Both the position numbers and the translations under genes were made by a program. A DNA stretch of 64,000 nucleotides from Thermanaerovibrio acidaminovorans DSM 6589 (GTDB lineage Bacteria > Synergistota > Synergistia > Synergistales > Synergistaceae), in the NCBI RefSeq assembly GCF_000024905.1, contig NC_013522.1, positions 868,001 through 932,000 of the forward strand. Direction: 5' to 3'. Shown one piece after another: positions 1 to 64,000 of the stretch. The notes beneath the pieces are model-generated. The model saw only the letters and a list, made by a program, of their open reading frames with translations. It searched no databases and was not told the DNA's origin. Each line of letters opens with the position of its first letter. Within the stretch, counting starts at the first letter, position 1.

Positions 1-1
1 T

Positions 2-202
2 AGGGCCCCCTACTTCTCCCCCAGCTCTCCGGAGGTGGACATCCTGTCCCCTGTGAAGGTGCCCCCTAAGGGGGAGTTCGCGCCGAGGCCCGACGGTGAG
101 TTCCAGTTGCCAGTGCCGCCCCTGGGGACCGTATGGGGCATGACCGCCAGGGTCTTGATGGACCTGGCGAAGCTGGTGGGAGAGCTGAGTTGGCCCTTCT
201 AG
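2..202 (+). CDS. C-terminal end of an unidentified protein (cut by window edge)
   Basis: Only the last 66 residues are present, in an open frame that runs in from the window edge and stops 13 bases inside nfo. The visible part is rich in proline and ends in a leucine-rich segment with two tryptophans (GTVWGMTARVLMDLAKL, then SWPF). I recognise no motif. Its stop overlaps the start of nfo, so the two genes are probably cotranscribed and translationally coupled. The function is unknown, and the case for it being real rests on the open frame, the codon use and the overlap. Confidence 0.5.
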   Translation, partial: RAPYFSPSSPEVDILSPVKVPPKGEFAPRPDGEFQLPVPPLGTVWGMTARVLMDLAKLVGELSWPF

Positions 203-1023
203 GCTGCCACGTATCCATAGAGGGTGGGGTATGGCGGGCCATCGAACGGGGGGATTCTCTTGGCTGCAGGGCCATACAGATCTTCACCAAGAACCAGCTC
301 CAGTGGATGTCGTCACCGATTCCCCTGGACGTGGCGGAGCGCTTCTACAGGGCCTGGAGGGCAAGCGGCATCGTCGAGGTGGTGTCCCATGCCTCCTACC
401 TGATAAACCTGGCATCCCATGATCCGGTGCTTTGGAAGAGGAGCGTGGAAGCCCTGACATACGAGGCCCAGCGTTGCCTTGATTTGGGCATAGGGCTCCT
501 GGTCTTTCACCCGGGCCATCACGGGGGGGCAGGCTACCAGGTGGGGATGGAATGGCTCGAGAGGGGTATCCAGCAGGTGCTTGAGGCAATCCCCCTTGGG
601 GTCAGGTTGCTTTTGGAGCCCTCGGCGGGCCAGGGCACGTCGGTTGGTTTCGTTCTGAAGGACTGTGTCGAGCTGTGTCATCGAATTGGGTACGAGAGGT
701 TGGGGCTTTGTCTCGATACCTGCCACCTGTTCGCCGCCGGGTATGATTTTAGGACCCCGGGTGGGTACGACCGGTTGTTGAGATCTCTTGGGGACCGGGG
801 GACGCGGCTGGTGGGATGCTGGCATCTGAACGATTCCAAGGACCCCAAGGGATCCAGGAAGGACAGGCACCAGCGGGTGGGGATCGGCACCATCGGTCTT
901 GCCCCATTCCAGATGATCCTGTCGGACCCCAGGTTTCATGCGGTGCCCGCCATAGTGGAGGCTCCGCCTTCGACGGTGGCGGAGGACCTGGCCCTCTTGA
1001 ACAAGCTGATGGGGCTGGGCTAG
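190..1023 (+). CDS. nfo: deoxyribonuclease IV (AP endonuclease, Nfo family)
   Basis: Endonuclease IV cuts DNA 5' of abasic sites in base excision repair, using three zinc ions in a TIM barrel. The metal ligands of the family are visible: H67 (SHASYLIN), H107 (FHPGHH), E143 (LLEPSAGQG), D176 and H179 (CLDTCHLFAAGYD), H212 (WHLNDSKD), D225 and H227 (KDRHQR) and E257 (IVEAPP). At 277 residues it has the usual family length. The TTG start is chosen because the conserved N-terminus (LGCHVSIEGG) begins right after it and a GGGAG ribosome site lies just upstream. A longer frame to position 133 would add 19 residues unlike the family. It overlaps the preceding gene by 13 bases. Confidence 0.93.
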   Translation: MALLGCHVSIEGGVWRAIERGDSLGCRAIQIFTKNQLQWMSSPIPLDVAERFYRAWRASGIVEVVSHASYLINLASHDPVLWKRSVEALTYEAQRCLDLGIGLLVFHPGHHGGAGYQVGMEWLERGIQQVLEAIPLGVRLLLEPSAGQGTSVGFVLKDCVELCHRIGYERLGLCLDTCHLFAAGYDFRTPGGYDRLLRSLGDRGTRLVGCWHLNDSKDPKGSRKDRHQRVGIGTIGLAPFQMILSDPRFHAVPAIVEAPPSTVAEDLALLNKLMGLG

Positions 1024-1065
1024 GGGGGAATCCCTAAAGGTGGCCTTGATTGGGAGGTGTGCCTA

Positions 1066-2160
1066 ATGAACTGTGCTCCCGTGATGTCCGTTTGCTTGGA
1101 GACGGTACGCTTCAACGCTTCCCAGGTGGCCTCCCTGGCTGGAAGGGTTGGAGTCTCCATCTGGGGGGTCACCAAGGGGCTATGCGGTGAGCCGTCCCTG
1201 GCCAGGGCCATGGTGGACGGGGGTTGCGAGGCCATAGGGGACAGCCGGGTCCGCAACTTGGCCCATATGAAGGCCGCCGGGGTAGATGCTCCCATGTATC
1301 TTATCCGGATTCCCATGTTGAGCGAGATCCCCTGGATGCTGGAGGTGGCCGATGGTTGCCTGGTGTCCTCTCTGGAGACCCTGGAGGTGATAGAGGGACA
1401 CTGTGCCGCCCAAAGACGGGTTTTTCAAGTGGTCCTCATGTTCGATCTGGGAGATCTAAGGGAGGGTTTCATGCCCCAGATGGCGGAGGATGTGGGGCGT
1501 TTCTGTTCTTCCCTATCTTGGGTTAGGGTCATTGGGGTTGGCACTAACCTGGGATGCTTCGGCGGGGTTTTGGCCACCAGGGTTAATCAGCTGGAGCTGT
1601 TGGATGTGGCCTCGGTGGTCCGGCGGGAGTCGGGTTTCGATGTCCCTCTGGTCTCCGGGGGAGGTACTTTGGCCCTGCCCCTTCTGGAGACCGGCCAGAT
1701 GCCCCAAGGGGTCAACAACCTGAGGGTCGGTGAGGGTATCATCCTGGGAACAGACTCCACCAACGGGCGAGACGTCCCCTATCTCCGCCAGGATGGGGTT
1801 GAGCTGGCTGCCCAGGTGGTGGAGCTGCGCAGGAAACCATCGGTTCCCAGGGGTGAGTTGGGCCGAGATGCCTTCGGCCAAGTTCCATCCTTCGTCGATA
1901 GGGGAGAACGGCTCCGGGCCATACTTGCGTTGGGGCGTCAAGACACCCGGCCCGAGGGGCTTACCCCGCTGAATGATGGGGTCCTAATACTGGGGGCCTC
2001 CAGCGATCACATGATATGCGATGTGGAGGACGCCTCCCATGTGTCCCTGGGGGGGACCTTGCGGTTCAGGCCAAACTACGGGGCCATGCTCCAGGGGGCC
2101 ACGTCTCCCTACGTTAGGAAGGAGTTCCTAGATGGGGCTGGTGGCCTTGAGGCCCCTTGA
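1066..2160 (+). CDS. PLP-dependent racemase, ornithine/alanine racemase family
   Basis: This is a fold-type III PLP enzyme of the alanine racemase N-terminal domain group. The N-terminal barrel begins with a strand and the PLP lysine motif GVTKGLCG (K37), followed by ARAMVDGGCEAIGDSRVRN. GVTKG-C-G with G-ADSR is typical of the ornithine racemase (Orr) and YhfX-like branch; the N-terminal-domain-only YggS proteins are much shorter. At 364 residues it has a second domain with GTLRFRPNYGAML near the end. The substrate (ornithine, alanine or other) cannot be read from sequence. ATG at 1066 follows a GGGAGG site by 8 bases; ATG at 1084 is an alternative. It lies between nfo and cdaA in the same direction. 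Confidence 0.75.
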   Translation: MNCAPVMSVCLETVRFNASQVASLAGRVGVSIWGVTKGLCGEPSLARAMVDGGCEAIGDSRVRNLAHMKAAGVDAPMYLIRIPMLSEIPWMLEVADGCLVSSLETLEVIEGHCAAQRRVFQVVLMFDLGDLREGFMPQMAEDVGRFCSSLSWVRVIGVGTNLGCFGGVLATRVNQLELLDVASVVRRESGFDVPLVSGGGTLALPLLETGQMPQGVNNLRVGEGIILGTDSTNGRDVPYLRQDGVELAAQVVELRRKPSVPRGELGRDAFGQVPSFVDRGERLRAILALGRQDTRPEGLTPLNDGVLILGASSDHMICDVEDASHVSLGGTLRFRPNYGAMLQGATSPYVRKEFLDGAGGLEAP

Positions 2161-2182
2161 TTCAAGCTGGAGGTAGGCTGGT

Positions 2183-3010
2183 TTGTTCATACCAAAGCTC
2201 AGGTGGCAAGACGTACTGGACATCTTCATAATCGCCTTCATAGTTTACAAGCTACTGATCCTGGTGGTGGGAACCAGGGCGGTGCAGTTGCTGAAGGGGC
2301 TGATGGTCCTTGGGTTGACCGCCGCCATGGCGAACCTGTTGGAGCTCAAGGCCCTCACGTGGTTGCTCTCCAGGCTCTTTCAGGCCATGTTGATAGCCAT
2401 ACCGATCCTTTTCCAGCCGGAGCTCCGTCGGGTCCTGGAGGAGCTTGGCAGGGGACATCTGTGGAAGATGAGGAAGGGGCAGGAGCGGCTGGAGGCCCTG
2501 GCGGAGGAAGTGTTGAGGGCCATCCTCTACCTGGCCAGCGAGAGGATAGGGGCCCTGCTGGTCCTTCAGCGGGAGACGGGACTCAAGGAGATATGGAGGT
2601 CCGCGGTTCCCATAAAGGCCCAACCCTCCCAGGAGCTGTTGGTGTCCCTCTTCTGGCCCGGGAACCCGCTCCACGATGGGGCGGTGATTTTGGACCGGGG
2701 AACGGTCATAGCCGCCTCCTGCTACCTTCCGTTGACGGAGAAGAGCGACCTGTCCCGCTGGTACGGGACCCGACACCGGGCGGCCCTGGGCGTCACGGAG
2801 ATATCGGACGCCATAGCCATAGTGGTCTCCGAGGAGCGTGGGGAGGTATCCTTGGCGGTCAGCGGTAGGCTATCCAAGCCCCTCAAGGAGGATCAGTTGA
2901 GGAAGCTCCTCATACACTACTTCCGCGGCAAGGAGGAACCCAAGTCCTTCTTCGATCGCTTCCGGCAGAGCCTAAATGACGAGGACCTGGTGGTGGAGGA
3001 TGAAGATTAA
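2183..3010 (+). CDS. cdaA: diadenylate cyclase CdaA (c-di-AMP synthase)
   Basis: CdaA condenses two ATP molecules to cyclic di-AMP at the membrane. Three hydrophobic segments fill roughly residues 10-78. A DisA-N catalytic domain follows, with the two signature motifs DGA (165-167, in LHDGAVILD) and RHR (197-199, in GTRHRAALG). The 275-residue length matches CdaA/YbbP. The TTG start follows a GGAGGTAGG site. The downstream genes cdaR and glmM complete the well-known cdaA-cdaR-glmM set, in which GlmM and CdaR modulate the cyclase in Firmicutes. That regulation is assumed here from homology. The last codons overlap the start of cdaR. Confidence 0.95.
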   Translation: MFIPKLRWQDVLDIFIIAFIVYKLLILVVGTRAVQLLKGLMVLGLTAAMANLLELKALTWLLSRLFQAMLIAIPILFQPELRRVLEELGRGHLWKMRKGQERLEALAEEVLRAILYLASERIGALLVLQRETGLKEIWRSAVPIKAQPSQELLVSLFWPGNPLHDGAVILDRGTVIAASCYLPLTEKSDLSRWYGTRHRAALGVTEISDAIAIVVSEERGEVSLAVSGRLSKPLKEDQLRKLLIHYFRGKEEPKSFFDRFRQSLNDEDLVVEDED

Positions 3011-4226
3011 AACTGGAAGGGCAAAACAGTGGTTTTACTCCCGGCTGTCGATTCAGATCCTATCACTGATAATCGCCGTGGCGGTGTGGTTCTTCGTATC
3101 CTGGGATCACAGCTCAAAGGGGTATAGGACCATGAACCTGCCCATTAGGGTGGTGGGGGCAGGGGAGGCCCTTGTGGTGAGCCCCAGCGCTACCGCCATT
3201 GAGGCCCGTCTCTTCGGCGACATGACGGTTCTTTCCCAACTGGACTCGGGGGCCCTGGACTGTGTCATCGACGTCTCCGGCCTTCCTCAGGGGAGCTACC
3301 AACTCACCCCCAGGATCGATCTGCCCAAGGGGGTGGACAGCGTGTCCTTCCGTCCCCAGTTCGTGGTAGTTCGGATATTGAAGAGATCGTCCAGGAGCCT
3401 TCCGGTGAGGATAGACTTCGGCAGGGACTTCCCGAACGGTTTAAACCTATCTACCGCTTCGGTGAACCCCAAACGGGTGTCGGTCACCGGCACCGATGAG
3501 GAGCTATCCGCGGTGGACTTCGCCCGGGTGGTGGTACCCTACGAGGATTTCGCATCTGGTAGGCGGGTATTCCCGGTGGAGCTCATTTTCAAGGAGGGAA
3601 TGAAGCCTGAGCGGGATCTTGAGGTATCCCCCCGGGAGGTCACTTTGGACCTAATGGCCAGCTCTGATAAAATGGTTCGTCGAGTGCCCGTCAAGGCATC
3701 GGTGGAAGGGATACCTGATTGGGGGCTTTCGGTGGAGTCCGTAAAGGTCCAGCCCGAGTCGGTCCTCTTAGCCGGGCCCGAGGAGGCGTTGGCCAAGGTG
3801 GGGGAGATCTCGTTGCCACCGGTGAACGTGGACGGCGCCACCGGCGACTTCTCATCTTGGGTGCCGGTGGATCCCCAGGTGGAGGGGGTGTCGGTCCTGG
3901 GGACCGGCTTGGTCCAGGTTCAGGTCCGGTTCAGCAAGAGGTCCTCCAAGAAGGTCCTGAAGGGGGTCCCGGTTAGTATAAGGGGGGCTGAACCCGGTAG
4001 GTCCTGGTCGGTCCACCCCGAAGTGGTGGATGTGACCTTGGACGTGGGGAACGCGGATCAGTCGACTCTGGATGGTCTACCCTCCGACCTGGTGGAGGCC
4101 TACGTGGACGCCAGCAACGTGGTGGCCAGCCGCATATCTCTGCCGGTGCTGGTGAAGGTGAAGAGGGATTCCATATCACTCTCCTCCGTGGACCCCCAGA
4201 TGGTCCAACTGGTGGAGAAGAGATAG
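3000..4226 (+). CDS. cdaR: CdaR, YbbR-repeat regulator of CdaA
   Basis: A 408-residue protein with one N-terminal membrane anchor (about residues 15-35, IQILSLIIAVAVWFFVSW) and an extracytoplasmic region built from YbbR-type beta repeats. Repeated PVRV and PVRI openings at about 90-residue spacing suggest four repeats. The motif AVWFFVSWDHSSK after the anchor is typical of CdaR. It is known in Firmicutes to bind CdaA and tune c-di-AMP output. The ATG overlaps the cdaA stop by 11 bases; its GGAGG lies directly against the start codon, so an upstream in-frame ATG at 2976 is possible. It ends 19 bases before glmM. Confidence 0.88.
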   Translation: MKIKTGRAKQWFYSRLSIQILSLIIAVAVWFFVSWDHSSKGYRTMNLPIRVVGAGEALVVSPSATAIEARLFGDMTVLSQLDSGALDCVIDVSGLPQGSYQLTPRIDLPKGVDSVSFRPQFVVVRILKRSSRSLPVRIDFGRDFPNGLNLSTASVNPKRVSVTGTDEELSAVDFARVVVPYEDFASGRRVFPVELIFKEGMKPERDLEVSPREVTLDLMASSDKMVRRVPVKASVEGIPDWGLSVESVKVQPESVLLAGPEEALAKVGEISLPPVNVDGATGDFSSWVPVDPQVEGVSVLGTGLVQVQVRFSKRSSKKVLKGVPVSIRGAEPGRSWSVHPEVVDVTLDVGNADQSTLDGLPSDLVEAYVDASNVVASRISLPVLVKVKRDSISLSSVDPQMVQLVEKR

Positions 4227-4245
4227 GTTTTTAGGAGTGATTGAA

Positions 4246-5595
4246 TTGTCCGAGAGACGTTACTTCGGTACCGACGGTGTCAGAGACGTGGCCAACCGGG
4301 GGGCCATGACCCCCGAGATGGCCATGCGCCTTGGGATGGCCTACGTCAGGTTCCTCAAGGACAACGGAGTAAGTAGCCCCAGGGTGGTGGTGGGGAGGGA
4401 CACCCGGATATCGGGGCAGATGCTAGAGCTGGCCCTCTCAGCGGGGGTCGCGTCCATGGGGGCTTCGGTGATCTCCTTGGGGGTGATGCCCACCCCGGGG
4501 GTGAGCTTCGCCCTGACGCAGGGGATGGGGGACGGTGGGGCGGTGGTCAGCGCGTCCCACAACCCGGCAGAGTACAACGGCATTAAGTTCTTCGGCACCG
4601 ACGGCAGGAAGTTGCCGGATGAGCAAGAGGCCGCCATAGAGTCGTACCTGGAGGGGGATCTTGAGGACAGGCCAGTGGGGGTTGGCATGGGATCCTACCG
4701 GGAGGACGTCACCCTGGTGGAGGGCTACGCCAAGTGGTTGGTCTCCTGTTCAGGCGAGGCGAAGCCGCTAGGTAGGGGGGTCATCGATTGCGCCAACGGG
4801 GCCATCTGCCGGGTGGCCTCCAGGGTGTTCGACGGTTGGGACGTGACCTTCACCGGCAACGCCCCGGATGGGAACAACATAAACGACGGATGCGGGGTCA
4901 TGCACATGGAGAACCTCTCCCGCCTCGTTCGGGAAAGGAAGGCCCGGTTCGGCGTGGCCTTTGACGGGGACGCGGACAGGACCCTCCTCTGCGACTCCAA
5001 GGGCAGGGTTATAGACGGGGATCTGATGCTATGGGTGCTGGCCCGCTGGCTTCGGGCCCGGGGACAGTTGGGATCCGGTGTGGTGGCCACCGTGATGAGC
5101 AACATGGTCCTGGATGAGAAGCTGCGTCAGGAGGGGATAGCTCTCTTCCGTTGCCCCGTGGGTGACAGGTACGTCCTGGAGACCATGACGAGGGAGGGGG
5201 CCATGTTGGGTGGTGAGCAGTCGGGGCACGTGATCGTGTCCCCCTGGGTGGTAACCGGGGACGGGCTCTGCACCGCCCTCCTGTTCCTCCGGGCCTGCGT
5301 GGAGATGGGGGAGGACCTGGACTCCCTCTGCGATAGGTTCAAACCCTATCCCCAGAGGCTGATAAACATGAGGGTAAGGGACAAGGGGGAGGTGCTGGAT
5401 TCCCCCTTGCTCAGGACCGCGGTGAGCTCCGCGGAGGAGATCCTCGGCTCCTTGGGCCGGGTGTTCGTGAGGCCCTCGGGCACCGAGCCACTGGTGAGGA
5501 TCCTGTTGGAGGCCAGGGATGAGGCCCTCCTGGAGTCCTCCTCCCAGGTCTTCATGGGAGTGTTGGATAGGTTCCACGTCTCCGCCCACCGATGA
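4246..5595 (+). CDS. glmM: phosphoglucosamine mutase GlmM
   Basis: GlmM converts glucosamine-6-phosphate to glucosamine-1-phosphate for UDP-GlcNAc synthesis. The conserved opening RYFGTDGVRD is present. The phosphoserine loop is VVSASHNP (S104), the magnesium loop is FDGDADR near residue 240, the sugar loop is GGEQSGH, and the phosphate loop RPSGTEPLVR is near the C-terminus. The 449-residue length is standard. TTG at 4246 sits 8 bases after TAGGAG and gives the usual short N-terminus; a GTG at 4237 overlaps that ribosome site and is less likely. The gene is part of cdaA-cdaR-glmM, and its product supplies the wall pathway in the dcw cluster further along. Confidence 0.95.
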   Translation: MSERRYFGTDGVRDVANRGAMTPEMAMRLGMAYVRFLKDNGVSSPRVVVGRDTRISGQMLELALSAGVASMGASVISLGVMPTPGVSFALTQGMGDGGAVVSASHNPAEYNGIKFFGTDGRKLPDEQEAAIESYLEGDLEDRPVGVGMGSYREDVTLVEGYAKWLVSCSGEAKPLGRGVIDCANGAICRVASRVFDGWDVTFTGNAPDGNNINDGCGVMHMENLSRLVRERKARFGVAFDGDADRTLLCDSKGRVIDGDLMLWVLARWLRARGQLGSGVVATVMSNMVLDEKLRQEGIALFRCPVGDRYVLETMTREGAMLGGEQSGHVIVSPWVVTGDGLCTALLFLRACVEMGEDLDSLCDRFKPYPQRLINMRVRDKGEVLDSPLLRTAVSSAEEILGSLGRVFVRPSGTEPLVRILLEARDEALLESSSQVFMGVLDRFHVSAHR

Positions 5596-5616
5596 TCGAG
5601 GAGGAGGTTTCAGGTG

Positions 5617-6498
5617 ATGGGATGTTCTAGCGCTCCGTTGAGGCACTGCCTTTTCCCGGTTGCTGGTCTAGGTACCCGGTTCCTTCCCGCCACCAAGGAG
5701 ACCCCCAAGGAGATGCTGCCTCTTATAGATCGACCCCTGATCCACTACGGGGTGGAGGAGGCGTGTGGCGCCGGGTGCAGGGACGTGGTGTTCGTGACCG
5801 GCAGGGGCAAGCGGTCCATCGAGGACTACTTCGACAGGTCCCCGGACCTGGAGGGGCTCCTTGAGACCAGGGGAAAGTTGGACCTGGCGGAGATGGTTAG
5901 GGGCATAAGCGAGATGGCCCGGTTCTCCTATGTCAGGCAGTCGGAGCCCCTGGGGCTAGGTCACGCGGTGCTCTGCGGAAGGACCTGTTGCAACGGGGAT
6001 CACTTCGGCGTCATACTTCCCGACGACGTGATCCTCTCCCATGTCCCAGTCCTGGCTCAGCTGGACCAGGTCAGGCTCCGGTTCGGCGGCTCCGTGCTTG
6101 CCCTTGAGGAGGTTTCGGAGGAGGACACCTCCAGGTACGGCATCGTTGACGCGGAGGACCTGGGGGGAGGGGTTTTCAGGATAAGGGACCTGGTGGAGAA
6201 GCCGGATCCCAAGGATGCCCCCAGCAGGTTGGCCATAATGGGACGGTACGTGCTGTCCAGCCGGATCTTCGATCACTTGGAGCGGGTCTTACCCGGTTCC
6301 GGCGGAGAGATACAGCTGACCGACGGTCTGAAATCGCTCCTCTCGGAGGAGCCCATCTATGGGTACATCTATCAGGGAGAGCGACTTGACTGCGGTACCA
6401 AGGAGGGGTGGCTCAAGGCCACGGTCACCATGGCCCTGAGGGATCGGGGGTTGCGGGAGATAGTGATGGATGTCCTCCGATCGGAGGGGGTGATTTAA
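5617..6498 (+). CDS. galU: UTP-glucose-1-phosphate uridylyltransferase GalU
   Basis: GalU makes UDP-glucose from UTP and glucose-1-phosphate. The nucleotide-binding motif GLGTRFLPATKETPKEM near the N-terminus, the GVEEACGAG segment and the VEKPDPKDAPS loop near residue 190 are diagnostic for bacterial GalU of the GalF/GtaB group. The 293-residue length is normal. A strong GAGGAGG lies 9 bases before the ATG; a GTG one codon earlier could also serve. It follows glmM by 21 bases, so both sugar-nucleotide steps are likely on one transcript. It is separated from glmS by a 225-base leader that holds a ribozyme. Confidence 0.92.
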   Translation: MGCSSAPLRHCLFPVAGLGTRFLPATKETPKEMLPLIDRPLIHYGVEEACGAGCRDVVFVTGRGKRSIEDYFDRSPDLEGLLETRGKLDLAEMVRGISEMARFSYVRQSEPLGLGHAVLCGRTCCNGDHFGVILPDDVILSHVPVLAQLDQVRLRFGGSVLALEEVSEEDTSRYGIVDAEDLGGGVFRIRDLVEKPDPKDAPSRLAIMGRYVLSSRIFDHLERVLPGSGGEIQLTDGLKSLLSEEPIYGYIYQGERLDCGTKEGWLKATVTMALRDRGLREIVMDVLRSEGVI

Positions 6499-6548
6499 GG
6501 GCTTTCATAGGAGGGTGTATCTGATATACCAGCTGGCGGCCTTGGTTA

Positions 6549-6690
6549 AGCGCCTGATCCCCTTGCGGGGATGACGAGGTCGGGGTTGATCGATCCTTCG
6601 GCGGATACCCCGGGGTCCCGGGATGGGCCCTCAATCGCCGCCACAAAACCGGGGAGCGATTCCCGGCACAAAGGGCGGCGAAGTCCCGAT
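6549..6690 (+). ncRNA. glmS ribozyme (glucosamine-6-phosphate-activated self-cleaving riboswitch)
   Basis: The leader of glmS carries the conserved core of the glmS ribozyme in the correct order. These parts are the cleavage context A/GCGCC (cut predicted between A6549 and G6550), a short P1-type hairpin ATCCCC-TTGC-GGGGAT, GACGAGG at 6573-6579, the TTGATCGA..TTCGGCGGAT element at 6586-6606, and the downstream ACAAAGG.GGCGA element at about 6668-6681 that belongs to the 3' helices. Glucosamine-6-phosphate acts as cofactor, and cleavage lowers glmS expression. The GlmS ribosome site AAAGGAG (6708-6714) lies just after it. Exact ends are estimated. Confidence 0.88.
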
Positions 6691-6723
6691 GGTTTCTTGT
6701 GGTTGAGAAAGGAGAACGACTGC

Positions 6724-8550
6724 ATGTGTGGCGTGGTCGGTTACGTGGGGCCCCGCAAAGTTGTTGGTGTGATCTTGGAGGGGCTTCGTCGGTTGGAGTA
6801 CAGGGGATACGACTCGGCGGGCATGGCGGTTCACGATGGCTTCTCCATAAGGGTGGAGAAGGTGGTTGGCAAGGTATCGGACCTGGCGTCCCGGGTGGAG
6901 GGGATCAACCTGGATGGCACCCTTGGGGTTGGGCACACCCGATGGGCCACCCATGGCGGCGTAACCGGTGAGAACGCCCATCCCCACCGGGATCAGGACG
7001 GCAGGTTCGTCCTGGTTCACAACGGGATAGTGGAGAACTACCTGGACATAAGGGACCAGCTCGAGTCCCGGGGGGTGTCCTTCTATTCCCAGACGGACTC
7101 CGAGGTGGTGGTGAAGCTCCTGTCCCAGATATACGACGGGGACATGCTGAGATCCCTGACCGAGCTGGGAAGGCGTCTCGAGGGCTCCTACGCGCTGGTG
7201 ATCCTCTCTAAGGATGACCCCGGCGGGTTCTACTGCGTCAGGAAGGGCTCCCCCCTGGTCCTCGGGCTTACGGAGGGGGAGGGGTTCTGTGCCTCCGACG
7301 TGCCTCCGTTGCTTCCTTACACCAAGGACGTGATATATCTGGAGGAGGGAGATATCGCGGAGGTCCGCCCCGGATCGGTTAGGATATGGGATAAGGACGG
7401 GCGGCCGGTGGAGAGGCCCGTCCATAGGATTGATTGGGACGTATCCATGGCGGAGAAGGACGGGTACCCCCACTACATGGCCAAGGAGATCCACGAGCAG
7501 GGCACGGTGCTCAGGAGCACCCTGAAGGGCAGGCTATCCGAGTCGGGGGTGGATCTGGGGGATGACGTTCACTGGGATGGGGATTTCCTTCGCTCCCTGA
7601 GGCGGATCAATCTGGTTGCCTGTGGGACCTCCTACTATGCCTGCCTGGTGGCTGAGCGGGTCCTGGAGCGGTGGACTTCGTTGGACGTTAAGGTGGACAT
7701 AGCCTCCGAGTACCGGTACCGGGACGTCAAGATAGGTGCCGACACGCTGGCGGTGTTCGTATCCCAGTCGGGGGAGACGGCGGACACCCTGGCGGCCCAG
7801 CGGAAGGTGAGGTCCTTGGGTGGAAGGTGCCTGGGGATAACGAACGTAAGGGGGTCCACCCTTGCCAGGGAGGTCCACGATCTCCTGCTCCTCAAGGCGG
7901 GGCCGGAGATAGGGGTGGCGGCCACCAAGACCTTCATGGGGCAGCTGGGGGCCCTGTACCTCCTGGCCCTGAAGTTGGGCTGGGAGAGGGGGGACCTGAA
8001 TCCAGTTGAGGCCAGCAGGCTGGCCTACGGGTTGCTAAAGCTACCCTATGAGGTGGAGAGGGTCCTTGAGAGGGATGGGGATGTCAAGGCGGCGGCGGAG
8101 AGGTTCTGCGGTTACGACGACTTCCTTTTCCTGGGTAGGGGCTTCTCCTATCCGATCGCCCTTGAGGGGGCCCTGAAGCTCAAGGAGATATCCTACGTCC
8201 ACGCGGAGGCCTATGCGGCGGGGGAGATGAAGCACGGTCCCATAGCGCTGTTGGAGCCAAACGTTCCGGTTATGGTGGTGATCCCCAAGGACGGGCTCTA
8301 CGAGAAGACCCTTTCTAACGTGCAGGAGGCCAGGGCTAGGAAGTCTCCCATAGTGGCGGTGGCCTCCGATGGGGACGATCTGATAGATCAGATGGCGGAT
8401 TGGGTGATCCGGATACCCAGATGTGAGGAGTGCTTCTCACCCTTCATCTCGGTGATCCCCCTGCAGCAGTTTGCTTACCACGTGGCCCAGTTGAGGGGTT
8501 GCGAGATAGATCAGCCCAGGAACCTGGCCAAGAGCGTCACAGTGGAGTAG
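6724..8550 (+). CDS. glmS: glutamine-fructose-6-phosphate aminotransferase GlmS
   Basis: GlmS makes glucosamine-6-phosphate from fructose-6-phosphate and glutamine, the first step to UDP-GlcNAc. The start is fixed by chemistry: the protein must begin Met-Cys, with C2 the glutaminase nucleophile (MCGVVGYVGPRK), and AAAGGAG lies 9 bases upstream. The longer open frame upstream runs through the ribozyme and is not coding. The glutaminase domain has HTRWATHG and HNGIVENY. The two SIS domains follow with CGTSYYA, SQSGETADT and EGALKLKEISY. The C-terminus ends PRNLAKSVTVE as usual. At 608 residues it is full length. Feedback control by the leader ribozyme is expected. Confidence 0.97.
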   Translation: MCGVVGYVGPRKVVGVILEGLRRLEYRGYDSAGMAVHDGFSIRVEKVVGKVSDLASRVEGINLDGTLGVGHTRWATHGGVTGENAHPHRDQDGRFVLVHNGIVENYLDIRDQLESRGVSFYSQTDSEVVVKLLSQIYDGDMLRSLTELGRRLEGSYALVILSKDDPGGFYCVRKGSPLVLGLTEGEGFCASDVPPLLPYTKDVIYLEEGDIAEVRPGSVRIWDKDGRPVERPVHRIDWDVSMAEKDGYPHYMAKEIHEQGTVLRSTLKGRLSESGVDLGDDVHWDGDFLRSLRRINLVACGTSYYACLVAERVLERWTSLDVKVDIASEYRYRDVKIGADTLAVFVSQSGETADTLAAQRKVRSLGGRCLGITNVRGSTLAREVHDLLLLKAGPEIGVAATKTFMGQLGALYLLALKLGWERGDLNPVEASRLAYGLLKLPYEVERVLERDGDVKAAAERFCGYDDFLFLGRGFSYPIALEGALKLKEISYVHAEAYAAGEMKHGPIALLEPNVPVMVVIPKDGLYEKTLSNVQEARARKSPIVAVASDGDDLIDQMADWVIRIPRCEECFSPFISVIPLQQFAYHVAQLRGCEIDQPRNLAKSVTVE

Positions 8551-8570
8551 AGGGGAAGCTGGTTGAGATA

Positions 8571-8597
8571 GAGGGGGGCCGATGTACGGCCCCCCTC
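8571..8597. terminator. palindromic hairpin between convergent genes
   Basis: A perfect 11-bp stem, GAGGGGGGCCG and CGGCCCCCCTC, with a 5-base loop lies between the end of glmS and the stop codon of the minus-strand secreted protein. Neither side has a strong T run, so its strength as an intrinsic terminator is uncertain. Position and symmetry suggest it serves both converging transcripts. Confidence 0.6.
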
Positions 8598-9692
8598 TCA
8601 GTTGGACAGGGGTTCCTGGTGGGTCGGGAAGTATATCCTGATGTGAGTCAGGTCCTTGAGGGCCAGGTCATCCCTGCCGGTTGCAACCGGCAACCTCACC
8701 CAGGGGCCCCCGTTAAGGCGGCACATCACCAGGGGCCTTCTGCCGTAGGTGGACCATATATCCCAGAGGCTTTCGGATGATGCGGGTCCCGGGACCAGCC
8801 CCCCCTGGAAGAGGGGAGGGGTGCCCCCCAGGGGGGACTCACCGTCCTCGGGGGCTATCACCATCCATTGGGTCATGTTCCAAAGGTTGAGCATCTCCGG
8901 TGACCTGGAGTGCTCCCAGGGGACGATCTGAAAACCGCCGATCTGCCCATCCGGGGAGGTGCTAACGTCTATGACCCCCGGGTGGTTGGCCCTTATCCTC
9001 CCCACCTCCTGGAACAGGGTGCCTTCGAACCGGCCCACCCCTTGGACGGGTCTCAAAACCCGACCTATCACCTCGGTCCTGTAGGAGGAGTAGTAGGCGA
9101 AGACCCGGCCCCCGGGCCTGTTCTCGATCTCCACCAAGTACGGCATGGAGCTGCTGGTGACACTTATTTCCAGGGTGTCCCCCGGTGAAGGCAGGTTGCC
9201 GTTCGACAAGGGGGCGATATCGCCCCCGGGCCTCACAACGAAGACTGGATTGCCCACCGCCGGGGCCCATGCACCGAAGATTCCCTCCCCCGCGGGGCTG
9301 TCAATCACCACGCTGGCCCCGGGGCCAGCGGCGGGGGCTATGGTGTTGGCGGGGGTGAGGCTCATGGTCCTGCCCTTGCCGTTCTCCAGACCCACCAGAA
9401 GGTGTATGGCGTTTACCGCCGAGGCCGCCACCGTGCCGGGCCTGCCCCACTTGGTGGCGGTGTAGGAGGGCCAACGAGTCCGATCCGGCAGGGCCACCAC
9501 CCGCCCCACCTGCTTGATCTTGCCGTCCGGGCTGGCCACGGTGACCGTGTCGCCCACCTCCAGTGGGATCCTGATGGAGAATAGGACCTCATCCTCCGAT
9601 CCGAGGGCTGGGCCTGGGGTGAACGATAGGCAGACAAACGAGAGCAGCCCGACGATGATCGCCGTCGGTGCTGGAAGGTGTTTCAAACCCAT
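8598..9692 (-). CDS. secreted protein of unknown function with signal peptide
   Basis: A 364-residue protein that I do not recognise. It starts with a clear signal peptide: KH near the N-terminus, a hydrophobic core (IIVGLLSFVCLSF) and a likely cut after ALG near residue 31. The mature part looks all-beta, with many short strands broken by glycine and proline (VGDTVTVASPDGK, GASVVIDSPAGEG, PGDTLEISVTS). Tryptophan-rich stretches lie near the end (LWNMTQWMVIAPEDG, WDIWSTYG). There are no enzymatic motifs. AGGAGG lies 6 bases before the ATG. It is the last gene of a minus-strand group behind a response regulator, 45 bases away, so it may be regulated or expressed with it. Confidence 0.8.
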   Translation of the reverse strand: MGLKHLPAPTAIIVGLLSFVCLSFTPGPALGSEDEVLFSIRIPLEVGDTVTVASPDGKIKQVGRVVALPDRTRWPSYTATKWGRPGTVAASAVNAIHLLVGLENGKGRTMSLTPANTIAPAAGPGASVVIDSPAGEGIFGAWAPAVGNPVFVVRPGGDIAPLSNGNLPSPGDTLEISVTSSSMPYLVEIENRPGGRVFAYYSSYRTEVIGRVLRPVQGVGRFEGTLFQEVGRIRANHPGVIDVSTSPDGQIGGFQIVPWEHSRSPEMLNLWNMTQWMVIAPEDGESPLGGTPPLFQGGLVPGPASSESLWDIWSTYGRRPLVMCRLNGGPWVRLPVATGRDDLALKDLTHIRIYFPTHQEPLSN

Positions 9693-9737
9693 CTCATGAC
9701 CTCCTTTGCTTGGTAGGTTGTAGTAGGTTCCGGGAGG

Positions 9738-10565
9738 TCACGACAGCTTAAGGTGTCTTCTCACCTTGTCCTTGACCACCTCGGGACGGAAGGGCTTTAC
9801 GATGAAGTCGTTGGCCCCGGACCGCAATGCCTTAACTAGCCTTGGCTTGTCTCCGTAGCTGGATACCACGATTATGGGTCGCTTCGAGGTGGCAGGGTTT
9901 CCCCTGAAGCGGCTCATTAGGGCGAAGCCGTCCATGCCGGGCATTATTAGATCCGTGATCAGCATGTCCGGTGGGCTGGAGAGGAAGATGTTGTATGCCT
10001 CGTTACCGTTGGACGCCTCCAAAACCTTTATCCCCATCTCGGTGAGGATGTACTTGAGTCCAGTCCGGATTATGGACGCATCGTCCACCACGAGCACTGT
10101 CTTGGCCTGTTGGGCCGATGGATCCGTTCCCGCCGCCCCCTGAACCGGTGATGGCTGAGGCGCAGCGTCCTTGCCGGGGCCGCTGAGCGGAGGCATGCCA
10201 AGGGCCTGTCTGAACTGGTCCTCGGTGGGAGGCATGGGGAGCACGTCGGTGCATCCGGCGGACCTGGCGGTCATCCGGACCTTCATCTTCTCCCAGTCGT
10301 TGTGTAGCGCCAGGATCTTGGACTGTTCCCCCCCTTGGGCGTTTCGGATGGCCTGGATGACGTTGGATATCTCGTCCGGCTTGGCATCCTCAAGGGACAG
10401 AAATAGGGCCACGGGGGCCTGGGGCCCCATGGAGGCCACCATGGATGCGAAGTCCTCAAAGGACGCCACCTGGAAGCCCGCCCCGGAGGCCATGGACTCC
10501 AGCAGGATCCTAACCTTGGAGAGGGTCTCGGGCAGAACCAGAGTTACAGTCTTGATATCGTCCAG
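9738..10565 (-). CDS. response regulator with a degenerate N-terminal receiver and a C-terminal CheY-like receiver
   Basis: The C-terminal 120 residues are a complete receiver domain: VLVVDDASIIR (acidic pair), LITDLIMPGMDG (phospho-acceptor Asp), IIVVSSYGD and FIVKPF (Lys). There is no DNA-binding output domain. The N-terminal part also resembles a receiver (VALFLSLEDAKPDE, GCTDVLPMPPTEDQFRQAL) but lacks the acidic pair and the lysine, so it is probably a pseudo-receiver. A proline- and alanine-rich linker joins the two. Coding-like sequence extends upstream of the first ATG (10491-10493) to an AGAGGAGG site, but no ATG, GTG or TTG occurs there in frame. The CTG at 10563-10565, 10 bases after that site, is my best start. 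Confidence 0.75.
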   Translation of the reverse strand: MDDIKTVTLVLPETLSKVRILLESMASGAGFQVASFEDFASMVASMGPQAPVALFLSLEDAKPDEISNVIQAIRNAQGGEQSKILALHNDWEKMKVRMTARSAGCTDVLPMPPTEDQFRQALGMPPLSGPGKDAAPQPSPVQGAAGTDPSAQQAKTVLVVDDASIIRTGLKYILTEMGIKVLEASNGNEAYNIFLSSPPDMLITDLIMPGMDGFALMSRFRGNPATSKRPIIVVSSYGDKPRLVKALRSGANDFIVKPFRPEVVKDKVRRHLKLS

Positions 10566-10704
10566 GGGAAGCCCACCTCCTCTGCGGATCCTATTTTCTT
10601 CCCCGGTGGACCGCCAGATAAGTTTAGCAGAAGAGGCACGGGAGGTTAAGGATCTTACAATTGGAAAACAGTTAAAGGCCTAATAAAGGAACGTATAGTA
10701 AATT

Positions 10705-11157
10705 TTAACCCAGGTACCTTTCTTTTAGTTTTTCCCCCGCTTGGCAGGAAGAGCAGATGCCGTAGGCGAACAGCTCGAACCGGAGGACCGAAGAATGGTC
10801 GTCGGGGGAGAGCCTGATGGTCTTGAGGTCGCTTGCGTCTATGTGGTCCAGGTCGAACAGTCGGCCGCATTTCTCGCAGAGGTAGTGACCGTGGTTATTC
10901 GTGTTGGGATCGAAGTAGACCCTCCGGTCGTCGATGGATAGCACCTTTACGAGGTTGACCTTTGCCATCATCTTAAGGGTGCCGTATATGGTGGCTATGG
11001 ACATGGAGGGGTGTAGCCTCAGGACCTCACCATAGATGGTCTCCGCGGAGGGGTGGTCTTTGCGGCCCTCCAGGGCTCTCACTATGGCTATCCTCTGGCT
11101 GGTGATCTTACAGCCCGCCTCCCTTAAGCGATCTATCCCCTGTTCCGTGGTCCACAT
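10705..11157 (-). CDS. Fur-family metal-dependent regulator, PerR-like
   Basis: A 150-residue winged-helix repressor. The N-terminal half holds the DNA-binding domain with KITSQRIAIVRAL and the recognition region SIATIYGTLKMM. The C-terminal half is the dimer and metal domain. The structural zinc site is two CxxC pairs (C94/C97 and C135/C138). The regulatory site candidates are H35, D83, H89, H91 and D102. An Asp at the last position, in CGRLFDLD, is the PerR pattern rather than Fur, which suggests peroxide sensing by iron-driven histidine oxidation, although this is inferred. The gene has its own promoter and diverges from a tRNA operon. Confidence 0.88.
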   Translation of the reverse strand: MWTTEQGIDRLREAGCKITSQRIAIVRALEGRKDHPSAETIYGEVLRLHPSMSIATIYGTLKMMAKVNLVKVLSIDDRRVYFDPNTNNHGHYLCEKCGRLFDLDHIDASDLKTIRLSPDDHSSVLRFELFAYGICSSCQAGEKLKERYLG

Positions 11158-11197
11158 GTCAGGCCCTCCCGAGCTGGCTAGTTTGAAATCAGTTTAT

Positions 11198-11225
11198 ATT
11201 ATACCCCCATGTTGGCGCTTGACAA
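11198..11225 (-). promoter_or_regulatory. promoter of the fur-like gene
   Basis: On the minus strand TTGTCA (11225-11220) and a perfect TATAAT (11203-11198) are 16 bases apart, about 40 bases before the start codon. The -35 element overlaps the -35 element of the divergent tRNA promoter. Confidence 0.75.
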
Positions 11226-11247
11226 GCGGCGGAAGGATGATTAGAAT
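11219..11247 (+). promoter_or_regulatory. promoter of the first tRNA operon
   Basis: TTGACA (11219-11224) and TAGAAT (11242-11247) are spaced by 17 bases, ending 14 bases before the first tRNA. This is a near-consensus sigma-70 promoter, as expected for a stable RNA operon. Its -35 shares bases with that of the divergent fur-like gene. Confidence 0.85.
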
Positions 11248-11261
11248 GCTCCACGTGGTTT

Positions 11262-11336
11262 GGGGCTGTAGCGCAGAGGGAGCGCGTTTCCTTCGCACGG
11301 AAAAGGTCGGGGGTTCGAGTCCCCCCAGCTCCACCA
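11262..11336 (+). tRNA. tRNA-Ala (CGC)
   Basis: A full cloverleaf with acceptor GGGGCTG/CAGCTCC, including the G3-U70 pair that marks alanine tRNA. The anticodon loop is TTCGCAC, giving CGC. CCA is encoded. It is the first gene of a nine-tRNA run. Confidence 0.95.
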
Positions 11337-11348
11337 GTTAGATGATAT

Positions 11349-11426
11349 CGGGGCGTGGCGCAGTTTGGCTAGCGCACCTGCTTTGGGAGCAGGGGGTCGA
11401 AGGTTCGAATCCTTTCGCCCCGACCA
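11349..11426 (+). tRNA. tRNA-Pro (TGG)
   Basis: Acceptor CGGGGCG/CGCCCCG, anticodon loop TTTGGGA (TGG), T-loop TTCGAAT, CCA encoded. It begins with C1 as proline tRNAs do. Confidence 0.95.
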
Positions 11427-11439
11427 GGGTAAATAGGAT

Positions 11440-11516
11440 GCGGGAATAGCTCAGTTGGCTAGAGCGACGGCCTTCCAAGCCGTAGGTCGCGGGTTCGAAT
11501 CCCGTTTCCCGCTCCA
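11440..11516 (+). tRNA. tRNA-Gly (TCC)
   Basis: Acceptor GCGGGAA/TTCCCGC, anticodon loop CTTCCAA (TCC), T-loop TTCGAAT, CCA encoded. A second glycine tRNA with anticodon CCC lies at 22803. Confidence 0.95.
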
Positions 11517-11533
11517 GCGAATTCGGTTCGCAT

Positions 11534-11610
11534 GCGCCTGTAGCTCAATTGGACAGAGCAACGGACTTCTAATCCGTGGGTTGGAGGTTCGAGTCCTCTC
11601 AGGCGCGCCA
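11534..11610 (+). tRNA. tRNA-Arg (TCT)
   Basis: Acceptor GCGCCTG/CAGGCGC, anticodon loop CTTCTAA (TCT), T-loop TTCGAGT, CCA encoded. Confidence 0.95.
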
Positions 11611-11622
11611 GTAGGGTGGCGT

Positions 11623-11700
11623 GGTGAGCGTAGCTCAATCGGTCAGAGCACTGGACTGTGGCTCCAGGGGTTGGGGGTTCAAGTCCCCTCGCTCACCCCA
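11623..11700 (+). tRNA. tRNA-His (GTG)
   Basis: Acceptor GTGAGCG/CGCTCAC with the histidine-specific extra G at -1 opposite C73. The anticodon loop is CTGTGGC (GTG). CCA is encoded. Confidence 0.95.
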
Positions 11701-11720
11701 GTTTTCCGAACCTTGAGTTG

Positions 11721-11796
11721 GCGCCCGTAGCTCAGTGGATAGAGCGGCAGACTTCGGATCTGTTGGTCGCGGGTTCAAATCCTGCCGGGCGCGCCA
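11721..11796 (+). tRNA. tRNA-Arg (TCG)
   Basis: Acceptor GCGCCCG/CGGGCGC, anticodon loop CTTCGGA (TCG), T-loop TTCAAAT, CCA encoded. It reads CGN codons with a U34 rather than the more common ACG anticodon. Confidence 0.93.
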
Positions 11797-11812
11797 TGAG
11801 GTAGTCGTTGAT

Positions 11813-11888
11813 GGACCGTTAGCTCAACTGGCAGAGCACCTGACTCTTAATCAGGGGGTTACAGGTTCGATTCCTGTACGGTCCACCA
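11813..11888 (+). tRNA. tRNA-Lys (CTT), copy 1
   Basis: Acceptor GGACCGT/ACGGTCC, anticodon loop CTCTTAA (CTT), T-loop TTCGATT, CCA encoded. It is identical over its whole length to the copy at 12019. Confidence 0.95.
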
Positions 11889-11905
11889 AGATCTCAGGTC
11901 TCGTT

Positions 11906-11989
11906 GCGAGAGTGGTGGAACTGGTAGACACGCGGGACTTAGGATCCCGTGCCTATGGCGTGGGGGTTCGAGTCCCCCCTCTCGCACCA
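11906..11989 (+). tRNA. tRNA-Leu (TAG)
   Basis: Acceptor GCGAGAG/CTCTCGC, anticodon loop CTTAGGA (TAG), a long variable arm (class II), T-loop TTCGAGT, CCA encoded. Confidence 0.95.
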
Positions 11990-12018
11990 GAGGTTACAGA
12001 TATATACAGTTTCGATTT

Positions 12019-12094
12019 GGACCGTTAGCTCAACTGGCAGAGCACCTGACTCTTAATCAGGGGGTTACAGGTTCGATTCCTGTACGGTCCACCA
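12019..12094 (+). tRNA. tRNA-Lys (CTT), copy 2
   Basis: An exact repeat of the lysine tRNA at 11813, 130 bases downstream and separated from it by tRNA-Leu. It is the last gene before the operon terminator. Confidence 0.95.
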
Positions 12095-12101
12095 GACATT
12101 C

Positions 12102-12133
12102 AGGGCGGGTGCAACTCGCCCTTTCTTTATTTC
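12102..12133 (+). terminator. terminator of the first tRNA operon
   Basis: Stem AGGGCG/CGCCCT with a 9-base loop, followed by TTCTTTATTT. It lies 8 bases after the last tRNA. Confidence 0.85.
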
Positions 12134-12250
12134 CTACTGGCTTGAATTTCGTATCCCGGTTGTAACCCGCCGACGCCTATCCTCCCTCTGCTATCTGATA
12201 AAATTGCCCAACCTAGATGAGTCTACCGATGCTCATGTGGAGGGATCTAA

Positions 12251-12682
12251 ATGGACAGGATAAGGGTGCTGTTCCTGTGCGGGAGGAACACTGCTAGAAG
12301 CCAAATGGGGGAGGCCTTCCTTAGGGCCCTGGGCGGGGATAGGTTTGATGCCTGGAGCGCTGGACTCGAGGCGGGGGAGGGGGTACATCCCCTTGTCCAG
12401 GAGGTCATGCGGGAGGTCGGGATAGACATGTCGTCCCACTATTCCAAGTCCGCCCTGGATCTCTTGGAGAAGGGCATGGAGTTTGACGTGGTGGTGGCGG
12501 TGTGTGATGCCGCCGTGGCGGGCCGATGCCCCGACTATCCCGGGGTGTCTAGGCGTCTTCACTGGCCCTTCCCGGATCCAGCCGCAGCGGAGGGGTCCCT
12601 GGAGGAGAGGTTGGAGCAGACCAGAAGGGTTAGGGACATGATCCGAAGGGCGGTGGAGGAGTTCATAGGGGAGTACGCCTAA
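12251..12682 (+). CDS. arsC: arsenate reductase, thioredoxin-coupled (LMW phosphatase fold)
   Basis: A 143-residue protein with the low-molecular-weight phosphatase P-loop near the N-terminus, [10 protein letters not shown] (C10 to R16, the C-X5-R signature). Two further cysteines, C85 and C93 ([11 protein letters not shown]), match the resolving pair of thioredoxin-linked ArsC. The HWPFPDPA segment is also typical of that family and not of tyrosine phosphatases. It probably reduces arsenate to arsenite with electrons from thioredoxin. No arsR or arsenite pump gene is beside it; it stands alone between two tRNA runs. GGAGGG lies 7 bases before the ATG. The residues differ somewhat from the usual CTGNSCRS loop, so a phosphatase role is not excluded. 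Confidence 0.82.
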
Positions 12683-12742
12683 GGGCGCCACATTACCGCT
12701 TTTGCGAAATTTTCGAACCCACCAAACCAGGGGAGCCCGGGG

Positions 12743-12770
12743 TTGACTACTTGAGGCGCAGTGCTATAAT
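12743..12770 (+). promoter_or_regulatory. promoter of the second tRNA operon
   Basis: TTGACT (12743-12748) and a perfect TATAAT (12765-12770) are 16 bases apart, 11 bases before tRNA-Leu. It is a strong sigma-70-type promoter. Confidence 0.85.
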
Positions 12771-12781
12771 GTTCCTCGCTG

Positions 12782-12869
12782 GCCGGGATGGCGGAACTGG
12801 TAGACGCATGGGACTTAAAATCCCTGGGGCCTGGGGCCCGTGCGGGTTCGAGTCCCGCTCTCGGCACCA
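12782..12869 (+). tRNA. tRNA-Leu (TAA)
   Basis: Acceptor GCCGGGA/TCTCGGC (one G-U pair), anticodon loop CTTAAAA (TAA), long variable arm, T-loop TTCGAGT, CCA encoded. It is first in the second tRNA operon. Confidence 0.95.
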
Positions 12870-12879
12870 AGAGGGGCAT

Positions 12880-12956
<77 letters not shown>

Positions 12957-12995
12957 GTTGCTTCGATATACGGTTTGCCTTCGCTAAGTTTTGAT

Positions 12996-13073
<78 letters not shown>

Positions 13074-13074
13074 C

Positions 13075-13151
13075 GGCGGTGTAGCTCAGTTGGCTAGAGC
13101 ATGCGGTTCATACCCGCAGTGTCACTGGTTCGATTCCAGTCACCGCCACCA
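13075..13151 (+). tRNA. elongator tRNA-Met (CAT)
   Basis: Acceptor GGCGGTG/CACCGCC, anticodon loop TTCATAC (CAT), CCA encoded. Its 5' half is very close to the elongator methionine tRNA of Bacillus (from memory). A lysidine-modified tRNA-Ile2 also has CAT and is the alternative; tilS, which modifies that tRNA, is the next gene. Confidence 0.88.
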
Positions 13152-13159
13152 GATCGTTA

Positions 13160-13189
13160 ACCCCCCTTACGCAGGGGGGTATTTTTTTA
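13160..13189 (+). terminator. terminator of the second tRNA operon
   Basis: Stem ACCCCCC/GGGGGGT with a 7-base loop, followed by ATTTTTTTAT. A strong intrinsic terminator 8 bases after tRNA-Met. Confidence 0.95.
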
Positions 13190-13226
13190 TCCCCCGGTTG
13201 GGGGATAGGTTTGGAGTGGTGACCCG

Positions 13227-14636
13227 TTGGACTTTAATCCCTTTCTGGAGGGCCTAAGCGCCCCTCTGAAGGACAGGCTTACCTGGGCGGGCAAGACCCA
13301 GGGTTGGTGGACCTCCCCCAAGATGGTGGTGGCCGTCTCCGGTGGTGGTGACTCGGTGGCCCTGGCGCTGCTCCTCAAGCGATTCTGGCCCGGGGAGCAG
13401 GTTTGGGGGCACGTGGATCACGGTATAAGGGAGACCTCCGGCAGGGATGCGGATTTCGTCTCCGCCTTGGCGGAGTCCTGGGGGATCCGGTGCCATGTGG
13501 GCAGGTTCCACGTGCCCACCGATAGGATAAAGGGGGAGTCCATGGAGATGGCGGCCCGGCGGGTTCGCCATGCCTTCCTTGAGGACCTGGCATCTCGCTT
13601 GGGCGCGGGCTTCATCGCTACCGCCCACACGGTGGACGACCAGGCGGAGACGGTCATGCTTAACCTGCTTAGAGGTACCGGCCTCTGGGGACTCGCGGGT
13701 ATCCCCCAGCGCCGCGGCCCCTGGGTGAGGCCCGTGATAGCCATGAGGCGTTGGGAGCTCCGGCGTTATCTTGAGGAGAGCTCGGTGTCCTGGGTGGAGG
13801 ATGAGACCAACCTTTGCTGTGACTACAGGAGAAACCAGGTCAGGCTCGAGCTGATTCCCCAGGTGGAGAGGGCCTTCAACCCCCGGTTCTCCGAGAGGCT
13901 ATTCTTCCTCTCCCTGGAGTCCGCCGCTAGGCGTCGTCAGGTGGAGGAGCGAAGGGGGGCCATCCTGCCTTGGCTTAAAAGGCGCCTCCATCCTGCCCCG
14001 GTCTGCTGGGACAGGAAAAGGGCCTCCGCGGTCCGTGGGGACGACCTGCTGGAGGCCTTGAGGGCCCAGGGGGAGGAGCTGGGACTCCCCAGCCTGGACC
14101 GGATCAGGATCCAGGAGATGGTTCGGAAGATCCGAGACAAGGGACCGTTCCGTTGTCCCTGGAAGGGGGGCTGGTGGGTGGTCGGGGACAGGGCCGTGGT
14201 GGCCTTCCTCCGGGAGCCCCTGGAGGTGATGGATCGCTGGCAGGTTGACCTGGCCCCCCTGGTATCCGGGCGGGTCGAGCGGGTCTTCGTTCCCTGGGGG
14301 GATTGGGACGTGACCTTCAAGATGGGGGCCTTCGATGCCCAGTCCCTGGTGACTATGGGACATCGGGGGTTCCCTCTGATGTTGGATCCGTCCAGCCCCA
14401 GGGCCATCCTGGAATCTGCGGGGGAGGATGCTCCCCTGGTGCCGGGTCCCCTTCGGGGGCTTATCCCCAAGGCGCTAACCTCGCTTGGCACCTTCGCGCC
14501 GGGGCTTGAGTCCCATTGTCCTCCGGGAAGGTGTGTTATCATAGCTAAGGTGTTCCTCAAGCCTACTTCCAGGGGTGATACTTGTGAGGTACGAGATAGA
14601 TTCCATCCTGGTTCGGGAGGATCAGATAAGGGATAG
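13227..14636 (+). CDS. tilS: tRNA(Ile)-lysidine synthase TilS
   Basis: TilS attaches lysine to C34 of the CAT-anticodon isoleucine tRNA so that it reads ATA. The PP-loop ATPase motif SGGGDS (38-43) is followed by HVDHGIRETSGRDADF and by TAHTVDDQAETVMLNLLRGTG, all diagnostic of the TilS/MesJ family. WVEDETN and RNQVR follow, then a C-terminal region of lower similarity. At 469 residues it is full length. The TTG start is preceded by a TTGGAG-type site. The gene follows the terminator of the tRNA operon and overlaps hpt by 53 bases, matching the tilS-hpt-ftsH order known from Bacillus. Confidence 0.93.
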   Translation: MDFNPFLEGLSAPLKDRLTWAGKTQGWWTSPKMVVAVSGGGDSVALALLLKRFWPGEQVWGHVDHGIRETSGRDADFVSALAESWGIRCHVGRFHVPTDRIKGESMEMAARRVRHAFLEDLASRLGAGFIATAHTVDDQAETVMLNLLRGTGLWGLAGIPQRRGPWVRPVIAMRRWELRRYLEESSVSWVEDETNLCCDYRRNQVRLELIPQVERAFNPRFSERLFFLSLESAARRRQVEERRGAILPWLKRRLHPAPVCWDRKRASAVRGDDLLEALRAQGEELGLPSLDRIRIQEMVRKIRDKGPFRCPWKGGWWVVGDRAVVAFLREPLEVMDRWQVDLAPLVSGRVERVFVPWGDWDVTFKMGAFDAQSLVTMGHRGFPLMLDPSSPRAILESAGEDAPLVPGPLRGLIPKALTSLGTFAPGLESHCPPGRCVIIAKVFLKPTSRGDTCEVRDRFHPGSGGSDKG

Positions 14637-15123
14637 AGTGTCGGTAATTGGCAGGGATATAAGCGAGCTTTACCGCGGGAAGTCTCTGGTGATGGTGGGG
14701 ATCCTGAAGGGGGCGGTGATGTTCCTGTCGGACCTGGCCAGGGCGGTGGACAAGGACGTGGACGTCTCCTTCGATTTCATGTCCGTCTCCTCCTACGGCA
14801 AGTCCACCGAGTCCAGCGGGGTGGTCCGGATAGTCAAGGATCTGGACTCCGACATAAGAGGCAAGGACGTGCTGATAGTGGAGGACATTGTGGACAGCGG
14901 GCTAACCCTCTCGTATCTACTGCAGGTGCTCAATCACCGGGAGCCGGCCAGCCTCTCGGTCTGTGCCCTGCTCGATAAGCCCGAGAGAAGAAAGGTTCAG
15001 GTTCCCATAAACTTCAGGGGGTTCGTCATCCCCGATGCATTCGTGGTGGGTTACGGGCTGGACGCGGGGGGCCGATGGCGGCACCTGCCCAGCATATGGT
15101 CCGTAAGACCCGTCCAGGATTGA
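14584..15123 (+). CDS. hpt: hypoxanthine phosphoribosyltransferase
   Basis: This salvage enzyme makes IMP or GMP from hypoxanthine or guanine and PRPP. The PRPP loop VEDIVDSG lies at residues 99-106. LKGAVMF near residue 42 and the C-terminal GYGLDAGGRWRHLPSIW (purine and magnesium contacts) identify the family. The 179-residue length is typical. GTG at 14584 has GGGGTGAT five bases upstream; GTG at 14575 lies inside that site and is less likely. It lies inside the last 53 bases of tilS in another frame, so its translation is probably coupled to tilS. Confidence 0.93.
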   Translation: MRYEIDSILVREDQIRDRVSVIGRDISELYRGKSLVMVGILKGAVMFLSDLARAVDKDVDVSFDFMSVSSYGKSTESSGVVRIVKDLDSDIRGKDVLIVEDIVDSGLTLSYLLQVLNHREPASLSVCALLDKPERRKVQVPINFRGFVIPDAFVVGYGLDAGGRWRHLPSIWSVRPVQD

Positions 15124-15191
15124 TCGTCCGGGCTTGATGTCAAGGGCTTGAACGCGTGACAACTATTCGAGAAGAGGAGCGTTGAGATAAC

Positions 15192-17084
15192 TTGGGTAAG
15201 ATAGCCAAAAACTTGGGGTTGTACCTGGTGCTGATCGTCCTGGTGGTTAGCCTGGTCAACGTGTTTCTCTCCCCCAACGGGGGGACCAAGCAGCCCGACG
15301 TGGTTCCCTACAGCGACTTCGTGAAGGCGGTGGACGCCGGTCTGGTCAGGAAGGTGACCATAGACGAGGTGGGCATAAAGGGCGTTGCGAAGGACGGGCG
15401 GGAGTTCAGGACCTACTCGTTGAACAACGGGGAGCTAGCTCAGCGGCTGGCGGATAAGGGGGTTGAGGTGGAGGTCATGCCCCCCCAGCGGACCCCCTGG
15501 TGGGCCAACCTGATGTCGTCCCTTTTCCCCACCTTGATACTGATAGGTGCTTGGATATTCATCCTGTACAACATGCAGGGCGGGGGTAGTAAGGTGATGA
15601 GCTTTGCCAAGAGCAAGGCCAAGCTCTTCCTGGATAACCGGCCGAAGGTGACCTTCACCGACGTGGCGGGTTGCGACGAGGCCAAGGAGGAGCTCAAGGA
15701 AGTGGTGGAGTTCCTCAAGGACCCCGGCCGGTTTGCCCGTCTTGGCGCCAAGGTTCCCCGGGGGGTGTTGTTGCTTGGTGCCCCGGGCACCGGCAAGACC
15801 CTTCTTGCCCGGGCGGTGGCGGGGGAGGCGGACGTGCCCTTTTTCAGCATAAGCGGATCCGATTTCGTTGAGATGTTTGTGGGCGTTGGAGCCGCCCGGG
15901 TCCGGGACCTCTTCGAACAGGCCCGGCGATACCAACCCTGCATCATATTCATAGACGAGATCGACGCGGTGGGTCGTCACCGAGGGGCTGGCCTTGGGGG
16001 CGGACACGACGAGAGGGAGCAGACGCTGAACCAGCTTTTGGTGGAGATGGATGGCTTCGAGGCGGGAAGCGGCATAATCCTCATCGCCGCCACCAACCGT
16101 CCCGACATCCTGGACCCGGCCCTTTTAAGGCCCGGCAGGTTCGATCGTCACATAGTGGTGGATCGTCCGGATGTGAACGGCAGGCTGGCGATCCTAAAGG
16201 TCCACGTGAGGGACAAGAGGCTTGACGACACGGTGAACCTGGACGTTATAGCCCGGAGGACCCCGGGGTTTGTGGGGGCGGATCTGGCTAACTTAGTCAA
16301 CGAGGCGGCGCTCCTGGCAGGAAGGAGGGGCAAGGACGTGCTCTCCATGGCGGAGTTCGAGGAGGCCATAGATAGGGTCATAGCGGGTCCCGAGAGAAAG
16401 TCCCGGGTCATAAGCAAGAAGGAGAGGGAGATAATCGCTTACCACGAGTCTGGACATGCGTTGGTGGCAAAGATGCTCCCCGGCTGCGACCCGGTTCACA
16501 AAATATCTATAATACCAAGGGGGCACAAGGCCCTTGGATACACCCTCCAGCTCCCCGAGGAGGACCGCTTCCTCATATCCAAGGAGGAACTGTTGCAGCG
16601 CATTTCGGTCCTCTTGGGTGGAAGGGTGGCGGAGTCCATAGTGTTTGGGGACGTTACCACCGGTGCCCAGAACGACCTGGAGAGGGCCACCCAACTGGCC
16701 AGGCAGATGGTGACCGAGTTCGGTATGAGCGAGAAGCTGGGGCCAGTGACATTGGGCAGGAAGCAACACGAGGTGTTCCTGGGGAAGGACATCGTGGAGG
16801 ACAGGAACTACAGCGAGGAGGTGGCCTTCGCCATAGACCAGGAGGTGCGCCGCATCGTTGATCAATGCTACGACAAGGCCCGGGAGATCCTGGAGACCAA
16901 CAGGGCCAAGCTGGAGAGCGTTGCGAGGCTCCTCCTGGAGAGGGAGGTAATCGAGGCGGAGGAGCTGGAGGAACTCCTCAACGGAGGTCCCTCCTTCTCC
17001 CAGAGGGGGGATGTGGCTCCCCAGGGGGAGGCCGAAGTGGATGTCCCCGGCAGCCTGCCCTCCCCGGAAATGGAACCCGCCTGA
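15192..17084 (+). CDS. ftsH: ATP-dependent zinc metalloprotease FtsH
   Basis: A membrane AAA+ protease that degrades misfolded membrane proteins and short-lived regulators. Two membrane segments (about 10-27 and 111-127) flank a small extracytoplasmic domain. The AAA module has Walker A GAPGTGKT (196-203), Walker B IIFIDEID near 255, and RPGRFDR in the second region of homology. The protease site is HESGH near 418. At 630 residues it is a standard length. The TTG start follows GAGGAG by 12 bases, a long spacing. It is third in tilS-hpt-ftsH; the 68-base gap before it contains a short inverted repeat. A hairpin terminator follows. Confidence 0.96.
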
Positions 17085-17107
17085 TCTGGTGCTTGGGGTA
17101 CGATATC

Positions 17108-17152
17108 AAGGCTCAGGGCGCCCTTCCGGGCGTCCTGAGCCTTATCTTCCCG
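17108..17152 (+). terminator. terminator after ftsH
   Basis: A 16-bp stem (17108-17123 with 17128-17143, one G-U pair) closes a TTCC loop and is followed by ATCTTCC. The T run is weak, but the stem is long and lies between ftsH and uvrB. Confidence 0.75.
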
Positions 17153-17168
17153 TCTTGGAGGTGTCCTG

Positions 17169-19184
17169 TTGGATAGGTTCGTTCTTAATAGCCCTTGGCC
17201 CCCGGCGGGGGACCAACCCAGGGCGATAGAGGAGCTGGTGGAGGGGGTTCGATCCGGTCTCTCCCGACAGACCCTGCTGGGCGTCACCGGAAGCGGCAAG
17301 ACCTATACCATGGCTAACGTTATAGAGGCGCTACAGCGGCCCACCCTGGTGCTGGCCCACAACAAGACCTTGGCGGCCCAGCTCTACTCGGAGTTCAAGG
17401 AGTTCTTCCCCAAAAACTCCGTCCAGTACTTTGTGAGCTACTACGACTACTACCAACCGGAGGCGTACCTGCCAGCCCAGGACGTATACATTGAGAAGGA
17501 TGCCTCCATAAACGAGAAGATAGAGAAGCTACGGCTGTCCGCCACCAAGGCCCTCATCGAGAGGAGGGACGTGATAGTTGTGGCCAGCGTGTCATGCATA
17601 TACGGCCTCGGCAAGAAGAAGAACTACGAGGATGCCATCTTCCGGTTCAAGGTGGGGGACAGCTTCGACCGTAGGTCCTTCCTGTCCAAGCTGGTGGACA
17701 ACTTTTACGGCAGGAACGATATGGCCTTCGAGCCCGGCACCTTCCGGGTCAGGGGTGACACGGTGGACATATATCCGTCCTACAGCGACACCGCCCTTAG
17801 GGTGGTCTTCTTCGACGATCAGATCGAGCAGGTACTGGAGATGGATCCGGTCAGCGGCAGGATACTGGATCGTCGATCGGATGGGGCGGTGTTTCCCGCC
17901 CAACACTATGTGACCGACAAGGATAGGATGGGGCAGGCCATCCGAGCCATAGAGAACGAGCTCGAGGAGAGGCTTGGGGATCTGATGTCCAGGGGTAAAC
18001 TTCTGGAGGCCCAGCGGCTTGAGTCCAGGACCCGGTACGACATGGAGATGCTGTCCGAGGTTGGGTACTGCTCCGGCATCGAGAACTACTCAAGGCACCT
18101 GGAGGGTAGGGCCCCCGGAGAGCCGCCCGGCACCTTGATGGACTTCCTGCCGGAGGACTACCTGCTCTTCATAGACGAGTCCCACATAACCATACCCCAG
18201 GTGAGGGGGATGTACAACGGAGACCGGGCCAGGAAGGAGATCCTGGTGGAGCACGGTTTTCGCCTGCCATCCTGCCTCGATAACCGGCCCCTGAGGTTCG
18301 ACGAGTTCGAGGAGCACATGCGGACCGTCATATTCGTCTCCGCCACCCCCGGGGACTATGAGATGGCCACCAGCCAGCGGGTGGTGGAGCAGATAATCCG
18401 CCCCACCGGGGTCCTGGACCCCATGGTGGAGGTTAGGCCTGCCAGGACCCAGGTGGAGGACCTGATAGGGGAGCTCCGGGCGGAGCAGGATCGGGGAATG
18501 AGGTCCCTGGTGACCACCCTGACCAAGAGGTCCTCCGAGGACCTGGCCCAGTATCTGGAGGGCATGGGCATCAAGGTCAAGTACATCCACGGGGACCTCG
18601 ATGCTTTCGAGCGGGCGGAGTTGCTCAAGGACCTTAGATCCGGCGTCTTCTCGACCCTTGTGGGGGTCAACCTCCTCCGGGAGGGTATAGACCTGCCGGA
18701 GGTGTCCCTGGTGGCCATTTTGGAGGCCGACAGGGAGGGCTACCTCCGCTCCGCCCGGTCCCTCATCCAGATGATAGGCCGGGCGGCCAGGAACATGGCG
18801 GGGCGGGTGATCCTCTACGGGGACCAGGTGACGGACAGCATGAGGGTGGCCATGGAGGAGACATTGAGACGTCGTAGGATCCAGGAGGAGTACAACCGCC
18901 GGATGGGCATAGAGCCCAGGTCCATCTCCAAGGCGGTCCGCTCCCTTCTGCCTCAGGAGCTTGTATCGGAGCCCTCCTCCGCCAGGGGCCGGGAGGATCG
19001 GGAGGTCTCAGTGGACCTGGATCAGCTGGAGGAGATGATGTGGCGGGCGGTGGAGAGGCTGGAGTTCGAGGAGGCCGCCCGGATAAGGGATCGAATAGCA
19101 TCGTTGAGGAGAGGGGAAGAGGTTGGAGAACTTCATTCGAATAAGAGGGGCAAGGCAGCACAACCTTCGCGGCGTAGACGCTGA
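17169..19184 (+). CDS. uvrB: excinuclease ABC subunit UvrB
   Basis: UvrB is the damage-verifying helicase-like core of nucleotide excision repair. Walker A GVTGSGKT lies at 38-45. The beta-hairpin region VSYYDYYQPEAYLP that holds damaged DNA follows, then LLFIDESH, SATPGDYE, NLLREGIDLPEVSLV and QMIGRAARN of the helicase core. A C-terminal UVR motif (EEMMWRAVERLEFEEAARIRD, about 630-655) binds UvrC or UvrA. At 671 residues it is full length. The TTG start is 7 bases after GGAGG. Its end overlaps uvrA by 62 bases, so the two partners are made together. Confidence 0.97.
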   Translation: MDRFVLNSPWPPAGDQPRAIEELVEGVRSGLSRQTLLGVTGSGKTYTMANVIEALQRPTLVLAHNKTLAAQLYSEFKEFFPKNSVQYFVSYYDYYQPEAYLPAQDVYIEKDASINEKIEKLRLSATKALIERRDVIVVASVSCIYGLGKKKNYEDAIFRFKVGDSFDRRSFLSKLVDNFYGRNDMAFEPGTFRVRGDTVDIYPSYSDTALRVVFFDDQIEQVLEMDPVSGRILDRRSDGAVFPAQHYVTDKDRMGQAIRAIENELEERLGDLMSRGKLLEAQRLESRTRYDMEMLSEVGYCSGIENYSRHLEGRAPGEPPGTLMDFLPEDYLLFIDESHITIPQVRGMYNGDRARKEILVEHGFRLPSCLDNRPLRFDEFEEHMRTVIFVSATPGDYEMATSQRVVEQIIRPTGVLDPMVEVRPARTQVEDLIGELRAEQDRGMRSLVTTLTKRSSEDLAQYLEGMGIKVKYIHGDLDAFERAELLKDLRSGVFSTLVGVNLLREGIDLPEVSLVAILEADREGYLRSARSLIQMIGRAARNMAGRVILYGDQVTDSMRVAMEETLRRRRIQEEYNRRMGIEPRSISKAVRSLLPQELVSEPSSARGREDREVSVDLDQLEEMMWRAVERLEFEEAARIRDRIASLRRGEEVGELHSNKRGKAAQPSRRRR

Positions 19185-21936
19185 TATTCCTAAGAACTCG
19201 CTTACGGTCATCACCGGTCCGTCTGGGTCGGGGAAGTCCTCCCTGGCGTTCGATACCCTCTATGCGGAGGGACAGAGGCGCTACGTGGAGTCCCTCTCCG
19301 CGTACGCCAGGCAGTTCCTGGGGATGCAGGACAAGCCCGACGTGGAGGAGATAACCGGTCTATCCCCCGCCATATCCATAGAGCAGAAGGGGACCGGGCA
19401 CAACCCCAGGTCCACGGTGGGGACCGTAACCGAGGTTTACGACTACCTGAGGTTGCTCTTCAGCCGGGCCGGCCAGCCCTATTGTCCTTCGTGTCAGGTG
19501 CCGGTGGAGAGGCACTCGGTGGATCAGATGGTGGACCTGGTCTTCCTGCGGTTCGGCGGAGACCGGGTGCAGGTCTACGCCCCCATGGTGAGGGGCAAGA
19601 AGGGGGAGTTCAGGAACCTTTTCGACTCCCTGAGGTCCCAGGGTTTCAGCCGGGTGAGGGTGGACGGGGAGCTCCTCTGGCTGGAGGAGGAGATATCTCT
19701 GGACAAGAGGAGGCGGCATCTGATCCACGTCCTGGTGGACCGCTTCACCCTATCGGAGGATAACAGGTCCAGGCTGTTTGAGGCCATAGAGGCGGCCCTT
19801 CGTCTCTCCGGCGGGTTCGTCCTCTTCGAGGCATCGGAGCAGTCCCTGGAGCTCACGGAGAACCACGTCTGCCCCCGGTGCGGCGAGAGCGTCCCCGAGC
19901 TGGATCCGGCCCTCTTCTCCTTCAACAGCCCCAAGGGGGCCTGCCCCAAGTGTTCCGGCCTGGGGAGCCACGAGTTCTTCTCCGAGCATCTGGCCATTGT
20001 CCCCGACTTGGGGGTCTTCCAAGGGGCGATACTTCCCTGGAGGAACGGTCACTACATGCTGGCCAAGCTGGAACGGCTGGCGAAGGCAATGAGGATGGAC
20101 CTATCCTCTCCCTATGGCCAGCTTCCCCGGGAGGTCAAGGAGGTCATCCTTCATGGATCTTCCACCAGGCTTTCCCTGCCCTTCGGGGGCGAGGGGGATG
20201 AGTACCTGGGGCGATACGAGGGGCTTATCCCCTGGCTTGAGCGCCGCTGGGAGCGGACCGAGTCGGACTCGGTGAGGGAGGAACTGGCCCGATATCGGGA
20301 GGAGGCGCCCTGCCCCTCCTGCGGTGGCAAGCGTCTCAGGAGGGAGGCGTTGGCGGTTCGGCTTGGGGGGTACACCATAGACGCCCTGGCGGAGATGCCG
20401 GTGGACCGCCTCATAACTGCCTTCCAGGGGATGGACATAGACCCCTCCAGGATGTCGATAATCAAGGTGGCCCTTGAGGAGGTTAGGAAGAGGCTATCCT
20501 TTCTCTCCAACGTGGGGGCTGGTTACCTGTCCTTGAGCAGGAGAGCGGACACCCTTAGCGGTGGCGAGACCCAGCGCATAAGACTGGCCACCCAGATAGG
20601 ATCCAGCCTCACGGGGGTCATGTACGTCCTTGACGAGCCCACCATAGGCCTCCACCCTAGGGACACATCCCGTCTCCTGGACAGCCTCAAGGCCATAAGG
20701 GATCTGGGAAACACGGTGATAATGGTGGAGCACGACCGGGAAACCATGGAGGCGGCGGACTACCTGATGGAGCTGGGGCCCGGGGCCGGTGAGCTGGGAG
20801 GCACTGTGGTGGCCATGGATTACAAGGATCAGTTCATCAAGGGGGACTCCTCCACCGCCAGATACCTCCGGGGGGAGGAGGACGGGGTGGTCCTCCCCCC
20901 CGGAGGGCGCAGGGTACCCCAGGGAGCCATCCTGGTCAGGGGCTGCAGGGAGAACAATCTAAAGGGCGTGGACGTGGAGCTGCCGCTCAGGGTGATGGGG
21001 GCCATAACCGGCGTGTCCGGCTCCGGCAAGAGCACCTTCCTGTACGAGATCCTTTACAAGGGGCTTAAGGGGCTCCTGGACCGGAGCTTCAGGCTGAGGC
21101 CCGGGGACTTCGACTCCATGGAGGGCTATCAGGGGATAAGGAACGTCATCCTGGTGGACCAGAGCCCCATAGGCAGGACCCCCAGGTCAAACCCCGCCAC
21201 GTACACCGGGGTCTTCTCGGCAATCCGGGAGTTCTTCGCATCCCTTCCGGAGGCCAAGCTGAGGGGCTACGAGATGGGCCGGTTCAGCTTCAACGTCAAG
21301 GGGGGGCGGTGCGAAGCCTGCAAGGGGGAGGGGGTCATCCGGGTCCCCATGCTGTTCCTGCCGGACTCGTACGTTACCTGCCAGGTCTGTGGAGGAAGGC
21401 GCTACAACCGGGAGACCCTGGAGGTTCGGTACAAGGGGCTCAGCATAGCGGATGTGCTTGACCTGTCGGTCCAGGAGGCGCTGGAGCTATTCAAGGACAT
21501 ACCGAAGATCGCGGGCCGCCTGTCCACCCTGGAGGAGGCTGGGTTGGGCTACATAAAGCTTGGGCAGCCGGCCACCACCTTGAGCGGGGGAGAGGCCCAG
21601 CGGGTCAAGCTGGCGGAGGAGCTGGGCAAGCGGTTTAGGGGGCACACCCTCTACCTGCTGGACGAGCCCACCACCGGGTTGTACTACAAGGATGTAAAGA
21701 AGCTCCTGACGCTGCTCCACCGGCTGGTGGACCAGGGGAACACGGTATGGATAATAGAGCACAACCTGGAGGTGCTGGCATCCGCGGACTACCTGGTGGA
21801 CCTGGGGCCCGAGGGTGGGGACGGTGGCGGGGATGTGGTGGTGACTGGTACACCTGAGGAGGTGGCCTCGTCAGGTAGGGGTTACACGGCTGGATTTCTG
21901 GCGGATATGTTGATTAGAAGGCGGGAGGATCTTTGA
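19123..21936 (+). CDS. uvrA: excinuclease ABC subunit UvrA
   Basis: UvrA is the damage-sensing ATPase of nucleotide excision repair and loads UvrB. It is a double ABC protein with Walker A GPSGSGKSS (32-40) and GVSGSGKST in the second half, and ABC signatures LSGGETQRIRLA and LSGGEAQRVKLA. The first zinc finger (CPRCGES...CPKCSG) and the second (CEACKGEG...CQVCGGRR) are both present. The 937-residue length is normal. The TTG start lies inside uvrB, behind a GGGGAAGAGG stretch. The end overlaps the start of the RNA methyltransferase gene by one base. Confidence 0.97.
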   Translation: MENFIRIRGARQHNLRGVDADIPKNSLTVITGPSGSGKSSLAFDTLYAEGQRRYVESLSAYARQFLGMQDKPDVEEITGLSPAISIEQKGTGHNPRSTVGTVTEVYDYLRLLFSRAGQPYCPSCQVPVERHSVDQMVDLVFLRFGGDRVQVYAPMVRGKKGEFRNLFDSLRSQGFSRVRVDGELLWLEEEISLDKRRRHLIHVLVDRFTLSEDNRSRLFEAIEAALRLSGGFVLFEASEQSLELTENHVCPRCGESVPELDPALFSFNSPKGACPKCSGLGSHEFFSEHLAIVPDLGVFQGAILPWRNGHYMLAKLERLAKAMRMDLSSPYGQLPREVKEVILHGSSTRLSLPFGGEGDEYLGRYEGLIPWLERRWERTESDSVREELARYREEAPCPSCGGKRLRREALAVRLGGYTIDALAEMPVDRLITAFQGMDIDPSRMSIIKVALEEVRKRLSFLSNVGAGYLSLSRRADTLSGGETQRIRLATQIGSSLTGVMYVLDEPTIGLHPRDTSRLLDSLKAIRDLGNTVIMVEHDRETMEAADYLMELGPGAGELGGTVVAMDYKDQFIKGDSSTARYLRGEEDGVVLPPGGRRVPQGAILVRGCRENNLKGVDVELPLRVMGAITGVSGSGKSTFLYEILYKGLKGLLDRSFRLRPGDFDSMEGYQGIRNVILVDQSPIGRTPRSNPATYTGVFSAIREFFASLPEAKLRGYEMGRFSFNVKGGRCEACKGEGVIRVPMLFLPDSYVTCQVCGGRRYNRETLEVRYKGLSIADVLDLSVQEALELFKDIPKIAGRLSTLEEAGLGYIKLGQPATTLSGGEAQRVKLAEELGKRFRGHTLYLLDEPTTGLYYKDVKKLLTLLHRLVDQGNTVWIIEHNLEVLASADYLVDLGPEGGDGGGDVVVTGTPEEVASSGRGYTAGFLADMLIRRREDL

Positions 21937-22706
21937 TGATTGCCAACGGGAGCGGCGCGGGGGACGATTTGGTATATGGGAGGAACCCGGTTATGTCCCT
22001 GCTGGAGGGGGGGGGAGACTGCCTTAAGGTGCTGATCTCTCGCCGCAGGTCCGATCCGGTCAGGGAGAGGATAGTGGAGATATGCAGGGCCCGGGGGATA
22101 CCCTTCCAGGAGGTGGATGGCAAGGTCCTGGATCGGATGGTTGGCACCTCCTCCCATCAGGGGGTGGTGGCCCGGGTATCCCCTGTTGGGATCCTAAAGC
22201 TGGAGGACCTGTACCGCCTGGCGGGGGCCTCGGATCCGGTGGCGGCTTTCGCGTTGCTGGTGGTGGACCATGTGGAGGATCCCCACAACCTGGGGGCCAT
22301 GATAAGGACCGCCGAGGCGGCGGGGTTCTCTGCCGTGCTATTCCCCTCCAGACGGGAGGCGTTGCCCACCGGTGTGGTGGTGAAGGCCAGCGCCGGCGCG
22401 GCCCTTAGGGTTCCTCTGATCATGGTGGGGAACGTGTCCCAGGCCATCCGGAGGGTGAAGGAGGACCTGGGCCTTTGGGCGGTGGGGCTGGAGGCCCAGG
22501 GGCGGGCATCGGTTTTCGATGAGAGGCTGCCCCCCAGGATTGCCCTGGTGGTTGGATCCGAGGGAAAGGGATTAAGCCGGGTGGCCTCCGCCGCCTGTGA
22601 CGACATCCTGATGATACCCATGATGGGTGCCTCCGGCTCCCTCAACGTGAGCGTGGCGGCGGGGATCGTCATGTACCAGTGGTACCAGGGGAACCTCATC
22701 GGTTAG
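21936..22706 (+). CDS. rlmB: RNA 2'-O-ribose methyltransferase, TrmH/SpoU family (RlmB-like)
   Basis: A 256-residue SPOUT enzyme with the N-terminal substrate-binding domain (VYGRNPVMSLLEGG) and the catalytic knot motifs. Motif 1 is VDHVEDPHNLGAMIRTAEAAG, motif 2 is LVVGSEGKGLS and motif 3 is IPMMGASGSLNVSVAAGI. These fit the RlmB group, which methylates G2251 of 23S rRNA; the exact target is inferred, and other TrmH-type enzymes share the motifs. The ATG overlaps the uvrA stop (TGATG) and sits 7 bases after GGGAGG. A TTG one codon earlier is a weaker choice. Confidence 0.88.
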   Translation: MIANGSGAGDDLVYGRNPVMSLLEGGGDCLKVLISRRRSDPVRERIVEICRARGIPFQEVDGKVLDRMVGTSSHQGVVARVSPVGILKLEDLYRLAGASDPVAAFALLVVDHVEDPHNLGAMIRTAEAAGFSAVLFPSRREALPTGVVVKASAGAALRVPLIMVGNVSQAIRRVKEDLGLWAVGLEAQGRASVFDERLPPRIALVVGSEGKGLSRVASAACDDILMIPMMGASGSLNVSVAAGIVMYQWYQGNLIG

Positions 22707-22759
22707 GATCCCTTATCCTAAGAGCTCATCGGGACCGTCCAGTTTGGGCAGTTGGGTGC

Positions 22760-22788
22760 TTGTCAAAATCTGGGGGGGCTGATATAAT
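22760..22788 (+). promoter_or_regulatory. promoter of tRNA-Gly (CCC)
   Basis: TTGTCA (22760-22765) and TATAAT (22783-22788) are spaced by 17 bases, ending 14 bases before the tRNA. Confidence 0.85.
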
Positions 22789-22802
22789 GCCCACCGTGAT
22801 GC

Positions 22803-22878
22803 GCGGATGTAGCTCAGCTGGTAGAGCATCGGCTTCCCAAGCCGAGGGTCGCGGGTTCGAATCCCGTCGTCCGCTCCA
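22803..22878 (+). tRNA. tRNA-Gly (CCC)
   Basis: Acceptor GCGGATG/CGTCCGC (one G-U pair), anticodon loop CTTCCCA (CCC), T-loop TTCGAAT, CCA encoded. A single-gene unit with its own promoter and terminator. Confidence 0.95.
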
Positions 22879-22886
22879 TGAGTCCG

Positions 22887-22916
22887 AAGGGGGAGCTTGC
22901 TCCCCCTTTCTTTTTT
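22887..22916 (+). terminator. terminator of tRNA-Gly
   Basis: Stem GGGGGAG/CTCCCCC around CTTG, followed by TTTCTTTTTT. A strong intrinsic terminator. Confidence 0.93.
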
Positions 22917-22925
22917 GCCCATCGA

Positions 22926-22948
22926 TCCCCGTCCGGGGGAGATTTTTT
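22926..22948 (+). terminator. second, back-up terminator
   Basis: A short stem TCCCCG/CGGGGGA followed by GATTTTTT, 10 bases after the first terminator. With the first hairpin it would insulate the ATPase operon from the tRNA transcript. Confidence 0.65.
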
Positions 22949-22975
22949 ATCCAGTTCTCGTTATTTTTTGCACAA

Positions 22976-23004
22976 TTGACGCATCGTTGGTTGTTGTCTA
23001 ATAT
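22976..23004 (+). promoter_or_regulatory. promoter of the V-ATPase operon
   Basis: TTGACG (22976-22981), 17-base spacer, TAATAT (22999-23004), 58 bases before the first gene. The surrounding sequence is AT-rich compared with its neighbours. Confidence 0.8.
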
Positions 23005-23061
23005 ATCCCCATGCTGGGTTTTTCTAGCCTTTTATCACATACATGAGGGGGGGTGTCTTCG

Positions 23062-23388
23062 TTGAGTGAGAATCTGGCTCAGGAAATAAGGCAGTGCGAG
23101 GAGGCGGCCCAGAGGATGCTGGCCGATGCCCGGGCGGAGGCCTCGAGGCTGGTTGCGGAGGCCAAGGCGGAATCCTCCAGGTCGGTTAAGGAGTCTTGGC
23201 AGCGTTTCTATCGGGAGCATCGGGATAGGATAGCCAAGGCGGAGAGGGAGGCGGACCTGGCTGCCCAGGGCCTGCTGGAGAAGGGACGTCGCGAGGCGGA
23301 GGCTTATTTCGAGAGCAGGAAGGGTTCCGTCCAGGCGGTGGTCTCTTGGGTGGTAGAAGAGGTGATGAGATCTCATGGCCTTGGTTGA
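23062..23388 (+). CDS. V/A-type ATPase subunit H (peripheral stalk, AhaH-like)
   Basis: A 108-residue protein that is almost all charged alpha-helix (EEAAQRMLADARAEASRLVAEAKAE) with heptad-like alanine spacing. This is typical of the long helix that pairs with subunit E in the peripheral stalk. Identity is low in this family, so the call leans on position as the first gene of H-I-K-E-C-F-A-B-D, the order of archaeal A-type operons. TTG at 23062 lies 8 bases after a GAGGGGGGG site; a GTG three codons earlier overlaps that site. It overlaps the subunit I gene by 14 bases. Confidence 0.8.
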   Translation: MSENLAQEIRQCEEAAQRMLADARAEASRLVAEAKAESSRSVKESWQRFYREHRDRIAKAEREADLAAQGLLEKGRREAEAYFESRKGSVQAVVSWVVEEVMRSHGLG

Positions 23389-25372
23389 GATGGGCAAGTA
23401 CCGCCTGGCGGTCCACGCGGACGCCGCCGAGGCGGTGTTCAGGGAGATCCAACGTTTCGGGTTCTGCGAGTGGATACTGCCCGAGGAGGAGGGCAGCACC
23501 CCCGGCTTCGACTCCCGGGAGCTCCGGGAGATAGAGGACGGACTGGGGGACGCCAAGTTCGTCTTGAGGTTCATGGATCCCCTGGCCACCCAGAAGCCTG
23601 GAGGTTTGGATAAGGCCTTGGGGCGATCCCCCGAGCTCTCCCTGGAGCTTCTGGAGCGGGAGGCGGAGTCCAGGAACTTCCCAAAGACCGCGGAGACGAT
23701 CCGGGGTTTGGAGAGGCGCCTTGCGGAGATCCGGGTGGAGGAGTCCCGTCTGAAGGGGATCCTGTCCCAGCTTCTGCCCCTGGAGGGGTTGGATATGCCC
23801 CTCTCCATGTTCAATCAGGGCACCTCAATGATTGAGGGGCACCTGGGGACCATTGGGGAGGAGGCCTTTTTCGCCTTCTCCGAGGCCTTGCAGAACCGGA
23901 TGGGTGGATCCCATGAGGTCTTCCGGCTGGGCTCCAGCGGCGATGGGCAGGTGGTCTGTGCCGTGATCGTCCTGAGGTCCCAGCTGCAGGAGTTCAAGGC
24001 GGTGGCGGAGGATTTCGGCTTCTCCAAGATGGAGATCCCGAAGGACCTGGCGGCCACCCCCTCTCAGGAGGTGGCCAAGATAAGGGCCCGGCTGCACCAG
24101 CTTGAGGCGGAGGCCTCTTCCCTGGTGGATGAGGCGCGGAAGATCTCCGACAAGGCCTTTGCCGACGCCCTGGTGGTGTCCGATCACCTTTCGATAGTGA
24201 GGTCCCGCAAGGAGGTCATCCTGAGGTGCAGCTCCACCGATTCCACCAAGATTGGGGAGTTCTGGATGCCGGTGGAGAAGGAGGATGCCTTGAGGAAGGT
24301 GCTGGCCCCCTTTGAGTCCTTGGTGGACCTCTCGAGGGTCCCGATGGAGGAAGACGACGTTCCACCCACCCTTCTGTCCAATCCCGGCTGGGCCGCGTCT
24401 TGCGAGCCCTTAACCCTAATGTACGGGGTGCCCACCTACGGAGGGGTGGATCCCACCGCCATGATGGCCCCGTTCTTCTTCCTGTTCTTCGGCATGTGCT
24501 TTGGGGACGCAGGGTACGGGCTGATCCTCACTGGTCTGTTCTCCTACATGCTGGTTAAGCATCGGCTCAGCAGCAACCTGAGGAAGTTCTTCCAGGTCCT
24601 GGCCATCGGCAATGGGGCCACCATCCTGGTGGGGGCGATCACTGGTTCCTGGTTCGGCAACATGGTGGATGCCTTCCCGTTCCTGAGCGCCGCGAAGCCC
24701 ATGAAGGACGCTTTGCAGTTCCTGGATCCCATGAAGGATCCTATAACCTTTCTTGGCATATCCCTTGGGATTGGGTTCCTTCAGCTGATCTTCGGCCTGT
24801 TCATCTCCATGATGGACTCGCTGAGGAAGGGGGACTACTTCGGTGCCTTGGCGGACAAGGCCAGCTGGATCGTCCTCCTGGTGGGGCTGGTGTCATGGGC
24901 CTTCGGGGGTGCCCTATCGGGAGCGGTGGCCACCGTGGGCAAGGTCATGTCCGCCGTGGGGGCCCTGGTGCTGGTCACCACCCAGGGTAGGGACAGGAAG
25001 AACATAATAAGCCGGGCGGTCATAGGCCTTCTTAGCCTTTACAACGTGACCGCCTACCTTGGGGACACGTTGAGCTACAGCCGTCTCCTGGCGCTGGGAC
25101 TATCCTCCGCCGCCATAGGCATGATAGTGAACCTGCTGTGCACCCTGGTGGTTGGTGTACCCTACGTGGGGTGGCTCTTGGCGCTACTCATCTTCGTGGG
25201 TGGGCACCTGTTCAGCGTGGCGGCCAACATACTTGGGGCCTTCATCCATTCGTTGAGGCTCCAGTACGTGGAGTTCTTCAGCAAGTTCTACGAGGCGAAC
25301 GGGAGGGCCTTCTCTCCCTTCTCCTGTTCCACCGGCTACGTTAGGCTGTCGGATACCAACGAGCCAGCCTAG
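23375..25372 (+). CDS. ntpI: V/A-type ATPase subunit I (membrane stator, a-subunit equivalent)
   Basis: A 665-residue protein with a cytoplasmic half of about 340 residues rich in coiled coil (VAKIRARLHQLEAEASSLVDE) and a membrane half with seven or eight hydrophobic segments. MYGVPTYGGVDPTAMMAPFFFLFFGMCFGDAGYG is the highly conserved entry to the membrane domain. TLSYSRLLALGLSSAAIG near residue 565 carries the essential arginine facing the rotor. GGHLFSVAANILGAFIHSLRLQYVEFF is also family-typical. It forms the ion half-channels with the K ring. Confidence 0.95.
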   Translation: MALVEMGKYRLAVHADAAEAVFREIQRFGFCEWILPEEEGSTPGFDSRELREIEDGLGDAKFVLRFMDPLATQKPGGLDKALGRSPELSLELLEREAESRNFPKTAETIRGLERRLAEIRVEESRLKGILSQLLPLEGLDMPLSMFNQGTSMIEGHLGTIGEEAFFAFSEALQNRMGGSHEVFRLGSSGDGQVVCAVIVLRSQLQEFKAVAEDFGFSKMEIPKDLAATPSQEVAKIRARLHQLEAEASSLVDEARKISDKAFADALVVSDHLSIVRSRKEVILRCSSTDSTKIGEFWMPVEKEDALRKVLAPFESLVDLSRVPMEEDDVPPTLLSNPGWAASCEPLTLMYGVPTYGGVDPTAMMAPFFFLFFGMCFGDAGYGLILTGLFSYMLVKHRLSSNLRKFFQVLAIGNGATILVGAITGSWFGNMVDAFPFLSAAKPMKDALQFLDPMKDPITFLGISLGIGFLQLIFGLFISMMDSLRKGDYFGALADKASWIVLLVGLVSWAFGGALSGAVATVGKVMSAVGALVLVTTQGRDRKNIISRAVIGLLSLYNVTAYLGDTLSYSRLLALGLSSAAIGMIVNLLCTLVVGVPYVGWLLALLIFVGGHLFSVAANILGAFIHSLRLQYVEFFSKFYEANGRAFSPFSCSTGYVRLSDTNEPA

Positions 25373-25414
25373 CTAGTAACAAAAACACCGCAGAATAAAA
25401 GGAGGATGTTGAGA

Positions 25415-25918
25415 ATGAATCCCATCATTGAGGCCATGGTTAGTCAGCTCGGACCGGTTCTTGCCATGTTCGGTGCCGCCCTCGCCGCTGGCGTGGCGGG
25501 ATGTGGATCTGCCAAGGGGATAGGCATAGCCAACGAGGCGGCGGCGGGGATAATGACCGAGGATCCCAAGAAGTTCGGCCTTGCGCTGATACTGGTGGCC
25601 CTTCCTGGAACCCAGGGTATATACGGCCTTCTCACCGCCTTCTTCGCCATTCAGAAGGCGGGCCTCCTGGGCGGTGCCCCGGTGGCGGTCTCGGTTTGGC
25701 AGGGGCTCGGCATCTTTGCCGCCTGCATGCCAATAGCCCTGGCGGGCTACATCTCCGCCATCTTCCAGGGGAAGTCCTCCGCCGCCACCATCCTCATGAT
25801 ATCCAAGAGGCCCGAGGAGATAGGTAAGGCGGTCATCCTGCCCGCCATGGTGGAGACCTACGCGGTTCTGGCGTTGCTCATGAGCATCATCCTGCTCAAC
25901 AGCGTCAAGGTCGGATAG
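25415..25918 (+). CDS. ntpK: V/A-type ATPase subunit K (rotor ring proteolipid, predicted sodium-binding)
   Basis: A 167-residue proteolipid with four membrane helices, i.e. two fused hairpins. Only the second hairpin keeps the ion-carrying acid, E147 in PAMVETYAVLALL. The other residues that coordinate sodium in the Enterococcus hirae K ring are present: L63, T66, Q67 and Y70 (LPGTQGIYG) and Q118 (FQGKSSAA). This argues for a sodium- rather than proton-driven machine. ATG at 25415 lies 9 bases after a perfect AAAAGGAGG; an ATG at 25406 is too close to it. Confidence 0.95.
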   Translation: MNPIIEAMVSQLGPVLAMFGAALAAGVAGCGSAKGIGIANEAAAGIMTEDPKKFGLALILVALPGTQGIYGLLTAFFAIQKAGLLGGAPVAVSVWQGLGIFAACMPIALAGYISAIFQGKSSAATILMISKRPEEIGKAVILPAMVETYAVLALLMSIILLNSVKVG

Positions 25919-25937
25919 GGGAGAGGGGTCCTGGGTC

Positions 25938-26525
25938 ATGGCTTTGGCGGACATTAAGGCCAAGATAGAGGCCGATGCGAGGGAACAGGCGGAGGCCATC
26001 CTACAGCGGGCTAGGGGACAGGCCGAGGAGATAAGGCGTAAGGCCCAGCAGGAGATAGAGGACATAAGGCACTCCTTCGAGGAGAGGTTCGCCAAGGAGG
26101 CCCCTGAGATATCCAAGCGCAGGGAGGCGGTTGCCCGGCTCGACGTGGAGCGGGAGATGCTGAACGCCAAGAGGCGCCTCATATCCATGGTCTTCGATGA
26201 GGCCCTGAACCAGATGATCTCCCTTGATAGGGCCAAGAGGGAGCCCTTCGTGGAGCGGTTGCTGCTCGCCTCGGTCCAGGATGGGGACGAGGTGGTGGTG
26301 GTGGGACCCTCGGAGGACCTCATAACTGAGGATTGGCTTAAGGGCTTCAACGATCGCCACGGCAAGTCCCTAACCCTTTCGGACCGCAGGGATCCGTCCA
26401 TAAAGGGCGGCTTCGTGGTGGAGCGGGGTAAGATATCCACCAACTGCACTTGGGAGATGTTGCTCAGGGTTTTCCAGGAGGAGAGGGAGGCAGAAGTGGT
26501 GAGGCAGCTCTTTGCCGACCGCTGA
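25938..26525 (+). CDS. ntpE: V/A-type ATPase subunit E (peripheral stalk)
   Basis: A 195-residue stalk protein with a long N-terminal charged helix (DIKAKIEADAREQAEAILQ through about residue 90) and a globular C-terminal domain that holds the head (SIKGGFVVERGKISTNCTWEMLL). It pairs with subunit H in the stator. ATG with a GAGAGGGG site upstream. It lies 19 bases after the K gene. Confidence 0.93.
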   Translation: MALADIKAKIEADAREQAEAILQRARGQAEEIRRKAQQEIEDIRHSFEERFAKEAPEISKRREAVARLDVEREMLNAKRRLISMVFDEALNQMISLDRAKREPFVERLLLASVQDGDEVVVVGPSEDLITEDWLKGFNDRHGKSLTLSDRRDPSIKGGFVVERGKISTNCTWEMLLRVFQEEREAEVVRQLFADR

Positions 26526-26541
26526 TTGGGAGGTGGTGCGT

Positions 26542-27552
26542 ATGGCAGTCCAGGGGGCTTATGGATATGTGGTTGCCCGCCTCCGAGCGATGGAGCATCG
26601 TTTCCTGGATGCCCCCTTCATCAACAAGTTGGTGGAGAGCGATGACCTGGCCAGCTCCCTGAAGCTCCTGGGGGATACGGTCTACGGTCCGTTCCTTTCC
26701 TCCCATCGGTCGGATCGGTTCGATGAGGCCCTTGAGGCGGCGCTTCTGGACTCCTACATGGAGGTTCGGAGTTTTGTGCCCGACGTGGCCCTGGTGGACA
26801 TTAACCGGGTCTACTACGATGTCCACAACGTCAAGGTCCTGGTTAAGAGCTGGATCCTGGCCAAGCGTGGGGGCAGGCGCAGGTGGGACCTCATGACTTC
26901 CTTGGGATCCATCCCAGTGGACGAGTTGCTGGAGGCGGTGGAGTCCGAGGACTACCGGATGCTCCCCCACGGGTTGGGTGAGGTCCTGTCCCGTTGCTTC
27001 TCCACCTTCGAGCAGAACGGGGATTCTATGGAGCTGGAGGTGCTGCTGGATGGGTACTATTTCCAGCTCCTGGGGCAGATGGTGGAGTCCTCCGGACTGG
27101 ACCTCGGGGGCTGGATCCGGGAGAAGGTGGATGCGGAGAACCTGAGGACCCTGTTCCGGCTAAAGCGGATGGGGTACGATTCCCAGAAGGTGTACTCCTT
27201 CCTTCACGTGGGAGGGAACCTGGACACTTCGGATCTGCAGTCCCTGCTATCCGAGCCGGTCAGCTCCTGGCAACGGTTTCTCTACTGCACGTCCTTCGGC
27301 CAGCTACTGGCGGGTATAGGGGAGCAGATGTCCATGGAGGAGGCCATGCCGCTCCTAGAGAAGGCGATAGATGACCACTTCTCTCAGTACTGGAGCGGTT
27401 ACCGCTATAGGATCGACGCGCCGGAGAACGTCCTGGCTTTCCTTTGGGGTAAGGAGATGGAGGTAAAGAACGTGAGGATGATCCTCGTCTCCAAGGCCAC
27501 CAATTACGACAAGGAGCGGGTTAGGAGGCTGTTGCGCCATGGATATCCGTAA
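26542..27552 (+). CDS. ntpC: V/A-type ATPase subunit C (d-type, rotor-to-shaft adapter)
   Basis: A 336-residue, mostly helical protein. It begins GAYGYVVARLRAMEHRFLD, as subunit C proteins do (Y-Y-ARLR-ME). DINRVYYDVHNVKVLVK and LRTLFRLKRMGYD mark the repeated three-helix bundles. It forms the funnel connecting the K ring to the central shaft (D and F). GGGAGGTG lies 6-8 bases before the ATG. It overlaps the subunit F start by 14 bases. Confidence 0.92.
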   Translation: MAVQGAYGYVVARLRAMEHRFLDAPFINKLVESDDLASSLKLLGDTVYGPFLSSHRSDRFDEALEAALLDSYMEVRSFVPDVALVDINRVYYDVHNVKVLVKSWILAKRGGRRRWDLMTSLGSIPVDELLEAVESEDYRMLPHGLGEVLSRCFSTFEQNGDSMELEVLLDGYYFQLLGQMVESSGLDLGGWIREKVDAENLRTLFRLKRMGYDSQKVYSFLHVGGNLDTSDLQSLLSEPVSSWQRFLYCTSFGQLLAGIGEQMSMEEAMPLLEKAIDDHFSQYWSGYRYRIDAPENVLAFLWGKEMEVKNVRMILVSKATNYDKERVRRLLRHGYP

Positions 27553-27880
27553 CCACAAGGGGATAGGCGCGTTGGGGGATTACGAGAGCGTGCTCCCCTT
27601 TCAGGCCATAGGGCTTGATACGGTGGTTGTGTCCTCCGAGGATGGGGACGATGAGGTCCTTAATGCCATAAGGAAGTTCAGGACCGGTAACTACGCCATC
27701 CTCTTCGTCACCGAGGCCATCTACGCCAAGTTCCGGGATGTGTTGGATGAGGTGAACGACGCGGAGGACCTCACGGTGGTCCCCATGCCAGGCATAGGCG
27801 GCTCCATGGGGCTGGGGATGCAGTCCATCCGGAAATGCGTGGAGCGAGCGGTTGGGATGGACATATTCGCCGTCCAATAA
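27539..27880 (+). CDS. ntpF: V/A-type ATPase subunit F (central shaft)
   Basis: A 113-residue protein with the Rossmann-like fold of subunit F: GALGDYESVLPFQAIGLDTVVV, ILFVTEAIYAKF and VVPMPGIGGSMGLGM, the last a conserved glycine loop. It caps subunit D in the rotating shaft. The start lies within the last 14 bases of the subunit C gene. Confidence 0.93.
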   Translation: MDIRNHKGIGALGDYESVLPFQAIGLDTVVVSSEDGDDEVLNAIRKFRTGNYAILFVTEAIYAKFRDVLDEVNDAEDLTVVPMPGIGGSMGLGMQSIRKCVERAVGMDIFAVQ

Positions 27881-27915
27881 GGGTACCTTAAAAAAGTTTT
27901 CTGGGGGCGATATTA

Positions 27916-29709
27916 GTGGCAGATAAGAGGACCGTACAGGGATATATCTCTAAGATATCGGGCCCTCTCGTCGTGGCGTCCGGCATGGGTGGAGCGTGCA
28001 TGTACGACGTGGTGAGGGTTGGCAACATGGGGCTCGTGGGTGAGATCATAGAGCTCAAGGGGGATACCGCCTCCATCCAGGTTTACGAGGAGACCTCGGG
28101 GCTCATGCCCGGGGAGCCGGTGGTCAGCACCGGCGAGCCTTTGAGCGTGGAGTTGGCGCCTGGACTCATCGAGCAGTTCTACGATGGGGTTCAGCGGCCG
28201 CTCAACAGCATAGAGTCGGTGGCCAAGAGTCCCTACATATCCAGGGGCATCTCGGTCCCGGCGGTGGATCGCCACAGGAAGTGGTTCTTCGAGCCCAAGG
28301 TAAAGGAGGGGGATCAGGTATCCTCCGGGGATGTGCTCGGGGTTGTGAAGGAGACCGTGCTGGTGGAGCACCGCATACTGGTCCCCTACGGGGTTTCCGG
28401 CCAGGTGGTCTCCATCAAGGCGGGGGACTTCACCGTGGAGGAGGTTGTGGCGGTGATCCGCACCAGCGAAGGCGATCGGGAGGTCAGTATGTTGCAGCGC
28501 TGGCCGGTCCGTGTTCCACGCCCGGTGGCCAAGCGGCTTCCGCCCGATACCCCCTTGAGCACCGGGCAGCGGGTGGTGGATACCCTCTTCCCAATAGCTC
28601 GTGGAGGAACCGCATGCGTCCCCGGCCCCTTCGGCTCCGGCAAGACGGTCATCCAGCACCAGCTGGCCAAGTGGGCCGATGCGGAGATAGTGGTCTACAT
28701 AGGCTGTGGCGAGCGGGGCAACGAGATGACCGACGTGCTCCTGGAGTTCCCGGAGCTGGAGGATCCCCGTTCCGGCCAGCCGCTTATGAAGAGGACCGTG
28801 CTCATCGCCAACACCTCCAACATGCCGGTGGCGGCCCGGGAGGCCTCCATATACACTGGAATAACCATAGCGGAGTACTATCGAGATATGGGCTACTCGG
28901 TGGCCCTCATGGCGGACTCCACTAGCCGTTGGGCGGAGGCCCTTCGGGAGATATCCGGCCGTCTCGAGGAGATGCCCGGCGAGGAGGGCTACCCCGCCTA
29001 CCTGGGCACCCGGTTGGCATCCTTCTACGAGAGGGCCGGCAGGGCCATATGCCTGGGTTCCGATAGCCGAGAGGGGGCGGTGTCGATCATAGGGGCGGTC
29101 TCGCCTCCGGGAGGAGACCTGTCCGAGCCGGTCACCCAGAACACCCTTCGGGTCACCAAGGTCTTCTGGGGGTTGGACGCCAACCTGGCCTATCAGCGGC
29201 ACTTCCCGGCCATAAACTGGCTTACCAGCTACTCCCTCTACGCGGAGAAGCTTGGGGAGTACTGGGACAACCTGTACGACGGGGAGTGGAGCGCCTACAG
29301 GACCGAGGCCATGGGCCTTCTGGAGGACGAGGATAGGCTTAAGGAGATCGTGCGGTTGGTGGGTATAGACTCCCTGTCAAAGGAGGAGAGGATGACCCTG
29401 GAGACCGCCAAGTCCCTCCGTGAGGACTTCCTGCACCAGAACGCCTTCCACGAGGTGGACACCTACGCCTCCATGAACAAGCAGTTCAAGATGCTTCGCA
29501 ACATCCTTACCTTCCATCACCTGGCGATGGAGGCCCTGCAGAGGGGGGCGTTGCTGAAGGACGTGCTGGAGCTTCCCATAAGGGAGGAGATAGCCAGGAT
29601 GAGGTACCTGGATGAGAAGGAGATCTCCAAGCTGGACGAGCTGGAGGATAGGATCAAGCAGGTGTTAGGGCAGCTTTCCGCCAGTGGAGGTGATGAGGAT
29701 GTTGCCTAA
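27916..29709 (+). CDS. ntpA: V/A-type ATPase subunit A (catalytic)
   Basis: A 597-residue catalytic subunit. The P-loop is GPFGSGKTV. The extra A-type insert of about 90 residues (bulge domain) is present before it ([16 protein letters not shown]). [50 protein letters not shown] and [18 protein letters not shown] are near-invariant in V/A-type catalytic subunits. It binds and turns over ATP together with subunit B. The start is GTG. The last 11 bases overlap subunit B. Confidence 0.97.
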
Positions 29710-31117
29710 GGAGTATCGTACAATCTCCGACCTCTCGGGTCCTCTCCTGGTGGTGGAGAAGGTCAGCGACGTTCGCTACGATGAGCTGGTGGAGATATCT
29801 CTCGCCAACGGGGAGAAGAGGCGGGGGAGGGTCCTTGAGATAACTACCGACAAGGCACTGGTCCAGGTCTTCGAGGGGACCACCGGTATAGACACCGAGA
29901 GCACCAAGGTCCGTTTCCTGGGCAAGGTGCTCACCCTGCCGGTCAGCAAGGACATGCTTGGCCGGATATTCAACGGCCGCGGGGAGCCCATAGACGGGGG
30001 TGCCCCGATAATCCCCGAGGCGTCCCTGGACATAAACGGGTTTCCCATGAACCCCTACTCCCGGGACTATCCGTCGGAGTTCATCCAGACCGGTATATCC
30101 ACCATAGACGGGATGAACCCCCTGGTTAGGGGTCAGAAACTGCCGATCTTCTCCGGGAGCGGTCTGCCTCACAACCGGATGGCGGCCCAGATAGCTCGAC
30201 AGGCCACGGTCATAAGCGGTCATGAGGCCTTCGCGGTGGTATTCGCCGCCATGGGCATCACCTTCGAGGAGGCCACGTTCTTCATGGACGACTTCCGGAA
30301 GACCGGGGCCATCGAGAGGACCGTCATGTTCGTGAACCTGGCGGATGACCCGGCCATAGAGCGTATCACCACCCCGCGTCTGGCGCTGACCTGTGCGGAG
30401 TACCTGGCCTTCGAGAAGAACATGCACGTGCTGGTCATCCTGACGGACCTCACCAACTACTGTGAGGCCCTCCGGGAGATATCCGCCGCCCGAAAGGAGG
30501 TCCCTGGCAGGCGTGGTTACCCGGGTTACCTTTACACCGACCTGGCCACCATGTACGAGCGGGCGGGGCGTCTTAGGGGCAAGTCGGGCTCCATAACCCA
30601 GCTGCCGATCCTCACCATGCCGGAGGACGACAAGACCCACCCGATCCCGGACCTCACAGGCTACATAACCGAGGGGCAGATAATCCTGAGCCGGGGTCTT
30701 CACCGTAAGGGCATATATCCCCCGGTGGACGTCATGCCCTCCCTGTCTCGACTGAAGGACAAGGGTATAGGCAAGGGGAAGACCCGGGAGGACCACGCGG
30801 ACCTGATGAACCAGCTCTTCGCCGCCTATGCCCGGGGCAAGGAGGCCAAGGAGCTGGCGGTCATATTGGGAGAGGGTGCCCTGACCGACGAGGACAAGGC
30901 CTTCGCCAAGTTCGCCGACGCCTTCGAGGACCGTTACGTGCGGCAGGGGGAGTACGAGAACAGGACCATTGAGCAGACCTTGGCGCTTGGCTGGGACCTC
31001 CTTTCCATGATCCCCGTCAAGGAGCTCAAGCGGGTGAGGGACGCCTACATTGAGAAGTACCTGAACCCGGTGCTCGCTGCGAAGGGTAAGATAGAGCAAG
31101 TCGGGCAGGGAGCTTAA
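29699..31117 (+). CDS. ntpB: V/A-type ATPase subunit B (non-catalytic)
   Basis: A 472-residue subunit of the head. In place of an intact P-loop it has [19 protein letters not shown], the usual degenerate loop. [33 protein letters not shown] and [22 protein letters not shown] are characteristic. ATG at 29699 follows GGAGG by 8 bases; earlier in-frame GTG and ATG codons lie in or too near this site. Confidence 0.97.
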
Positions 31118-31129
31118 GGGGGCCTTCCC

Positions 31130-31756
31130 ATGGCCAAGGCTTTGAACGTAAACCCTAACCGGATGGAGCTCTCCAGGCTCAAGAAGCGCCTGGTGGTGGC
31201 CAAGCGGGGGCACAAGCTGCTCAAGGACAAACAGGATGCGCTGATCAAAGAGTTCCTCCAGAGGGCCAGGGATCTGAAGGTCCTCCGGGAGGAGGTGGAG
31301 GGGGAGCTCCGGGGGTGCTACCAGAGCTTCCTCCTGGCCCGGGCCCAGTCGCTTCCCGCCATGCTGGAACAGGCCCTGCTCCTTTCATCGGGGGGCATGG
31401 GGGTTGGGGAGAGGCGGAAGAACGTGATGAGCGTCAGCATCCCCCTATATACCCTGGCGGAGAGGGCCGCGGGGCTCACCTACGGTCTGCTCACCTCCTC
31501 GGGAAGCCTTGACGTCACCCTCGAGAAGTTTGAGGCCCTGTTGCCCAAGCTGATAAGGATGGCAGCGGAGGAGAAGGCCTTGAGGCTCATGGCCAAGGAG
31601 ATAGAGAAGACCCGTCGTCGGGTCAACGCCCTGGAGTACGTTCTCATACCCAGCTTCATAGAGACCATAAAGAACATCTCCATGAAGTTGGATGAGATGG
31701 AGAGGGCCACCCTGGGAAGGCTCATGAGGATAAAGGAGATCGTCCGGTCTCACTGA
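31130..31756 (+). CDS. ntpD: V/A-type ATPase subunit D (central shaft)
   Basis: A 208-residue helical protein with the two long ends that form the antiparallel coiled-coil rotor. The N-terminal NPNRMELSRLKKRLVVAKRGHKLLKDKQD and the C-terminal KTRRRVNALEYVLIPSFIETI are highly conserved in subunit D. It is the last gene of the operon, 12 bases after subunit B, and is followed by a hairpin terminator. Confidence 0.95.
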   Translation: MAKALNVNPNRMELSRLKKRLVVAKRGHKLLKDKQDALIKEFLQRARDLKVLREEVEGELRGCYQSFLLARAQSLPAMLEQALLLSSGGMGVGERRKNVMSVSIPLYTLAERAAGLTYGLLTSSGSLDVTLEKFEALLPKLIRMAAEEKALRLMAKEIEKTRRRVNALEYVLIPSFIETIKNISMKLDEMERATLGRLMRIKEIVRSH

Positions 31757-31766
31757 TGGCAAGGCG

Positions 31767-31806
31767 TGCGGCCCAAGGAGCGGGATCCTGGGTCGCATCG
31801 CTTTTA
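31767..31806 (+). terminator. terminator of the V-ATPase operon
   Basis: A stem of about 12 bp, TGCGGCCCAAGGA with TCCTGGGTCGCA (one G-U pair, one bulged A), with loop GCGGGA, followed by TCGCTTTTATT. It lies 10 bases after the subunit D stop. Confidence 0.8.
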
Positions 31807-31839
31807 TTGGGTTAACTCTTGAGATGGAGGTGTTGAGTC

Positions 31840-32361
31840 TTGGAGAGGGAGAACCTTCTCGCCTTTGAGGGGGTTATGCCCCAGGTGGATCCTGAGGCCT
31901 ACGTGGCCCCCACCGCGTGTCTCATCGGCAACGTCAAGGTAGGCAAGGGGGCCAGCGTATGGCACGGGGCGGTCCTTCGGGGAGATATAAACAGGATAGA
32001 GATAGGGGATAGGTCGAACATACAGGACGGCTGTATAGTTCACGTGACGGATCAGTTGCCGGTGGTGGTGGAGGAGGACGTGACGGTTGGTCACGGGGCC
32101 ATCCTGCACGGTTGCACCATTAAGAGGGGTTGCCTCATCGCCATGAGGGCCACGGTCCTGGACGGGGCGGTGGTAGGTGAGGGATCGGTCATAGCTGCCG
32201 GGGCCATAGTCCCCGAGGGGGCGGTTATACCCCCCGGAAGCGTCGTAATGGGGATCCCCGGCAAGGTGGTCCGGGAGGTTAGGGAGAAGGACAGGGAGAA
32301 GCTGGCTTTCCTGTCCTCCTCCTACGTGGAGCTTTCGTCCCGTTACAAGGGACGCCGGTAG
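31840..32361 (+). CDS. gamma-class carbonic anhydrase family protein
   Basis: A 173-residue left-handed beta-helix protein with hexapeptide repeats (GNVKVGKGASVWHG, VVGEGSVIAAGAIV). The three metal-binding histidines of gamma-carbonic anhydrases are present: H68 (CIVHVT), H85 (VGHGAI) and H90 (ILHGC). Close relatives include PaaY, CaiE and YrdA types, and carbonic anhydrase activity has been shown for only some, so the reaction is not certain. TTG start, 9 bases after GGAGG. Its last 19 bases overlap the end of the convergent cheR. Confidence 0.88.
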   Translation: MERENLLAFEGVMPQVDPEAYVAPTACLIGNVKVGKGASVWHGAVLRGDINRIEIGDRSNIQDGCIVHVTDQLPVVVEEDVTVGHGAILHGCTIKRGCLIAMRATVLDGAVVGEGSVIAAGAIVPEGAVIPPGSVVMGIPGKVVREVREKDREKLAFLSSSYVELSSRYKGRR

Positions 32362-33227
32362 AGGAAGGGGCCGGCGGACTCGAAGCCGATGTTCTTGTAG
32401 TCGAATATCTGCTCGGTGGAGCCGGTCATAAGGTATCCCCCGGGGCGCAGGGCCTCGAAGAACTTTCGGTATAGGAGGCTCTTCGTCTCGGGGGAGAAAT
32501 ATATCACCACGTTCCTGCAGAGGATCACGTCGAAGTTCTTGTCAAACGGGTCCTTTATGAGGTTCTGTTGCTTGAACACCACCCTATCCTTGATCTCCTG
32601 CTTGACCTGAAGGGTGTTGGGGTCGAGCTCGGTGAAGTACTTCTTTATCCACTCCGGCGGGGCGCTCATCAGCTGGCGCCGTTGGTAGATCCCCTTCTGG
32701 GCTATGGCTATGGCTCCCCGGTCTATGTCGCTGGCTAGGACGGGCTGGGGGTTTACTACCCCGGTCTCCGCCGCCAGAATGGCCAGGGAGTAGGGCTCCT
32801 CCCCGGTGGCGCAGCCGGCGCTCCAAAGCTTGACCTTCTTCTGTCCCGTCTCCTTGAATATGGATGGAAGGACCTTGTCCCTTAGATCCCACCAGCGAGC
32901 GGGGTTCCGGAAGAACTCCGAGACGTTTATGGTCAGGTAATCAAGGAACTCCCTGAGCTTGGCCTCGTTGGAGGCCATGATGTTGTAGTAGTCCTCATAG
33001 GAGGAAACCCCCCATCGCTGCATGAGCATGTGAACCCGCCTATGTATCTGGTACTTGTAGGCGTTAAGGTCCACCCCGGTGAGGCTCTGTATCTTCTTCT
33101 TGAAGGTCTCGTACTCGGGAGGGGCGGGGTAGGGCTTTTCGTCGATGGAAATGGCAAACAACCCCTTTCGGCGTAGATTTAACTTGATCCTTGAGATCAT
33201 TTTACTTAATAGCCGACCCGGTCGCAA
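32343..33227 (-). CDS. cheR: CheR-type protein-glutamate methyltransferase
   Basis: CheR methylates glutamates on chemoreceptors with S-adenosylmethionine. The N-terminal helical domain (YKYQIHRRVHMLMQRWGVSSYEDY) and FLDYLTINVSEFFRNP precede the methyltransferase domain, with SAM loop SAGCATGEEPYSLA, acidic DIDRGAI and the CRNVVIYF motif. The start is uncertain: TTG at 33225-33227 gives 294 residues, while ATG at 33198-33200 gives 285; neither has a good ribosome site. No other chemotaxis gene is nearby, so its receptor partners lie elsewhere. The stop lies inside the convergent carbonic anhydrase gene. Confidence 0.9.
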   Translation of the reverse strand: MRPGRLLSKMISRIKLNLRRKGLFAISIDEKPYPAPPEYETFKKKIQSLTGVDLNAYKYQIHRRVHMLMQRWGVSSYEDYYNIMASNEAKLREFLDYLTINVSEFFRNPARWWDLRDKVLPSIFKETGQKKVKLWSAGCATGEEPYSLAILAAETGVVNPQPVLASDIDRGAIAIAQKGIYQRRQLMSAPPEWIKKYFTELDPNTLQVKQEIKDRVVFKQQNLIKDPFDKNFDVILCRNVVIYFSPETKSLLYRKFFEALRPGGYLMTGSTEQIFDYKNIGFESAGPFLYRRPL

Positions 33228-33254
33228 CCACAGGGTATCACCGGTGGATCATGA

Positions 33255-33284
33255 TGGACTTGGAGCGCTCAGGTGTAATATAAT
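33255..33284 (+). promoter_or_regulatory. promoter of rnpB
   Basis: TGGACT (33255-33260), 18-base spacer, perfect TATAAT (33279-33284), 6 bases before the predicted 5' end of the RNA. Confidence 0.7.
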
Positions 33285-33290
33285 CTCCAA

Positions 33291-33629
33291 GTTTGGGGAG
33301 TACCACATCCAGTCGCTGCTCAAGGCAGAGGAAAGTCCGGGCTCCACAGGGCGGGATGCTGGAAAAAATCCAGTGAGCGCGAGCTCAAGGATAGCGCCAC
33401 AGAGAAGATACCGCTCCCTCGGGAGCAAGGGTGAAAAGGTGGGGTAAGAGCCCACCAGCCGGCGGGTGACCGTCGGGCTTGGCAAGCCCCATCCGGAGCA
33501 AGGCCGAATAGGGGGGGATGAGGTGGCCCGCTGACCCCCGGGTACGGCCGCACGAGGCGCCCCGCGAGGGACGTCCCAGAGAAATGACTGGACATCGACA
33601 AAACCCGGCTTATGGGGTGCTCCCCAAAC
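33291..33629 (+). ncRNA. rnpB: RNase P RNA (M1 RNA), bacterial type A
   Basis: The catalytic RNA of RNase P, which trims tRNA 5' ends. The universal 5' core GAGGAAAGTCCGGGCTCC is at about 33327-33344. ACAGGGCG follows, the central GGGTAAGAGCCCACC region is present, and the 3' core has GACAAAACCCGGCTTAT. The terminal helix P1 forms from GTTTGGGGAG (33291-33300) and CTCCCCAAAC (33620-33629), which sets the ends. The length of about 339 bases is normal. Confidence 0.93.
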
Positions 33630-33672
33630 CATGGTTACGTTTCAAATATTACGTCCAATATATCTACCAAAA

Positions 33673-33717
33673 TGGGTCCAAAGCCCCATGCGGGTTTTGG
33701 GCCCAGGCTTTATTTTA
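33673..33717 (+). terminator. terminator after rnpB
   Basis: A 14-bp stem (33673-33686 with 33692-33705, two G-U pairs) with a 5-base loop, followed by GGCTTTATTTTAG. It lies between rnpB and the mraZ leader, so the division cluster needs either read-through or a promoter inside the short gap after it. Confidence 0.75.
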
Positions 33718-33723
33718 GTCCCT

Positions 33724-33754
33724 TTTGGTGGTAGAAAGTGGTAGTAAGTGTCAT
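33724..33754 (+). promoter_or_regulatory. MraZ box: three 10-bp direct repeats before mraZ
   Basis: GTGGTA, GTGGTA and GTGTCA begin at 33729, 33739 and 33749, exactly ten bases apart, with TTT, AAA and TAA before them. MraZ autoregulates the division cluster by binding such tandem GTG repeats spaced by ten. The array lies directly upstream of the mraZ ribosome site AGGGAGG. Confidence 0.75.
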
Positions 33755-33772
33755 AGGGAGGCATCGGATGTC

Positions 33773-34198
33773 TTGTTGGTGGGGACCCATGAGCACCGGG
33801 TGGACTCGAAGGGGCGGGTGGTATTGCCGTCCCGGTTCAGGGAGGGGCTGGGGGAGGAGCTCATAGCCACCGTCGGCATAGATCCCTGCGTGTCCATCTA
33901 CGGCCTGGGCGGATGGGAGGGGCTCTTCAACCGGTTAAGCTCCCTTTCCTCCTCGAGGGCTAGCCACCGGGACCTCAAGAGGTTGCTCATGGCTTCGGCG
34001 GTGCAGGTTGAGCCGGATTCAATGGGGCGGCTTCTGGTCCCCTCATATTTGAGGGAGCACGCCAAGATTACCAGGGACGTTTACATAATAGGAGTTGGAG
34101 ATCACGTTGAGATATGGGACAGGGAAGAGTGGGACCGAAGGAGGGCCCGTCTGATGGATGAGCTTCCCTCCATAGTCGAGGAGGTAGATGGTCTGTGA
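33773..34198 (+). CDS. mraZ: MraZ, transcriptional regulator of the division and cell wall cluster
   Basis: A 141-residue protein with two AbrB-like MraZ repeats: GTHEHRVDSKGRVVLPSRFREGL in the first and AVQVEPDSMGRLLVPSYLREHAKI in the second. These DxKGR and DxxGR loops are the family signature. It forms a ring and binds the repeats just upstream. The TTG at 33773 lies 11 bases after AGGGAGG and gives the usual N-terminus; the open frame to 33725 runs through the operator and is not used. It overlaps rsmH by 4 bases. Confidence 0.93.
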   Translation: MLVGTHEHRVDSKGRVVLPSRFREGLGEELIATVGIDPCVSIYGLGGWEGLFNRLSSLSSSRASHRDLKRLLMASAVQVEPDSMGRLLVPSYLREHAKITRDVYIIGVGDHVEIWDREEWDRRRARLMDELPSIVEEVDGL

Positions 34199-35136
34199 CG
34201 GTCCACATCCCGGTTATGCTGGATAAGATCCTGGAGTTGCTTCGCCCGTGGGAGGAAGTGGGACTGGTGGTGGATGGCACCCTGGGGGCCGGGGGGCATT
34301 CCAGGGCCATCCTGGAGAGGTGTCAGGGCGCCTCCTTGATAGGCATAGACCAGGACCAGTCCATACTTGATATAGCCCGGGAGGTTCTATCCCCCTTCGG
34401 GGACCGGGTTCGTACCGTGTTGGGCAACTTCAGGGACGTGGGGCGCATCCTGGCAGACCTGGGATCTCCTCGGGTTAGCGCCTTCGTCTTCGATTTGGGC
34501 ATATCCTCCTGGCAGGTTGACACCCCGGAGCGGGGTTTCTCGTTCAACTACAAAGGGCCCCTGGACATGAGGATGGACATGGGCAGGCTGGGGTCCCGTA
34601 CCGCGGCGGATATCGTTAACGGTTGGTCCATGGCGGAGCTGGCCGCCCTCTTCCGGAGGTATGGGGAGGACCCATTCGCCTATCAGGTGGCCAGGGCCAT
34701 ATGCAGGCACCGGGAGAAGGAGGGGCCCATAGAGACCTGTGAGGCTCTAGTGTCGGTCATAAGATCCGCCATCCCTGCCCCGGCCCAGAGGAAGATGAGG
34801 GGGCACCCCGCCAGGCGGATATTTCAGGCCCTGCGGATAGAGGTCAACGACGAGCTGGGAGCCCTGGAGGAGCTGTTGGACCAGCTCCCATCCATGGGTT
34901 CCGAGGGGTGTAAGGTCATATTCATAACCTATCACTCCCTGGAGGATAGGCTGGTGAAGGGACGGATGAGGGAGTGGGCGGGTCAGGACCTGGGGGTCCC
35001 CCTTACGCGGAAGCCCCTGGTTCCATCCGAAGAGGAGGTGGAGCTGAACCGGCGGGCAAGGAGCGCCAAGGTTAGGTGTTTCGTTTTCGGCGAGCCAAGG
35101 AGACGGAGGTGTAGCCATGTCCCTTCCAAGACATGA
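34195..35136 (+). CDS. rsmH: 16S rRNA (cytosine1402-N4)-methyltransferase RsmH
   Basis: RsmH (MraW) methylates C1402 in the ribosomal P site. Conserved parts are HIPVMLDKILELL, the SAM motif DGTLGAGGHSRAIL (27-40), FDLGISSWQVDTPERGFSF, FQALRIEVNDELGALEELL and ITYHSLEDRLVK. At 313 residues it is full length. The GTG start overlaps the mraZ stop (GTGA) and has GAGGAGG upstream. It overlaps ftsL by 20 bases. Confidence 0.96.
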   Translation: MTVHIPVMLDKILELLRPWEEVGLVVDGTLGAGGHSRAILERCQGASLIGIDQDQSILDIAREVLSPFGDRVRTVLGNFRDVGRILADLGSPRVSAFVFDLGISSWQVDTPERGFSFNYKGPLDMRMDMGRLGSRTAADIVNGWSMAELAALFRRYGEDPFAYQVARAICRHREKEGPIETCEALVSVIRSAIPAPAQRKMRGHPARRIFQALRIEVNDELGALEELLDQLPSMGSEGCKVIFITYHSLEDRLVKGRMREWAGQDLGVPLTRKPLVPSEEEVELNRRARSAKVRCFVFGEPRRRRCSHVPSKT

Positions 35137-35527
35137 AAGCCCCCAACGGATACCGCCCGCGTTTATAATGGCCATCATGATAATGATAACCTTGGCGGTG
35201 TCCCTCGGTGGAGTGAGGTTGTACTCCCTCTACTTGGAGTATCGTCTCTCAGATATAAACGCCAAGATAGATGCGGAGGTATCTAAGAAGGTGCAATTGG
35301 AGATAAGATTGGCTTCCCTCCTTTCCCCCGAAAGGATATACTCCAACGCCAGGGCCAGGCTCGGGATGGAGGCCAGGAGGGACTTCGTGAAGATAGCCCT
35401 TCCTTGGGCGGATGGAGGTCAGGCCCCCTCCCAGGTGGAGCGCCAAGCGCTCCGAGCGGAGAGCGGCGGGAGGAGCAGGTGGGGGTGGACCCTTAACTTC
35501 GCGGGAGAGGCCCATGCCAAGGATTAG
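35117..35527 (+). CDS. ftsL: FtsL-like divisome protein
   Basis: A 136-residue small bitopic protein with one membrane segment (about 15-35) followed by a heptad-rich helix (YLEYRLSDINAKIDAEVSKKVQLEIRL). SPERIYSNARARLGM matches the usual end of the FtsL periplasmic helix. FtsL diverges fast, so the call depends on topology and on its place between rsmH and ftsI. GGAGGTG lies upstream of the ATG. The C-terminal 40 residues are low-complexity and overlap the ftsI start by 14 bases. Confidence 0.82.
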   Translation: MSLPRHESPQRIPPAFIMAIMIMITLAVSLGGVRLYSLYLEYRLSDINAKIDAEVSKKVQLEIRLASLLSPERIYSNARARLGMEARRDFVKIALPWADGGQAPSQVERQALRAESGGRSRWGWTLNFAGEAHAKD

Positions 35528-37202
35528 CAGGTCCCGTTACCCCAGGCGGCACAGCCAGTGGATAGCCCTGGCGGCCGCCTTCTTGTTGATCGGGGTCAAC
35601 CTGGTGCGGCTACACCTCTTCCCTGACCCCAGGGTCAAGGCCCAGGCATCGAAACAGTACTGGGCCCAGGTGCCCATAAGCACCTCCCGGGGAGGGATCT
35701 TCGACAGGAACGGGGTCCCCTTGGCCCTATCGGTGCCCTCCGAGAGCTTCTTTATAGACCCCGCCTACTGGGATCCGGCCAACGCTTCGGCCCTGAAGGG
35801 GCTGGTCGGGGATGGGGAGCTGGTGCGCTTTCAGAGATCGCTCCCGGGGCGCTTCGTCTGGGTTCGCCGAAAGGTCCCCCTGGAGATGGCCAGGGCCTAC
35901 ACCGCCAAGGATATCCCGGGGCTCTTCTCCCTGAAGGAGAGTGCTAGGGTCTATCCCCATGGGCAGCTGGCGGCCCACCTTCTGGGGTTCTGCGACATAG
36001 ACGATAACGGGCTGTCGGGCATAGAGAGGGCGTGGAACAACACCCTCTTCTCCCCCCAGCAGACCCGTCTTCTGGCCAGGGACGCCCGGGGCAAGCTGCT
36101 GGACATAGTGGGCAACAGCTCGGACGAGGACTACACCGCTTCGGGGAACATATACCTGTCCATAGACTCCAGGATCCAGCAGATATTGGAGGAGAACCTG
36201 GCGGTTGGGGTAAGGGACAGCAATGCCACCTGGGGGGCTGCCATATGCATCGACCCAAACGATGGGGCGGTCCTGGGGTTGGCCAGCTACCCCACCTTCA
36301 ACCCGAATGACCGGGGCTCTTTCAAAAACCCCGAGGCCTTGAGGAACAACGTGATCGGCCGGATATACGAGCCCGGGTCCACCCTAAAGCCCCTGGTCAT
36401 GGGGCTAGCCATGGAGGAGGGGTTGGTGAATCAATCGGATAGGTTCATTTGCTCCGGCAGCATAAGGGTGGCGGATCACGTCATCCGGGACGTCAAAAGG
36501 GGAGGCCACGGGGTAGAGGATCCCAAGAGGGTCATCGTAAACTCCTGCAACGTGGGCATGGCCATGGTTGGCATAAGGTTCCACGTTTTCAGGTTCTATC
36601 AGGGATTGAAGCTCCTGGGCATGGGACAGAGGACCGGCATAGACCTGGCGGGAGAGGAGGCGGGGCTGCTTCAACCCCCGGAGCGCTGGTTGGGGGTGGT
36701 GCCTGCCAACGTGGCCATAGGGCAGGGGGTAGGGGTTACCCCCGTTCAGTTGGTGTCCGCCATAGGTGCCATTGCCAACGGAGGACACCTGCTGAAACCC
36801 TACGTGGTCAAGGAGGTCAGGGATGACAAGGGGGAGGTAATCTACCGGGGCAAGAGGGTGGTGAAGTCCGCGGTATTCTCCCCCGGGGTGGCCAAGTTCC
36901 TCCGGGAGAGCATGAGGGGTGTGGTGGTGGAGGGGACCGGCAAGGGGGCGAACACGCCCCTGGAGAAGGTGGCGGGCAAGACCGGCACCGCCCAGGTGGC
37001 TACCGGTGGAACCTACCAGAAGGGCCACTACGTGGCCTCATTTGTTGGGTTCTGGCCCTACGACAGCCCCCGCTACGTCCTCCTGGTAGTCATAGGGGAG
37101 CCTAAGGGCGGTAGATATTACGGCGGTGAGTTGGCGGCACCGGTCTTCAAGGCCATGGTGGAGTCCATATCCCTTCTGCCCAAGGATGGCAAGAAGCGTT
37201 AG
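35514..37202 (+). CDS. ftsI: division-specific transpeptidase FtsI (PBP3)
   Basis: Class B penicillin-binding protein that crosslinks septal peptidoglycan. There is a basic N-terminus and one membrane anchor (about 15-33). A dimerisation domain follows (SRGGIFDRNGVPLA). The transpeptidase site has S289-T-L-K292, S344-C-N346 and K489-T-G491. At 562 residues it is typical. The ATG at 35514 has GGGAGAGG upstream; the longer frame to 35412 would add 34 arginine- and glycine-rich residues inside ftsL and is unlikely. Partner of FtsW and FtsL-FtsQ. Confidence 0.95.
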   Translation: MPRISRSRYPRRHSQWIALAAAFLLIGVNLVRLHLFPDPRVKAQASKQYWAQVPISTSRGGIFDRNGVPLALSVPSESFFIDPAYWDPANASALKGLVGDGELVRFQRSLPGRFVWVRRKVPLEMARAYTAKDIPGLFSLKESARVYPHGQLAAHLLGFCDIDDNGLSGIERAWNNTLFSPQQTRLLARDARGKLLDIVGNSSDEDYTASGNIYLSIDSRIQQILEENLAVGVRDSNATWGAAICIDPNDGAVLGLASYPTFNPNDRGSFKNPEALRNNVIGRIYEPGSTLKPLVMGLAMEEGLVNQSDRFICSGSIRVADHVIRDVKRGGHGVEDPKRVIVNSCNVGMAMVGIRFHVFRFYQGLKLLGMGQRTGIDLAGEEAGLLQPPERWLGVVPANVAIGQGVGVTPVQLVSAIGAIANGGHLLKPYVVKEVRDDKGEVIYRGKRVVKSAVFSPGVAKFLRESMRGVVVEGTGKGANTPLEKVAGKTGTAQVATGGTYQKGHYVASFVGFWPYDSPRYVLLVVIGEPKGGRYYGGELAAPVFKAMVESISLLPKDGKKR

Positions 37203-37229
37203 CATGGTTGAAAGGTCGTGAGATGTCGG

Positions 37230-38768
37230 ATGAAGCTGAACAACCTGTTGGATAGGCTCCAGGGTGAACCTCTCCTGACGGAGGTGATCTCATCGGGGCA
37301 GGCCATGGATGTGGAGGTTAACAGGGTTGTCTTCGATAGCAGGAGCGTCTCCCCGGGGGATATCTTCACGTGTGTGCCGGGTGGCAGGACGGACGGGCAT
37401 GGGTTCGCCCGGGACGCGGTGGACCGGGGAGCGGTGGCCCTGTGTGTGGCTCGTCCCCTGGCTGAGGTCCAAGTCCCTCAGCTGGTGTCCAGGGATCCCA
37501 GGGCCTTCATGGGGCGCCTGGCCGCCACCCTGTACGGTTGGCCCGCTAGGGACCTCAAGATGATAGGCATCACCGGCACCAACGGCAAGACCACCAGCAC
37601 GTACATGATGGGGTCCATCCTGGAGGCCCAGGGGACCAGGACCGGCCTCTTGGGTACCGTTTTTTACTGTGATGGGGTCACATTTGAGCACGCGGACAGG
37701 ACCACCCCCGAGGGGGCGGACGTGCAGTGGTTCCTCAAGAGGATGAGGGACAACAGTTGCCAGGCCTGCGTGATGGAGGCCTCCTCACACGGCCTTAAGC
37801 AGGGGAGGATAGAGGGTTGCGAGTTCGACGGTGGGCTGTTCACCAACCTGACCCCCGAGCATCTGGACTTTCATTTGACCGAGGACGCCTACTTCGACGC
37901 CAAGAGGCTTCTCTTCAACCGCTACATGAAGGAAGGTTGGGTTGGGGCGTCTAACGCTTCGGACCCCAGGGGGGCTGCCCTACTGATGGAGCATCCGGAC
38001 AGAATGCATGGCTACCGGGTGATAGGCTCCAACGAGTCCCCCGTGGAGGGGTGTTGGTGCGGTAGGATAAGATCCTACGATCTGGAGGGCATGACCCTCG
38101 AGGTGTACGACCCCAGGGGCAGGCTTGCCTTCCGAGAGGTGTCCCTTCCCCTGATAGGTACCTACAACGGTGAGAACGCCATGGGGGTAATCGCCCTGTC
38201 CATGGGCATGGGCATCGGCGGGGATGCGGTGGTCAGGGGACTTGCCAGCATGCCCCAGGTACCCGGCAGGCTTGAGACCTACCGTTTCCCCAACCGGGTG
38301 GTGGGGGTAATAGACTATGCCCACACTCCGGATGGGCTCGAGAAGGTTCTGGGGGCCCTCAGGGGCGTGACGGTTGGCAAGCTATGGGTGGTGTTCGGTC
38401 ACGGTGGGGAGAGGACCGGGTCTCACCGGCCAAAGCTGGGGGCGGTGGCGGCTTCGCTGGCGGATCGGGCGGTGGTCACCATGGACAACCCCAGGAGCGA
38501 GGATCCCGCCTCCATAGCGGCCCAGATCGTGTCCGGCATTAGCCATGCCAGGGCCAGGGAAGGTTTCCAGCATTGGGTTATCCTGGACCGGGGGGAGGCC
38601 ATCCGGTACGCCCTGGATAACGCGGAGATAGGGGACGTGGTGGCCATAACCGGCAAGGGGCCGGAGCGGTTCATATTGTTCTCCGATAGGCGGGTCCCCT
38701 TTGAGGATTCGGCGGAGCTTCGCCGGTGGGCAGAGGAGCGGTTCCCCGGTTGGGAGCCTAGAAGGTAG
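37230..38768 (+). CDS. murE: UDP-MurNAc-tripeptide ligase MurE, meso-diaminopimelate type
   Basis: MurE adds the third amino acid of the peptidoglycan stem. ATP-binding GITGTNGKTTST is present, as are the MEASSHGL motif and the YNGENAMG segment. The substrate-specifying motif reads DNPRSEDP; DNPR is the meso-diaminopimelate signature, in contrast to the lysine type. FGHGGERTGSHRP is also conserved. 512 residues. ATG at 37230 is preferred; GTG at 37218 would add four residues and lies too near AAAGGT. Confidence 0.95.
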   Translation: MKLNNLLDRLQGEPLLTEVISSGQAMDVEVNRVVFDSRSVSPGDIFTCVPGGRTDGHGFARDAVDRGAVALCVARPLAEVQVPQLVSRDPRAFMGRLAATLYGWPARDLKMIGITGTNGKTTSTYMMGSILEAQGTRTGLLGTVFYCDGVTFEHADRTTPEGADVQWFLKRMRDNSCQACVMEASSHGLKQGRIEGCEFDGGLFTNLTPEHLDFHLTEDAYFDAKRLLFNRYMKEGWVGASNASDPRGAALLMEHPDRMHGYRVIGSNESPVEGCWCGRIRSYDLEGMTLEVYDPRGRLAFREVSLPLIGTYNGENAMGVIALSMGMGIGGDAVVRGLASMPQVPGRLETYRFPNRVVGVIDYAHTPDGLEKVLGALRGVTVGKLWVVFGHGGERTGSHRPKLGAVAASLADRAVVTMDNPRSEDPASIAAQIVSGISHARAREGFQHWVILDRGEAIRYALDNAEIGDVVAITGKGPERFILFSDRRVPFEDSAELRRWAEERFPGWEPRR

Positions 38769-38783
38769 CCGGAAGGGGTAGGC

Positions 38784-40169
38784 ATGTCTAGTTTTAGGAT
38801 GACGTTAGGCCAGGCGGCGGACCTGGTTGGAGGGATCCTTGTGGGACCGGATATGGAGTTGCCCCGCCGGGTCGCCCTGGATAGTCGGGAGGTCCTATCC
38901 GGGGACCTGTTCGTGGCATTACGGGGCAACAGGACCGACGGCCATGCCTTCGTGGGGCAGGCGCTGTCCCGGGGGGCCAGATGCCTTCTGGTTGAGATCT
39001 CGAAGCTGGAGGAGATCAGGCCCGGCCTTGGCGGCGCCAGTTGCCTTGCGGTCCCGGATCCGGAGCTGGCCTTGGCGGAGATGGCGTCCCACTGGCTAAA
39101 GTTGGTGTCCCCCGTGGTGGTGGGCATAACCGGGTCGGTGGGCAAGACCACCACTCGGGAGGTCATCCTTTCCCTCCTGGGCAGGAGGTTTAAAGTTCAC
39201 GGATCGCCGAAGAGCTACAACACCCTCATAGGCCTGTCCGCCACCGTGATGGGGATGGATCGTGGGTGCGATAACCTGGTTTTGGAGTACGGCACCAGCA
39301 GTTTCGGTGAGATATCCAAGCTGGTCAGTTACTTCCCCCCGGATGAGATGGTCATAACCGAGGTGGCCCCTGCCCATCTGGAGAGGCTTCGGGATGTGCA
39401 GGGGGTCCTCAGGGCGAAGCTGGAGATACTGGAATCCCAAAGGGGCAGGTTTTTGTCCTATAATGCTGATAACGATCTCCTTTGGGGGGCCGTCACCGGC
39501 GGGGGCCTCACCGTCCAAAGAATGGGGGTGGGGGTCCGTCGGGGGGACGTTAGGATATCCGATAGGCGGATAGTGTGGGGGGACGACGGTCCCAGGTTGA
39601 ACTTCAATCTCCATCACGGGGACAGGCAGCTGGAGGTCTCCTCTGGACTGTGGCCCCTGCACGGTGCCTACCCCCTGGCCCTCTCTTGGGTCATGGCCCT
39701 AAGGTTCGGCGTGGAGGACCTCTTCCCGGAGGTGGCCTACGGTTTCAAGCCCGTGAAGGGGCGGGGAAGGGCCATCAGGTCCAGGGAGGGGGGGTGGCTC
39801 ATGGACGAGTCCTACAATGCCAACCCAACGTCCATGTTTGGGGCCATCGACAGCACCTTGGAGCTGGCCCGGGGGGGCTCCATGAGACCCCAGGCGGTCT
39901 TGGGGGGCATGCTTGAGATGGGGGAGGACTCCTCCCTCTGGCACAGGCGGATTGTAGATCGTCTAAACGGCTTTCAGAGGGTCATCCTGGTGGGGGATCG
40001 GTGGCCATCGGATCGGCTTCCGGACTGGGTCGTACCGGTTGGCTCCTTCGAGGATGCCCTTGAGGTCCCCATGGACCTCGGGGAGGGGACCCTGACGTTG
40101 GTGAAGGGCTCCAGGGGCTACAAGCTCGACCTATACGTGGAGGCCAAGGGGGTTATGGACGGTGATTAG
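38784..40169 (+). CDS. murF: UDP-MurNAc-pentapeptide ligase MurF
   Basis: MurF joins D-Ala-D-Ala to the tripeptide precursor in the cytoplasm. The opening ALDSREVLSGDLFVALRGNRTDGHAFV, the ATP loop GITGSVGKTTTREVI and the later LMDESYNANPTSMFGAI are diagnostic. 461 residues. GGAAGGGG lies upstream of the ATG. It overlaps mraY by 8 bases. Confidence 0.95.
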   Translation: MSSFRMTLGQAADLVGGILVGPDMELPRRVALDSREVLSGDLFVALRGNRTDGHAFVGQALSRGARCLLVEISKLEEIRPGLGGASCLAVPDPELALAEMASHWLKLVSPVVVGITGSVGKTTTREVILSLLGRRFKVHGSPKSYNTLIGLSATVMGMDRGCDNLVLEYGTSSFGEISKLVSYFPPDEMVITEVAPAHLERLRDVQGVLRAKLEILESQRGRFLSYNADNDLLWGAVTGGGLTVQRMGVGVRRGDVRISDRRIVWGDDGPRLNFNLHHGDRQLEVSSGLWPLHGAYPLALSWVMALRFGVEDLFPEVAYGFKPVKGRGRAIRSREGGWLMDESYNANPTSMFGAIDSTLELARGGSMRPQAVLGGMLEMGEDSSLWHRRIVDRLNGFQRVILVGDRWPSDRLPDWVVPVGSFEDALEVPMDLGEGTLTLVKGSRGYKLDLYVEAKGVMDGD

Positions 40170-41100
40170 CCATGACTCGCTTGGTTTGGTGATCCTGTTC
40201 CTCCTGGTCTTCCTGAGCCAAGGGCTGCTTCAGGAGCTATGGATCCGGTTCATGAGGGCCCTAAAGATCCGCCAGGTAGCCAAGGAGTACGGTCCTGAGG
40301 GACATCAGATCAAGGCGGGAACCCCATCCATGGGGGGGGTGATCTTCCCCCTGTGCGTGGTTCCCATGTACCTCCTGGGCTACCGGGAGGCCCTTAACCT
40401 GACCGCCCTGCCCGCCCTGGCGGCGGCGGTGGGCTTTGTGGATGACTACCTTAAGGTGATCCGCCGGTCCGGTGACGGTCTGAGCAGCCTTCAGAAGTTG
40501 TTCCTCCAAGTTGCCCTGTCACTTCCGTGGTGTCTCATGGTCTCCCGTGGGGGGTTAAGCCTCATGCCGGGGATACCGCTGTCCCCGGCCTTGGCGGTCC
40601 CGCTTCTGATCTTCTTGAGCGTTGGGATCCAGAACGCGGTAAACGTGACCGACGGGCTGGATGGGTTGGCCGCTGGCGCGGTGGCCATATCAATGCTCGG
40701 GTTTCTGCCCTTCCTTTCCCGGAGCATCGGCATGCCCTTCGCGGTGTCCATATTTGGGGCCGCGCTGGCCTTCCTTTGGCACAATGGGCACCCTGCCCGG
40801 GTCTTCATGGGGGATGGGGGGGCCCACTTCCTGGCGGGTGGGATCCTGGCGCTGGCGGTGTCAACCTCCTGCCTACTGCTTGTCCTCCCCATGGGTTTCC
40901 TCTTTGGGGTTGAGATAACATCCGTAGCGATCCAGATAGTGGCCATAAGAAGGTTCGGCAGGAGGGTCTTCAGGATGAGTCCCCTCCATCATCACTTCGA
41001 GCTCATCGGATGGCCAGAGACCAGGATAGTGACCAGGTTTTGGCTTGTGCACGTGGTAGGGATGGGGATCCTCATATCCATTATCTACTGGATATTTTAG
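40162..41100 (+). CDS. mraY: phospho-MurNAc-pentapeptide transferase MraY
   Basis: MraY makes lipid I from UDP-MurNAc-pentapeptide and undecaprenyl phosphate. It has about ten membrane segments. KAGTPSMGGVIF, GFVDDYLKV (the catalytic acidic pair), NVTDGLDGLAAG, FMGDGGAHFLAG and MSPLHHHFELIGWPE are all family signatures. The 312-residue length is slightly short but complete. The GTG start overlaps the murF stop. Confidence 0.96.
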   Translation: MISHDSLGLVILFLLVFLSQGLLQELWIRFMRALKIRQVAKEYGPEGHQIKAGTPSMGGVIFPLCVVPMYLLGYREALNLTALPALAAAVGFVDDYLKVIRRSGDGLSSLQKLFLQVALSLPWCLMVSRGGLSLMPGIPLSPALAVPLLIFLSVGIQNAVNVTDGLDGLAAGAVAISMLGFLPFLSRSIGMPFAVSIFGAALAFLWHNGHPARVFMGDGGAHFLAGGILALAVSTSCLLLVLPMGFLFGVEITSVAIQIVAIRRFGRRVFRMSPLHHHFELIGWPETRIVTRFWLVHVVGMGILISIIYWIF

Positions 41101-41130
41101 TTCTATTCCAGGTGGAAGGGGTTTGAACCG

Positions 41131-42519
41131 GTGAAGATCGGAGATTTGAGGGACAAGAGGGTATCCGTGATAGGGGCGGGGATAAGCGGAGAGGCGCTCG
41201 CTAGGCTCGCCAGGGAGGCGGGCTGTCGGGTTTTCGTGTCCGACGGGGGTAACGTGCCCAGGGAGAGGATATCCGCCCTGGAGAAGCTGGGTGTGGGTTT
41301 TGAGCTGGGGGGGCACACCGATAGGGTCTTCGAAGGGGACCTCTTGGTCTTGAGCTCCGGCATCTCTCCCTCCTCTCCGGTGGTGGAGAGGGCCCGGTCC
41401 ATGGGCATGCCCACCGTTGGGGAGGTGGACTTCGTCTTCCCTTTCCTTGGTTCCCCGGTTGTAGGCGTCACGGGAAGCAATGGCAAGACCACCACCACCT
41501 CCATTCTGGGACACGTGCTTAACGCAGCTGGGGTCAGCACCGCCGTGGCGGGCAACATAGGAAATCCGTTGGGGTCGGTTCCCCTTTCCGGTGAGACCCC
41601 AAGCCTCGTGGTGGCGGAGCTAAGCAGCTTCCAGTTGCACTGGTGCGAGGAGGCTAGTTTCGCCGGCGGGGTGGTGACCAACCTGGCTCCGGATCACATC
41701 GACTGGCACGGGTCCTACGAGAACTACGTGCTGGCAAAGAGGAGGCTGATAGAGAGGACCGGGCCGGATGGGTTTGCAGTGGTTCAGCTGGCGGACCTGG
41801 ATATCCTCCGAGGGGGTAGCGGTTCAGTTCGTCTATACCCCCTGTCCTGGGACAAGGTTGAGCAGGGGGTACACCTGGACGATGCAGCCCAGGTGGCTCT
41901 CCTACTGATGAACGGATCGGTCCGAGAGCTCTTCCGTTTCGATCAGGTGAGGCTGTTGGGGAGGCACAACCTGGAGAACGCCGCCATGGCCCTATGCGCT
42001 GCCAACCTGGTGCTTAACCGTCCGCTAAATGGGGAGGATGGCCGAATAGGGGAGTTCATGGCTCCCCCACATCGATGTGAGCTGGTGGGGCGCTACGGAG
42101 GGGTCACGTTCGTTGACGACTCCAAGGGGACCAACGTGGCGGCCACGGTTACCGCCCTAAGGAGCCTCAAGTGCGACCCAGGGGGTACCAAGGTGATCCT
42201 TTTGGGTGGAAGGGGCAAGGGGGAGGACTACCAGGTCCTGGCTCAGACGGTATCGGAGGAGTGCTCCTACGCGGTACTGTACGGGGAGGAGGGGGATAGG
42301 ATCGCGGAGGCCCTGTCCAAGGCGGGCTTCAACCGGTGGAGCAGGGTGGGGAGCCTGGACGAAGCGGTCCGGGTGGCGTTCCAGCGGACCAAGGAGGGGG
42401 ACATGATCCTGCTCTCTCCCGCCTGCACCAGTTGGGATCAGTACCCCAATTACAAGGAGCGGGGGTATCACTTTCGTAGGTTGGCACAGGAGGTCGGCGG
42501 CAGGGTGAGCGAAAGGTGA
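41131..42519 (+). CDS. murD: UDP-MurNAc-L-alanine:D-glutamate ligase MurD
   Basis: MurD adds D-glutamate to UDP-MurNAc-L-Ala. It has an N-terminal Rossmann domain (VSVIGAGISGEALARLA), ATP loop GVTGSNGKTTTTSILG, ELSSFQLHW and NLAPDHIDWHGSYENY, and in the C-terminal domain FVDDSKGTNVAATVTAL and LLGGRGKGEDY. 462 residues. The GTG start has GGAAGGGG about ten bases upstream. It overlaps ftsW by 4 bases. Confidence 0.96.
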   Translation: MKIGDLRDKRVSVIGAGISGEALARLAREAGCRVFVSDGGNVPRERISALEKLGVGFELGGHTDRVFEGDLLVLSSGISPSSPVVERARSMGMPTVGEVDFVFPFLGSPVVGVTGSNGKTTTTSILGHVLNAAGVSTAVAGNIGNPLGSVPLSGETPSLVVAELSSFQLHWCEEASFAGGVVTNLAPDHIDWHGSYENYVLAKRRLIERTGPDGFAVVQLADLDILRGGSGSVRLYPLSWDKVEQGVHLDDAAQVALLLMNGSVRELFRFDQVRLLGRHNLENAAMALCAANLVLNRPLNGEDGRIGEFMAPPHRCELVGRYGGVTFVDDSKGTNVAATVTALRSLKCDPGGTKVILLGGRGKGEDYQVLAQTVSEECSYAVLYGEEGDRIAEALSKAGFNRWSRVGSLDEAVRVAFQRTKEGDMILLSPACTSWDQYPNYKERGYHFRRLAQEVGGRVSER

Positions 42520-43652
42520 GCTCCGAAGATCTGAGGATAAAAGAGCATGATAGGGATAAAAAGAGGCCGGATGTGCTCCTTTGGCTCATCCCCTTCCTGC
42601 TTAACGGGCTTGGGATCCTGATCATAACCTCCACCACAACCCCAAAGATCTTCGGGGAGAGCGGCTCCCCCTTCTGGGTGGGGGTTAAGCAGTTCAGGTG
42701 GATGGGGTTGGGCCTCATGGCCTTCCTTGTGGGATGGAGGGTGCGCCCTCAAACGTGGCTTAGGTCCAGTGGCCCCCTGTGGGTGCTGTCGTTGATGGGC
42801 GTCCTGGCCACCAAGCTCCCCGGGGTAGGGGTAACCGTAGGGGGGGCCAGGCGATGGATAAGGCTTGGGGGGCTGTCCTTCCAGCCCGGGGAGGTTCTGT
42901 ACCTCTTCCTCACCATACACATGGTGAAGATGCTTTTCAAGAACGACAGGGACGTGGTCAAATCCTTCCTGGTCACCATGGCTCTAGTGGTGGTTTCCGC
43001 CGTGCCGTTGCTTGCGCAACCCGACCTGGGGACCACGATCCTAATCTACGTAACCGCCATGGGGCTCTTCGTGGAGCGTCATGGATGGCGCCTTCCCCTG
43101 ATCTCCGGCCTTTTCGGCGGTGTGCTCCTGGTCATTTTGATATTGGTCGAGCCCTACCGGATGAGACGGATCTTCGCCTTCGTGGACCCCTTCAGGGATC
43201 CCCTAGACACGGGGTTTCAGGCCATCCAGGGGCTCATAGCCTTTCACAACGGGGGGCTCTGGGGCACTGGGCTTGGGCATGGGTTTCAGAAGCTCCAGTA
43301 CCTCCCCGCCGCCTACACGGATTTCGTCTTCGCCGCCCTGGGGGAAGAGATGGGGCTCGTGGGCACCTTGGGGGTCCTTGGGGCCTTCTGGCTCTGGAGC
43401 ACCAGGATAAAGCGCAACTATTTCATGCTGGAGGACGATCTCCTGGCGTCCCTCCTCTGGGGTATAGGGCTCACCATAGTTCTCCCCCTCCTTGTAAACG
43501 TTGCGGGGGTGACCAAGCTGATGCCACTGACGGGCATGCCACTTCCGTTCATGAGCTATGGCGGCACATCCCTCGTTATGATGTGGTTCCGGTTGGGTGT
43601 AATATTGGGGACAGTGACTTGGGGATCTCAAGCGAAGAGGGGATTGACTTGA
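42516..43652 (+). CDS. ftsW: septal peptidoglycan polymerase FtsW (SEDS family)
   Basis: A 378-residue SEDS glycosyltransferase that polymerises lipid II with FtsI at the septum. About ten membrane segments. KQFRWMGLGLMAF, GARRWIRLGGLSFQPGE, LAQPDLGTT (with the catalytic-site Asp), YQ-type QAIQGLIAFHNGGLWGTGLG, and the C-terminal LTGMPLPFMSYGGTSLV are family hallmarks. The GTG start overlaps the murD stop (GTGA). Synteny with murD and murG favours FtsW over RodA. Confidence 0.95.
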   Translation: MSSEDLRIKEHDRDKKRPDVLLWLIPFLLNGLGILIITSTTTPKIFGESGSPFWVGVKQFRWMGLGLMAFLVGWRVRPQTWLRSSGPLWVLSLMGVLATKLPGVGVTVGGARRWIRLGGLSFQPGEVLYLFLTIHMVKMLFKNDRDVVKSFLVTMALVVVSAVPLLAQPDLGTTILIYVTAMGLFVERHGWRLPLISGLFGGVLLVILILVEPYRMRRIFAFVDPFRDPLDTGFQAIQGLIAFHNGGLWGTGLGHGFQKLQYLPAAYTDFVFAALGEEMGLVGTLGVLGAFWLWSTRIKRNYFMLEDDLLASLLWGIGLTIVLPLLVNVAGVTKLMPLTGMPLPFMSYGGTSLVMMWFRLGVILGTVTWGSQAKRGLT

Positions 43653-44707
43653 AGATAGGTCGGATCACCATAGTGGCTGGGGGCACCGGCGGTCACATAT
43701 GGCCCGCCATAGCCTTTGGCGAATGGATGTCCAGGGAACACCCGGAGGTGTCCATCTCCTACATCTCCGGATCCAGACCGCTGGAGCTGAGGATATATCG
43801 GGAGGCTGGGTTGGACCCCCACGTGATACACATTGAGGGCTCCCCCTTGGGCGCTGGACTCAGGCAAATGCCCCGCAGGTTCAAGCAGATAGTGAGGGCC
43901 CTACACCAGACCGAGGACTGCATAAAGAGGGACATGCCGGACCTGTGCCTCATGTTTGGCGGATACGTCTCCTTTCCCGCCCTCCTGGTCTCCCGGCGGA
44001 TGGGTATACGATCGGTAATGCATGAGCAGAACGCCCGGGCTGGCAGGGTCACCCGGTTCGCCGCCATGCTGGGGGTCAAGATAGCCTCCGGATGGAGGAT
44101 CTGCCGCCCCCTGCCGGAGGGGGCCTTCAGCCCCGTAGGGGTCCCCATAAGAGAGTTCAAGCTCTGCGAGAGATCGGTTGCCGCCGCTTCACTGGGTATT
44201 AGCCTGGAGAGGAGTCAAAAGGTGGCCTTGGTGCTTGCAGGATCCCTAGGGAGCTCATCCCTTTTCCAGCGGGTGGCCAGCGCCGCATCGCACCCCTCCC
44301 TACGGGACTGGACGTTCTTGATGGTAGGGGCCTCAAAGGATGTGGAGAGGAGCGGCAACTGCATATCTTTGCCCCACATCTGGGACATTGGAACCGCCTA
44401 CTCGTTGGCGGATCTGGTTATAACCCGGGCTGGAGCGTCAACCTTAACGGAAATTAAGTTACTTGGTGTTCCGTGTGTTATAATTCCCTGGCGAGAATCC
44501 TCCGGTGGTCACCAGTTTGATAACGCCGGAGCTTTCTGTGAAGAGGCGAACGGTATGATCCTGGACGAGGATGCGTTGACCTCCGACCTGCATGACGCGA
44601 TCCGAACCCTGGAGGTTAAGGTCCCACCATGGCGGGGTTCCTTGCCCGGAGGGGAGGATCTTGGTGAGAACAGCTCAAACCTATGGAACATGATATCTTC
44701 CCTCTGA
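43649..44707 (+). CDS. murG: UDP-GlcNAc:lipid I GlcNAc transferase MurG
   Basis: MurG converts lipid I to lipid II on the inner membrane face, using the UDP-GlcNAc supplied by GlmS and GlmM. The N-terminal loop is VAGGTGGHIWPAIAFG; HEQNARAGRVTR and RAGASTLTEIKLLGVPCVIIPW are present. ISGSRPLELRI replaces the commoner GTKKGLE-type loop. 352 residues. TTG at 43649 is 6 bases after AGAGGGG and overlaps the ftsW stop (TTGA). A much longer open frame upstream runs antiparallel in content to ftsW and is not coding. Confidence 0.94.
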   Translation: MKIGRITIVAGGTGGHIWPAIAFGEWMSREHPEVSISYISGSRPLELRIYREAGLDPHVIHIEGSPLGAGLRQMPRRFKQIVRALHQTEDCIKRDMPDLCLMFGGYVSFPALLVSRRMGIRSVMHEQNARAGRVTRFAAMLGVKIASGWRICRPLPEGAFSPVGVPIREFKLCERSVAAASLGISLERSQKVALVLAGSLGSSSLFQRVASAASHPSLRDWTFLMVGASKDVERSGNCISLPHIWDIGTAYSLADLVITRAGASTLTEIKLLGVPCVIIPWRESSGGHQFDNAGAFCEEANGMILDEDALTSDLHDAIRTLEVKVPPWRGSLPGGEDLGENSSNLWNMISSL

Positions 44708-44728
44708 CACGAAAGGAGAGGTATTGAT

Positions 44729-46180
44729 TTGTGGCACACGTCCCCGATAGATATAGAGGCCAGCAAAAGGATCCACCTGATGGGCATAGGCGGGGCCGGG
44801 ATGAGCGGCCTGGCGTTGCTCCTCAAGGACATGGGGTTGAGCGTAACCGGTTGTGACGCTGCCAGGACCACCTACATAAAGAAGCTTTCCCAACGGGGTG
44901 TTGAGGTGTTGATGGGACACGATGGGGAGCACCTGGACAGGTTTTCCCCGGATCTGTTGGTGTACACCAGCGCCATAGACGATTCTCATCCGGAGATCCA
45001 GAGGGCCAGAGAGCTGGGCATAAGGATAGCCAAACGGGCGGAGGTCTTGAGCGCCATCTTCAACCATCGAAGGGGCATAGGGGTGGCGGGAACCCATGGG
45101 AAGACCACCACGTCGTCCATGCTGGCCCTGGTCATGGAGAGGTGTGACATGTCCCCCACGGTTGCCATAGGGGGGGAGCTCTGTGACATAGGATGCAACG
45201 CCAAGCTCGGATCTGGGGATGTCATGGTGGCTGAGCTGGACGAGAGCGACGGCAGCTTCGAGCTCTTCTCCCCCCAAGTGGCGGTGGTAACCAACGTGGA
45301 CTGGGATCACGTGGATCACTATGCCTCCGTGGATCAGGTGACCGATGCCTTCGTCAGATTCGTTGGGAAGATAAAGGATGGGGGAGCGCTGGTCATCTGC
45401 GCCGAGGACGGAGGAAATCAACGGGTCCTCAATGGGATCCAGTCCGGCGGGGATGTTCATGTCATCCGATACGGATGGGGCACCTCCTGGGATTGGGGAG
45501 CGGTTAACGTCCATCCCCTCAAGGGGGGAGGGATCGAGGCGGACGTGTACAGGAGGGGGGAGCTCAGGGGGCACATATCCCTCTCGGTCAGCGGGGAGCA
45601 CAACGTTCTCAACGCGCTGGCCACCTGTGCGGTGGCGGACCTCTTCGGCGTGTCCTTTGAGTCCGTAGCGAAGGTGCTTAAGTCCTTCAGAGGGGCCAAG
45701 AGGCGGTTGCAGCGGGTGGGATCTGCCGATGGCATCGACGTACTGGACGACTACGGTCATCACCCCCGGGAGATAAAGGCCACCATATCCGCCGTGCGGG
45801 GGGCGTTGCCGGGAAGGCGCATCCTGGTGGTGTTTCAGCCCCATCGCTACACCAGGACTCAGGCCATGTACCGGGACTTCGCCAGCGTTCTAGCCCTAGC
45901 GGACAGGTCATTCATACTCCCCATATATCCCGCGGACGAGGAGCCCATAGAGGGGGTCTCATCGGACCTCATCGCCGGGAGCTTCCCCGATGGGGTTGGG
46001 GATCCGGTCTGTTGCGATTCCTTCGAGGACGCGGTGGAAAGGGTGAGGGAGACGTGTGTTCCCGGTGATGTGGTGCTAACCGTGGGGGCGGGCAGCATTT
46101 CCTGCCTGGGGGAGAGGATCCTCCGTTCCATTGAGGAGGGAAGGAAGTTGCCCCATGAGGTCGCAGTTGTGTCTAAGTAG
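44729..46180 (+). CDS. murC: UDP-MurNAc:L-alanine ligase MurC
   Basis: MurC adds the first stem residue, L-alanine. It has HLMGIGGAGMSGLALLL at the N-terminus, ATP loop GVAGTHGKTTTSSMLAL, VAELDESDGSF, NVDWDHVDHY, SGEHNVLNALA, DDYGHHPREIKATI and FQPHRYTRTQAM. 483 residues. TTG start with AAAGGAGAGG upstream. It overlaps murB by 26 bases. Confidence 0.96.
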   Translation: MWHTSPIDIEASKRIHLMGIGGAGMSGLALLLKDMGLSVTGCDAARTTYIKKLSQRGVEVLMGHDGEHLDRFSPDLLVYTSAIDDSHPEIQRARELGIRIAKRAEVLSAIFNHRRGIGVAGTHGKTTTSSMLALVMERCDMSPTVAIGGELCDIGCNAKLGSGDVMVAELDESDGSFELFSPQVAVVTNVDWDHVDHYASVDQVTDAFVRFVGKIKDGGALVICAEDGGNQRVLNGIQSGGDVHVIRYGWGTSWDWGAVNVHPLKGGGIEADVYRRGELRGHISLSVSGEHNVLNALATCAVADLFGVSFESVAKVLKSFRGAKRRLQRVGSADGIDVLDDYGHHPREIKATISAVRGALPGRRILVVFQPHRYTRTQAMYRDFASVLALADRSFILPIYPADEEPIEGVSSDLIAGSFPDGVGDPVCCDSFEDAVERVRETCVPGDVVLTVGAGSISCLGERILRSIEEGRKLPHEVAVVSK

Positions 46181-47078
46181 CTTGGCATCCCGCATCCCCG
46201 TCAGGTTTCAGGAGCCCATGCGCTTCTGGAACACCTGGGGGGTCGGTGGCATCGCCAAGGCGGTGATGCCAATCACCTCCGAGTCGGCCCTGGCGGAGGT
46301 TCGCCGTGCCTCCTCCGATGCGGGGGATCGGCTTTTCATCTTGGGCGAGGGCTCGAACGTGCTCGTCCTCGACGGGGGGATAGATGGGTGGGTGATACTC
46401 CTGAGGGACGATCCATCCCCGCCCGAGATCGTTAGGTCCTGGGGAAACTCGGTGGAGATCCGGGTATCGGCGGGATATCCCCTGCGTCGGCTGGTCAACT
46501 GGTCCGTGAGGAGGCGTCTCAGCGGGCTAGAGTTCGCAGTGGGGATCCCCGGTACTGTAGGGGGCGCCGTGGCGGGCAACGCGGGAGCCCAGGGGCGGTC
46601 CATAGGGGACCTGGTAAGCTTCGTAAGGACCCTGGAGGTGGATGGGACCTTCTCCGATTGGGGGAAGGGGGATCTGACCTTTGCTTACCGGAGCTCCCCC
46701 TTCGCCGGAGGTACCTCTTGGGTTACGTCCGTTGGTCTAGTCCTTAGCCTCTCCAGTGATGGGCTGGTGAGGCAGAGGCTTAGGCACTTCGCCTCGTTGC
46801 GAAAGGGGCAGCCAAAGAACTCCAGGACCGCCGGTTGCGTGTTCAAGAACCCACCGGGGGGTAGTGCGGGGCTTATGCTTGACTCGGCGGGATGCAAGGG
46901 GCTCTCGGTGGGAGGAGCCATGGTGTCGAGGGAGCACGCCAACTTCATCGAAAACCTGGGGGATGCCACATCGGACGACATCCTCAAACTGATAGACATA
47001 TGTCGATCCCGGGTAAGGGACCAGTTTGGGGTTAACCTGGAGTTGGAGATCAAGGTCATCGGGGATGGCGCCTTATAG
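46155..47078 (+). CDS. murB: UDP-N-acetylenolpyruvoylglucosamine reductase MurB
   Basis: An FAD enzyme that reduces enolpyruvyl-UDP-GlcNAc to UDP-MurNAc with NADPH. FAD-binding LGEGSNVLVLDGGIDG and GIPGTVGGAVAGNAGAQG are present, and RKGQPKNSRTAGCVFKNPPGGSAGLMLDSAGCKG is the type II MurB pattern with the catalytic serine replaced by a cysteine-containing loop. 307 residues. ATG at 46155 follows GGAGGGAAGG; the in-frame TTG 24 bases earlier lies in front of this site. Confidence 0.94.
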   Translation: MRSQLCLSSLASRIPVRFQEPMRFWNTWGVGGIAKAVMPITSESALAEVRRASSDAGDRLFILGEGSNVLVLDGGIDGWVILLRDDPSPPEIVRSWGNSVEIRVSAGYPLRRLVNWSVRRRLSGLEFAVGIPGTVGGAVAGNAGAQGRSIGDLVSFVRTLEVDGTFSDWGKGDLTFAYRSSPFAGGTSWVTSVGLVLSLSSDGLVRQRLRHFASLRKGQPKNSRTAGCVFKNPPGGSAGLMLDSAGCKGLSVGGAMVSREHANFIENLGDATSDDILKLIDICRSRVRDQFGVNLELEIKVIGDGAL

Positions 47079-47913
47079 GGAGAGGGGCAGGAATTTGGAC
47101 GGCGGGACTCACCCCCGCAGGAAGATTATTCGATGGCTCCTGATGATCACCCTGCTGGCGGGTTCCCTGTGGGCCATCGAGTCCAACGGGGGCTTCCTGC
47201 GGCTGGTGAGGGTCAGGGTCCACCCCCCGGGGGCGATACCCGAGGAGGTGGTCTGGTCCGTTTTGACCTGCGCGGAGAGGCGGATATGGCCCCTGGCACT
47301 CTTCAACGCCTCGTCGGTGGCGGATAGGCTGGAGGCTAAGTTTCCCATAGTGGCCAGGGTTGGTTACGGGGGTTTCGGAAAGCTGAAAGTGCAGGTAACC
47401 CCCAGGAGGCCGGTGGCCAGGTTGATGTGGAGGGGGACCCTCTGGTTCTGGTCCTCCGACGGTTTCCTCTGGTCCGCCTCCCTGCCCCAAAACTCAGCGG
47501 TGGCGGGCATGACATACCCGGCGGGCCCTATAATATTTTGGGACAGGACCATGGAGCCTTTGATCGATGGGGCGTCCCTCAACAGGGACGTGATCCACTG
47601 CGGAGCTCCGGTCGATAGGGTAGTTAGCCTTCTTGAAGAGGTAAGTGCCCTTCGGCCCCCCGGAATGGAGCTACGGGGGATCAAGGTCAGCTACAACGGA
47701 GACCCTGCCATGCTGGGCACCGCCATCTACGCCTCGGGGGATGTAGAGGCCCTCAAGGTGGTGTTCAACGCCACTGATCCCAAGGGGGTCAGGAGGGCCA
47801 TATCGGCGGTGGCGGAGCTTCAAAGAAAGGGCGTCATATCTGGGGATTCGGTGTTGGTGGATTGCACTTATGGGGATAAAATTATCCTGAGGAAGGAACC
47901 GTCTGGCAACTGA
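47065..47913 (+). CDS. ftsQ: FtsQ/DivIB-like division protein
   Basis: A 282-residue protein with a short basic cytoplasmic tail, one membrane segment (about 22-38) and an extracytoplasmic POTRA-like region (VRVHPPGAIPEEVVWSVL to VQVTPRRPVARLMW). The VTPRRPVARLMWRGTLWFWSSDGFLW stretch is the typical FtsQ beta-domain entry. Placed between murB and ftsA as expected. Sequence identity in this family is low, so topology and position carry the call. Confidence 0.88.
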   Translation: MAPYRERGRNLDGGTHPRRKIIRWLLMITLLAGSLWAIESNGGFLRLVRVRVHPPGAIPEEVVWSVLTCAERRIWPLALFNASSVADRLEAKFPIVARVGYGGFGKLKVQVTPRRPVARLMWRGTLWFWSSDGFLWSASLPQNSAVAGMTYPAGPIIFWDRTMEPLIDGASLNRDVIHCGAPVDRVVSLLEEVSALRPPGMELRGIKVSYNGDPAMLGTAIYASGDVEALKVVFNATDPKGVRRAISAVAELQRKGVISGDSVLVDCTYGDKIILRKEPSGN

Positions 47914-47922
47914 GGGGACGTT

Positions 47923-49308
47923 TTGCTAAATTTCAACATCTGGCGGGGGGGGCTTCTCTTGTTCAAGAAATTATCTACCTCCACGGCTCATGGCGATCCG
48001 GAACTGCTGGTGGGGCTTGATCTGGGCACCACCAAGGTATCGGTGGTTGTTGCGGAGAGGGAGAGCCGTACCGGGGAGGCTCAAATAATAGGGATAGGTT
48101 CCGCCCCTTCCAACGGGATGCGCAAGGGCCTCATTGTAAACCTAGAGCAGGCCATAAGGTCCGTTCGCCAGGCCATATCCGACGCGGAGAACATGGTGGG
48201 GTTGGAGCTGAAGGAGGCTACGGTGGCCTTCAGCGGGAGCGAGGTCCGGAGCGTCCGTTCCAAGGGAATGGTCTCTCTGGGCAGGTCCCCCAGGCCGGTG
48301 ATGCAGCTTGACGTGGAGCGGGTCATCGAGGCGGCCCAGACGGAGGTGTCTGTGCCGGCCAACCAGTGCGTGCTCCACGCAATACCGGTCGAGTACTTCC
48401 TGGATGGTCACGGTGGTATAGATGACCCGTCGGGGATGACCGGAGTCCGATTGGAGATAGATCTTCAGTCGGTGATCGTTCCCACCGCGGTCCTCCAGAA
48501 CGTCCTCAACTGTGTGGAGCGGGCGGGTCTCGAGGTCAGTGGCCTGGTTATAAAGCCCCTGGCCTCGGCGCTTGGCATGCTCTCCAAGGAGGAGGCCATG
48601 GCTGGAACCGTGGCGGTGGACGTGGGGGGTGGTACCACCGGAGTGGCGGTCTTCCTGGATGGGCGGCCCAGGCACCTATCGGTCATACCGGTCGGGGGGG
48701 ACCACATAACCAACGACATCGCCTCGGTCCTCAAGATGCCCATAAGCAAGGCGGAGGAGATAAAGAAGGAGGTATCCCTCTTCGAGGGGGGAGACGGGGC
48801 GGAGGACGTTATCGAGTTCGACGTCCGCGGAAGAAGCTACTCCTGCCGGGTGATGGATGTGGTGGAGGTGGTGCGATGCCGATTGGAGGAGCTCTACTCG
48901 GTCCTCATAAAGCGGGACATCGCTGACGTATCCCCCTCAAACCTGTCCGGAGGGGTAGTCATGTGTGGGGGGGTGGCCAAGACGGCGGACATAGATGTCT
49001 TGGTCAGCGAGCTCCTGGACATGCCCGCCCGGGTGTCGCTCCCCCTTGATCATGACCGAATGCCGCCGGGCAGGAACGGGGTGGAGTTCGTCTCCGCCGC
49101 GGGGATAATACGATACATGCTGGAGAAGGAGAGGAACCCCTTCCGCTACATGGAGCCCTCCATGGATCTGGTGAGGCGTCAAGGGGGTTACTCCCGGGTG
49201 GTCACCGAGGAGCAGAGGCCCAAGGGCCCGGTGGAGAGAGTAAGCAGGGGCCATGGTTTTGGGGAGATACTGGAGCGAATAAAGAGGTCAATAGAGGAGC
49301 TCTTCTAG
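47923..49308 (+). CDS. ftsA: actin-like division protein FtsA
   Basis: FtsA tethers FtsZ to the membrane. Phosphate-binding GLDLGTTKVSVVV, the 1C subdomain, VDVGGGTTGVAVF and GGVVMCGGVAKTADI form the actin-like nucleotide site. The last 16 residues (FGEILERIKRSIEELF) form the amphipathic membrane-targeting helix, in the form typical of FtsA. TTG at 47923 follows GAGGGGA by 5 bases; TTG at 47959, behind a G-rich run, would give a shorter 449-residue protein without the hydrophobic leader and is a real alternative. Confidence 0.94.
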   Translation: MLNFNIWRGGLLLFKKLSTSTAHGDPELLVGLDLGTTKVSVVVAERESRTGEAQIIGIGSAPSNGMRKGLIVNLEQAIRSVRQAISDAENMVGLELKEATVAFSGSEVRSVRSKGMVSLGRSPRPVMQLDVERVIEAAQTEVSVPANQCVLHAIPVEYFLDGHGGIDDPSGMTGVRLEIDLQSVIVPTAVLQNVLNCVERAGLEVSGLVIKPLASALGMLSKEEAMAGTVAVDVGGGTTGVAVFLDGRPRHLSVIPVGGDHITNDIASVLKMPISKAEEIKKEVSLFEGGDGAEDVIEFDVRGRSYSCRVMDVVEVVRCRLEELYSVLIKRDIADVSPSNLSGGVVMCGGVAKTADIDVLVSELLDMPARVSLPLDHDRMPPGRNGVEFVSAAGIIRYMLEKERNPFRYMEPSMDLVRRQGGYSRVVTEEQRPKGPVERVSRGHGFGEILERIKRSIEELF

Positions 49309-49371
49309 ACGCCCGGTAGCTCTTCCCGGGTTCTGAGTTGGTCAGCAAACTTCTCGTAGGGGGATGTCTTC

Positions 49372-50583
49372 ATGGCGGAGTTGCTACAAATAGATAGGTC
49401 AGGCAGGTCTTATAGGGAGATAATAAAGGTTGTAGGTGTTGGTGGAGGGGGTAATAACGCCCTAAACCACATAATCCGGAGCGGCATCAAGGGGGTGGAG
49501 TTCATTTCCGCCAACACCGATGTGGCCCACATGGAGCTCTCCGACGCGGACATAAAGATAATACTCGGCAAGGAGCTGACCCGGGGTCTTGGCGCTGGGG
49601 CCAACCCTGAGGTGGGACAGAAGGCGGCGTTGGAATCTAGGGAGGAGATCCGCTCTGCCATAGAGGGGGCCGACATGGTATTCATAACCGCCGGCATGGG
49701 GGGTGGCACCGGGACCGGTGCATCACCGGTGATAGCCAACATAGCCAGGGAGGCGGGTGCCCTGGTGGTGGCGGTGGTCACCAAACCCTTCATGTTCGAG
49801 GGGAAGAGGCGAATAACCCAGGCCCTGGCCGGAATCGAGCGGCTTAAGGAACAGGTGGACGCCCTCATAGTGATCCCTAACGACAGGCTCTTGCAGCTGG
49901 CGGACAAGAAGACTTCCCTGACCGATGCCTTCAAGCTGGCGGACGAGGTCCTGAGACAGGCGGTGGACGGGGTGACCAGCCTCATCCTCAAGCCCGGCCT
50001 GGTGAACGTGGACTTCGCGGACCTTAAGACGGTGATGAGCAACGCGGGCTCCGCCATAATGGGCATAGGTGAGGCCCAGGGGGAGAACCGGGCCGCGGTG
50101 GCCGCCAGGAACGCCATAAACAGCCCCCTTATGGAGGCCCCCATAAAGGGAGCCAAGGGGGTCCTTTTCAATATAATCGGAGGCCCCAGCGTGACCACCC
50201 ACGAGGTCCTAGAGGTCTCCAGCGCCATAGGGGAGTTCGTGGACGAGGACGCCCAGATAATCTGGGGACACGTGCTGGAACCAGAAATGGACGACAAGAT
50301 CCAGGTGATCGTCATAGCCACCGGCTTCTCCCATAGCCAGCCCCAGCATGGGGATGCCAGAATGGGGCTAGGTGCCCTAAAGGGGAACTTTCCCCCCAAG
50401 ACCTCCCCGGTGGAGAGGCCCAAGCAGAAGCCCGAGCTTGAGGAGGCGGAGGTCCGCCCCGTCTCCCACTCCCATGGATCCAGCTCCCCATCGGTGGAGG
50501 AGGACCTGTTCCGGGGTAGCGGTGCCCCCACCGACGATCTGGACGTCCCTGCCGCCTATCGGAGGAGAAGGCGCCCGTCCTAG
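49372..50583 (+). CDS. ftsZ: tubulin-like division protein FtsZ
   Basis: FtsZ forms the cytokinetic ring by GTP-dependent polymerisation. [14 protein letters not shown], the tubulin signature [10 protein letters not shown], and the T7 loop [11 protein letters not shown] are present. After a variable linker rich in proline and serine (about 325-385), the C-terminal peptide [14 protein letters not shown] binds FtsA and other partners. 403 residues. A G-rich site lies upstream of the ATG. The 63-base gap after ftsA holds a weak CCCGG/CCGGG hairpin. Confidence 0.97.
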
Positions 50584-50610
50584 GGGGCGCCCTGCAAGAG
50601 GCATCCCAAG

Positions 50611-52140
50611 GTGAGAAGAGCCATAGCCAAGGCCCAACCCGCCAAGGGTTGGGCCAGTTGGTCCAGTTACAGGTCCGCTGAGATCTGGCTGGATGACGAC
50701 CTGCCCAGGGGGGGACATCCTAGATGGGCCCTCCTCTACCCGGGTAACTACGACCTGGGGAGCGGAAGCCTGGGTTACCATCACGTCTTTAGAGCCCTCC
50801 GTAGGATGGGGGTTGGGGTCGAGAGGTTCTTCCTGGGACCCGGACCCGTCCTGCGATCCTTCGATTCGGACGAGAGCATCAGATCCTTTCCCATCATAAC
50901 TGCCAGCGTGTCCTACGAGAACCAGGTCCTGGCCTTCATCGAATGGTTGAAGCAGGGGGGCATACCACCCCTGAGGAGGGACCGGGTTGGGGGCGGTTAC
51001 CCCCTCATAGGTGCCGGCGGGGCCCTTACCTACATAAACCCCCTGTCCCTCTTCGATGTGTGTGATTTCATAGTCCTGGGCGACGGGGAGGTGACCCTTA
51101 AGCCGCTGGTCCAAGCGTTGCGCTCCGACCACCATGAGGGGGTCCTCCGGGACCTGGCGACCACCCCCAACATCCTGGTGCCCCATCACCCTTCATCCAA
51201 CCTGGAGGTGGCCAAGTCGGACCACATTTCGGTGGAGGATGCCTCAAGCGCTTGGATAGCCCCCAATGGGGTCTTCGGCGACTCGGTACTGCTGGAGCTC
51301 CAGCGGGGGTGCAGAAGGGCGTGTCGCTTCTGCACCCTGACATATTGCTTCTCTCCTCTGAGACGGCTACCCCTGGAGGAGGCGGTTGGGGTGGTGGAGC
51401 GCAAGTTTGGGCCCTTCAGGGGCTGGTTCGGCAGGATAGGCCTCATAACCCCCGAGGCGGGGGACTACCCGGGGTTGCGTGAATTGGTGGAAAGGATCCT
51501 GGCCATGGACATGGGAATATCCTTCGCCTCCCTGCGTTTGGACTCCCTGGATCCCTTCATGATAAGGGCCCTCTCTTCCCGGGGAGGTAGGTCCCTAACC
51601 CTGGCGCCAGAGGCGGGAAGTTTGAAGCTGAGATTAAGTTGCGGCAAAAACTTCACTGATGATATGATAGTGGAGAAGGCTCTCCTGGCCAAGAGGGAGG
51701 GGATGGGGAAGTTGAAGCTCTACTTTATGCTGGGCCTTCCCGGAGAGGAGGACCAGGATCTGGAGGCCATAGGTTCCCTATGTGGGCGGATCCTCCGGGA
51801 GAGCGATCTGCCCCTGGTGGTGTCTTTGAACGCCTTCGTCCCCAAGCCAGGCACCCCTTGGGGGGGCGCATCCTTCATAGACAAGCGCACCTACGACAGG
51901 AGGTCTGACCTGGTTAGGCGAAGCTGTCTTGAAGCCTGTGGACGGAGGAAGTTGGAGATACGGTTCAACGGATACAGGGAGGCCTTGCGGGAATACCAGA
52001 TCGCTTGGGCGCTTCCGGGGGACATTGAAGGGGGCCTCTCGCTCCCCGATGAGGACCGGAAGGGACGACTCACCCAGACCTTGGAGCGTATGGGCTATGG
52101 GGTTGACGCCCTACGGATTAAAATGGATCGGGGGTGTTGA
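50611..52140 (+). CDS. radical SAM protein of unknown function with B12-binding-like N-terminal region
   Basis: A 509-residue protein. The N-terminal 220 residues (WALLYPGNYDLGSGSLGYHHVFRAL ... FDVCDFIVLGDGEVTL) resemble the cobalamin-binding-like region in front of many radical SAM enzymes. The iron-sulfur motif is C234-x3-C238-x2-C241 (GCRRACRFC), followed by LITPEAGDYPGL and LTLAPEAGSLKLR and by the MLGLPGEEDQDL and NAFVPKPGTPW elements found in MiaB-like and HemN-like barrels. I cannot name the substrate. The GTG start follows AAGAGG by 9 bases. It lies directly behind ftsZ and one base before a SPOR gene. Confidence 0.85.
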   Translation: MRRAIAKAQPAKGWASWSSYRSAEIWLDDDLPRGGHPRWALLYPGNYDLGSGSLGYHHVFRALRRMGVGVERFFLGPGPVLRSFDSDESIRSFPIITASVSYENQVLAFIEWLKQGGIPPLRRDRVGGGYPLIGAGGALTYINPLSLFDVCDFIVLGDGEVTLKPLVQALRSDHHEGVLRDLATTPNILVPHHPSSNLEVAKSDHISVEDASSAWIAPNGVFGDSVLLELQRGCRRACRFCTLTYCFSPLRRLPLEEAVGVVERKFGPFRGWFGRIGLITPEAGDYPGLRELVERILAMDMGISFASLRLDSLDPFMIRALSSRGGRSLTLAPEAGSLKLRLSCGKNFTDDMIVEKALLAKREGMGKLKLYFMLGLPGEEDQDLEAIGSLCGRILRESDLPLVVSLNAFVPKPGTPWGGASFIDKRTYDRRSDLVRRSCLEACGRRKLEIRFNGYREALREYQIAWALPGDIEGGLSLPDEDRKGRLTQTLERMGYGVDALRIKMDRGC

Positions 52141-52141
52141 T

Positions 52142-52894
52142 GTGGGACATAGGGTTACCAGAAGCTACAAGAAGCGCGATGGGGGAGGCATGATGTCCAA
52201 GGCGGCCATCGTCCTGTCCGCCCTGGTGGCGGTTGGGATCCTGATAGCCGGGGGCAAGTATCTCCTTACGGGGCCGCTGTTCAAGGGGAACGATGACCCC
52301 GTACAGGAGTCGGTCAAGCCCACCAGCCCGGTTGCACACCAGGAACCGGTGGTGGAGGACTTCGAGCAGGATCCGGATCTGGCGGACGTTAAGGGTTCGC
52401 AACCCGGCGTCCAAGAGGCTCCAGCGCAGCCCAAGCCGGCGAAGACCGAGGTCACCAAGAAGGCCAAGAAGGCGGTCCCGGTGGCTTCCCCGGTGGACGA
52501 CGGGGACGAAGGCAGGGCATCGGGGGCTTCGTCCGCCAAGCGAACTGCAACGCAGGAGCCCAAGGCCTCAACCGGGTCGCCCAAGCTGACGGAGGGCTCC
52601 GGCGCATCGGGGGGCAAGCAGGCCCAAGGCGCAGTCCCTCAGGGGAACAGGGCGGTGTCCATGATCCAGGTTGGAGCCTTCTCCACCAGGGCGGCGGCGG
52701 ACTCCCTGGGGGATAAGCTCAAGAAGGACGGATTGCCGGTGGTGGTACAGGAGGCGGAGGTGTCCGGCAAGACCTTCTTTAGGGTCAGGGTGCAGGTGGG
52801 CGGCGCTCAGGGGGACGTGGATGCCCTGTCCTCCAGGCTTCAGAAGATGGGGTTGCCCATCCAGCTCATATACGCCAGGGGTGGCGGCAACTGA
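52142..52894 (+). CDS. membrane-anchored SPOR-domain protein
   Basis: A 250-residue bitopic protein. It has a basic cytoplasmic tail (RVTRSYKKRD), one membrane segment (about 20-40), a long linker rich in proline, alanine, lysine and acidic residues, and a C-terminal SPOR domain (about 168-245: MIQVGAFSTRAAADSLGDKLKKDG ... FRVRVQVGG ... LQKMGLPIQLIY). SPOR domains bind denuded glycan strands at the septum, as in FtsN and DedD. The GTG is one base after the radical SAM stop and has GGGGGTG upstream; ATG at 52190 or 52193 would remove the basic tail. Confidence 0.85.
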   Translation: MGHRVTRSYKKRDGGGMMSKAAIVLSALVAVGILIAGGKYLLTGPLFKGNDDPVQESVKPTSPVAHQEPVVEDFEQDPDLADVKGSQPGVQEAPAQPKPAKTEVTKKAKKAVPVASPVDDGDEGRASGASSAKRTATQEPKASTGSPKLTEGSGASGGKQAQGAVPQGNRAVSMIQVGAFSTRAAADSLGDKLKKDGLPVVVQEAEVSGKTFFRVRVQVGGAQGDVDALSSRLQKMGLPIQLIYARGGGN

Positions 52895-54117
52895 TGTGTC
52901 CCATAGAACGCCTGGCGGATAGGCAGCGGGCCATAGAGCTGGTGGTCTCCCACCTGAACTGGGGTGACCTCCCAAGGGAGCTGATCCCCTTGGAGTCGTG
53001 CCTCGGCCGGATAACATCCGAGAGCGTGAGGGCGAAAATGCCCATGCCTCCCTTCGACCGTAGCCTTCGGGACGGCTATGCGGTGAGGTCCGCAGACCTG
53101 GTGGGGGCCTCTGAGGCTTCACCCTCTTATCTCTCCCTGGGGCGGGAGGTGATCATGGGGGCGGTGCCGGACTTCCAGGTTAACCCCGGATGGGCACACC
53201 CCATACACACCGGTGGGATACTGCCCAAGGGGGCGGACTGCGTGGTCATGTTGGAGGATACCACGCCGGCGGGGCATATGGTGGAGGTCCGGAGGTCCCA
53301 TCAGCGGGGGGATAACGTGGTCATCTCCGGTGAGGAGTCTCGGGTGGGGGATGTTCTGATAGGAGCCGGGACCCTGATAAAGGGGCCTCACGTTGCGTTG
53401 CTGGCATCCCAAGGGGAGGAGAGGGTGTCATGCCTCCGCCTGAGGGCCGCGGTCTTCAGTAGCGGGGATGAGGTGAGATCCCTGGGGGAGACGCTGGACC
53501 CGGGGACCATATACGACGTCAACGGATGGTTCCTGGTGGCGCAACTCAGGCAGATTGGCATCCAAGCGTCCTACGGAGGGGTGTTGAGGGACGATCCGGT
53601 TCTCATTAGGGACTCCCTCTTGTCGTCCCTGGAGGACAACCAGATGGTTTTGATAAGCGGCGGATCCTCGGTCAGCGTCAGGGACCACCTGGAGGGCATC
53701 TTCTCCCACACGGAGGATCCGGGGCTGTTGGTGAGGGGGGTCAACGTACAACCCGGTAAGCCGCTCCTGGCGGCGGTTACCCATCATGGCCATAGGTTGC
53801 TTTTGGGCCTTCCCGGTCACCCCCTTTCGTGTGCAGTGTCTTTCTACACCTTTCTAACCCCCCTGTTGGAGATGGGGTTGGGAGGTGAGGGGTGGAACGC
53901 AACCAAGCTGTCCATGCCCCTTCTGAAGGACCTTCCGGCCAAGCCCGGTGTTGAGGAGTTCGTCCCCGCCCTGGTCCCCCCAGATGGGGTTGAGCCCCTC
54001 ATGTCCGCCTCGGGGTACACGGGAATCCTGTCCCGATGCCATGGCTTGGTAAGGGTTCCAAAGGACAGGGAGACCTTGAGGCGAGGAGACGAAGCGGAGG
54101 TGTGGCTCTTCCGATGA
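52894..54117 (+). CDS. moeA: molybdopterin molybdenumtransferase MoeA, paralogue 1
   Basis: MoeA inserts molybdate (or tungstate) into adenylylated molybdopterin. PFDRSLRDGYAVRSADL, HTGGILPKGADCVVMLEDT, FSSGDEVRSLG and LISGGSSVSVRDH map to the four MoeA domains. LLGLPGHPLSCAVSFYTFLTPLL is the usual C-terminal-domain entry. 407 residues, full length. The ATG overlaps the SPOR gene stop by one base. It overlaps the next moeA by ATGA. Confidence 0.92.
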   Translation: MCPIERLADRQRAIELVVSHLNWGDLPRELIPLESCLGRITSESVRAKMPMPPFDRSLRDGYAVRSADLVGASEASPSYLSLGREVIMGAVPDFQVNPGWAHPIHTGGILPKGADCVVMLEDTTPAGHMVEVRRSHQRGDNVVISGEESRVGDVLIGAGTLIKGPHVALLASQGEERVSCLRLRAAVFSSGDEVRSLGETLDPGTIYDVNGWFLVAQLRQIGIQASYGGVLRDDPVLIRDSLLSSLEDNQMVLISGGSSVSVRDHLEGIFSHTEDPGLLVRGVNVQPGKPLLAAVTHHGHRLLLGLPGHPLSCAVSFYTFLTPLLEMGLGGEGWNATKLSMPLLKDLPAKPGVEEFVPALVPPDGVEPLMSASGYTGILSRCHGLVRVPKDRETLRRGDEAEVWLFR

Positions 54118-55988
54118 GGCCCATTGAACACTTGTCCAGGGTTGAGGCCATTCAGGCCCTTATTGGAACCTTCCCCCCCCTGGAGCCCAGGATCTTCCCG
54201 GTGAGGGAGGCGGTGGGGCTTGTTTTGGGCCAGGACGTATCGGCCCAGGTGAACCTTCCGGCGGTTGCAGTATCGGCGGTGGACGGTTACGCGGTGGAGT
54301 CCTCCTCCACTGGCCTTGCGAGCCCCCAGAGGCCGGTGACCCTAACTCCGGGACGCTTCCAGTGGGTCAACACCGGATCCCCCCTTCCGGAGGGGTGCGA
54401 CTCGGTGGTGATGGTGGAGGACTGTTCCGAGGATGGTGGGAACCTCCAGGTGTTCCGCTCCTGCTATCCGGGTCAGAACACCCGATTCCCAGGGGAGGAC
54501 GTCATGGCAGGTCAGCCCCTGGCGTCGAAGGGGCAGGAGCTGACCGCCCAATCGGCCTCTCTGCTCATAGGGGCAGGGGTTACCAAAGTGCTGGCCATCC
54601 CCAGGCCAAGGGTCCTCTTCATCCCCACCGGAGACGAGATCGTATCGGAGGATGTTTACGCAAAGGGCTCAAAGCCCGGGGATGTGCCGGAGACCAACTC
54701 CATACTGGCCACCAGGATCCTCGGGGAGGCCGGATTCCACGTTCACGTGCACCCGGAGATCGTAAGGGACAACCGTTCCCTCCTGGAGGAGGCGATAGAG
54801 AGGGGGACCCAGGAGTACGACGCGGTCCTCATATCCGGCGGATCCGCCAAGGGCAGGCGGGACATGGCCCATGCGGTTCTCAAGGGTAGGATCATCTTCC
54901 GGTGGTTGCTGATGAGGCCTGGTCGCCCCGCCATGGGGGCATCCGTTAACGGCAAGCCGGTGCTGGTGCTCCCCGGGTTCCCCTCCTCCTCGATGGTAAT
55001 CCTATTCACCCTGGTGGTTCCTTTCCTGTCGCACCTGTCGGGCAGGGCCCCCGCCACCTACTTCGATGTCAAGGGGGTGTGTGGGTACGAGTGCCCTCTT
55101 CTTCAGCCCATGTCCTCCCCTCCCGGGATGGAGGAGTGGGCCAAGGGGAGGGCGGTCCTTTTGGATCGGGAGGTACGGGTCTACCCATTGGGAGGTGGAT
55201 CCAGTTCCCTTTGGTCCCTGGCTGAGTCGGACGGGTTGATCCTGGTCCCCCAGGATGCGGTGGAGCTTCCAAAGGGGGCTCCAGTGAGGTTCTACCCGTG
55301 GGTTAGGATGGAACTGGACCGCCGGTGCCTCATCCAGGGCTCCGATGACCCGGCCTTCCAGTTGCTGGCCCTTGGGACCCGCCGCAGGGGTTGCGAAGTG
55401 GTGATTCGGCGGGTTGGCAGCATGGGAGGGGTAATGGCCCTTAGCCGCGGGGAGGCCCACGGGGCAACCTGTCACGTGTTGGACCCCGAAAGTGGCAGGT
55501 ACAACGTGATCGTTGACCGCCTCGATGGGGAGGGTGATTGGACCAGGGTCCTGCTTTTCCGCCGTCAACAGGGCCTGATGGTGGCCCCCGGGAACCCCAA
55601 GGGGATACACCACATATCTGACCTGGCTCGCGAGGACGTCAGGATAGCGAATAGGCAGCACGGATCCGGGACCAGGATCCTGCTGGATCACCTGCTGGTC
55701 TCAAACGGGCTGAGCCCCGATCAGGTAAGGGGATACGACTCTGTCTGCGTGTCCCACGGGGACGTGGCCATGAGGGTGCTCAACGGTTTCGCCGACGCGG
55801 CGCTGGGCATCAGGAGCGCCGCGATGGCGATGGGACTGGACTTCATACCCCTGGTGGAGGAGCCTTACGAGTTGGTCTATCCGTCAAGGTACCGGGGGCA
55901 TCCCGCCATGGAGGCGCTGGTTGAGATGGCGGAGGATCCGGAGTGGAGGTCCAGGGTGGAGGCTATGGGGGGATACTTATGGCCCTGA
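54114..55988 (+). CDS. MoeA paralogue 2 fused to a periplasmic-binding-like (molybdate/tungstate-type) domain
   Basis: Residues 1 to about 405 are a second MoeA: VAVSAVDGYAVESS, NTGSPLPEGCDSVVMVED, FIPTGDEIVSED, LISGGSAKGRRDMAHAVL and LVLPGFPSSSMVILF. From about residue 410 a different domain follows with the features of cytoplasmic binding-protein-like modules fused to MoeA: LALGTRRRGCEVVIRRVGSMGGVMALSRGEAHGATCHV, GLMVAPGNPKGIHHISDLAREDVRIANRQHGSGTR and YDSVCVSHGDVAMRVLNGFADAALGI. Such fusions are common in archaea and anaerobes and may sense or deliver the oxyanion. ATG overlaps the previous stop; 624 residues. Confidence 0.9.
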   Translation: MRPIEHLSRVEAIQALIGTFPPLEPRIFPVREAVGLVLGQDVSAQVNLPAVAVSAVDGYAVESSSTGLASPQRPVTLTPGRFQWVNTGSPLPEGCDSVVMVEDCSEDGGNLQVFRSCYPGQNTRFPGEDVMAGQPLASKGQELTAQSASLLIGAGVTKVLAIPRPRVLFIPTGDEIVSEDVYAKGSKPGDVPETNSILATRILGEAGFHVHVHPEIVRDNRSLLEEAIERGTQEYDAVLISGGSAKGRRDMAHAVLKGRIIFRWLLMRPGRPAMGASVNGKPVLVLPGFPSSSMVILFTLVVPFLSHLSGRAPATYFDVKGVCGYECPLLQPMSSPPGMEEWAKGRAVLLDREVRVYPLGGGSSSLWSLAESDGLILVPQDAVELPKGAPVRFYPWVRMELDRRCLIQGSDDPAFQLLALGTRRRGCEVVIRRVGSMGGVMALSRGEAHGATCHVLDPESGRYNVIVDRLDGEGDWTRVLLFRRQQGLMVAPGNPKGIHHISDLAREDVRIANRQHGSGTRILLDHLLVSNGLSPDQVRGYDSVCVSHGDVAMRVLNGFADAALGIRSAAMAMGLDFIPLVEEPYELVYPSRYRGHPAMEALVEMAEDPEWRSRVEAMGGYLWP

Positions 55989-56950
55989 CCGACAGGTACA
56001 AGAGGAAGATAGACTACGTCAGGATCTCAGTTACGGACCGGTGCAACTTCCGGTGTCGCTATTGCATGCCCGAGGAGGGGATCCCCCTCTTGGACCACCG
56101 GGACCTGTTGACCTATGAGGAGCTGTCCTTCCTGTGCGACACGTTACATCGGATGGGGGTGAGGAAGGTCCGCTTCACCGGTGGGGAGCCCCTGGTCAGG
56201 AGGGGTTTCCTTGGCTTCCTTCGGGGGATCCGGGATTCCATGCCCAACCTCAAGGTGGCTCTAACCACCAATGGGGCACTGTTGGACCTCTACGCCAGGG
56301 AGATCGGTGAGATAGGCATATCGGGCCTTAACGTAAGCTTGGATACCATCCAGGAGGACAAGTTCCGGTACGTGACCAGGAACGGGGAGCTTAAAAGGGT
56401 ACTGGATGGCCTTAGGGCGTCCAGGGAGGTGGGGATCAGGTCCATAAAGGTTAACACGGTCATAATACGGGGCTTCAACGACGATGAGATAGGTGACATC
56501 CTGGCCTTCTGCCAGGAGAACGACTACCTTCTCCGGCTCATAGAGTTCATGCCCATGGACGACGGGGTTTGGAGCAAGGAGAGCTTCGTCCCCGCCGAGG
56601 AGATCCTTTCCAAGGTGAACCGGGGTGGGAGGTGGGTTCCCTTCTCCACCGGGGAGGAGGTGGCAGGCCCCGCCAGGTACTATTGGGATCCAGAGACCGG
56701 ACAGCGCATAGGGGTCATATCCGCGGTATCTAGCCACTTCTGCGCCTGGTGCAACCGGGTGAGGGTTAGCGCCACCGGCAAGATGAGGGCCTGCCTGTTC
56801 GCCAAGGAGGAGACGGACCTTAGGCGGTTCATATCCTCCGGCGACCGGGAGGGGTTAATGGCCTCCATAGTCGACACGGTTAACTCGAAGCCCCGGTGCT
56901 GGGAGGACGTGGCCACTGGGGATCTCCACATGTCCCAGATAGGAGGATAG
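55979..56950 (+). CDS. moaA: GTP 3',8-cyclase MoaA
   Basis: The radical SAM enzyme that begins molybdopterin synthesis from GTP. The SAM cluster ligands are C22, C26 and C29 (DRCNFRCRYCMPEEG). The second cluster, which binds GTP, has C255, C258 and C272 (FCAWCNRVRVSATGKMRACL). FTGGEPLVRRG and NVSLDTI are conserved. The chain ends in Gly-Gly, required for activity in MoaA. 323 residues. ATG at 55979 has a G-rich site 5 bases upstream and overlaps the moeA-2 stop region. Confidence 0.96.
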   Translation: MALTDRYKRKIDYVRISVTDRCNFRCRYCMPEEGIPLLDHRDLLTYEELSFLCDTLHRMGVRKVRFTGGEPLVRRGFLGFLRGIRDSMPNLKVALTTNGALLDLYAREIGEIGISGLNVSLDTIQEDKFRYVTRNGELKRVLDGLRASREVGIRSIKVNTVIIRGFNDDEIGDILAFCQENDYLLRLIEFMPMDDGVWSKESFVPAEEILSKVNRGGRWVPFSTGEEVAGPARYYWDPETGQRIGVISAVSSHFCAWCNRVRVSATGKMRACLFAKEETDLRRFISSGDREGLMASIVDTVNSKPRCWEDVATGDLHMSQIGG

Positions 56951-56952
56951 GG

Positions 56953-57462
56953 ATGAGCTCTTTTACCCACCTTGACGAGGAAGGTCGCCCCAGGATGGTT
57001 GACGTTGGGGGCAAGGCGCCGACCCAGAGGACCGCCTGGGCGGAGGCGAGGGTCAAGCTGACTCCCCACATCCTGGATGCGCTACTGGAGGGAGGGGTGC
57101 CCAAGGGGGAGCCCTTCTCGGTGGCGGAGCTGGCGGGGATAATGGGGGCCAAGCAGACCTTCAGCCTGATCCCCCTCTGCCATCCCATAAAGATATCCTC
57201 CGTGTCGATCCGGTGCCAACTGGATCGGGACGCCATGGAGGTGGTCATATGGGGGCAGGTCTCCGCCCTGGACGTGACCGGGGTCGAGATGGAGGCCTTG
57301 ACGGCGGTTAGCGTGGCCGCCCTGGCCTTCTACGACATGTGCAAGGCGTTGGACAAGGGGATGGAGATAAGGTCCGTAAGGCTTTTGAGGAAGACCGGGG
57401 GAAAGAGCGGCCAGTGGTTGGCCCCCGGGGTGAATCTGGAGGAGCTGGGGGATAGACCATGA
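56953..57462 (+). CDS. moaC: cyclic pyranopterin monophosphate synthase MoaC
   Basis: MoaC completes the MoaA product to cPMP. FTHLDEEGRPRMVDVGGKAPTQRTAWAEARV, AGIMGAKQTFSLIPLCHPIKIS and VTGVEMEALTAVSVAALAFYDMCKA are highly conserved, including the catalytic lysine in MGAKQT and the cofactor-binding CHP. 169 residues. AGGAGG lies 6 bases before the ATG. Two bases separate it from the moaA stop, and its own stop overlaps the next gene (ATGA). Confidence 0.96.
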   Translation: MSSFTHLDEEGRPRMVDVGGKAPTQRTAWAEARVKLTPHILDALLEGGVPKGEPFSVAELAGIMGAKQTFSLIPLCHPIKISSVSIRCQLDRDAMEVVIWGQVSALDVTGVEMEALTAVSVAALAFYDMCKALDKGMEIRSVRLLRKTGGKSGQWLAPGVNLEELGDRP

Positions 57463-58280
57463 CGATCAGGGTTCTTAGACTTTACAGAGGCGACCATGGG
57501 AACGACCTCCCCATGATCTACCTTCACACGGACAATCGGGGCAAGAGCCTGTGCAACGGGGATCCGGTTAGCATCGTCTACTCTGGCCCGGGGCCCTTGC
57601 CCGGTGGGGATGGAGGTGCGGGGTTGCTCCACCTGGTCCTATCGCATGTCCAGGGCCTAACAAAGGGGCGGTTTCTAGCCTCCACCGGTGGGGGAGCCAT
57701 CCTCGAGGTTAGGGACGGTTCATCCCTGGAGGTCCTGTTCCCTGGGTTCATCGCCGTATCCGAGAGATGTCAGGTCTGGGACCCCATAAGGACCGCGGTG
57801 TTGACCGTCAGCGACAAGGGGTCCAGGGGGGAGCGGGAGGACACCGCAGGTCCCGCGTTGGCGGAGCGGGTGGTTCGAATAGGCGCGGTGGTGGAGGATC
57901 GGGACGTGGTGCCCGACGAGGTGGAGGCCATAAGGGAGAGGATACTCCGCTGGTCATCCATGGGCATCGAGCTGGTGCTTTGCACCGGCGGCACCGGCCT
58001 TTCTCCCCGGGACGTGACCCCCGAGGCCCTGTTGGGGGTGGCGGACAAGGTTGTGCCCGGTTTCGGAGAGCTCATGAGGTCCAGGAGCGGACACGGGACC
58101 CCCAGGGCCTTCCTGTCCAGGGGACTAGGGGTGACGGTGGGCAAGACGCTGGTGCTGGCCTTCCCGGGCAGCAGGTCCGGTGCCCTTGAGTGTTTCGAGG
58201 CGGTGGAGCCCTGCGTTAGGCATGGGGTGGAGATCCTGACCGGTAAGGCCAGCGAGTGCGGCCATCACCATCATCATTAG
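57459..58280 (+). CDS. MogA/MoaB-type molybdopterin adenylyltransferase with an extra N-terminal domain and a His tail
   Basis: Residues from about 108 to 265 form a MogA/MoaB domain: RTAVLTVSDKGSRGEREDTAGPAL, LVLCTGGTGLSPRDVTPEAL and GFGELMRSRSG, with the TGGTG loop that binds molybdopterin and ATP. The preceding 107 residues do not match that family; parts (GKSLCNGDPVSIVYSG, LEVLFPGFIAVSERCQVWD) are loosely MOSC-like, but I would not assign them. The chain ends CGHHHHH, encoded at the very end, which is natural here. It is the last gene of the molybdenum cofactor set. Confidence 0.85.
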   Translation: MTIRVLRLYRGDHGNDLPMIYLHTDNRGKSLCNGDPVSIVYSGPGPLPGGDGGAGLLHLVLSHVQGLTKGRFLASTGGGAILEVRDGSSLEVLFPGFIAVSERCQVWDPIRTAVLTVSDKGSRGEREDTAGPALAERVVRIGAVVEDRDVVPDEVEAIRERILRWSSMGIELVLCTGGTGLSPRDVTPEALLGVADKVVPGFGELMRSRSGHGTPRAFLSRGLGVTVGKTLVLAFPGSRSGALECFEAVEPCVRHGVEILTGKASECGHHHHH

Positions 58281-58307
58281 TGGGTTAACTGCAAGGGGGG
58301 GTGGAGC

Positions 58308-59183
58308 TTGGCTAGCACAGTTAAACGGTTGATCATCCTGACAGGTCTATCCGGCAGCGGCAAGAGCACCGCCTTGAGGATCCTGGAGGATCAGGGGTTT
58401 TACCCCATAGACAACCTGCCTCCCGCGCTGCTTCCCCAACTACTGTTGGTGCTCAGTGGCCATCCGGGGGCCACCTCATCCGGGGTGGTGGCGGTGATGG
58501 ACGTGAGGGGGCGCCATCTCCTCAACGACCTGGAGAGGGTCCTGGCCTCCATAAGGGGGGCGGGCACGCCGGTTCAGCTCATCTTCCTGGATGCGTCGGA
58601 CCGAGACATAAGCTCCAGGTTCGAGCTCACCAAGAGGGCCCACCCGATGGCCCAGGGAGATGACACCCTGGACGGCATAAGGGAGGAGAGGGCCATGCTG
58701 GCCCCCCTTAGGGGCATAGCGGACGTGGTGATAGACACCAGCGGGATGAACCACCATCAGCTACGACGAATCCTCCTGGAGGAGCTACTGGGGGGGGATG
58801 GATTCAAGCTGGTGATCTCCTCCTTCGGGTTCAAATACGGGTTGCCCCAGGACTCGGATATCATTTGGGACGTCCGGTTCCTGCCCAACCCTAACTACGT
58901 GCCGCACCTCAAAGAGCTTACCGGCATGGATCAGGGCATAGTTTCCTACTTCGACCCGGTGCCGGAATTTCACCAGTTCGTGTCCTCCATGGCCCAGATG
59001 TTGGCCCGTTTCGTGCCCTTCTACGAGAGGTCCGGCAAGCTTCACCTTAGAGTCTCCATCGGGTGCACCGGAGGCAGGCACCGGTCCGTGGCGGTGGCGG
59101 AGGCGGTGGCCCGGTCCTTGATCGACCTGGGTGTAAAGTGTGACGTGGTCCACCGGGACGTGGACAAGGGAAGCCTGGACTGA
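58308..59183 (+). CDS. rapZ: RapZ/YvcJ-family nucleotide-binding protein
   Basis: A 291-residue P-loop protein with Walker A GLSGSGKST (13-21), EDQGFYPIDNLPPALLP, DVRGRHLL, and the C-terminal domain with SFGFKYGLPQDSDIIWDVRFLPNP and IGCTGGRHRSVAVAEAVA. In E. coli RapZ binds glucosamine-6-phosphate and controls glmS mRNA through small RNAs. In other phyla the role is less clear; YvcJ binds nucleotides and affects competence. TTG start with GGGTGGAG upstream. It forms the conserved rapZ-yvcK-whiA set. Confidence 0.93.
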   Translation: MASTVKRLIILTGLSGSGKSTALRILEDQGFYPIDNLPPALLPQLLLVLSGHPGATSSGVVAVMDVRGRHLLNDLERVLASIRGAGTPVQLIFLDASDRDISSRFELTKRAHPMAQGDDTLDGIREERAMLAPLRGIADVVIDTSGMNHHQLRRILLEELLGGDGFKLVISSFGFKYGLPQDSDIIWDVRFLPNPNYVPHLKELTGMDQGIVSYFDPVPEFHQFVSSMAQMLARFVPFYERSGKLHLRVSIGCTGGRHRSVAVAEAVARSLIDLGVKCDVVHRDVDKGSLD

Positions 59184-60310
59184 TGGATCCACTGATATCG
59201 GCGATAATAGGTTTCCTTACCGGAGGCCTGGCGGTCTGGGGTGCCAGCCGGGTTATCCCCCTGGGGATGGGATCCGAGGGGGGATCGGGGCAGAAGGTGA
59301 TGGCCAGCGCCATCGGACACCGGCTGTCCCTGGGGCCCAAGATAGTCGCCATAGGGGGTGGCACCGGCCTTTCCACCCTGTTGAGCGGGCTAAAGGGCTT
59401 CACCAGGAACCTCACCGCAGTGGTCACCGTTACCGACGAGGGGGGCAGCTCCGGGAGGCTCAGGTCCGAGTGGGGGGTCTTGCCCCCGGGGGACATAAGG
59501 AACTGCATCGTAGCTCTGGCGGAGAGCGACAGCTCGCTGCAGCGAATGCTGGCCTTCCGGTTCGATCGGGGGGACCTCAGGGGTCACAGCCTTGGGAACC
59601 TGATGCTCCTGGCGATAACGGAGATGTACGGTGACTTCGGCAGGGCGGTTAAGGAGCTGAACAAGCTCCTGGCCATAAGGGGGCAGGTTTTGCCGGTCAC
59701 GCTGGAACCCGTGGCCCTCTTCGCCCAGCTGGGGGACAGGGTCATCCGTGGGGAGGAGGAGATATCCAGACACGGGGACCAGATAGAGAGGCTCTGGCTG
59801 GAGCCTAGGGACCCGGAGCCCCTGCCAGAGGTAATGGAGGCCATCGATTCGGCGGACCTGATAGTCCTGGGACCCGGGAGCCTTTTCACCAGCGTGTTGC
59901 CCAACCTGCTGGTGGATCGGCTGTCCCATCGGGTTAGGCTGTCCAAGGCCCCCAAGGTCTACGTGTCCAACATAATGACCCAGCCGGGGGAGACCGATCA
60001 TTTCGGTTTCCTCGATCATGTGGACTGGATATCCAGCGTCCTGGGTTGTCTTCCCGATGCGGTGGTGGCCAACTCGGCTCGGCTGCCTAAAGATGCCTTG
60101 GATAGGTATCTGAACCAGGGAGCGGTCCCGGTGTATCCCACCGAGGAGGAGGAAGAGGTGCTTCGCCAAAGGGGTTGCCCGGTTGTGAAGGCCGATCTGG
60201 TGGGGTCGGACTCGGAGAAGGGGCTATTGAGGCACGATCCGAAGAGGCTGGCGGAGACATTGGTTCGCCTGGCGAGGGAGGCCAAGGAGGGGGATCTTTG
60301 GAGGACCTGA
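59183..60310 (+). CDS. yvcK: YvcK/GluconeogenesisFactor (CofD-like) protein with an N-terminal membrane segment
   Basis: A 375-residue protein of the UPF0052/CofD superfamily: VAIGGGTGLSTLLSGLKG, VTVTDEGGSSGRLRSEWG, LPPGDIRNCIVALAESD, HSLGNLMLLAITEMYGDF and GPGSLFTSVLPNLLV. YvcK is needed in Bacillus for growth on gluconeogenic carbon and for normal wall synthesis, and binds UDP-sugars. Here the first 30 residues (ISAIIGFLTGGLAVWGAS) form an added hydrophobic helix, unlike the usual soluble protein. The start overlaps rapZ by one base. Confidence 0.92.
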   Translation: MDPLISAIIGFLTGGLAVWGASRVIPLGMGSEGGSGQKVMASAIGHRLSLGPKIVAIGGGTGLSTLLSGLKGFTRNLTAVVTVTDEGGSSGRLRSEWGVLPPGDIRNCIVALAESDSSLQRMLAFRFDRGDLRGHSLGNLMLLAITEMYGDFGRAVKELNKLLAIRGQVLPVTLEPVALFAQLGDRVIRGEEEISRHGDQIERLWLEPRDPEPLPEVMEAIDSADLIVLGPGSLFTSVLPNLLVDRLSHRVRLSKAPKVYVSNIMTQPGETDHFGFLDHVDWISSVLGCLPDAVVANSARLPKDALDRYLNQGAVPVYPTEEEEEVLRQRGCPVVKADLVGSDSEKGLLRHDPKRLAETLVRLAREAKEGDLWRT

Positions 60311-61218
60311 GCCTTTCCATGTGGGAGGAGTGGGGGGCCATAGGGCTTAGCGGCGCCCCGTTCGCGGAGGTGAGGGGAATACTCGATGGTTTAATCCCGC
60401 TCAAGGCGGAGTCGGGGTTAATATACCGGACCCAGAGGCGGTTCGTCTTCCGTCGTCTCCTTAAGCTTTGGAGCCTAATGAGCCAAGGGGGGGAGGTCCC
60501 CTGGGTTCCCAGGCTCATAATGGCCCCCAAGGGGGACGTCAAGGTCAGGACCAGAGTGTCGATCCAGATACCCCAGGAAGCGGTGGAGCACCTTCGAGGG
60601 CGAGCGATCAGGGGGGATGTTCAGTGGTCCTCGTGGCTCAGGGGCCTATGGGGTAGTTGCGGGGCCCTGTATCTGCCCAAGGTGGGGTACTACCTGCTGG
60701 TCAAGATCCCACAGTTTGATAATACAGCGGATCTGTTGTATAAATTACTCAAGACGAGGGGCATATCCTTCTCCAGACGGGTCAAGGATAGCCGGGTTGA
60801 GGTGATCATCCGGGATCAGCAAAAGATAGTGGACTTCCTTAGTTTTTTGGGCCTATCGGAGAGTATCTTGAAGCTTGAAAACATGGCCATCCTCAGATCC
60901 ATGAAAAACAAGGCAAACAAGCTGGTCAACTGTGACTCCGCCAATATAGCCAAGAGCCTCGAGGCGTCGGAGAACCAGCTTCGTTTAGTTAGGCTCATAG
61001 AGGAGATGGGCCTAGAAGACGATCTGCCAATGCCCTTGTGGGAGGTGGTGCGCGCCAGGAGGGAGAACCCCAGCCTATCCCTTAGGGAGCTTGGACAGGT
61101 GCTTCCTCACCCTGTTTCCAAGAGCACGGTGGAGTACCGTTGGAGAAAGTTGGAGAAGATGTTTGCCAACCTTTTGAAGGGGGATGATGCCCATGTACCT
61201 GGGAAAGGCCGATGTTAA
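60298..61218 (+). CDS. whiA: WhiA-type DNA-binding protein
   Basis: A 306-residue protein with the LAGLIDADG-like homing-endonuclease fold in its N-terminal two thirds (WLRGLWGSCGALYLPKVGYYLLVKI) and a C-terminal helix-turn-helix domain (ENPSLSLRELGQVLPHPVSKSTVEYRWRKL). NCDSANIAKSLEASENQ links them. WhiA affects cell division in Bacillus and sporulation in Streptomyces. TTG at 60298 follows AGGAGGGGG; it overlaps yvcK by 13 bases. The open frame further upstream overlaps yvcK and is not coding. Confidence 0.9.
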   Translation: MEDLSLSMWEEWGAIGLSGAPFAEVRGILDGLIPLKAESGLIYRTQRRFVFRRLLKLWSLMSQGGEVPWVPRLIMAPKGDVKVRTRVSIQIPQEAVEHLRGRAIRGDVQWSSWLRGLWGSCGALYLPKVGYYLLVKIPQFDNTADLLYKLLKTRGISFSRRVKDSRVEVIIRDQQKIVDFLSFLGLSESILKLENMAILRSMKNKANKLVNCDSANIAKSLEASENQLRLVRLIEEMGLEDDLPMPLWEVVRARRENPSLSLRELGQVLPHPVSKSTVEYRWRKLEKMFANLLKGDDAHVPGKGRC

Positions 61219-63163
61219 CACCTACGACAAGGGGGCGGGGCGGGAGTTTTTGGTCTCGGACGGCAAGGGTAGCTACTGCTTCTCCACCGTGATCGGGGCC
61301 AACACCAGGAAGGCTCACGGCCTGCTGGTCAAGAAGCCCGGCCCTGCCTCCGCCCATCAGGTGCTGGTTAGCAAGCTGGAGGAGACCCTCTTTATAGCGG
61401 GCAAGAAGTACCAGCTGTCCACCAACAGGTATAAGGACCTCATCTACCCCGATGGGTTCCGCTACATTCAGGAGTATCAGGCATCCCCCATCCCAAGCGT
61501 TCTGTTCGTGATTCACAGCGCCCTCTTCAAGAAGTCCATATTCATGCCCTGCGGCAAGGGGTGCACGGTGGTAAAGTACGAGCTACTGGCCTCCCCGGAG
61601 AGGGTGAGGCTGGAGGTGCGTCCCCTGATGGCCCATAGGGAGGTAACCTGCGCAGACCTAAAGCGACGGGACTTCTCCGCGGAGGTATCGGAGGGCGGAG
61701 TGCTGGTCAGTGGCGGGGACATGAAGACCAGGATATTCTCCACTGACGGGGATTGGACCTCCAAACCCCTGTGGTTCGATAGGGTGGTATATGAGCAGGA
61801 GGAGGACTGTCAGGGTCCCGTCTCCGAGGACCTGTGGTCCCCTGGATACCTCCAGCTGGACATGGAGGAAGGGAATTCGGTCTACGTGGTGCTCTGTTCC
61901 TCCTCCCAGGGTACCATGTCCAAGGGGGAGATAGGTCTTCTCGAGAAGGAGACCCTCCAGGCGGCGCAGAAGCTATTGGCCTCCGTCCCAATGGAGCCCA
62001 AGACCAGCGCAGTTCGGGACCTTCTGATGGCCTCCTCCCACCTGGTGGAGGACCTGCCGGGGGAGGGGACCACGGTGTACAGCGGCTATCCGTCCATGAG
62101 GGTGACCTCCCGGGAGACCTTCATATCCTTGCCGGGGCTCATGCTTTCCACCGGCAGGCACGATGGGGCAGTCAGGGTGCTGGACAGGTGGCTTAAGGTG
62201 ACGGAGGAGAACGACTGGGTGGTGCCATCCGATATGGACGGCGCATCGCTTAGGTTCGATGGAGCCGACGGTGGACTCTGGCTGGCCTACGGGGCCCAGA
62301 AGCTCTACGAGGCCATGGAGAACCCCGACTCGGTGGAGGGCCTGTGGGAGAGGGTCCTAAAGGTGATAGACCGCCACAGGTCTCCCATCGACGCGCTGGA
62401 CCTAAGGATGGATGACCGGGGTCTGCTCTTCCTTGACTCCGATAGCCCTTTGAGGCACTGGATGAACGGCCAGACAGAAGGGGAGCCGGTGGTGAGACGT
62501 CGGGGGTACCTGGTGGAGTTCAACTCCCTTTGGTACAACGCCATAAGGTTTGCGGAGCAACTGTGCGAGCTCCTGGGGGACCAGGAGAAGGCGTCTTCGT
62601 ACGCCAAGTTGGGTGACAGCTGTGGGACCGCCTTCCGGGAGGTCTTCTGGAACAAGGACGGGGGATACCTCTACGACTGGGTTGATCCTTCCCTTCCGCT
62701 GGATGCGGCGGTGAGGCCCAACCAGATATTGGCCATATCCCTGCCGTCGTCGCCCCTGGACCCGGTAATGGGACGGTCGGTACTTGACGTGTGCTGGAAC
62801 GAGCTGTACACCACCTACGGCCTCAGGACGTTGGAGCCCAAGCACGACAAGTTCAAGGGGCGCCAGGAGGGCAGGATGGACCAGCGGATCAAGGCCAAGT
62901 TCCGGGGCATGGCGTGGCCGTGGCTGCTTGGGCACTTCATCACCGCGTACCTCAAGTTCAACCCCAACAGGCTGGATATAGGGTGGATCTTCATGCGTCC
63001 CTTCAATGCCCACATGAGGCATGGGTGCCTCGGAGGGGTGGCGGAGTTCTTTGACGGGATAATGCCCTACAAGCCCCATGGGGACGTGCTCTACGCCCCA
63101 AGCCTTGGGGAGATACTGCGGGTCCTGCAGGAGGACCTCCTCAATCCCATGGGGGTTGCCTGA
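61193..63163 (+). CDS. amylo-alpha-1,6-glucosidase family (glycogen-debranching-type) enzyme
   Basis: A 656-residue protein. The N-terminal beta domain (GREFLVSDGKGSYCFSTVIGANTRKAHGLL) matches the GDE N-terminal domain, where the GY/GS and RxHGLL motif is typical. The C-terminal (alpha/alpha)6 barrel has SRETFISLPGLMLSTGR, DGGLWLAYGAQKLYEA, VEFNSLWYNAIRFAEQL, RPNQILAISLP and YRG-like PLHKAKFRGMAWPWLLG. It likely cleaves alpha-1,6 branches of glycogen. No other glycogen gene is nearby. ATG at 61193 is 9 bases after AAGGGGG; earlier in-frame ATGs are too close to it. It overlaps whiA by 26 bases. Confidence 0.88.
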   Translation: MYLGKADVNTYDKGAGREFLVSDGKGSYCFSTVIGANTRKAHGLLVKKPGPASAHQVLVSKLEETLFIAGKKYQLSTNRYKDLIYPDGFRYIQEYQASPIPSVLFVIHSALFKKSIFMPCGKGCTVVKYELLASPERVRLEVRPLMAHREVTCADLKRRDFSAEVSEGGVLVSGGDMKTRIFSTDGDWTSKPLWFDRVVYEQEEDCQGPVSEDLWSPGYLQLDMEEGNSVYVVLCSSSQGTMSKGEIGLLEKETLQAAQKLLASVPMEPKTSAVRDLLMASSHLVEDLPGEGTTVYSGYPSMRVTSRETFISLPGLMLSTGRHDGAVRVLDRWLKVTEENDWVVPSDMDGASLRFDGADGGLWLAYGAQKLYEAMENPDSVEGLWERVLKVIDRHRSPIDALDLRMDDRGLLFLDSDSPLRHWMNGQTEGEPVVRRRGYLVEFNSLWYNAIRFAEQLCELLGDQEKASSYAKLGDSCGTAFREVFWNKDGGYLYDWVDPSLPLDAAVRPNQILAISLPSSPLDPVMGRSVLDVCWNELYTTYGLRTLEPKHDKFKGRQEGRMDQRIKAKFRGMAWPWLLGHFITAYLKFNPNRLDIGWIFMRPFNAHMRHGCLGGVAEFFDGIMPYKPHGDVLYAPSLGEILRVLQEDLLNPMGVA

Positions 63164-63253
63164 ACGGCAGTTTAATGCAAAAATACTTAAGCGTTCCTGG
63201 GACAGACCGAGAGACACACGAGCTTAGGTTTGTTCCCCTTAGGAGACACCTAA

Positions 63254-64000
<747 letters not shown>

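Follow-up and report, generated by a model that had tools for sequence, protein, structure and literature searches.

The closest described counterparts of the protein analyzed here are MogA, plant Cnx1G and the G-domain of gephyrin (EC 2.7.7.75), which have the same fold and the same conserved core residues; in structural alignment, the query is 39-45% identical to Cnx1G, gephyrin and Thermus MoaB. It differs from MogA, Cnx1G and gephyrin in possessing an extra N-terminal domain (N-domain). Likewise, the MoaB of Thermus thermophilus (2is8, 3mch) lacks this domain; its C-terminal GHH is in register with the query GHH, and it carries Glu where the query has Cys267, while the tail of gephyrin has no Cys aligned with this position in a sequence alignment. 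In the MOSC proteins YiiM, YuaD and mARC, whose fold the predicted structure of the query N-domain appears to resemble, a conserved Cys that is absent from the query domain binds Moco, and N-oxides are reduced. Fusions of MOSC with MoaB have been described as rare and unstudied (PMC10637980, where UniProt A6BK61 is named). Our analysis detected a true MOSC domain ahead of MogA in a single chain in Firmicutes and other groups (L036, L043, L048, L059, L075, L078; PF03473 E 1.5e-11 in L043), and the reversed order, MogA-MOSC, in one Synergistota family (L120, L121, L202-L206). In A6BK61, L043, L048, L059, L075 and L078 the beta domain lies directly before MogA, as in the query, and the fusions found here (L043 etc.) also share its tail motif [ED]C[GA]. 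In contrast, the MOSC domain of the fusions comprises about 145 residues, matches PF03473 and contains conserved GDAH, HRQ and Cys, whereas the query N-domain has about 107 residues and none of these features.

In the window, a stretch of 64,000 nucleotides from Thermanaerovibrio acidaminovorans DSM 6589, the mogA-type ORF at 57459-58280 of the forward strand encodes 273 amino acids with the C-terminal end GKASECGHHHHH (last residues ECGHHHHH). It is the last gene of a cluster with the order moeA, moeA-PBP, moaA, moaC and mogA, which is followed by rapZ (Table 1), and its ATG start shares 4 bp (ATGA) with the stop of moaC. The second MoeA of the cluster is a fusion with a PBP-like domain.

Table 1. 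Features of the mogA-type ORF and of the genes preceding it (positions in the window).
Feature	Position	Strand	Description or basis
N-terminal domain, residues 1-107	57459..57779	+	all-beta, putative MOSC-like fold without MOSC cysteines
MogA/MoaB-type molybdopterin adenylyltransferase domain, residues 109-261	57783..58241	+	PF00994, TIGR00177, 2is8, Foldseek
Cys267, conserved Cys/His position of C-terminal [ED]C[GA] motif	58257..58259	+	alignment, tree
His5 run, residues 269-273, predicted disordered	58263..58277	+	sequence; AlphaFold pLDDT
moeA	52894..54117	+	MoeA_N, MoCF_biosynth, MoeA_C
moeA fused to PBP-like (solute-binding) domain	54036..55988	+	MoeA_N, MoCF_biosynth, MoeA_C, PBP_like PF12727 E 5.2e-60
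moaA	55943..56950	+	Radical_SAM, Mob_synth_C
moaC	56896..57462	+	MoaC PF01967 E 6.1e-51

The assignment to the MogA type made in the original prediction was borne out by the Pfam model MoCF_biosynth (PF00994; E 1.7e-28, 99.6 bits with a cut-off of 26.6), whose match at residues 113-254 also agrees with the predicted start of the adenylyltransferase domain near residue 108, and by the NCBIfam model TIGR00177, for which the whole protein scored 109.8 bits and exceeded the cut-off of 85.35. The NCBI equivalog model for MogA of the E. coli type, PRK09417, was not reached (111.3 bits versus a cut-off of 158); judged by these profiles, the protein is a member of the MogA/MoaB family and is not an equivalog of the E. 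coli type. The best PDB match by sequence was Thermus MoaB 2is8 (E 5.7e-36), and a Foldseek comparison of the full-length structure model with the PDB recovered Cnx1G/MogA with an E-value of about 1e-16 and MogA-type chains only among the best 50 matches listed. The active-site motifs TxSD, GGTG and PGS are all present in the core, and T116, S118, D119, D128, G177-G180, D185, P236 and G237 are invariant across phyla (55 sequences). These results support the prediction of a MogA-type enzyme that would convert MPT and ATP to MPT-AMP and is encoded in a Mo/W-cofactor operon.

The run of five histidines at the C-terminus had been taken for a natural, metal-binding tail. When tails were aligned from the PGS motif in 82 distinct Synergistota and 73 other-phyla MogA proteins, position 267 was occupied by Cys in 78 and by His in four of the Synergistota sequences, and by Cys in 63 and His in eight of those from other phyla. 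Proteins with His came from Chloroflexi, from Halanaerobium and from a single Synergistota family (RHVHH, RHVQH). A tree calculated from 120 MogA cores, with the tail excluded, required a minimum of four Cys/His changes at this position, two of which were forced by well-supported branches. Such repeated interchange, with independent switches numbering from two to four or more, is what would be expected if the residue binds a metal, although Cys267 could instead be catalytic, redox-active or structural. Histidine accounted for 131 of the 457 residues following position 267 in Synergistota (29%, compared with 1.3% in the protein body), and 65 of the 82 tails held at least one, while in other phyla the corresponding proportion was 16 of 375 residues (4%). 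Two same-genus relatives end in CGHHS and CGNHG, which, together with the phylum-wide enrichment of histidine, argues that the tail is neither an artefact nor a cloned tag. The exact sequence CGHHHHH was seen in this protein only, and one relative ends in CGNHHHHHSAS. The conserved element of the tail is Cys267, and the five-His run is one of many variants. The idea of a metal-binding tail is thus favored indirectly by the conservation of Cys267, the Cys/His interchange and the enrichment of histidine, whereas the candidate ligand moves from the His5 run to Cys267. We found no relevant literature on MogA tails that are rich in His or carry a Cys. Alternatively, the His-rich end may be a generic metal-buffering or solubility tail that has no role in the cofactor pathway, so that Cys267 alone would matter as part of the MogA fold. 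The wide variation in tail length and His number, the existence of relatives devoid of tail His (CGG, CGRG, CSNRD) and the predicted disorder of the last residues (pLDDT below 50 for residues 270-273 in the AlphaFold2 model) are all consistent with this explanation, which deserves consideration but appears somewhat doubtful given that so strong an excess of histidine over the protein body is seen in this phylum only.

In agreement with the earlier view that the N-terminal part fits no family, residues 1-108 searched alone matched no Pfam or NCBIfam model, no PDB match to the N-domain was found by sequence, and residues 1-107 thus resemble no common domain at this level. Nevertheless, the N-domain is not a peculiarity of one species but a phylum-wide domain of the Synergistota, and its predicted structure appears MOSC-like. 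A related protein occurred in 37 of 41 genomes of the same lineage, in most cases aligned over its full length from about residue 3, and close relatives keep both the N-domain and the tail. A profile built from 29 sequences (alignment A2) matched 92 of 188 Synergistota genomes, once in each, and these matches sit just before MogA, almost always in an open frame of sufficient length to include MogA as well. No match to this profile occurred among 299 genomes sampled from the L043 phylum or among 297 sampled from that of L105 (Mailhella). Within the 29 sequences, F97 is the sole fully invariant residue, R4, Y21, H23, N33, L82, G96 and S101 are conserved in at least 90%, and no Cys is conserved. 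Apparent N-domains at L051 and L055 were rejected as chance joins because the frame is interrupted upstream of MogA, which in L051 comes after a stop codon and an unrelated ORF that we take to be MobB-like, and which in L055 has a frame open for just 8 residues upstream. A Synergistaceae MAG encodes a MogA with an aberrant N-domain of about 128 residues (L041:2959-3840) that forms a long branch on the tree. Relatives of L105 (L218-L220, L233-L247) have their own divergent N-terminal MogA extension of about 100 residues, which is poorly conserved and resembles the N-domain and MOSC weakly, and some Synergistota genomes as well as L105 relatives encode fusions of MoaC with MogA (L122 in G036, L035, L221-L232).

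Our reading of the N-domain fold is based on one good structure model, which was obtained with AlphaFold2 from alignment A4 for the full-length protein (mean pLDDT 94.4, pTM 0.90) and in which residues 1-107 fold into ten strands without any helix (pLDDT about 88-97); the N-domain folded alone from five sequences gave a pLDDT of 35.6 and no usable model. When Foldseek was run against a viral structure library that is nearly free of MogA and yielded no strong MogA match, 'Molybdenum cofactor sulfurase, C-terminal', a MOSC protein, clearly ranked first by homology probability (0.99; next match 0.84), although with an E-value of 0.021 and a TM of only 0.24 normalised to the whole protein. Foldseek gives no query range, and the match was assigned to the N-domain because MogA is an alpha/beta protein while MOSC is a beta-barrel. 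Moreover, both the order of strands in the N-domain and the way it is joined to MogA agree with the MOSC-MogA fusions, and the existence of true fusions elsewhere makes a degenerate MOSC the natural reading. At the sequence level, none of 29 N-domain homologues matched PF03473 at E-values up to 1, and a comparison of 80 N-domains with 44 MOSC domains by hhalign was colinear over 77 columns (P 0.009, probability 4.5), with 57 of 200 block-permuted controls reaching the same score; as far as profiles can tell, MOSC homology is not significant and is unproven. Cys104, Cys108 and Cys117 are invariant in the MOSC comparison set and, as noted above, the N-domain has no conserved Cys. Based on the predicted structure, the N-domain is probably a shrunken or degenerate MOSC-like domain that lacks the MOSC cysteines. 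It might instead be an unrelated all-beta fold with no tie to MOSC, recruited once in Synergistota for oligomerisation or docking. The lack of matches in Pfam, NCBIfam and PDB sequences, a profile score within the block-permuted noise and the absence of the MOSC signature residues all favor such an origin, which we nonetheless regard as less likely in view of the Foldseek probability and of a strand order and join to MogA like those of the fusions.

In summary, our preferred reading, to which we assign a probability of roughly 0.6, is that of a MogA-type adenylyltransferase with a Synergistota N-terminal domain, a shrunken MOSC-like beta-barrel devoid of the MOSC cysteines, and with a putative metal role of the tail. 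The MogA core would perform ordinary MPT adenylylation, while the N-domain may be a module for docking or pterin handling that has no catalytic activity, keeps the dithiolene intermediate bound to protein and links it to partner proteins. Located just past the last helix, Cys267 (or the His that replaces it in some lineages) might bind a soft metal or act as a guard close to the dithiolene, and the additional histidines of Synergistota tails could allow stronger metal capture by a flexible tail. Domain content, conservation, the interchange of Cys and His, the His enrichment of the tails and the operon are direct observations. The MOSC relationship is here drawn from predicted structure, and we likewise infer metal binding and a position of Cys267 near the substrate, with Cu(I), Mo or W as candidate metals. 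A more specific proposal, by analogy with plant Cnx1G, is that the His tail binds copper and serves to place Cu(I) on the MPT dithiolene or to take it off. The Cys/His interchange, the His enrichment of the tail and the close similarity in fold between the MogA core and Cnx1G with bound MPT (1uux) are compatible with it; however, His enrichment is not seen outside Synergistota even though MogA is conserved there, strict anaerobes handle other soft metals, and the copper of Cnx1G may be protective or adventitious, which together make a dedicated copper site improbable.

The window genome contains three AOR-family genes, one molybdopterin oxidoreductase match and two separate MOSC genes, which stand alone outside the window (genome positions 226460-226780 and 419650-419958) and belong to clearly different classes. 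A complementary distribution of N-domain and MOSC was considered and dismissed, as this genome has both. With Pfam models that scored in 11 control genomes, MoaE was not found in the window genome or in 25 relatives, and a profile of divergent MoaEs gave a single marginal match in 41 genomes (E 7e-4, in a 348-residue frame). Similarly, 30 of 47 other-phyla genomes with the same MogA type, some of them incomplete, showed no MoaE match. Since the Synergistota genomes searched are without MoaE, dithiolene formation in them is unexplained; the corresponding step has been given as 'unknown' in Geobacter metallireducens (PMC2700814), and MOSC proteins have been suggested as MoaE substitutes in Dehalobacter (PMC4751268). 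Cys267 was rejected as a marker of missing MoaE, as the Cys and His states both occur with and without MoaE and no clear association was seen. That the protein shares in dithiolene making and replaces MPT synthase, with Cys267 as sulfur carrier and the N-domain as holder of the pterin precursor, is very improbable despite the lack of MoaE matches in the Synergistota tested and the Dehalobacter proposal, because the N-domain has no conserved Cys, His replaces Cys267 in some MoaE-less genomes and the standalone MOSC genes are better candidates. Compensation for MoaE by this MogA protein is likewise a long shot that the distribution of Cys267 does not support, and there is only a slim chance that in MoaE-less Synergistota the N-domain and Cys267 receive or guard sulfur or metal during dithiolene building.

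MOSC-MogA fusions and MoaE-less pathways are already known, while we did not find the combination and the Cys/His switch described. The Synergistota protein is a variation on the MOSC-MogA theme that is real and phylum-wide, and compared with the original prediction the emphasis would now lie on Cys267 rather than on the His5 run, and on a soft metal in place of copper. The main interest of the protein lies in its host bacteria, in which the enzyme normally responsible for inserting sulfur into the cofactor was not found. How anaerobes make the dithiolene when MoaE/MoaD are missing is a stated open question for Geobacter and Dehalobacter (PMC2700814, PMC4751268), and Cys267, H23 and N33 in a small soluble protein offer concrete handles on sulfur and metal handling. 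Moreover, the Cys/His switch provides a checkable clue for MogA enzymes at large.
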